26,368 nucleotides of DNA from positions 1 through 26,368 of IMG/VR virus record IMGVR_UViG_3300048446_000974, one strand, 5' to 3'. This document shows, piece by piece, positions 1 to 26,368 of the stretch; the first letter of the stretch is position 1; every line of letters starts with the position of its first letter. Origin of the DNA: a virus. Both the position numbers and the translations under genes were made by a program. The notes beneath the pieces were generated by a model. That model saw only the letters and a list, made by a program, of their open reading frames with translations, was not told the origin of the DNA and searched no databases.

Positions 1-636
1 TAATATATCTTGATTGAGTATATTTCTACTGTCTCCTATCTGAAAAGGAGAAAGTAAATTAGATCCTATAGTCTCAACAATAACAAAAGGCATTTGTGCT
101 CTATGATTGGCCGTAATATCTAGATCACCTGATGTTGTTCTGGGGAATTTAGCATATGTATTTCTTTGTAATTCCAGCCACCAATCTGAAGTATTGGCTT
201 TGTAAACCTGTATATATCTATAACTATAATCAATATATACTTTACTACTTGTAGATAAATTAGTAGAAAACTCTATTCTTCCTAAAGGATAATTAATGTT
301 ATATCCATAATTACCACTTCCTGTAGGAGCAGGAATAAAAGTTGAATTAACATAAACCCCACTAATATCAACTGGTGCTGTACCGGAATAACTTGCGGAA
401 GTTTCATAAACCCAATCTTTCCTACTGCTTTCCCATATATTAGCTCTTTGAGAAGGATCAGAAACTGGTAATAATTTTCTGAAATCATTTTCGTATAAAT
501 CATCACCATTGGTATCAACATTAATAAAACCTCCAATATGCAAAAAAGACCAATCTAAAAAACTCTTTAGATTATCTTCAAGAAAAGAAATTCTTCCCTT
601 TTGTCCGATAGAACCTGTGTTGTGAAAAGTTGTCAT
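1..636 (-). CDS. Virion structural protein, probably neck or tail (partial, runs off left edge)
   Basis: An open reading frame of 212 codons starts with ATG at 636 and continues without a stop past base 1, so the C-terminus is missing. The start overlaps the stop of the upstream gene by one base (TAATG), which suggests translational coupling. The protein begins MTTFHNTGSIGQKG. An amphipathic stretch (FLEDNLKSFLDWSF) is followed by a beta-rich part with aromatic strands such as SGVYVNSTF, YPLGRIEF and VYIDYSYRYIQVY. I see no signal peptide or membrane segment. It follows three genes that look like head-tail connectors, so a virion role at the neck or tail is likely. I do not recognise the family with certainty. 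The reading frame is secure; the function is inferred from position only. Confidence 0.7.
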   Translation of the reverse strand, partial: MTTFHNTGSIGQKGRISFLEDNLKSFLDWSFLHIGGFINVDTNGDDLYENDFRKLLPVSDPSQRANIWESSRKDWVYETSASYSGTAPVDISGVYVNSTFIPAPTGSGNYGYNINYPLGRIEFSTNLSTSSKVYIDYSYRYIQVYKANTSDWWLELQRNTYAKFPRTTSGDLDITANHRAQMPFVIVETIGSNLLSPFQIGDSRNILNQDIL

Positions 637-1286
637 TATATATATTTTTCTATAGAAGATTTAATTATGTTTATTATAACACCATCCAGTTTGGATACTG
701 CTCTAGTAATCCAGTTTTCCGTAATTGTACCACTAAATTTTGCAGGAACTGACCAATTTGAACCCTCTTCTTCTACCATAACAGCATTACCTGTTCTGGA
801 TTTAGCATTGGGGCCATATGAAACTTTATAATTTTTAACTAATGGAGCATTACCCTCTCTTAATAACCACTTTAGCCAAGGCAGAGAATATCCTTCCATG
901 TCTATGGTAGAAGCTATGTCTGTCATAATTAAAGAATCAATATCATCATTTTTTATCATTTGTATTGTAAAGCCACCACTAATACCAGCTCCCCGAGCAG
1001 ATATTGGTCTGTTGGAAACATAAAAAGATCTGTTGACCATTGCATCAATAACTTTATCTACATTAGAAGTATTAGGTATACCAAAATCATACCTTAATGT
1101 ACCACCCATCAAACTACCATATTCAGGTTCAGACTTAATGCCTTCTATTACGACATATTTTATTTTAGGTTCTATATCAGAAACAGACCTTCTAAAGGCT
1201 TTAGAAATTTTTGTAACCAAAGCATCTTTTATAGCTTTAGATATTTGTGAATCAGATTCCAATATATTTAAAGATAAATTAATCAT
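636..1286 (-). CDS. Head-tail connector or tail-completion candidate
   Basis: This encodes a protein of 216 residues if it starts at the ATG at 1286, which overlaps the upstream TGA in an ATGA junction. An in-frame GTG at 1298 would add four residues. I prefer the ATG because of the coupling geometry and a purine-rich GGAAAAGGG just before it. The N-terminus is helical (residues about 1-50). The middle is rich in Gly and Ser. A conserved-looking core reads SLPWLKWLLREGN, then KNYKVSYGPNAKSRTG. I associate an LPWLxWLL followed by an Arg-Thr-Gly turn with virion proteins near phage connectors, but I cannot name the family. It lies between a zinc-knuckle protein and another structural gene, which fits a neck or tail-completion role. 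Confidence 0.6.
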   Translation of the reverse strand: MINLSLNILESDSQISKAIKDALVTKISKAFRRSVSDIEPKIKYVVIEGIKSEPEYGSLMGGTLRYDFGIPNTSNVDKVIDAMVNRSFYVSNRPISARGAGISGGFTIQMIKNDDIDSLIMTDIASTIDMEGYSLPWLKWLLREGNAPLVKNYKVSYGPNAKSRTGNAVMVEEEGSNWSVPAKFSGTITENWITRAVSKLDGVIINIIKSSIEKYI

Positions 1287-1813
1287 GCCCTTTTCCACAT
1301 TGTGATAATGTAATCATTAGAACCAAATCCAACGGGTGCTGGATCTCCTGCTCTTTGGTAATTATATGATCCATAAGCAGGATCAATGCTGGTATCGAAA
1401 ATTACTGATTGAGCATTACGAATTTTGGGTAATGTTTCTATCTTAGATATTGTTTGTACAAAACCATCAGTAATATTAATAGCTTGCGTTTGTGTTTTAA
1501 GCCAGTATTTGCTATCGAAAATTGCAGCAATCTGTAATGTCTCAGACGAATCTGAATATTTAACACCATGACCTAAACACACTGGACACACCCCGTGATT
1601 GGGGAAAGGTCTAGGGCCAGTACCATTATATAATCCAGCAGAAAGTCTTGTGATGGGATCAAATTCACAGTTATCGCACTGAGTCTGATTTTTATCTCCA
1701 GCATATAAAAATTTACATGACACAGTAAGTCCATCATCTGACAAAATGGCATCTATAGCATCTTTAAAAACTTGCTTAAATTCTGAAGTAAATATTGAAT
1801 TAAATCTATTCAT
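1283..1813 (-). CDS. Zinc-knuckle structural protein, probable head-tail joining protein
   Basis: The protein has 176 residues and an ATG start, with AGGGG about 12 bases upstream. Two cysteine pairs stand out: Cys46-x2-Cys49 and Cys76-x2-Cys79, the second in the context CPVCLGHG, a DnaJ-like zinc knuckle. Four cysteines spaced this way would bind one zinc ion (inference). The N-terminal 25 residues look helical, and the rest is mainly beta. Neighbours on both sides are putative connectors, and the gene is coupled to the next one through an ATGA overlap. The best guess is a small neck or head-completion protein whose fold is held by zinc. A regulatory zinc-finger role is less likely in this position. 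Confidence 0.6.
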   Translation of the reverse strand: MNRFNSIFTSEFKQVFKDAIDAILSDDGLTVSCKFLYAGDKNQTQCDNCEFDPITRLSAGLYNGTGPRPFPNHGVCPVCLGHGVKYSDSSETLQIAAIFDSKYWLKTQTQAINITDGFVQTISKIETLPKIRNAQSVIFDTSIDPAYGSYNYQRAGDPAPVGFGSNDYIITMWKRA

Positions 1814-1828
1814 TATTATGAGAGCCCC

Positions 1829-2065
1829 TTAGTATCTATTTAGAACTGTGCCATCTGCCGATTTGTTAAGAGAGATAAAGAAAGGCTTTTCCTTTACTAA
1901 CTCTAATTTTATATCTTGTTTTAACTGTTCTTTACCCGATGGAATTTTTTTTTGAAGAATGACTAAATCGTCATCAACACGCAATACCTCCACTATTTGA
2001 TCTGATAAAAAAGCTCTGATCGTAGGAGAATTAACAGATTCTAGTCTGATAGATACATTACTCAT
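1829..2065 (-). CDS. Small hypothetical protein in structural cluster
   Basis: The product has 78 residues, a length typical of small phage accessory proteins. It starts at an ATG one base after the stop of the P-domain protein gene, so it is probably translationally coupled, and it has no strong ribosome binding site of its own. The sequence begins MSNVSIRLES and alternates hydrophobic and charged residues (IVEVLRVDDDLVILQKKI), which suggests a small beta-sheet protein. It has no cysteines and no membrane segment. A similar arrangement occurs at 12931-13152, where a 73-residue protein starting MSNVSLEI follows the other BppU-like gene. I do not recognise a family. Confidence 0.6.
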   Translation of the reverse strand: MSNVSIRLESVNSPTIRAFLSDQIVEVLRVDDDLVILQKKIPSGKEQLKQDIKLELVKEKPFFISLNKSADGTVLNRY

Positions 2066-2066
2066 A

Positions 2067-3290
2067 TTATACCGCCGTATAAGTTATAATAAGATTCCAG
2101 CCTTGAATAGAACCATCTATAGCAGGGTCGTTATCCTTCACATATAAAGTCCAATCTCCAGTTGGTACTGAACCATAAATACCCTGTCCACTAAAACTAA
2201 CTTCTAAGCTTTCTGACCAATCAGCAGTTGACGTTTTGTCATAAATTTTTACATAATCTCCATTATCTGCTGTATGTAAGAAAGAAGTAGAACTGGCTGT
2301 ATCAGAAAAAACACAAGAAAAAGCAGTATCTTCAGTATAGTCTATGATCTTTTGGTTAGCTGCCAGAAGCACATCATCCCCACTAGGAGGAGAAACGACC
2401 ATCACCAAATCTGAAGGACTATTGTGAACCAACCTGTCTAATCCAATTTCTATTTTTTCTATAATTCTGTTTTCTGTGCTTGGGATAGTGATCGTTCCTG
2501 AAGAGGTAGATAAATCATTAATAATAAATCCGCTTCCTGCATATGCTACTGCATATAAATCTAATTCCAACAGACAATCAGACAGACATAAGTCATCTGA
2601 AGATGAAGCAGGTGGTTGTGAAACATTACTACTCTGATTATTATTACTAGCCTCAAAAGTATTATCAGACAAAGTAGAACTAGAAAAATCACAATTTACA
2701 ATATTGCAATTAGCAAAATCAATACCACTTAGACTAGCCGATGAAAAAGTACTTTCATCAAATGAAACACCACTGAACACAGCTGATTCAAAAGTAGAGT
2801 CAGGACCAAATGTTGTACCATTATAGTTAAAAGCAGCTCCAATCACAGATTGAAAATTTCCACAAGCCTGTAATGCATCTCTGTTAGTAGGAGCAGACTC
2901 TACAAATGAACTATTTCTATTAGTAAAAGTAATTGTTCCAGTGGCTATTCTAACACCAGACACTTTATCTCCATTGAACTGATCTATAACGTCTAAATCA
3001 TATGTAGCAGAAGTGTAATCGAACTGATTCGTAAAAGATGCTAAAAATTTTATGGTAATTTCTCCAGCAGAATTTTTAGATATTGCCCAGCCATCAGCCG
3101 TTAATGAAGCATTGGCTGCTGAAGAACACCTAACACATTGAGTTGAGCTATCTCCATCTGGTGGAACAATTTGAAAAACAATAGTAGAATTAGTTAAGTC
3201 TATAGGAGTACCATCAAAATCATTGTATTGGTATACAATACTAAAGTCTGATCCTAAATCTAAATTATAGTTAAATACAGCTGCTGACAT
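2067..3290 (-). CDS. Virion adhesin: BppU-like N-terminus, pentapeptide-like stretch, P/Homo B C-terminal domain
   Basis: The protein has 407 residues, with AAGGAA five bases before the ATG. Three parts are visible. Residues 1-130 match the 134-residue protein at 13152-13556 (shared pattern: Asn or Glu, Gly-Ser, then aromatic-Asp-Gly-x-x-Ile-Asp, and an (F/S)DY/F-S-x-A-x-YDL(D/E) strand). This resembles the N-terminal module of baseplate upper proteins. Residues about 160-215 alternate Phe or Leu with small residues (FESAVFSGVSFDESTF, SLSGIDFANCNIVNCDF) like a pentapeptide-repeat helix. Residues about 275-404 look like a P/Homo B domain, with SDLVMVVSPPSGDDVLL and GDWTLYVKDN followed by GSIQGWNLIIT. 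In the P/Homo B family this jelly-roll accompanies subtilisin-like proteases, but no protease domain is present here. A host-binding virion protein is inferred. Confidence 0.75.
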   Translation of the reverse strand: MSAAVFNYNLDLGSDFSIVYQYNDFDGTPIDLTNSTIVFQIVPPDGDSSTQCVRCSSAANASLTADGWAISKNSAGEITIKFLASFTNQFDYTSATYDLDVIDQFNGDKVSGVRIATGTITFTNRNSSFVESAPTNRDALQACGNFQSVIGAAFNYNGTTFGPDSTFESAVFSGVSFDESTFSSASLSGIDFANCNIVNCDFSSSTLSDNTFEASNNNQSSNVSQPPASSSDDLCLSDCLLELDLYAVAYAGSGFIINDLSTSSGTITIPSTENRIIEKIEIGLDRLVHNSPSDLVMVVSPPSGDDVLLAANQKIIDYTEDTAFSCVFSDTASSTSFLHTADNGDYVKIYDKTSTADWSESLEVSFSGQGIYGSVPTGDWTLYVKDNDPAIDGSIQGWNLIITYTAV

Positions 3291-3306
3291 TAGTTTTCCT
3301 TATGGT

Positions 3307-3828
3307 TTAAGTATAGATGTTTCTTCTTGTGTCTCCAGGAAATCTTAAGCTGGATGGATCAAAATTATTACCAACGAAAGGACTAAGTATAGCACGAATA
3401 GCATTGGCATTGCCTATCTTATAATCCATGATAAGCTGATTGTATAAAGCACATGGTCCTTCATTTAGTATTACTTCATATCCTCTTAACGATCCTCCCA
3501 CAGAAAGTTGTGCTGGGCCTAAAGCTGCCCTAATGCCATCCATCGCGGCTTTCGTTCTAAGAGAACTTTGATCCAATATACAAGATGCCTTTAATGTGAC
3601 AAACCCAATGAAATCGAGATCTTTTTTTGCTAATGTTGTTGGGTCAGGACTAAGATCTGGATTGATAATATTAACAGTATATTTAGTAGTAAGATCTACT
3701 TGCTGTACAACATGCTGTGCTGCCACAACCAACAATTGCTGAATTCTTTCGTCACTATAAGTTGGGGTATCAGAAAGATCATTAATCCAAGACCTAACAA
3801 TTAAAGGTAATTCAATTTGCCACGACAT
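3307..3828 (-). CDS. Head-tail connector (adaptor) protein
   Basis: The protein has 173 residues, with AGGG upstream of the ATG. The N-terminus (IVRSWINDLSDTPTYSDER, then QLLVVAAQHV) is the helical signature of small gp6-like adaptor proteins that sit under the portal. Such proteins commonly read as a short helix, a D-x-x-x-x-P-x-Y-(S/T)-D turn and a second long helix. The C-terminal part is also helical (AIRAILSPFVG). It stands first in the group of neck candidates between here and the left edge. A 73-base AT-rich spacer separates it from the upstream glycosyltransferase gene. I am fairly confident of the adaptor assignment on pattern, without an alignment. Confidence 0.7.
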   Translation of the reverse strand: MSWQIELPLIVRSWINDLSDTPTYSDERIQQLLVVAAQHVVQQVDLTTKYTVNIINPDLSPDPTTLAKKDLDFIGFVTLKASCILDQSSLRTKAAMDGIRAALGPAQLSVGGSLRGYEVILNEGPCALYNQLIMDYKIGNANAIRAILSPFVGNNFDPSSLRFPGDTRRNIYT

Positions 3829-3901
3829 AATAAAGGCCCTTTTTAGTTTTTGGCTTAAGTAAGGTATATCATTAAATACACTAATTTTTACTTTAATTAA
3901 C

Positions 3902-4819
3902 CTACATATGTATTTTGTTAATATAGGTATTTTTGGATATCCTTTGATATTGGTGTGTTTCTAATGACTTATGATACCATTGTACGCTAAAAGATTCTTT
4001 ATTTTTATCTATAATTTTACCATATATATTTGGCTGTTCTGTACAGTATATGTCATTATTGGGCAAAATTCTTACTGATAAATATCCGTGATCTGTATTT
4101 CTAGATAAAATTTTAATAGTGTCTAAATAACAATTTTCAGATGAATGTATTTCATTATTAGACATATAGCCTAATATTCTTTCCATGGCATGACAATAAG
4201 TTCCATGTTTAGCATCAGACACCTTACCTTTTTCTTTAGACAAAAGATCGTAAAGCATATCATATTCTTTGTCTAGTATATTTTTATACAATGATGTCTT
4301 ACCCATAAACATATTGCCAGCACAGAATATATTTTTATTTACTTTGGGTAGAGACAGCTTATATTCCAGTTCTTTAATTTTTTCTTTATTTTTAAGCTCA
4401 AAATTATAACACATAAAACTAGAAGGTGCCAAATATCCAATATGACTATTTTTTATAGTTTCGGTATTTTTTACTAAAGAATTTTTATTACTTAACAAAC
4501 TATCTGAAAGCATTAGTCTCCAATTGCCACGATTATGAACACCCCAATAACTTTGTTTAGAATGCAATTTAATAAAAACAGAATTATTAATGCCTAATAA
4601 CTGCTCTAAAAACGGTAAAATATCTGCGCCAGCATTATCATGGTACGAAATAGCGGTAGGTAAATCCTTAAAAACACTTAATGCTTTTTTATTATCGTTT
4701 TCTTTGCATAGACCTAAATGTATATCCAAAATATTTTTAAAGGGATGCAATATATCATAAAATTCTTGAGCCGTATCTGTATGATAAAGCCAAAGCAATA
4801 CTGAAATATCCTTTTTCAT
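3902..4819 (-). CDS. RgpF-like (rhamnan synthesis F) glycosyltransferase-type protein
   Basis: The protein has 305 residues, with a purine-rich AGAGAAGAG directly before the ATG. It shows the motif series of the rhamnan synthesis F (RgpF) family in order: an N-x-G-x-D-I-L-P-F motif (residues 62-70), KLHSKQS (84-90), NWR (99-101), a Gly-Tyr-Leu-Ala-Pro turn (128-132), AGNMF (167-171, usually AGTMF) and HAMERILG (210-217, usually HALERLFG). RgpF-family proteins act in building rhamnose-containing surface polysaccharides. The last 60 residues (LPNNDIY, then SFSVQWYHKSLE) look like a separate small domain. The gene is an outsider inside a virion cluster, between a fibre and a connector. With gmd and fcl in the same window, it may transfer a deoxysugar to host glycan or virion protein (inference). 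Confidence 0.7.
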   Translation of the reverse strand: MKKDISVLLWLYHTDTAQEFYDILHPFKNILDIHLGLCKENDNKKALSVFKDLPTAISYHDNAGADILPFLEQLLGINNSVFIKLHSKQSYWGVHNRGNWRLMLSDSLLSNKNSLVKNTETIKNSHIGYLAPSSFMCYNFELKNKEKIKELEYKLSLPKVNKNIFCAGNMFMGKTSLYKNILDKEYDMLYDLLSKEKGKVSDAKHGTYCHAMERILGYMSNNEIHSSENCYLDTIKILSRNTDHGYLSVRILPNNDIYCTEQPNIYGKIIDKNKESFSVQWYHKSLETHQYQRISKNTYINKIHM

Positions 4820-4831
4820 CTCTTCTCTTAA

Positions 4832-5437
4832 TTATGGTACAGTTTTTGGATCTGTATTGAAACCTAAGATGTTTGATTCTGTATAACCAGTAACATCTCC
4901 TCCAACCTCTAATAATTCTAATTTAACTACCCAATTAACAGTCTTAGAAGAAGCGCCTTTACATTGTATATTTATTTGATCTGTTCCTCCAGAACCAGCA
5001 CCTGTTATAGTAGCTTGAACATCCCAACTACTGTCAGTTTCTGCTATAACAGTTTTCGAAAGACTTCCCACTAAAGCGGCACCGTAACCATCATTATGCA
5101 ACAGTCCCCTCAAAACATAAGCAGCATTGTCACTATTAGATGCATTAACTTGATCTGTTCTTCTTCCTACAATATGAGCAGTAATCATCATGGTTCTATT
5201 AGACGCCAACTTCACATTAGCACCATTATTTTGTATTGTTGTGAAAGTAGCGTTTGTTGTTGTCCCTCTTAAAATATAAGTACTATTTTGAGCATCACCT
5301 ATATCACTAAATTTCCCATGAGATAAAGTTGTCTGTCCATCATTATATAACCATCCCTCTGGTCCTGTTCTAACACCTGTAGGACTAGCATAAAAACCAT
5401 CATTAATAATATTATGATTACCGAAATTAGCTGGCAT
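4832..5437 (-). CDS. Short fibre protein sharing a C-terminal domain with the neighbouring large fibre
   Basis: The protein has 201 residues, with AGGTG five bases before the ATG. Residues about 35-180 match the C-terminal part of the 875-residue fibre at 5784-8411. Both have G-(K/R)-F-S-x-x-GD-x-Q, then ILRG-(T/S)-TTNA, then a Gly-x-x-x-x-L strand, an (R/S)C?RR/K stretch, N-S-D/N-x-AA-(Y/F) and a late hydrophobic strand ending in V-K-(L/G)-x-x-L. The shared domain looks like a beta-sandwich, and I associate it with the ends of fibres from marine phages. The N-terminus (FGNHNIINDGFYASPTG) differs from the large fibre. It may be a detached tip that assembles on the large fibre or an alternative adhesin. 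Confidence 0.7.
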   Translation of the reverse strand: MPANFGNHNIINDGFYASPTGVRTGPEGWLYNDGQTTLSHGKFSDIGDAQNSTYILRGTTTNATFTTIQNNGANVKLASNRTMMITAHIVGRRTDQVNASNSDNAAYVLRGLLHNDGYGAALVGSLSKTVIAETDSSWDVQATITGAGSGGTDQINIQCKGASSKTVNWVVKLELLEVGGDVTGYTESNILGFNTDPKTVP

Positions 5438-5444
5438 AGTTCAC

Positions 5445-5774
5445 CTACTCAGTTTCTTCTACAATAGTTACTGTTCCATCTTCATTTTGTACAAAACTAC
5501 CAATAAGATGTGCTGTATCTTCTAAGAGACTAAGGTCTACAGAAGCAATAAGTTCTCCTAATTTATAATGCAAAGAAAAGACTTCTGAGGCATCTGATCC
5601 TAATGCATCTGCAATTTCTTGCGGGGCTGCTTTAGGGTTGTTCCAAAACACCTGTACTCCTTGATTATAAGATACTTTAATTTTATCAAAAGTATTTTTT
5701 GTTATCTTTACCAAAGAACCAGCAATAATCTCAGCTTCTTTTTCTGTTGTTAAACTATTATCAAAAATTCCCAT
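5445..5774 (-). CDS. Small fibre-associated protein, function unknown
   Basis: The protein has 109 residues and begins MGIFDNSLTTEKE. It is predominantly helical, with a WNNPKAAPQEIADALG segment followed by SDASEVFSLHYKLGELI. It ends in a short beta-hairpin rich in Glu and Thr. It lies between two fibre genes that share a tip domain, nine bases after the upstream stop and seven before the next ATG. I have an impression of similar proteins next to fibre genes in marine phages, but no named family. A fibre chaperone, trimerisation factor or linker would fit; none of these is shown by the sequence. Confidence 0.6.
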   Translation of the reverse strand: MGIFDNSLTTEKEAEIIAGSLVKITKNTFDKIKVSYNQGVQVFWNNPKAAPQEIADALGSDASEVFSLHYKLGELIASVDLSLLEDTAHLIGSFVQNEDGTVTIVEETE

Positions 5775-5783
5775 TATTATCTC

Positions 5784-8411
5784 CTAATATGTAGTAAGTA
5801 TACCATCGACCATAGCTGACCATCTAAGATTTGTACCAGCCAATCCCTTGACTTCTACTCCAAACCATAAATTGTCTAGAGTATTGCTTGTCTGAGGATT
5901 TAAATAAGAAGTTGTCACAGTTGCTGTCACACCAGCAAGACCGGAATCAATAAAGCTTTCTATAATAGGAGAGTCTATAAGATGATAATTCCTAGTAGAA
6001 CTGGCATTAGATTCATTAAACATAGTATCAGCATCAGTCCAACCGAGACTATTTCTTACTGCTCCTTTAATAATAAAAGCAGCAGAATCATTACTACTTT
6101 GTTTTCTACAAGACACATGTATTGTGAAAGTAAATACTGAGCTGTCTGGCAAAAGAATATGGTCTGAATTAAATGCTGTTCCTGCAACAAAAAGTCCACT
6201 GCTATTTAAAAGTTCTGCTGTACTTCCATGATTACTTAAATAGAATATATTAGCATTTGTAGTAGATCCTCTTAATATCTGAGTTATTTTTTGACAATCT
6301 CCATCACTAGAAAATCTACCATTTGCAATATTAATAGATTTGTCAGCATAACTTTTAGCACCTTCTCCAATAACAATAGCATCATCAAGATTAGTGTCTA
6401 AAGTTGCTCCTACTGTATCATCTGTAATTTTAAGACCATTAGCATCAAGAACTATAGCACTACCATCATCAATTAATAAATCTCCAGCGACATGTAATTT
6501 TTTAGAAGGTGATGAGGTTCCGATACCAACTCTATCTGTACTTGCATCTCCAAATAATAGATTTGCATCAGTATCGCCCTCTACTCTAAAATCAACATCA
6601 GCTCCACCTTCATTAAATACAGCCGCTCCTCTAACATCTAATGTTCCACCAAAGTAATTCTTGGCATCGGTAGAAACTTGATAAACACCATATTCATTGG
6701 TTACAGTTGTGTTTCCTCCACCAGGATCACTTAAATATAAGCCGTAATGATTTGTAACAGTATTATTCGTTCCTTGTAAAGAAGGAATAGTCTTAATGTC
6801 AAATGCATTTGTGACAGTAACATTAGAAGCAGCACTATTAATAGACATGTTTGCTCTAACGGCTGTTAACTCAGCTAAGGTATTCGTACCATCTGGAGAA
6901 TAAATAACAGGAACAGCATTAACTCCTATGGCATATCCACCATCAGTAGTTGATGCACTTAAATATTTTTCTGCTCTACTATTAAGCCCTATATGATAAT
7001 ATGATCCATCAGTAGTAGAATAGGCCCTACCTAGAACGTTAATGGTTCTAGAATATGTACTATTTGTTTTGTTTGCCTCATAAACATGTAGTTTAGAATT
7101 AATGCTTCCGTCGGTGCTGTTCCCAATTAGCACAGAGTCTTTACTTGCGTCTAAAAATAGTAGATTTGCATCAGTATCACCCTCTACTCTAAAATCAATA
7201 TCAGCTCCACCTTCATTCAATACCGTAATAGAATTTCCAAATATAGCTTGATTATTTGTGGAGTTTATGGTAACATTTTGATCAAAAGTAGTAGCAGCAG
7301 CTCCGAATGTTGCTTTAGTGGCATTGTCTACAGAAATTTGGAAAGAAGAAGTATCAACAGCATCACCTTCATCAACAGCTATAACACTAGCAGAATTGCC
7401 GTTGTATAATCTAGTTTTAAGTGATGAACTTGTATCTTCAAAAGTCATATGAGCACCAGCTGAATATTCACCTTTAATGTGAAGTAATCCTGCTGGACTA
7501 TCAGTCCCAATACCTACTTTATCTGCACTTCCATCAACAAACAAAAGATTTTGCTCAGTATCTCCTTCAACCCTAAAATCAACAGAAGCCCCAGCTTCAT
7601 TAAAGATAAAATCCCCATCAGTATTTATTATAGCTCTTTCACTACCAGCTGTAATAAATCTCATATTAATGGCACCACTAGTACCAATGTTAAAACTAGA
7701 AGTAGAGACTCCAAAACCAGCATAACCACCAGATTCGTCATAAGCTCGTAAATATCCTAAAGATGCTACATTTCCATCTAATGCTTTATCAGGATACTCC
7801 CAACGAAGCAAATCTGTTAAAGCACCAATCTTAGCAGAAGTAACTCCATCGTCTTTAATTCTTAAGGTATCACTATTAATTTCTATAGTGCTATCATCAA
7901 CATTAACAGCAAAACTCCTATCAGCACTCGTGTCTCCTCCACCACTAAGACCATCACCAGCAGTTAAGGTAATAGTAGAACCACCACTTGCGGCATCACC
8001 CCAAGACACAGCACCACTACCATCTGTTTTCAAAATTTGATTTGCAGAACCATCTGTTGTAGGTAAAGTAAATGCTCCAGCAATGGTAACTCCTGAAACA
8101 TAGATATGATTAAAACCATATCCCCCAGGCTGACCTATGTCATAAGATCCACCAATAGGAACAATATCTCCCTCATGAGAAATTTTTATCCTGTTTGTAG
8201 CTGCGTCACCATCTGCTGCAGAAGTTGCGAACACAAGAGATGCAGGATTGGAAGAGGAGCCGAAAGACCCCTCTGCCACACCTAATATTCCAGGTCCAGC
8301 TAAACGAGCAGCACCTCCGTCAGACTCAGCAGAAGCCGCGAATTGCACTCTTCCTAGTATATCTCCCGATACTACAATAGTATCGTTTGTTTGTAAAGTT
8401 ATACTTTGCAT
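5784..8411 (-). CDS. Large tail or head fibre with three internal repeats
   Basis: The protein has 875 residues and AAGG upstream of the ATG. The N-terminus (TLQTNDTIVVSGDILGRVQF) is beta-rich and typical of fibre shafts. A generic TDGSANQILKTDGSGAVSWGD segment follows at about 120-140. Three copies of a module built on DFRVEGDT-x-x-NLLF-x-D-x-x-x-D-x-(V/L)-x-IG sit near residues 270-305, 397-430 and 598-632. Each is usually followed by a short HIKG, HVYE or HVAG strand, as in shafts of trimeric fibres. The last 180 residues share a domain with the short protein at 4832-5437. I see no intramolecular chaperone serine protease signature at the end. Fibres with this design bind host receptors; whether it sits on tail or capsid is not shown. 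Confidence 0.8.
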   Translation of the reverse strand: MQSITLQTNDTIVVSGDILGRVQFAASAESDGGAARLAGPGILGVAEGSFGSSSNPASLVFATSAADGDAATNRIKISHEGDIVPIGGSYDIGQPGGYGFNHIYVSGVTIAGAFTLPTTDGSANQILKTDGSGAVSWGDAASGGSTITLTAGDGLSGGGDTSADRSFAVNVDDSTIEINSDTLRIKDDGVTSAKIGALTDLLRWEYPDKALDGNVASLGYLRAYDESGGYAGFGVSTSSFNIGTSGAINMRFITAGSERAIINTDGDFIFNEAGASVDFRVEGDTEQNLLFVDGSADKVGIGTDSPAGLLHIKGEYSAGAHMTFEDTSSSLKTRLYNGNSASVIAVDEGDAVDTSSFQISVDNATKATFGAAATTFDQNVTINSTNNQAIFGNSITVLNEGGADIDFRVEGDTDANLLFLDASKDSVLIGNSTDGSINSKLHVYEANKTNSTYSRTINVLGRAYSTTDGSYYHIGLNSRAEKYLSASTTDGGYAIGVNAVPVIYSPDGTNTLAELTAVRANMSINSAASNVTVTNAFDIKTIPSLQGTNNTVTNHYGLYLSDPGGGNTTVTNEYGVYQVSTDAKNYFGGTLDVRGAAVFNEGGADVDFRVEGDTDANLLFGDASTDRVGIGTSSPSKKLHVAGDLLIDDGSAIVLDANGLKITDDTVGATLDTNLDDAIVIGEGAKSYADKSINIANGRFSSDGDCQKITQILRGSTTNANIFYLSNHGSTAELLNSSGLFVAGTAFNSDHILLPDSSVFTFTIHVSCRKQSSNDSAAFIIKGAVRNSLGWTDADTMFNESNASSTRNYHLIDSPIIESFIDSGLAGVTATVTTSYLNPQTSNTLDNLWFGVEVKGLAGTNLRWSAMVDGILTTY
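6552..6620 (-). repeat. 69-base direct repeat, copy in third fibre module
   Basis: This stretch is nearly identical to 7155-7223, with four mismatches over 69 bases by my count. It encodes the start of the third DFRVEGDT module of the large fibre. Three of the four changes are at codon positions that leave the protein the same or nearly so. Confidence 0.85.
7155..7223 (-). repeat. 69-base direct repeat, copy in second fibre module
   Basis: This is the partner of 6552-6620, about 600 bases away within the same gene and in the same orientation. A more diverged copy of the same module lies near 7535-7604. Near-identity at DNA level points to recent duplication or gene conversion. Confidence 0.85.
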
Positions 8412-8430
8412 CCCTTACCTTTATTTAAAG

Positions 8431-10050
8431 TTATACAACAAACCAGTTTGTTCCATCAGAAACAAAAGTCATACTTTCATACTGATAATACAATATTTTA
8501 GTATTGGCACCATCTATTGTCTCTGTACTATTTCTAGAAATAGTAACAGTACCAGTAGCACTATCGCTTTTCTTAACAATTACCTTTTTACCACTTGATG
8601 GAGATGGTAGTTTTACTGTAATACCACTACCACCAGCTACAAGATTAATATCAGAAGCTATAGTATCATTATCAGAGAATGAACTATCAACAGTTCTTTC
8701 AATTTTTGCTTCTGTAACTGCACCAGCAGCAAGTTGAGTAGTATCGATACCTCCAGAGGTAACAGAAAGAGTATCACCAGTTAAAGTAATTGTAGTGCTA
8801 TCTACAGCTAAATTAGTATCATCACTAATGTCTATCTGATTAACAGTAATTGTCTGTCCACTAAGAGTTATATAATCACGAGCACCACTTAAAGTAACGT
8901 CTGTAGAATTATCTGTACCAGCAGCATCAACACCTAAGGTAGTTCTAGCAGCAGCTGCGTCAGCATCATCAATTAAACTTCTGCCGAAACTACTTAAAGA
9001 AGTAACAGCATATGTATCAGAAGCTGTTGTATAAATCATCTTATCGGCAGCTGTTGTCAAACCAGCAATTGAGTTTAAGCCAGCGTCAGAAATACCAATA
9101 GTTACAGTGTCTGTAGCGCTAACAGCAATATCAATATTAGTACCATCTGTAAAGGTGACAGTATTGCCATCCGATACGGTTTGAGTAGTAGTACCGTCCG
9201 TAATATCAAAACTACTAAATCCACCCAGACCACTAACAAAATTACTTCTGTTTATCTTCTTTAACCCACTAGCACTAGCGTCAAAAAGCAAAATATAATC
9301 ATTAGTAGCATGTGGAGCTTCATCTAATTCTGTTTGATTGTCAATAGCACCAAGTGCTATATCTGCATCAAGCTCAACATTACTCGACCCATCAAAAGCA
9401 ACTGCACTTGCAGTAATTTCTCCAGTAATACTGAAATTTTTAGTAGCAGCAAATTTTGTTGAAGTACCGGCATTACCAGTGACATCCCCAGTAACATCTC
9501 CAGTAACATTACCAGTAACATTACCAGTCACATCCCCAGTAAGGTCTCCAGTAACGTCGCCTTCTAGATTCGCAACTAATGTACCAGCTGTAATACTTAA
9601 ATTACCTGTGCTACCACCAGTAGCAGTAGTTGTACCAAGAGTAAACTTATCTGCACTTTCATCCCAAGCAATTATAGCATTATCTCCAGTACTACCTCTT
9701 TCAATAACAATACCGCAATCATTAGCATTGCTACTAGCACCAGTATTTAATTCTATTAATGTATCACTCACTACAGTATTTGTACTACTAACTGTTGTTG
9801 TACTACCATTAACAGTCAAGTCTCCTGCAATACTTAGGCTTTGACTGAGCGTAATATCTCCATTAGTAGCAATTTGCAAGGCGTCACTATCACTTTGACT
9901 ACCAATATATCCACCATTCGGTATTTGTAATGTAGCATTACTAGCATCTATAGTAAAACTTCCATTGCTCTCAAATACGTTGCCAGTGGCGGGATTACCA
10001 GCAAAAAATATTGCCGTAGCATTATTCATATTTGTTGTTCTGTATGCCAT
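8431..10050 (-). CDS. Fibre protein with GDVTG repeats and shared C-terminal tip
   Basis: The protein has 539 residues and a clear GGAGAG before the ATG. The N-terminal part holds shaft-like beta repeats (GDLTVNGSTTTVSS, then LIELNTG). Residues 164-193 are a tandem run of GDVTG, GNVTG and GDLTG units. A long Ser/Thr/Asp-rich beta region follows (GTDNSTDVTLSG). The last 70 residues (KLPSPSSGKKVIVKK, then ETIDG, YYQYESMTFVSD, NWFVV) match the end of the next protein, at 10077-10547. The composition is typical of trimeric phage fibres; bacterial adhesins can look similar, but the context is virion. No enzymatic domain is visible. Confidence 0.8.
   Translation of the reverse strand: MAYRTTNMNNATAIFFAGNPATGNVFESNGSFTIDASNATLQIPNGGYIGSQSDSDALQIATNGDITLSQSLSIAGDLTVNGSTTTVSSTNTVVSDTLIELNTGASSNANDCGIVIERGSTGDNAIIAWDESADKFTLGTTTATGGSTGNLSITAGTLVANLEGDVTGDLTGDVTGNVTGNVTGDVTGDVTGNAGTSTKFAATKNFSITGEITASAVAFDGSSNVELDADIALGAIDNQTELDEAPHATNDYILLFDASASGLKKINRSNFVSGLGGFSSFDITDGTTTQTVSDGNTVTFTDGTNIDIAVSATDTVTIGISDAGLNSIAGLTTAADKMIYTTASDTYAVTSLSSFGRSLIDDADAAAARTTLGVDAAGTDNSTDVTLSGARDYITLSGQTITVNQIDISDDTNLAVDSTTITLTGDTLSVTSGGIDTTQLAAGAVTEAKIERTVDSSFSDNDTIASDINLVAGGSGITVKLPSPSSGKKVIVKKSDSATGTVTISRNSTETIDGANTKILYYQYESMTFVSDGTNWFVV
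9472..9561 (-). repeat. 12-base tandem repeat inside fibre gene
   Basis: About seven tandem 12-base units encode four-residue (Gly-Asp/Asn-Val/Leu-Thr) steps at residues 164-193 of the fibre. The units are imperfect but mostly differ at third positions and at the Asp/Asn codon. Replication slippage here would lengthen or shorten the shaft in steps of four residues without a frameshift. Confidence 0.85.
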
Positions 10051-10076
10051 ATCTCATCTCTCCGTGTGTGTGTTTT

Positions 10077-10547
10077 TTATGTTATAAACCAGTTGTTGTT
10101 ATCAGAAATTAAGTGAACAGACTCATAATTGTAAGAAATTGTGAATGAAGAGTTTCCATCCACAGTTTCACTATTTGACGTATTAACAATAACATTATGT
10201 ACTCCAATAGTTTTTTTAATAACCAATTCTTTACCACCATTACCGCTAGCCAAAGGTAAGTAAATATTTATATCAGAAACAGGAGTTTCAGCAAAAATTA
10301 CCTCATCGACAGAATTAAATGTATAATTTGAACTAATGGTCTCATAATGTCTATTTACACCTTTTGCTATACCAAAAGTTAAATTGCCACTTCCGTCTGT
10401 AATAATTGCATTACCAGATATACCATCACCAGAAGGAAAAGTATATTCATTGCCAATCAAGAAATTGCCTTCTATAGTGGTATTATTACCAGAAGTACGT
10501 ATATTCTGAGACAGTAACGAATTATGATATGTTCTGGAATGAGCCAT
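10077..10547 (-). CDS. Short fibre-tip protein
   Basis: The protein has 156 residues and begins MAHSRTYHNSLLSQ. After a short beta-rich stretch (GNAIITDGSGNLTFG), the last 75 residues repeat the C-terminal domain of the 539-residue fibre. Shared features in order are (I/V)-x-LP-x-x-S-G, KK/KE-(V/L)-(V/I)-(I/V)-KK, ET-(I/V)-DG, a (Q/N)YES strand and a closing NWF-(V/I) pair. It therefore looks like a short version of the neighbouring fibre, possibly a second tip or a partner in a heteromeric fibre. It sits 26 bases from the start of the large fibre, which has its own strong ribosome binding site. Confidence 0.7.
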   Translation of the reverse strand: MAHSRTYHNSLLSQNIRTSGNNTTIEGNFLIGNEYTFPSGDGISGNAIITDGSGNLTFGIAKGVNRHYETISSNYTFNSVDEVIFAETPVSDINIYLPLASGNGGKELVIKKTIGVHNVIVNTSNSETVDGNSSFTISYNYESVHLISDNNNWFIT

Positions 10548-10549
10548 AA

Positions 10550-10750
10550 TTATTTAATAATTTCTGTTTTATCTGTTTGTAAAAGTTCAGTACCTTCTTC
10601 GGCAGAAGTCATTACTTGTTCTAATCTAGTGTTTAAGTCTATAGAATTTTCAAAAAATTCATCACCATGATCACTATGCGTATTGTCTGAACACTTACCA
10701 AATGTGACAATTTTTGTTGTTATGTTATGATTCAAATACCAGTTATTCAT
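10550..10750 (-). CDS. Small hypothetical protein in fibre cluster
   Basis: The protein has 66 residues, and its ATG is preceded by AGGAG at good spacing, which supports it as a real gene. The sequence has an aromatic start (MNNWYLNHNI), a basic middle and an acidic, probably helical, end (NTRLEQVMTSAEEGTELL). It has no membrane segment, and its single cysteine is unpaired. It is packed tightly between the RCC1-like gene and a fibre-tip gene. I do not recognise a family. Confidence 0.55.
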   Translation of the reverse strand: MNNWYLNHNITTKIVTFGKCSDNTHSDHGDEFFENSIDLNTRLEQVMTSAEEGTELLQTDKTEIIK

Positions 10751-10759
10751 TGCATTCTC

Positions 10760-11830
10760 CTATTCATCATTAAATATCATCAACGAATGATAATTCCCAC
10801 ATCCTACATTTACCCATACTCCATCATACCCAGAGATCTGAACAATATTAGTATCGTAACTACTACTAGTAGTTCTACCCAATTGAGAATAAGAATTACC
10901 TCCCCAAGAGTATAGTTTACCAACAGAATCAACCAACAAAACATGGTCACTACCACATTCTAATTTCGTCCAAGCTTGACTATCATCAATTTGAACCAAA
11001 CGATTATGAGTAGGATAACTTGTATAATAAAATAATCCATGAGTTCCGATAGAGGTGTCGTCATTTGGAGCTGTATTACTATCTTTAAAGGTATAGCCCC
11101 ATAAAGAACCATTTTCTTTTATTGCTAATAAAAAATCTGTACCAATAGCTAAATCTGTATAGTTTAAAACACCATCACTATTTAATACTGTACTAGAAGA
11201 GTTTTGCAATGTAGGATTGTAATAGGTAGTACCATTAAAATTTTCTGGAGTAAAATCATAGGTTCCTCTAACAACCAAAGAATTAGATTTGGCTACAGCA
11301 GCTAGAGTTGGACCAGCAGATACCAATGTTGCATTATCAAAATCCGATATGTGTGTAGGACTATCAACCTTTGATCCTGTACTGTCTAATTGCTTATATG
11401 TGTTAGAACCACAGCCATATACCTTACCTGTATTGTTTGTGTCTGCAAACAAACTGTAAGAAGAAGAAGCCGATATTTGATTAATAATCGTAGAACCAGG
11501 TATAGTAACACCAGAAGGATTGGAAATACTAGTAACTCCACTAATACCACATTGACCATCTGTATTCCTGCCCCAAGCATAAACCTCTCCATCACTATTC
11601 AAAGCTAGAGAATGATAATCTCCACAAGCAACTTCTGTCCAATTGTTACCAGAGCCTATTTGCACAGGAAGCACTCTGGTAATATTCGTTCCATCTCCTA
11701 CTTGATAATTGTCATTTAATCCCCAGCCATACAATTCCCCCGAAGCATTAATAATTAAAGAATGACCATAGCCTCCTGCTGATTTAGATATAGGTATAGA
11801 ACCTAAACCACTTACTGCACTTAACAACAT
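10760..11830 (-). CDS. RCC1-like beta-propeller protein
   Basis: The protein has 356 residues, with AAGGAA eight bases before the ATG. It carries repeated RCC1 signatures: GGYGHSLIINASGELYGWG near the start, then CGDYHSLALNSDGEVYAWG, GKVYGCGSN, a weaker KENGSLWGY, CGSDHVLLVDSVGKLYSWGGN, and a final CGNYHSLMIF. The pattern gly-x-x-H-S-L, then D-G-x-(L/V)-Y-x-W-G is diagnostic. At about 50 residues per blade, the length suits six to seven blades, and the two ends could close the ring. In eukaryotes RCC1 is a nucleotide-exchange factor, but bacterial and phage propellers of this type usually serve as binding surfaces. A virion adhesin or decoration role is inferred from the fibre neighbours. Confidence 0.8.
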   Translation of the reverse strand: MLLSAVSGLGSIPISKSAGGYGHSLIINASGELYGWGLNDNYQVGDGTNITRVLPVQIGSGNNWTEVACGDYHSLALNSDGEVYAWGRNTDGQCGISGVTSISNPSGVTIPGSTIINQISASSSYSLFADTNNTGKVYGCGSNTYKQLDSTGSKVDSPTHISDFDNATLVSAGPTLAAVAKSNSLVVRGTYDFTPENFNGTTYYNPTLQNSSSTVLNSDGVLNYTDLAIGTDFLLAIKENGSLWGYTFKDSNTAPNDDTSIGTHGLFYYTSYPTHNRLVQIDDSQAWTKLECGSDHVLLVDSVGKLYSWGGNSYSQLGRTTSSSYDTNIVQISGYDGVWVNVGCGNYHSLMIFNDE

Positions 11831-11851
11831 AATTTATTTCCTTTATTTAGT

Positions 11852-12229
11852 TTATGGTATTGAATCTTCATCAGTAGTAAATAATTGACCATTAGTAGGT
11901 AATGTTGGCATACCAGCTATATATACATACCCCGGTCTTGACAATGAAGTATGACTATTATTACCAGCAAAAAACAAACTTCCAAAAGCAATAGTTTTTC
12001 TGCCTGCAAAGTATAATTTACCTGGAATAGGAGCAAAGTCTCTACCTGTAAAATATAGTTGACCACTTTTTTCAATAAACACACCAACATCTCTACCAGC
12101 AAAGAATAAATCTCCGTAGGTTGGCATAGCACTAGTATATACAAGATTATTTCCAAGATATATTTTTTTAACTTGGTTAGAACCTATATACTTTTTCTTA
12201 CTACTATTTTGAAAAATAACATTTGACAT
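11852..12229 (-). CDS. Protein built of short LYFAGR-type repeats
   Basis: The protein has 125 residues. After an N-terminal segment (KKIYLGNNLVYTS), the rest is a series of short units starting at residues 39, 56, 70, 83, 100 and 114. Each has the form G-x-(L/V)-(F/Y)-x-(A/T)-G-(R/N/M), for example GDLFFAGRD, GQLYFTGRD, GKLYFAGRK and GSLFFAGNN. Spacing is 13 to 17 residues, too short for a normal RCC1 blade. The motif does recall the LYGWG strand of the neighbouring RCC1-like protein. The gene overlaps the upstream fibre gene by one base (TAATG). The likely role is a beta-rich fibre or decoration part. I know of no named family for it. Confidence 0.65.
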   Translation of the reverse strand: MSNVIFQNSSKKKYIGSNQVKKIYLGNNLVYTSAMPTYGDLFFAGRDVGVFIEKSGQLYFTGRDFAPIPGKLYFAGRKTIAFGSLFFAGNNSHTSLSRPGYVYIAGMPTLPTNGQLFTTDEDSIP

Positions 12230-12909
12230 TATTCTATAATATATAAAGTTTGTGAATTATAAGAACCAAGATTATCATAATCTGCTTGGGATAAAGTGAC
12301 TATATTATTAACAACAGAAGCACCCTCTATATTACCAGTATTACTAACTACTACCGGAGAACTATAAGCACTCAACCCACTAACAAAACTACCCGATCCA
12401 TGTATATCAATACTACCGTGTCCTACCAAAGTTTTATTATTGATATCTAAATTACCGCCTAACTGTGGCGTTGCGTCTTCTACGATGTTTTTAGATGGAG
12501 ATAAATTAGTCCCCATATTTAATATATACTCTATAGAAGAGCCACTAGGAGCAGGATGTGTGAATGTGACATCAGTACCTCCTGTAGCTGAAAAGTCTAA
12601 ATGCTCTAAAAGCTTAACTCCATTTTGCCATATGTCAATCTGACCGCTAGTGTATCCAGAAGGAATAGAAAGATTAGTTGTGTCTAATTGTGTTATCTCA
12701 ACATCTCTAAGAACAAACTGGTTAGATGTTCCTCCTCCTCCTAATCCTGAGCCAATAGCATATAATTCTGACCAAGGTCTTAATCCATCACCAACTTTCA
12801 ATACATTATTAGATAAATCAATACCAGGTTCGCCACTAGCTAAAATAGGATCAGCTTCCCATGCAGTATTATCTCCTCTACGAAATTGTATTAAATCAAT
12901 TCTTGGCAT
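12229..12909 (-). CDS. Fibre protein with Mtd-like N-terminal domain
   Basis: The protein has 226 residues, with AGGA seven bases before the ATG. Residues 1-52 (RIDLIQFRRGDNTAW, then LASGEPGI and LKVGDGLRPWSEL) match the short domain found at the N-terminus of major tropism determinant and many phage fibres. Residues about 80-130 (SGQIDIWQNGVKL, DVTFTHPAPSGSSIEYI) are a second common fibre domain. The segment TPQLGGNLDINN and the ending YNSQTLYIIE are also typical of fibre shafts. I see no variable C-type lectin domain, no template repeat and no reverse transcriptase, so there is no evidence for diversity generation. It probably serves as an attachment or linker fibre. Confidence 0.75.
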   Translation of the reverse strand: MPRIDLIQFRRGDNTAWEADPILASGEPGIDLSNNVLKVGDGLRPWSELYAIGSGLGGGGTSNQFVLRDVEITQLDTTNLSIPSGYTSGQIDIWQNGVKLLEHLDFSATGGTDVTFTHPAPSGSSIEYILNMGTNLSPSKNIVEDATPQLGGNLDINNKTLVGHGSIDIHGSGSFVSGLSAYSSPVVVSNTGNIEGASVVNNIVTLSQADYDNLGSYNSQTLYIIE

Positions 12910-12930
12910 ATCAGATCCTAACTATTTTAC

Positions 12931-13152
12931 TTATGGAGTACCACCATCAACATTTAAATTTAAGTTATCTATAAAAGTTGATAATCCAACAATATCACTA
13001 GCAAATACTGTACTACCAGCAAAACCAGGATTAATTTCTATAATAGAAGGTTCAACATTTTGTAATTCTATTATGTTTTCCACATTCTCTGTAGAAGTTT
13101 GAATCTCTACTGAATGAGAGGTATTAATAATCTCTAAAGAAACATTACTCAT
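12931..13152 (-). CDS. Small fibre-related protein
   Basis: The protein has 73 residues. Its ATG shares one base with the stop of the upstream BppU-like gene, so translation is probably coupled. It begins MSNVSLEI and ends in a stretch I associate with fibre N-termini in marine phages (AGSTVFASDIVGLSTFIDNL). It has no cysteines and no membrane segment. The pairing with a BppU-like gene mirrors the pair at 1829-3290. A small adaptor between virion and fibre is a reasonable guess. It could also be the remnant N-terminus of a longer fibre that lost its shaft. Confidence 0.55.
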   Translation of the reverse strand: MSNVSLEIINTSHSVEIQTSTENVENIIELQNVEPSIIEINPGFAGSTVFASDIVGLSTFIDNLNLNVDGGTP

Positions 13153-13556
13153 TATTCATTGCACTCCAGAGCATTAGAGGACTTACTGTATCTCTTAGAT
13201 ATGCTAACAGTACCATAAATTAATCTAGTGGTAAATCTACCACCATCTTGATAATGGTCTTCATCAGACTGTAATTCAAGATCGTATTTGGCTGTACTAA
13301 AATCAAAACTATTAGTTGTAGAAGCAGGAAATCTTAAAGTAATTTTACCTAAACTGCCTTCTATCTCAAAGCTATAATTTTCTTTATCCGTATTATCAGA
13401 AACAAATGTTTGTGTAGTATTCGAACTAGTTTTCCAAACAAATCTGGCACACCAATCTGTTATGTCGATGGCATTACCATCTGAATCCTTGTAAATTATA
13501 GATATATTGAATGAAGACCCCTGCTCTATATTAAAATCATATTGGCTAGCTGACAT
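13152..13556 (-). CDS. BppU-like N-terminal module protein
   Basis: The protein has 134 residues and consists only of the module that also forms residues 1-130 of the P-domain protein at 2067-3290. Corresponding elements are an N-terminal (D/E)-x-GS-x-F strand, then (K/N)D-x-DG-x-x-ID-(I/L)-T, a GKITLRFPAS strand equal to GEITIKFLAS, and FDFSTAKYDLEL equal to FDYTSATYDLDV. In lactococcal phages the BppU N-terminal region anchors receptor-binding proteins on the baseplate, so an anchor role is likely here. It is the first gene after the terminator downstream of the capsid gene and should be the start of a separate expression unit. Confidence 0.7.
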   Translation of the reverse strand: MSASQYDFNIEQGSSFNISIIYKDSDGNAIDITDWCARFVWKTSSNTTQTFVSDNTDKENYSFEIEGSLGKITLRFPASTTNSFDFSTAKYDLELQSDEDHYQDGGRFTTRLIYGTVSISKRYSKSSNALECNE

Positions 13557-13581
13557 AGCGAGATCTCTAGGTTGATGTAAT

Positions 13582-13591
13582 AATTAGTATA
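13582..13591 (-). promoter_or_regulatory. TATACTAATT motif in leader of fibre cluster
   Basis: The ten bases TATACTAATT, read on the minus strand, occur here 26 bases before the ATG of the BppU-like gene and again at 14732-14741, 25 bases before the capsid ATG. Similar distances to two start codons suggest a shared promoter element, with TATACT as a -10. The -35 candidates here are poor, so only the motif itself is secure. Confidence 0.35.
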
Positions 13592-13626
13592 CTTCTATAT
13601 AGATACACCTTTCCTGCTAATGTATC

Positions 13627-13658
13627 AAAAAAAAGGGGCTGGATAAGGCCCAGCCCCC
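13627..13658 (-). terminator. Intrinsic terminator after the capsid gene
   Basis: Read on the minus strand, GGGGCTGG (13657-13650) is followed by a seven-base loop and CCAGCCCC (13642-13635), then eight T residues (13634-13627). The stem is eight perfect, mostly GC, pairs in an AT-rich setting. It lies 36 bases past the capsid stop and faces leftward transcription only, since the other side lacks a T run. It should end, or partly end, the packaging and head operon. Confidence 0.92.
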
Positions 13659-13693
13659 GTATCAAATACTAATTTTATCAACAAAAACAGAAA

Positions 13694-14707
13694 TTACAGC
13701 GAGCCAAGTAGGACTCTTCTGTTGTCAAGCACAGCAAAACCTTGCTCTGCCCAGCCATAAAAACCAGCTCTCTTCTGACGATGAAGACTTTCATCTTCGA
13801 AGATTTGAACTTCTTGACGAACTGGCATAATAAAGCTGTCATTCTTGCTTAGATCAAGACCGACAACAAATTCTACGTCACTCTGGGTAGTTACATCACC
13901 ACCAAGAGTATCTGTAGCGAATAACTGATATTCTTGACCTTCACCGAGCTCATCAAGCGAGTGAAGATTAACACCGAAGACTCTATTGACAGTGCCATCA
14001 GCAGCTGTATAGATTTCTCTTCTGGTAACTTCATCAAGCTGATCAACACCCCAGTTGCGAATGTCTTCCATTGCTTCTGGAGAAACGTAAAGATCAGTTA
14101 ACATTCCGCGATTGTTGCTTGCGGAATTACCACCACCATTACGACGCATAACAGTCTTCATAAGACTTACAAGACGCTTGGTGAATTGACTAGCATTAGC
14201 GTCACTATCATAAACAACAAGGTCACGATCGACACCAGCTGCAAGAAGTGTATGCCAACCATCATCATTCATCTTCTTGACAAATGAACCTTCAAGAACT
14301 TCCATAGCACGACCGACTACGTCCCAACGAGCATCACGGGCATACTTAAGAAGATAGTCAATGCTAGCGCCAATGTCATAAGTTGGAACCATGACATAAT
14401 CGCCTTCTACATGACGTTCTGGAATATATCCATGATTAGGAATCGTATATGCTACGAAGTCTCTTTCACTACCAGGAGCTAAGAAATCAAGTGGAAATTC
14501 TGGCGTAGCACCCTGTGCCAAAGCAATTGGCTCAAAGATACCAGCAAGAATATCGCCACTCAAAAGCCCCTGACGAAGAGGTTGCTCAAGAGCCTTGGCA
14601 AACTCTCTATTAGCCGACGAAGCGACTGCTCTGTCTGAAGATCCAGATTTAACTAAAAGATCAGTTAATTCCGGGGTTGGTGAAAATTTTTCGATATTAG
14701 ATGACAT
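13694..14707 (-). CDS. Major capsid protein, HK97-type
   Basis: The protein has 337 residues with a strong AGGGAG before the ATG. The N-terminal 40 residues are helical and charged, and the body then reads as a HK97-like coat protein: IFEPIALAQGATPEF, an E-loop region (PERHVEGDYVMVPTYDIGASIDY), a long spine helix (DARWDVVGRAMEVLEGSFVK), LYVSPEAMEDIRN in the peripheral domain and a VFGVNLHSLDEL strand. It lies after portal, protease and decoration genes, in standard order, and directly before a strong terminator. The DNA is noticeably richer in G and C at third positions than the fibre genes, which suits a very highly expressed gene. No separate maturation cleavage site can be fixed by eye. 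The assignment is firm from order and composition. Confidence 0.85.
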   Translation of the reverse strand: MSSNIEKFSPTPELTDLLVKSGSSDRAVASSANREFAKALEQPLRQGLLSGDILAGIFEPIALAQGATPEFPLDFLAPGSERDFVAYTIPNHGYIPERHVEGDYVMVPTYDIGASIDYLLKYARDARWDVVGRAMEVLEGSFVKKMNDDGWHTLLAAGVDRDLVVYDSDANASQFTKRLVSLMKTVMRRNGGGNSASNNRGMLTDLYVSPEAMEDIRNWGVDQLDEVTRREIYTAADGTVNRVFGVNLHSLDELGEGQEYQLFATDTLGGDVTTQSDVEFVVGLDLSKNDSFIMPVRQEVQIFEDESLHRQKRAGFYGWAEQGFAVLDNRRVLLGSL

Positions 14708-14735
14708 GTTTTTTTTCTCCCTTGAAAATAAAATT

Positions 14736-14764
14736 AGTATATTAGCCTACAATGTTAACTGCAA
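14736..14764 (-). promoter_or_regulatory. Candidate promoter for the capsid gene
   Basis: On the minus strand TTGCAG (14764-14759) and TATACT (14741-14736) are separated by 17 bases. The -10 matches five of six consensus positions and the -35 only three of six. It overlaps the end of the decoration gene. A dedicated transcript for the capsid gene would ensure its high dosage, but the evidence is weak. Confidence 0.3.
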
Positions 14765-15194
14765 CTTTTGCGAAACCATCAGCATCTGGACCACTAAGGA
14801 ACTGACCAACGAGGGTCGAATTAGTGGAAGATGTTGAGAACTTACCATCAGCACCGACATAAGCGCCAGAACCAGCAGCAGCGTCGGACCCAACTAAAAA
14901 GTCGGTAGTTACTTCACCAACTCTAAGTAAGGTAACCTTGCCACCCTTCTGGACTTCATCTTTATGCCAATTGATATGCTGGCGAGTAAGATCAAGATTT
15001 ACAACATCATTTAACAACACACCGACAGGTTTACCGGATACTGTTGAATCATAAGCAACAACGGCGTTGGCATTGTCCATAGACACTCCAGAGCCACCTG
15101 TTACAACAGACACGACACCACCGCGATTGCCAGTGGTAGCCATGAAAAATGATACATCAGTTAAAAGTTCAATACGATCTGGTTTAAGAGCCAT
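14742..15194 (-). CDS. Probable head decoration or capsid-stabilising protein
   Basis: The protein has 150 residues, with GGAGA seven bases before the ATG. It is rich in Gly, Val, Ala and Ser (RGGVVSVVTGGSGVSM, then SDAAAGSGAYVGADG), has no cysteine and appears beta-rich. Its position between the protease-scaffold and the capsid gene is the usual place for a decoration protein (lambda gpD is the classical example). The sequence itself does not match gpD closely. Codon choice resembles the capsid gene, which points to high expression. A minor coat protein or a head fibre base are the alternatives. Confidence 0.65.
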   Translation of the reverse strand: MALKPDRIELLTDVSFFMATTGNRGGVVSVVTGGSGVSMDNANAVVAYDSTVSGKPVGVLLNDVVNLDLTRQHINWHKDEVQKGGKVTLLRVGEVTTDFLVGSDAAAGSGAYVGADGKFSTSSTNSTLVGQFLSGPDADGFAKVAVNIVG

Positions 15195-15227
15195 GTTAGA
15201 TTCTCCATTTTAAAGTGTTTAAATTGA

Positions 15228-16097
15228 TTATTTTTTGCCTATTCTACTACGAACAAAGTCAACAAGTGCGGCTCTAGTAGACTCTTCTTTAGATTCTACT
15301 TCACCACCAACGGTAATAGCTGAGTTTTCTTCGACTTCAACATTTTCCAAAATAGATGCATCAACATCAGTTTCAGTCTTTGCTTCTTCAAGTTCGTCTG
15401 ATTCTGAAGCTTTGCCTTCTTCTTCTTTCTTCTTCTTCTTCTCCAAAGCTTCTTTAAGAGCTGGTGGCATTCCTGCCTCAGCTTCTACTTCAGCTTCTAC
15501 CTCAGCTTCTACCTCTTCAGCAACAGCTTCTGGAGCTGGTACTAAAGACGAAAAAACGCTGGTCATCGCCACAAATGTTTCGTCATCCATAGATTCAAAT
15601 TGGTCAACCAATTCTGCAGCTTTAACCGAATCAACACCTGACTCTTCTAGGGCTGCCTTTCTTGCCATCTTCTTTTCTTTCTTTTTCATTTCTTCTTCTG
15701 CTTCTTTATATCCAGCAATCACTTCGTTTGCTGCAGTGAGTTCCTGCTCGACAGCTTCTTTGGCTTCTTCGAGAGATTTGACAGCAGCTTCAGCTTCAGT
15801 CTTGGCAGTTTCAAGATCAGCAATTTTAGCGCTAGCTTCTTCTTGAGCTGTGCTTAATTCAGTGATTTGATTCTGTAGTTCTGAAATACTCTTTTGAGTT
15901 ACTTCATCAGCAGCTACAAGCTGTTCTACCTGTTCTTGTTTATTACTCATTGCAACCTCGTGTTCTTGTTTAAGGGTATTAATAGTTTCATTTAAAGTGT
16001 TAATTGTTTCGTTAAGGGTACTAGCCTGAGATGCCAAATCATGACAATCTGTATTAGGTTGTTCTGATGCTGCTGCTGACATTTCTTCTTTATTCAT
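15228..16097 (-). CDS. Scaffold protein from internal start (nested in protease gene)
   Basis: Residue 283 of the fusion protein is a Met whose ATG lies at 16097-16095. It is preceded by GGAG at 16110-16107, a spacing of nine bases, better than many starts in this window. Translation from here would give a 289-residue protein holding the whole coiled coil and acidic tail, without the protease. This is the same layout as lambda C and Nu3, where scaffold is made in excess from an in-frame internal start. A second in-frame Met follows five residues later. The inference is good but needs protein data. Confidence 0.5.
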   Translation of the reverse strand: MNKEEMSAAASEQPNTDCHDLASQASTLNETINTLNETINTLKQEHEVAMSNKQEQVEQLVAADEVTQKSISELQNQITELSTAQEEASAKIADLETAKTEAEAAVKSLEEAKEAVEQELTAANEVIAGYKEAEEEMKKKEKKMARKAALEESGVDSVKAAELVDQFESMDDETFVAMTSVFSSLVPAPEAVAEEVEAEVEAEVEAEAGMPPALKEALEKKKKKEEEGKASESDELEEAKTETDVDASILENVEVEENSAITVGGEVESKEESTRAALVDFVRSRIGKK

Positions 16098-16943
16098 TTC
16101 TTCTGTCTCCGTTATAATGGATTGCTGTGTATTAGATACACCTGAATCGTTAAATTCGTCATTTTTTTTCTCCAAAATAGTCTCTCCGTATTGCTGAAGT
16201 TTATCCATCAGCGTATTCCGATTAAATATAATACTATCTTCGTTGGCTGGTTTTGCAACAAAACCTTTACCACTAAAGGTAATATTACGCAATACTCTAC
16301 CAATTTTATAGTTGTCTTTTTCTCCTAGACCACCATATACTTTCAGGTGTTTTGTTAAGTGTGATGTTTCTTCATTTCTTTCTATAACTGAAAATGAACC
16401 ATTTGATTTGTCTTCTAAACCATAATCAAAACCTTTGAAAAAACATTCCATACTAACATATTTCTCTCCAGCTTCAATTTCGGCAATAAGCTTTTCAGCT
16501 CTATCCCTAAGTTCTGGATCACTAAATCCTCTGTAAATAACAGAACCAGTTAAAATATGATATTTATTTGGTAAATTGCTAATTTCAGTATTAGCATCTA
16601 TTAAAATGCCATCATCCGTAATAGGCCAATTTGATGTAATATGACCCACTATCAACTTCTCATCATGCTCAAGATTAGTTGGCTTATGTTCTGGAGTTGC
16701 TCTAGCATTCCAGACTTCTACTTTATCGAATACATCATCATTTTTATTCCACGAAGAACTAACTAAAATAGATTGAACATAATACAGATCTTCATCTGCT
16801 AAAGATGCTACGCTTTTAGAAAGGTCCTTTTTTATACTACTTTCTTTGTCACATGGCTCTACTAAAGCAGTATAGTTTATAGACGCATTGGAGAGCATCT
16901 TATGCTCTATACCATCTTGTTTTTCTTGTTCAAAAATAATCAT
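15228..16943 (-). CDS. Prohead protease fused to scaffold
   Basis: The protein has 571 residues with GGAG upstream of the ATG. The N-terminal ~240 residues look like a prohead protease: LVSSSWNKNDDVFDK, a His in NLEHDEKLIVGHI (His93) and a Ser in KYVSMECFF (Ser164). These are the candidate catalytic pair of the phage protease superfamily that removes scaffold and capsid N-termini. The typical closing segment follows (GRVLRNITFSGKGFVAKPA). From about residue 303 to 430 the chain is a long heptad-rich coiled coil, with a perfect repeat of TLNETIN. Then comes an acidic region with VEAEVEAEVEAEA and a Lys-rich end, typical of a scaffold. Fusion of protease and scaffold is known in lambda-like and other phages. 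Inside lies a likely second start at 16097. Confidence 0.82.
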   Translation of the reverse strand: MIIFEQEKQDGIEHKMLSNASINYTALVEPCDKESSIKKDLSKSVASLADEDLYYVQSILVSSSWNKNDDVFDKVEVWNARATPEHKPTNLEHDEKLIVGHITSNWPITDDGILIDANTEISNLPNKYHILTGSVIYRGFSDPELRDRAEKLIAEIEAGEKYVSMECFFKGFDYGLEDKSNGSFSVIERNEETSHLTKHLKVYGGLGEKDNYKIGRVLRNITFSGKGFVAKPANEDSIIFNRNTLMDKLQQYGETILEKKNDEFNDSGVSNTQQSIITETEEMNKEEMSAAASEQPNTDCHDLASQASTLNETINTLNETINTLKQEHEVAMSNKQEQVEQLVAADEVTQKSISELQNQITELSTAQEEASAKIADLETAKTEAEAAVKSLEEAKEAVEQELTAANEVIAGYKEAEEEMKKKEKKMARKAALEESGVDSVKAAELVDQFESMDDETFVAMTSVFSSLVPAPEAVAEEVEAEVEAEVEAEAGMPPALKEALEKKKKKEEEGKASESDELEEAKTETDVDASILENVEVEENSAITVGGEVESKEESTRAALVDFVRSRIGKK

Positions 16944-16965
16944 TTTGATCTCCGAGAGTTAGGTG

Positions 16966-19134
16966 TTATTTATTATACACCATAGAATAGAAAGAAGATT
17001 TAGCTTGTTTAATTTCGTTCGCCGTTAAATCTCTACCAAAATCAGATTTGATCTGCTTTAAATAATAATTGTACTTATTAACATACTCAGAAGAACCTAA
17101 ACCGGAATTAACGATATCTACTGTAATTTCTTCAAACGGTTCAATATTGAGCAGGATATTTGTCTTAAGATCGTCTAAATAGTTATGCTGTGCGCTAGAT
17201 AAAGATCTCAAATTTTTCTTATTAAAATACTCTAATATCATTGGGTTTATTATATCACTTATCTGTTCTTGAGCTGTTGCTGCCCATATAGATAATTTAG
17301 CTCCTGTCTGAGGGGAGAATCTTTTTTCTTTTCTGGGTTTTTGATCCTTGGATAATTTGGGTCTACCCTCCTGCGGTTGCCCTGGCAACGACTCCGAAGA
17401 CGGATCGTTGGCCAACTTCGTTGTTTTATTTGGCAGGCTGTCTTGCTTAATTTCTAGCAAGGTTTTTTCGTTGTCCTTCTTTGGCTCTAACTCCAGACCT
17501 ACTTCGCTTGGACTCACAGTCCCAGACTGCAAGGCTATCTTTTTCAATCCTTCTTCTGGCTCTGGGTTATGATAAGGACTAGACTTGCGTACCATTCTTT
17601 TTGACTTTCTAGCTCTCTGTTCACTGTTAAGCCTACTCTTTTCCATATCATGATCAAAACCAAACTTACGTTGTAGTAATTCATCTGATATTAGATTTCT
17701 ATCAGCTAACTGTATAAGAAGTGATTTCTCTGCTTCTTCATTCGATAAGTCCATTCTGTCAAATTCAATTCTTGCTGGATCTCTAAAATTCATGGCTTTT
17801 TGAACTTTTTTAATTTCTTCGCTCCAAAATGTTGTCAGAACATCTCTACCATATTGTAGTCGTTGTGTTAAGGTTTTTAGACTTATAAAGTTATTAGTCG
17901 TACCAGCTGCACCAAATGTACCAGTAAGTGTCGGAGGAATACCAAGGCCAGCATACACAGCATTTAAATGAGGTACATATTTACCTTCACCTAAAAACTG
18001 ATGTACATTAGTATTAGACTCCAGTAATTCTATATCTGGACCCCAAACTAAATCCATAGTACCTCCACCAACATTGTTTCCTAGTATTTGCGCTAGTTTC
18101 GAAGTAGCTGCTTTAGTTGGAGCAATCTTGTGTTCGAGACTACCAAGCTTGAAAATTCTAATATTAGAAATAGCTCCATCGAGAGCTGCCATGTCTGCTA
18201 ATTTTAGTTTTTCTATAACTGTAATATCATCCATAATAGAATATATCATTGGAAAAGCCCAAGGATGCCAATCGTCTTTTTTATAGTGATGAACCATAAC
18301 CTTATCAGGATCAAGAGCAAATGGTTTTTTCTCTTTAGCTGCATCTAAAATAGCTTGTGGTAGATTTGAAATTACTTGTTTCTCAGCATCAGTTTTTGGA
18401 TTATTGATTAATTTTCTTAACTTTGTAGGAATTCTAAGCTCATATCTTTTTTGCTGTACGAAAGATGATAATGCCCCACCAGAAGCATCTACATATACAG
18501 GATCAATAAAAGTATAAATCCAAGGTATTTCTCTTTTCTCTACATTAGGTTCTGTAACATTAATTTGTAAATCTGGAGATGCAGTCGATCTGTACATTTT
18601 CTCAGCTGCTTTTAAACTCAGCTTACCTGTTTGTCTATGTACTACTACATTGCCCGTCTTGTATAGATTATTTAAAAATCTTTCACTTCTGTCTTTACCT
18701 GATACCTTAGAAAACCAATGGTTGTAAAATCTTTCTATTCTTTTATTCTTGTGTACCAATCTAATACCTTGAACTCCAAAGTCCCCCATTAAATCAATAA
18801 CGTTTTTTACTAGTCCAACCTTTTGATATATATCTTCAGCCCTAGCTATAATTGGCTTAATACCATTTCTAGGTACTGCTTCTTCTGGTCTAAAATAATC
18901 ATAATCAGATCTAGTTAATCCAGGTCTACCGGATGTATTTGTGTCTAAGCCAGAATAATCTAAACTATATCTTCTCGTACCAGCTTTAGAAACACCAACA
19001 TATTCCTCTAGAGATTCAGAAGACTCATTTAAAGCCTTTTGCTTGCTTTCTACATCATCTCCCCATGTTATATAAGCTTTTTGCTCTTCAGGTACTGAAT
19101 TTTTAATATTTTCGTTTGAATATTCTTTTGACAT
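16966..19134 (-). CDS. Portal protein with extended C-terminal tail
   Basis: The protein has 722 residues, longer than many portals. The body (residues about 80-500) has portal traits: YFRPEEAVPR, a helix with VKNVIDLMGDFGVQGIR, then LYKTGNVVVHRQTGK, a mid-chain KVMVHHYKKDDWHPWAFPM, and MDDITVIEKLKLADMAALD leading into the clip and stem. After about residue 505 a basic, Pro- and Ser-rich linker (KSKRMVRKSSPYHNPEPEEG) leads to a helical end domain (about 640-722, with NLRSLSSAQHNYLDDLKTNIL) that may lie inside the head. No clear ribosome binding site precedes the ATG. It sits in normal order between large terminase and protease, and forms the twelve-membered ring for DNA entry. Confidence 0.82.
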   Translation of the reverse strand: MSKEYSNENIKNSVPEEQKAYITWGDDVESKQKALNESSESLEEYVGVSKAGTRRYSLDYSGLDTNTSGRPGLTRSDYDYFRPEEAVPRNGIKPIIARAEDIYQKVGLVKNVIDLMGDFGVQGIRLVHKNKRIERFYNHWFSKVSGKDRSERFLNNLYKTGNVVVHRQTGKLSLKAAEKMYRSTASPDLQINVTEPNVEKREIPWIYTFIDPVYVDASGGALSSFVQQKRYELRIPTKLRKLINNPKTDAEKQVISNLPQAILDAAKEKKPFALDPDKVMVHHYKKDDWHPWAFPMIYSIMDDITVIEKLKLADMAALDGAISNIRIFKLGSLEHKIAPTKAATSKLAQILGNNVGGGTMDLVWGPDIELLESNTNVHQFLGEGKYVPHLNAVYAGLGIPPTLTGTFGAAGTTNNFISLKTLTQRLQYGRDVLTTFWSEEIKKVQKAMNFRDPARIEFDRMDLSNEEAEKSLLIQLADRNLISDELLQRKFGFDHDMEKSRLNSEQRARKSKRMVRKSSPYHNPEPEEGLKKIALQSGTVSPSEVGLELEPKKDNEKTLLEIKQDSLPNKTTKLANDPSSESLPGQPQEGRPKLSKDQKPRKEKRFSPQTGAKLSIWAATAQEQISDIINPMILEYFNKKNLRSLSSAQHNYLDDLKTNILLNIEPFEEITVDIVNSGLGSSEYVNKYNYYLKQIKSDFGRDLTANEIKQAKSSFYSMVYNK

Positions 19135-19144
19135 AATTTATTCT

Positions 19145-19173
19145 GATTGTAATTGGATTGTAATTGGATTATA
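19145..19173 (-). promoter_or_regulatory. TATAAT box followed by 11-base tandem repeats before the portal gene
   Basis: The spacer between terminase and portal holds two perfect 11-base units, GATTGTAATTG, at 19145-19155 and 19156-19166 (plus strand), and a partial third. On the minus strand a perfect TATAAT lies just upstream at 19173-19168. Units of one helical turn right behind a -10 look like an operator. No good -35 at 16-18 bases is seen, so the promoter is tentative while the repeat is certain. Confidence 0.4.
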
Positions 19174-19185
19174 TTTTATACTACA

Positions 19186-21222
19186 CTAATTTCGGTAAAT
19201 ACCCTTATAAATATCCTGAGATTCATCATTAACAGCGGAAGTAAACCAAGACGGTCCTTTATATAAGTCTCCGTCTGATTTTACCATATCTTTTCTATTT
19301 CCTCCTACAACATCGAAAGTAACATTAGGACCCAAAGTATTCCTAATCTGTCTAGCCAACATATTTGCTATAATTAATGAGCTGTATCTATCTTTCCTTA
19401 ATCTTCCCTTCTTGCCATTTTGTAATTTTACTTCAGGAGTATCCCATCTGTCTCTAGCGTTAGGTCCGGTACTGGTTTGTGTCATAACTATGGTAGTTAG
19501 TTCATCTTTTAATTCTTCTATCTCTAAAATACATTCGGGCAAACTATCATATAATTTGTCTAAATCATCTTCTAGAATATCTTTGTTTTCTTGATCCATA
19601 GCGAGACCCAGTGTCAAATTATCAAATCTAGGGAATAGTAAAGTTTTATCTTCTAGGTCTTTTCTTAAACCGTGATTAGCTTGGGATGTCCAATCCGCTC
19701 TGGCGAATTGAACCATTTCTAAAATATGTAAGCCAGCTTGAAAATCAGTATCCTTAGCCTTTCCATCTCCTATTGTAGGCCATATACAAAGTTCCCCTTC
19801 TTTTAATCGAGAAGGATCATGTAGCGCTTCTTCGATAGCTATACCACCTCCTTGAGCATCCATTCCGATTACGGCTGGAGGAAAAGTTTTCATTAAATCT
19901 CTAATTTTTCTAGCACAAAATCCATAAAAATCATGCTCATCTACTAATCCTGTTTTCTGTCTATCTTTAAAATTAGTTCTGTTTGTAGTCCAACAATAAA
20001 CTATTCTAGCGTGATCTGGATGCATTTCTAATACTACTAAACTGAAATTATCTTTTTCCGAAGCTGGGTCAATACCATAAACATAATGCTTATTTGGATC
20101 CCCTACTGTTCTAGCATCAAAAACTATTTGCTTATCTGCAATCTTGACTATGTTCTGATCTGAAGCTACACAACTTTCTATTAAACTTCTTTTAAAGAAT
20201 CCTTGACTGTCATTTACAAAACAAGCAGCATACTCCATATTGTATATACCACTATGAATTGTAGCTTTGGCTCTAGCTACCTGTTTATCATCCATAAACC
20301 CTTTGGGTATTAATTCATAAGGTACTCTAATAACAGAATAATCTTGCCAGTTAAAATTATCAGGAACTTCACCCTTAAAAACATCTTGTAATTTAATAGG
20401 ATCTCCTTTACTTTCCACAATAGACTTATATCTTCTCCAATAGTCTGCAAAATGTTTAAAACCATAATCTGCTGTACCAGATATAATTGCTTGGTTGCCC
20501 TTCTTTTTACTTAATGTTTCTAGTTCTTCAGACCATAATCCAGCTTCTATCATAGCCTGCTTCTTTGCTTCTTCTTTAACATTCTGTATCGGACTTGCAC
20601 TTACAGCGGCAAAACCTGCAACAACAGTTTCATAAATGTCTGGAGACATAGAAGCAAATTCGTCAGCGATAATTATATGAGCCCTGAGACCTCTAATTTT
20701 GCTCCCGTCACCCATAGGAATAGCGATAGTCCAACTATCACCTAATCTCAAAGTACATCTATCCACATCTCTTCTAGGACCATCTTCATTACCGCTAAAG
20801 ATACTTCTTAAGATTGGACTATTCCTCCAAATATTTTCCATGTATTCAAACAGAATTTTACTTTGTCTAAAGCCTGCACCAACTACAACAATCTTAGTAC
20901 CAGGAACAAATGCACATTTTAATATGCAATATAAACTCATTAGAAAAGATTTACCAAAGCCACGACTAGCTATAAACATAGGAAAGGGTCGATGCCAAAA
21001 CTCTTGCAATATAACCATCTGTATAGGATGTAATTCGATACCGAAAAGTAATTTACAAGTAGCTCCTATATATTTAGTTTCTCTCATAATACGCATCAAA
21101 TGAGCATCAGGATGTTCTATATCCTCTTTAGACCTATTAACCATAACGTTCTGCTCAATAGGTAAACTATCTATATTTCCTAGTTCTAGCCAAGCATTAT
21201 CAAACGCATTAGAGATACTCAT
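19186..21222 (-). CDS. Terminase large subunit
   Basis: The protein has 678 residues. The ATPase half shows a Walker A (ASRGFGKS, residues 85-92), an adenine-side GIELHPIQ (61-68), a Walker B with catalytic Glu (IIIADE, 183-188), preceded by GDGSKIRGLRA, and the coupling motif SGTADYG (249-255). The nuclease half shows an Asp in YGIDPASEKDNF (Asp386) and another in VIGMDAQGGG (Asp456), as expected for the RNase H-like fold of large terminases. The end (RKDRYSSLIIANMLAR) is a conserved helix in such proteins. It powers DNA packaging through the portal encoded next to it and cuts the concatemer. The ATG lacks a clear ribosome binding site, and the upstream gene ends five bases before it, so translation is probably coupled. 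Confidence 0.93.
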   Translation of the reverse strand: MSISNAFDNAWLELGNIDSLPIEQNVMVNRSKEDIEHPDAHLMRIMRETKYIGATCKLLFGIELHPIQMVILQEFWHRPFPMFIASRGFGKSFLMSLYCILKCAFVPGTKIVVVGAGFRQSKILFEYMENIWRNSPILRSIFSGNEDGPRRDVDRCTLRLGDSWTIAIPMGDGSKIRGLRAHIIIADEFASMSPDIYETVVAGFAAVSASPIQNVKEEAKKQAMIEAGLWSEELETLSKKKGNQAIISGTADYGFKHFADYWRRYKSIVESKGDPIKLQDVFKGEVPDNFNWQDYSVIRVPYELIPKGFMDDKQVARAKATIHSGIYNMEYAACFVNDSQGFFKRSLIESCVASDQNIVKIADKQIVFDARTVGDPNKHYVYGIDPASEKDNFSLVVLEMHPDHARIVYCWTTNRTNFKDRQKTGLVDEHDFYGFCARKIRDLMKTFPPAVIGMDAQGGGIAIEEALHDPSRLKEGELCIWPTIGDGKAKDTDFQAGLHILEMVQFARADWTSQANHGLRKDLEDKTLLFPRFDNLTLGLAMDQENKDILEDDLDKLYDSLPECILEIEELKDELTTIVMTQTSTGPNARDRWDTPEVKLQNGKKGRLRKDRYSSLIIANMLARQIRNTLGPNVTFDVVGGNRKDMVKSDGDLYKGPSWFTSAVNDESQDIYKGIYRN

Positions 21223-21227
21223 AAGAA

Positions 21228-21794
21228 TTAAGCTTTTTTAGCCTTGAGTTTTTCAGACTTATTGATAGCTCTGTTTACCATAATCTTTACTACTGTTTCT
21301 ACATATGGGATTTTACGTTTCTTGCTTTCTTCTTTAATCCAAGAGCAGATTTCACCAATATTATCTTTGCACCACTGGGCTCCTTGATCATTCATCTTAA
21401 GAGCATGACGTCGACAGCTACAGCTAGAGGAACTTTTTATTCCTAGTGTTTTTATCATATTAGTTAAAATAGTTCCAGGACCATCAGGATCAGCTTCTAA
21501 AGTTCTTGGATACAATGCTTGTAACCGTGTTTGTGGATCTTCTCCTAACGTAGCTTCCATAAGTTGAACAATTTCAGACTTTTGATAATCTGCCATAGCA
21601 TCATATGTGTCTCCCCAAGCAAGCATTAAAGGATATTGAACTCCTTCAAAATTAACACTAAGATGTTTTAGTGATGTGTTATCTACAAAAGTTGGTTTCA
21701 ATTCATCAAGCGTTACCGCTGGAGGTTGTACGATCTTATCATTTTGATCTGTATATGGAAACGGTTGAAGTGTAATTGGCTTCTCTAATTTCAT
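21228..21794 (-). CDS. Cys-rich protein upstream of terminase, function unknown
   Basis: The protein has 188 residues with AGGAG upstream, and its start overlaps the stop of the nuclease gene (TAATG). The N-terminal 110 residues are mixed (QPFPYTDQNDK, then MLAWGDTYDAMADYQKSEIV). A compact Cys motif follows: Cys125-x-Cys127-Arg-Arg-His130-Ala-Leu-Lys-Met-Asn, then Cys142 with Asn145, and Cys150 in EICSWIKEE. The C-x-C, M-N, W-C-x-x-N, then I-x-x-W-I pattern recalls a small metal-binding motif that I have seen in phage and bacterial proteins of unknown role. Lying directly before the large terminase it could assist packaging, but nothing in the sequence proves a small-terminase role. Confidence 0.65.
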   Translation of the reverse strand: MKLEKPITLQPFPYTDQNDKIVQPPAVTLDELKPTFVDNTSLKHLSVNFEGVQYPLMLAWGDTYDAMADYQKSEIVQLMEATLGEDPQTRLQALYPRTLEADPDGPGTILTNMIKTLGIKSSSSCSCRRHALKMNDQGAQWCKDNIGEICSWIKEESKKRKIPYVETVVKIMVNRAINKSEKLKAKKA

Positions 21795-22273
21795 TATTCC
21801 TTCTCCTTAGAATTAAGTTCTGTAAAGTAAATTTTTTTAAATATATATTCCGCTAATATTCTAGCATTTTTCCCAGACTCACAAAAAATTACATGTATAC
21901 CATATTTTAATTCCCATTCAAGCATATTCTTTAATATGAAAGTAGGAGAGATTTTAATCTTACTCCACATTTTTTTAGGTAAATTAGAACCTACAGGATA
22001 CATTAAAACATCTGACAAACCAAATTCCAATAATATAAAGGGATATTTATACTCAGACAATCTTTCTAAAACATCAACAAATCTTTTTTCTGTAATATTA
22101 TTAGCTATCTCACTAACAGATTTTTTTCTTTCAATAGTAATAATTTCTTCCATACCTTCGATACTATAATCTCCAGTATCTAACTTAGTATGAGCAACAG
22201 CGTAGTTGTCAAAGTCCCACGGCTGCTGTTCTCTTGTGTCTACTATAATAGTAATATCAGGATAACTTGTCAT
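21794..22273 (-). CDS. ERCC4-type nuclease
   Basis: The protein has 159 residues. It has the ERCC4 nuclease signature of the XPF/MUS81 group: IIVDTREQQPW (Asp12, Arg14, Glu15), GDYSIEG (34-40) and TIERKK (Glu48, Arg49, Lys50). The family pattern ERK-x3-Asp is altered here to ERKKSVSE, with Ser at the Asp position and Glu next to it. The C-terminal half (residues 85-150) is a helical and beta mix without a helix-hairpin-helix pair, so it is a stand-alone nuclease domain. Such phage proteins act on branched or flapped DNA, which would suit clearing structures before packaging. It overlaps the HNH gene upstream (ATGA) and the Cys-rich gene downstream. Confidence 0.75.
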   Translation of the reverse strand: MTSYPDITIIVDTREQQPWDFDNYAVAHTKLDTGDYSIEGMEEIITIERKKSVSEIANNITEKRFVDVLERLSEYKYPFILLEFGLSDVLMYPVGSNLPKKMWSKIKISPTFILKNMLEWELKYGIHVIFCESGKNARILAEYIFKKIYFTELNSKEKE

Positions 22274-22542
22274 TTTTTATCATTATTATTAGCTATAATT
22301 TTTTTAAATACATGTTGATAATATTCTTCTGAACCAGATATCATCTTATGATGTAAATAACATAAAGTAATACCGTTGTCTACATTATATCTCAAACCAG
22401 GATTATCTGCCCATTTCATAATATGGTGGGCATTTAACTTCTTGCGAGATTCACATCCAGGCCATTGACATTTAAATTTATCTCTTGAATATACTGATTT
22501 TCTCCATCTCTTATATGTAGGATCACTAAAATTACGCCTCAT
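22270..22542 (-). CDS. HNH endonuclease
   Basis: The protein has 90 residues when it starts at the ATG at 22542, which has AAGAGG nine bases upstream. An in-frame GTG two codons earlier is less likely. The HNH core is clear: Cys25 and Cys30 (KCQWPGCE), AHH (38-40) with His40 as general base, Asn56 in VDNGITLC, Cys61 and His64-His65. The Cys set would hold structural zinc. A small HNH protein next to the large terminase is a recurring feature of many phages, where it stimulates cos cleavage or packaging (for example HK97 gp74). That role fits here better than a homing endonuclease. It overlaps the end of gmd by eleven bases. Confidence 0.85.
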   Translation of the reverse strand: MRRNFSDPTYKRWRKSVYSRDKFKCQWPGCESRKKLNAHHIMKWADNPGLRYNVDNGITLCYLHHKMISGSEEYYQHVFKKIIANNNDKK

Positions 22543-23530
22543 GAACACCTACCTCTTTTAATTCATATTCAAGCATATCTGTAACAAGACCTTTGAAATC
22601 GTAATTGGGTTTCCAACCCAATTGCTCTCTCGCTTTTGTACTTTTCCCTAATAGATAATCTACTTCAGCGGGTCTGTACAAATTTGAATCTATTTCCACA
22701 TAATCTTTATAATCTAAATTAACATAATTAAAGCAAGCTTTTAAGAAGTCTAATACCGAATGTGTTTGTCCCATCGAAATCACGAAATCATCCGGAGTAT
22801 CTTGTTGTAGCATTAAATACATTGCTTCTACATAATCTTTGGCGTGACCCCAATCTCTACAAGCTGATAAATTACCTAGCTTCAATGTTTCTTTAGTAAG
22901 ACCTCCAACTAATTCTCCGATGTATTTTGTTATTTTTTTAGTTACAAAAGTATCACATCTTTTGGGACTTTCATGATTAAATAAAATACCACAACAACCA
23001 AATATTTGATATGAATCTCTGTATAACTGCACTAGTCTGTGACTAGCCAATTTTGCTACCCCATAGGGACTTTGTGGTAATAGTTGTGTATTTTCATCTT
23101 GATACTTAACACCATTTTCATCTTCATCATAGTTTCTGCCAAACATTTCACTAGTACTGGCTTGATAAAACTTTGTTTCTTTGGAGCAATGTCTAATAGC
23201 TTCTAAGATGTTTACGACTCCTATAGTATTAATTTCTATAGTTGTTGTAGGTTGATCAAAACTAGTTTTCACATGACTCTGAGCTGCTAAATTATAAAAC
23301 TCATCTGGTCTATACTTATCCACAATCGATAACACGCTAGCTGGATCTGTTAAGTCAAATTCTAATAAATTAAAATTTGGATTATTAATTATATGTTTAA
23401 TTCTTTCTATATTATTTGTGCTAGATCTTCTTTTTAAACCTATTACAGTGTAATCTAAATCTAGTAAATAATCACAAAGATAACTACCATCCTGTCCTGT
23501 TACCCCGGTGATAACTGCTGTCTTATTCAT
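22532..23530 (-). CDS. gmd: GDP-mannose 4,6-dehydratase
   Basis: The protein has 332 residues, near the normal family length. It is an extended short-chain dehydrogenase that converts GDP-D-mannose to GDP-4-keto-6-deoxy-D-mannose using bound NADP. The Rossmann motif is GVTGQDG (Gly9, 12, 15). The active site shows Thr126 in STSEMFG, Tyr156 and Lys160 in SPYGVAK, and the family segment FNHESPKRCDTFVTKK (usually RRGETFVT). The chain looks intact. It is coupled to the upstream gene by an ATGA overlap and to the HNH gene by an eleven-base overlap, so it is firmly built into the packaging operon, not a late insertion at its edge. The next enzyme of the pathway, fcl, lies 2 kb away on the other strand. 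Confidence 0.93.
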   Translation of the reverse strand: MNKTAVITGVTGQDGSYLCDYLLDLDYTVIGLKRRSSTNNIERIKHIINNPNFNLLEFDLTDPASVLSIVDKYRPDEFYNLAAQSHVKTSFDQPTTTIEINTIGVVNILEAIRHCSKETKFYQASTSEMFGRNYDEDENGVKYQDENTQLLPQSPYGVAKLASHRLVQLYRDSYQIFGCCGILFNHESPKRCDTFVTKKITKYIGELVGGLTKETLKLGNLSACRDWGHAKDYVEAMYLMLQQDTPDDFVISMGQTHSVLDFLKACFNYVNLDYKDYVEIDSNLYRPAEVDYLLGKSTKAREQLGWKPNYDFKGLVTDMLEYELKEVGVHEA

Positions 23531-24345
23531 TCCTTAACCTCTGTTTCTGGTAATAAAAAAGGTTTGTCCACGGTTTCGTCTGCAAAAGTATGATATTCTG
23601 AAAGCTTGTCCTTAAATTTCTCAGAAGCCATATTAAGAATCTCCATTTCTCTGCCTGTCTTTTCTCTTATCTCTTCATCCTCAAGCATTCTAATTAATCC
23701 TACCCAACTACTTTTACCATCTTCTATTCTTTTAATTCTTTGTTCACGAGTTGCTTTGAGATCTTTACTAATCTTTTGTTGTTCATTAAGTAATTTGGTA
23801 TATTCATTAGTATAATTAGCAATACTATTTCTAGCAAAACTTAATTGGGTTTCCAAGTTTGCTAACCTTGCGGTATCTCTATCTGATTCTGGTAAAGAAT
23901 ATTCGAAGTCTACTTGTTTTTGTAGTTTTTCTGTTTCTGCTATATGTCTTTTTCTTTCCTTCATGGATCTATTAATTAAAATATCAATAGTAATAAATTG
24001 CTTTATCTGCAATTCTTCTGCTGGTAAAACATCTTCACGGAACTGCTTGACTAAGCCTATCCATGTATCTTCAAAATACTGTAGTTCCCCAGTAGCAGTA
24101 TCAAATTGTTTTTGTATCTCATTCCAAAATGTCTTACAGTGCAACTTTTGTTTTAATGTAAAATCTATATCCTTTTCATCATCGTCTATGTATAGATTAT
24201 TTTTCTCTATGTATTTTTTAAGGGTAGAAGAGTTTCTATTTAAATCATTAGATATCTGATTTATGGAAAGTTTTTGTATATTATCCTTGATATATTGCTC
24301 TTCTTCTAAACTTAACTGTCCTCTTTTTTTAGGTATTTTAGTCAT
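23527..24345 (-). CDS. Helix-turn-helix and coiled-coil protein, small terminase candidate
   Basis: The protein has 272 residues. Residues 8-52 form a helix-turn-helix (LSLEEEQYIKDNIQKL, then INQISNDLNRNSSTLKKYI). The rest is almost wholly helical with long heptad-like stretches (about 125-215: INRSMKERKRHIAETEKLQKQ without its first residue, then ETQLSFARNSIANY). An N-terminal DNA-binding fold with a helical oligomerisation core is the design of small terminase subunits, and no other gene here fills that role. The distance from the large terminase (four genes) is larger than usual, so a transcription factor remains possible. The helix-turn-helix resembles that of the 73-residue protein at 25223-25444. 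Confidence 0.6.
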   Translation of the reverse strand: MTKIPKKRGQLSLEEEQYIKDNIQKLSINQISNDLNRNSSTLKKYIEKNNLYIDDDEKDIDFTLKQKLHCKTFWNEIQKQFDTATGELQYFEDTWIGLVKQFREDVLPAEELQIKQFITIDILINRSMKERKRHIAETEKLQKQVDFEYSLPESDRDTARLANLETQLSFARNSIANYTNEYTKLLNEQQKISKDLKATREQRIKRIEDGKSSWVGLIRMLEDEEIREKTGREMEILNMASEKFKDKLSEYHTFADETVDKPFLLPETEVKE

Positions 24346-25021
24346 TTTTATCTTTGATCTCTTTGATAATAAATGTTATATGTTTTTTCAATTTTTCTAA
24401 CTGTTGCTTATTAAGTTTAAGACCGTGTTTAAGTTTTAAATAACTTTCTCTATATTCACACTGAACATTAATATCCAAAAAATCTATAATTTCTTTATTC
24501 TGCATCAATATAAAAAAATTATCCTTAGAATCTAATAAAGATTCGTCAGGTATATAAGAAGGCTGCACAATATTTTTCTTTACACTGTTTCTTTTAGACC
24601 AAGCAGCATGTAAGGGACATTCTTCTTTATCTGTAAACTTAGCACACTGATTAGTAGACTTTAAACAATTTTTATCATAAAACTCACAGGAAAGACAAGG
24701 ATTGTCTGGTCTCTGATAATTATTCCTTTTATAATTAAATAAACGATTTCTTACATGCGTCCATAAAAAATTCTCCAAAGGTCTCTTGTGATCATACTTC
24801 TCAAGACCTTCTATTGCAAATATAGCTGCCTGTTGCTTCATGTCTTCTATATCATGATAAGCGAATCTGAATTTGTGGGCTAATCTTTTAGAAATATTCT
24901 CTAATACTTGTAAAAATTCATCTTCTGGAACTTCTAGCTTCTTAGGTTTAGTTTTCTTTGAGATTTTCGATTTCTTCTTCGTTATCTTCTTGTTTTGCTT
25001 CTTTTGTATTTTTTTCTTCAT
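24338..25021 (-). CDS. Sigma-70 region 2-like factor with Cys cluster
   Basis: The protein has 227 residues. The first 29 are very rich in Lys (KKKIQKKQNKKITKKK). Residues about 36-104 look like sigma region 2: a helix with ISKRLAHKFRF, then DIEDMKQQAAIFAIEGLEKY, and FLWTHVRNRLFNYKR, the core-binding and -10-reading helices. Directly after come Cys109, 112, 119, 126 and 135 with His138, which suggests a zinc-binding insert where region 3 would be. The end (YLKLKHGLKLNKQQLEKLKK) could be a degenerate region 4. Like T4 gp55 it may switch host RNA polymerase to late phage promoters (inference). The start overlaps the upstream gene by 74 bases, and no strong ribosome binding site is seen. Confidence 0.72.
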   Translation of the reverse strand: MKKKIQKKQNKKITKKKSKISKKTKPKKLEVPEDEFLQVLENISKRLAHKFRFAYHDIEDMKQQAAIFAIEGLEKYDHKRPLENFLWTHVRNRLFNYKRNNYQRPDNPCLSCEFYDKNCLKSTNQCAKFTDKEECPLHAAWSKRNSVKKNIVQPSYIPDESLLDSKDNFFILMQNKEIIDFLDINVQCEYRESYLKLKHGLKLNKQQLEKLKKHITFIIKEIKDKND

Positions 25022-25145
25022 TAAGTATATTTGCTATGCTTTTACCATCTGGAATTTGTAATTCTTTTTCTATAGCTAACATATCTTCCTCAGACTCTTT
25101 TACTTTAAGTACTGAAGAAGCCATAATATATTTTTTATTGTCCAT
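24948..25145 (-). CDS. Small acidic protein, first gene of leftward operon
   Basis: The protein has 65 residues if it starts at the ATG at 25145. A TTG 15 bases upstream is in frame, but it lies only about seven bases from the expected transcription start, so I prefer the ATG. The C-terminal third is strongly charged (NEEKNTKEAKQEDNEEEIENL) and probably helical or disordered. The middle (LAIEKELQIPDGKSIANIL) looks like a short amphipathic helix. It overlaps the sigma-like gene by 74 bases in another frame, so the lysine-rich start of that protein and the acidic end of this one share DNA. No family is recognised. A partner of the sigma-like factor is conceivable. Confidence 0.5.
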   Translation of the reverse strand: MDNKKYIMASSVLKVKESEEDMLAIEKELQIPDGKSIANILNEEKNTKEAKQEDNEEEIENLKEN

Positions 25146-25164
25146 ATTTGTTGCTTTCAATTGG

Positions 25165-25194
25165 TTGATTTCTATTATAGTAACGTATTAAAAT
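25165..25194 (+). promoter_or_regulatory. Rightward promoter overlapping the leftward one
   Basis: TTGATT (25165-25170) and TAAAAT (25189-25194) are spaced by 18 bases. The -10 matches five of six and the -35 four of six consensus positions. It would start transcription near 25201, about 20 bases before the ATG at 25223, which has GGA upstream. It overlaps the leftward promoter, so the two may compete. Confidence 0.5.
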
Positions 25195-25204
25195 AAATTG
25201 TCAA
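25174..25204 (-). promoter_or_regulatory. Leftward consensus sigma-70 promoter
   Basis: On the minus strand, a perfect TTGACA (25204-25199) and a perfect TATAAT (25179-25174) are spaced by 19 bases, slightly longer than optimal. Transcription would start near 25167, giving a leader of about 22 bases before the ATG at 25145. It heads the packaging and head operon and should be used by unmodified host polymerase. Confidence 0.75.
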
Positions 25205-25222
25205 TTTAACTTAGGAAAAAAT

Positions 25223-25444
25223 ATGAGAAATTACAAAAGGTGGACACCTAATGAAATGTCTTACATCAAAGACAATTATGTTATTTCGTCCGATGAAAAG
25301 ATAGCTTCAGAGCTAAGCAAAATCACAGGAGAAAATATCACCACTGCAATGATTAGAAGACAAAGACGTAAGCTGAAAATAGCCAAAAGCAGAGGAAGGC
25401 CCAAAAAGACTAATGAAATTAATCTAACATTAGATACACAATAA
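25223..25444 (+). CDS. Small helix-turn-helix DNA-binding protein
   Basis: The protein has 73 residues, with AGGA before the ATG. It looks like a Myb/SANT-like or homeodomain-like helical trio: WTPNEMSYIKDNY, then EKIASELSKITG and a recognition helix ITTAMIRRQRRKLKI, followed by a basic AT-hook-like SRGRPKKTN. The SRGRPKK motif binds AT-rich minor grooves in eukaryotic proteins. The first helix resembles that of the coiled-coil protein at 23527-24345 (EEEQYIKDN). Lying directly at the divergent promoters, it is a good candidate for regulator of one or both. It is followed three bases later by fcl. Confidence 0.65.
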   Translation: MRNYKRWTPNEMSYIKDNYVISSDEKIASELSKITGENITTAMIRRQRRKLKIAKSRGRPKKTNEINLTLDTQ

Positions 25445-25447
25445 CTT

Positions 25448-26368
25448 ATGAAAATATTAATTACTGGGGCTAAAGGCTTCTTGGGATCCTTTTTGACTCC
25501 TAAAGTAAAAGATAAATACGGTGAAAATAATACATTTATATTCGGTAGCTCTGAATATGACCTTAGGGATAAAGGCCAAATTAATTCACTATTTGAAGAT
25601 GTTAAGCCAGATAAGGTCGTTCATTTAGCTGCGGTTGTAGGTGGCATTGGAGCCAATAGGAAAAACCCAGGTAAATTCTTTTATGAAAACATGCTCATGG
25701 GTTTAAACTTGGTAGAAGCTTGTAGGGAGCATCAAGTCGAAAAAGTAGTCAATATCGGAACAGTATGTTCATACCCTAAAATTTTGCCTGTACCATTCAA
25801 GGAACAGGACTTTTGGAATGGATATCCAGAAGAAACCAATGCTCCTTATGGTATTGCTAAAAAGGCTATTATTGTTATGCTACAATCATATTACCAACAA
25901 TATGGCCTAAATAGCACAACACTACTACCTTGTAATCTTTATGGTCCTGGAGACAATTTTGATTTAGAATCTAGTCATGTGATTCCTGCTATGATTCGCA
26001 AAATACATGATTGTCAAAGTTCAGGAGAAAAAGTAACATTCTGGGGTGATGGAAGTCCGACCAGAGAATTTCTATATGTAGATGATGCTGCTGATGCTAT
26101 TATGGCCGCTTTAGAGAAGGATACAGGCCCTGATCCTATCAATATAGGTTCTGGTATAGAAATTAAAATGTGGACCTTAGCGATGCATTTAAAGGACCTG
26201 ATGGAATATAATGATGATATTATATGGAACACAGATATGCCCAACGGACAGCCAAGAAGATGGTTGGATACTAGTAAAAGTAAAATACTAGAATGGAAAT
26301 CAAAAACCAATTTGGCACAAGGTCTCACAGAAACTATAAAATGGTATAAAAATAATTATGATATTTAA
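25448..26368 (+). CDS. fcl: GDP-L-fucose synthase
   Basis: The protein has 306 residues and ends with a stop codon at the last base of the window, so it is complete. It is the bifunctional epimerase and reductase that turns GDP-4-keto-6-deoxymannose into GDP-L-fucose with NADPH. Seen in the sequence are TGAKGFLG (Gly7, 10, 13), AAVVGGIGAN (61-70), typical for the family, Tyr134 and Lys138 in PYGIAKK, and Cys107 and His177, which fall at the places of the catalytic Cys and His of the Escherichia coli enzyme. NLYGPGDNFDLESSHVIPA is a strong family marker. It is the second gene after the rightward promoter and takes the product of gmd on the other strand. Confidence 0.93.
   Translation: MKILITGAKGFLGSFLTPKVKDKYGENNTFIFGSSEYDLRDKGQINSLFEDVKPDKVVHLAAVVGGIGANRKNPGKFFYENMLMGLNLVEACREHQVEKVVNIGTVCSYPKILPVPFKEQDFWNGYPEETNAPYGIAKKAIIVMLQSYYQQYGLNSTTLLPCNLYGPGDNFDLESSHVIPAMIRKIHDCQSSGEKVTFWGDGSPTREFLYVDDAADAIMAALEKDTGPDPINIGSGIEIKMWTLAMHLKDLMEYNDDIIWNTDMPNGQPRRWLDTSKSKILEWKSKTNLAQGLTETIKWYKNNYDI

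Follow-up and report, generated by a model that had tools for sequence, protein, structure and literature searches.

A candidate late-gene sigma factor with an invariant Cys4 module in large uncultured phages

We propose that a small sigma-like protein of uncultured phages acts as their late-gene sigma factor, which would bind the host core RNA polymerase and read promoters that consist of a single element, (A/G)GTGTATTAA, and lack a -35 element. From sequence comparison and structure prediction, we put the probability of this reading at about 0.72. The protein (227 aa; 24338-25021, minus strand) is encoded in what we call the window, the whole stretch of DNA that was analysed, which is an entire virus record in IMG/VR of 26,368 bases. 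The proposal is built on the observations that the protein has homology to sigma region 2, that four cysteines following this region are invariant, that the gene stands at the head of the structural arm of the phage genomes, and that these genomes carry two promoter classes that divide by arm.

Results

Region 2 of the sigma-like protein

The reading frame, which had been given in a preliminary description of the window, was confirmed exactly, including its strand and its length of 227 aa, and the identification of its product draws on the open reading frame together with profile matches to Sigma70_r2 and PHROG_1740. Region 2 (residues 45-101; 24719-24889, minus strand) is delimited by the Pfam match, by fold matches, and by its conservation in 109/109 of the distinct relatives on which our counts of conserved residues are based. 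The window protein itself scores barely above the cut-off of Pfam Sigma70_r2 (24.4 bits, cut-off 24, residues 45-101). In Pfam profile searches, the same family was matched by all 75 of the diverse family members and was found on 18 out of 18 large contigs (20.6-28.4 bits), 17 of which have a single match and one of which has an additional weak match. The AlphaFold2 model has helices at residues 33-50, 58-74, and 82-101, followed by an ill-defined cysteine region, and its top fold matches among solved structures are sigma domain 2 (8b3z: Z 9.2, 74 residues, 2.1 Å). A sequence search of solved structures returned chance matches only.

Within region 2, residues D60, Q63, and Q64 and the helix at 82-101 are conserved in all 109 relatives. 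In our alignment, the three residues correspond to D403, Q406, and E407 of sigma-70, which are known contacts with the core polymerase. Residues 82-105 are the most conserved stretch of the family and correspond to the helix with which sigma factors read the -10 element. By the sequence of its region 2, the protein is a member of the sigma-70 superfamily. The preliminary description had recognized a sigma region 2, and this is upheld by the Sigma70_r2 matches throughout the family and by the match to the fold of sigma domain 2; the region 2 helices are present in both the profile and the predicted fold, and the assignment is not refuted.

The cysteine module and the C-terminal tail

The cysteine cluster that had been described straight after region 2 indeed begins right behind region 2.4. 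It had been read as a site of five cysteines and one histidine, of which four cysteines hold up and the other two residues do not. Cysteines C109, C112, C126, and C135 are present in 109/109 relatives and form a Cys4 module with the spacing C109-x2-C112-x13-C126-x8-C135 (residues 109-135; 24617-24697, minus strand), whereas position 119 is cysteine in just 53/109 relatives, and position 138 is tyrosine in 99/109 and histidine in 1/109, so that C119 and His138 fall outside the conserved site. The loop between C112 and C126 varies in length and is shorter in some relatives; together with the four invariant cysteines, this makes a metal-ligand pattern. Judging from this pattern, the four cysteines are able to hold one metal, and the module probably does hold a metal, namely zinc. 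AlphaFold2 models the cysteine region with low confidence. Following the module, W141, R144, N145, K148, N150, and I151 are also invariant among the 109 relatives. Among journal articles that were largely open access, we found no report of a phage sigma factor with a Cys4 module.

The protein ends in predicted C-terminal helices (residues 166-227; 24341-24526, minus strand) without a match to a known domain, which AlphaFold2 places at 166-185, 188-198, and 205-226; the tail ends are variable across relatives. A helical end without a normal region 4 had been noted before, and our searches agree with this: the Pfam and NCBIfam matches of the window protein at E<=10 include none to region 4, and neither do the 25 families listed across 75 family members. 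Profile and fold searches with the tail alone gave neither a region 4 nor any other clear match, the absence of a fold match being weak evidence. A stretch of the tail, R-E-x-Y-L-K-L-K-x-G, resembles region 4.1 as judged by eye only. In one branch, a conserved C-terminal NEDN was considered as a feature and dismissed, as it is probably a mere overlap with the start codon of the next gene.

Distribution and gene neighborhood

Relatives of the protein were found at 472 loci at least in IMG/VR, on contigs of uncultured viruses that reach 244 kb in length. All 18 of the large contigs tested carry the gene. Searches of GenBank phages (50,697 records) with three queries, namely the window protein, a consensus sequence, and a distantly related member, yielded nothing credible (best E 3-9). 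Over 70% of its length, the terminase shares ~26% identity with the best cultured relatives, and by terminase sequence the phages that carry the sigma-like gene are not close to any cultured phage. A relative of 243,821 bases encodes a DnaB helicase, and its DNA polymerase III alpha is split. The remote terminase and the split polymerase support the earlier suggestion that the phage lies outside the T4 group. A search for the T4 capsid protein gp23 gave no match and carries little weight, since the control genomes gave none either. No sliding clamp was detected with DnaN, PCNA_C, and gp45-slide_C in searches that can miss diverged clamps and on contigs that may be fragments; the gp45 search is weak, as it rose above its cut-off in no control. 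For jumbo phages, Iyer et al. 2021 (PMC7824862) report sigma factors in group 2, whose members bear gp23, and none in group 3, to which the Pol III type belongs. Two of the contigs (L161 and L162) sit in bins of Alphaproteobacteria LLD_269 and Flavobacteriales NAT55, which may be infected hosts or binning errors.

On the five contigs that we mapped (G001, G002, G016, G021, and G022; 223-244 kb), the sigma gene comes first in an arm of ~70-90 kb that runs in one direction and contains the terminase, tail, and other structural genes. The order in the window is acidic ORF, sigma, HTH protein, GDP-mannose dehydratase, HNH nuclease, ERCC4 nuclease, an unassigned gene, and the terminase large subunit of the structural arm (19186-21222, minus strand; PHROG_2, E 1.9e-24). 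The small acidic ORF (24948-25154, minus strand) overlaps the start of sigma. Its conserved core, S-V/I-L-x-V-K-A-S-G ... G-K-S-I-A-x-L-L, is found upstream of sigma in the relatives examined, where the ORF has about 50-70 aa; it matches no family, and its product could be a partner or regulator of sigma. The HTH protein directly 3' of sigma (23527-24345, minus strand) overlaps the sigma stop codon and matches HTH_38 weakly, and its relative on a 244 kb contig matches PHROG_323, a D5-like regulator, at 2.6e-5.

Other genes nearby include a divergent small HTH-like ORF (25223-25444, plus strand) that also matches PHROG_323 (D5-like regulator), though weakly. A nucleotide-sugar pair flanks the sigma operon, consisting of a GDP-mannose 4,6-dehydratase (22532-23530, minus strand) and a GDP-L-fucose synthase-like enzyme (25448-26368, plus strand), and an RCC1-like repeat protein (10760-11830, minus strand) is encoded amid the tail genes.

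Two promoter classes

A candidate early promoter precedes the sigma operon (25174-25204, minus strand), with TTGACA at 25204-25199 and either TACTAT at 25182-25177 (N16) or TATAAT at 25179-25174 (N19). The gene had been described as second behind a consensus promoter. Its position stands, with TTGACA before the first two genes of the operon, but the promoter of the window is imperfect, being either TTGACA-N16-TACTAT or TTGACA-N19-TATAAT. Among 107 upstream regions anchored on the acidic ORF, TTGACA was present in 83, against 5.0 expected in shuffles. Over the whole window, promoter-like matches are no commoner than in shuffles (54 vs 56.8), and the weight of the sigma-operon TTGACA therefore lies in its conservation, which fits early synthesis by the host polymerase. 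Across the five genomes, the sigma-70-like pattern TTGACA-N17-TANNNT is frequent upstream of genes that lie outside the structural arm. None of the 65 TTGACN-N17-TA sites lies in the structural arm, and 63 of them have a T at -7.

Outside the structural arm, many small genes have promoters of this class with CGATAA or CGATAC midway along the 17-base spacer, perhaps as an operator or to shape the DNA. We rejected CGATAA as a separate, perhaps late, motif; it sits in the spacers of TTGACA promoters, and the genes concerned lie outside the structural arm.

The genes of the structural arm carry GGTGTATTAA without a -35 element. De novo discovery in 58 structural-arm regions returned gGTGTATtaa, which is present in 48% of them; the complement was recovered from the reverse strand, and shuffled sequences produced no similar result. 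The hexamer GTGTAW occurs in 23/64 structural-arm regions compared with 63/531 other regions (p-value=4e-6). In those other regions, too, it favors the sense strand (63 sense and 24 antisense regions), so that it is not restricted to late genes. At loci kept out of the discovery, the late motif was found in 87/149 regions on the sense strand and in one on the antisense strand, a result that reflects conservation and not independent trials, because most of these sites belong to one orthologous gap after the terminase. Inside the late-arm genes themselves, the hexamer has no strand bias (86 vs 109). In the structural arm, the motif lies ~50 nt 5' of the start codon, and no conserved -35 accompanies it; several sites directly follow intrinsic terminators, and A/T-rich sequence comes after the motif. 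A T at -7 is present in 7/24 late-motif sites compared with 63/65 in the early class (p-value=6e-11). The early -10 elements of sigma-carrying phages often begin with GTGTA too, so the classes share letters.

There are three exact late-motif sites in the window, all on the minus strand and all candidate late promoters with the hexamer GTGTAT. One of these (AGGTGTATCTATATAG; 13603-13608) is located just past an intrinsic terminator and before the gene at 13152-13556, another (TAGTGTATTTAATG; 3876-3881) precedes the gene at 3307-3828, and the last (ATGGTGTATAATAAAT; 16975-16980) lies ~37 nt before the gene at 15228-16943. A variant site, GTGTAG (TTAGTGTAGTATAAAA; 19181-19186, minus strand), falls at the stop codon of the terminase and before the gene at 16966-19134; in relatives, this gap contains GTGTAW.

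The idea that GTGTAT is the upstream element of a fixed TATAAT was discarded, as there is no such TATAAT in the five genomes and the held-out peaks are orthologous copies of one gap. In about 20 relatives (e.g. L162, L177-L185, and L238), GTGTAW lies in the spacer of the sigma-operon promoter, 10 bases after the first T of TTGAC, as if early and late promoters overlapped; this arrangement is absent in the window.

Discussion

The preliminary description had suggested that the protein could switch on the late genes of a phage that does not belong to the T4 group. Our findings support this suggestion: sigma heads the structural arm, the TTGACA of its operon is conserved, and the genes of the arm carry a motif without a -35 element. 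Core binding, the reading of GTGTATTAA by the phage sigma, the bound metal, and the roles of the Cys4 module and the tail are inferred. The link between sigma and motif is correlative; it draws on the two occurring together and on the motif deviating from the sigma-70 pattern. Early in infection, the host RNA polymerase with a host sigma would read the TTGACA promoter, giving rise to the acidic protein, sigma, and the HTH protein. The phage sigma would then bind the clamp of the host core polymerase via region 2, which would also read and melt the -10-like element and direct the polymerase to (A/G)GTGTATTAA, ~50 bases before the structural start codons. The missing -35 element fits the apparent lack of a region 4 helix-turn-helix, and the beta flap is a possible contact of the helical tail.

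A full sigma factor reads an extended -10 with its region 3.0. The GTG of GTG-TAT occupies this extended -10 place, and the Cys4 module occupies the place of region 3.0 in the chain. The module may read the GTG upstream of TAT or brace the open complex, and a structural role is just as possible as a role in reading. We consider it doubtful that all parts of a stronger version apply, in which a zinc module replaces region 3 and reads GTG, and a protein of 227 aa opens late promoters without region 4, a -35 element, or a sliding clamp.

The late motif could alternatively be read by the downstream HTH protein or a host factor. In one such scenario, the main sigma of the host reads GTGTATTAA as an extended -10 together with a phage activator, for example the adjacent HTH protein, and the sigma-like protein acts elsewhere. 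The HTH gene is co-transcribed with sigma and has a relative that resembles a D5-like regulator family, the GTG preceding TAT looks like an extended -10, and the early promoters of sigma-carrying phages frequently contain GTGTA. Yet the T at -7 that is nearly fixed in early promoters (63/65) is lost in late ones (7/24), a loss that the main sigma would not be expected to tolerate, and a fixed TATAAT elsewhere was found in none of the five genomes. We regard this scenario as unlikely. It is also conceivable, though very unlikely, that the protein is a sigma mimic or appropriator, which would place its region 2 on the clamp helices and, together with its Cys4 module, dislodge or reshape the host holoenzyme but would not choose late promoters itself. 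Phages are well known to appropriate polymerase, our searches detected no region 4, and neither the tail nor the Cys4 module matches anything known. However, conservation in the family peaks in the -10-reading helix (82-105), and a protein that merely blocked the polymerase would have no need of it.

A further possibility is that GTGTATTAA is no promoter but an RNA signal in the leaders of structural genes, for example for processing or translation. The distance of ~50 nt to the start codons and the strand bias would also fit such a signal. Nevertheless, several sites come right after intrinsic terminators, where transcription must restart, and the A/T-rich sequence after the motif is like a melting region. 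We consider an RNA signal highly improbable.

Relation to known sigma factors

By profile comparison, the sigma-like protein is nearest to PHROG_1740 (phage RNA polymerase sigma factors), which is matched by 75 out of 75 family members (best E 8e-7; residues 1-106 of the window protein). The match ends before the Cys4 module, and this family, with a profile of 567 positions, was compared by profile alone. Region 2 also aligns without gaps to the ECF factor RpoE of E. coli (50 residues, 26%), and a sigma70-ECF superfamily model was matched far under its cut-off (22 vs 42.9 bits). ECF factors, however, use a -35 element and have a region 4 joined to region 2 by a short linker; no region 4 was found for the sigma-like protein.

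The T4 gp55 family (PHROG_234) is similar in that both proteins are small, consist of region 2 with no region 4 seen, and go with a late promoter of one core element. The T4 late promoter is TATAAATA, compared with GTGTATTAA here, and both are single -10-like elements without a -35. In local hhalign comparisons, region 2 of gp55 from Ochrobactrum phage OC aligned with the sigma-like protein (33% over 52 residues, E 7e-6), whereas two other gp55 proteins gave no alignment. PHROG_234 was weakly matched by 7 out of 75 members (best 0.0051), and the fold search also retrieved the cryo-EM structure of T4 gp55 (7d7c; Z 8.1, 105 residues, 7.0 Å). The clamp gp45 is the partner of gp55, whereas no sliding clamp was detected in the sigma-carrying phages, with a weak gp45 control. 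As one gp55 aligns and two do not, PHROG_234 matches weakly, and no clamp was found, we do not file the protein as a gp55. The two also differ behind region 2, where the sigma-like protein has the Cys4 module; the element of gp55 at this place is a helix-loop-helix, which contributes to holding the template strand (PMC7892883).

The best explanation overall is that the sigma-like protein works like gp55, with an added Cys4 module and a one-core-element promoter. The analysis gives large phages that are unmatched in the GenBank phage records searched a transcription program with a candidate switch and both promoter classes, and GTGTATTAA would help to separate early from late genes in metagenomic contigs. 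It also provides a case, open to direct testing, in which a putative metal module takes the position of sigma region 3. Beside T4 gp55, the protein would be a second example of how a region 2 sigma factor can bring about late transcription, possibly without a clamp.
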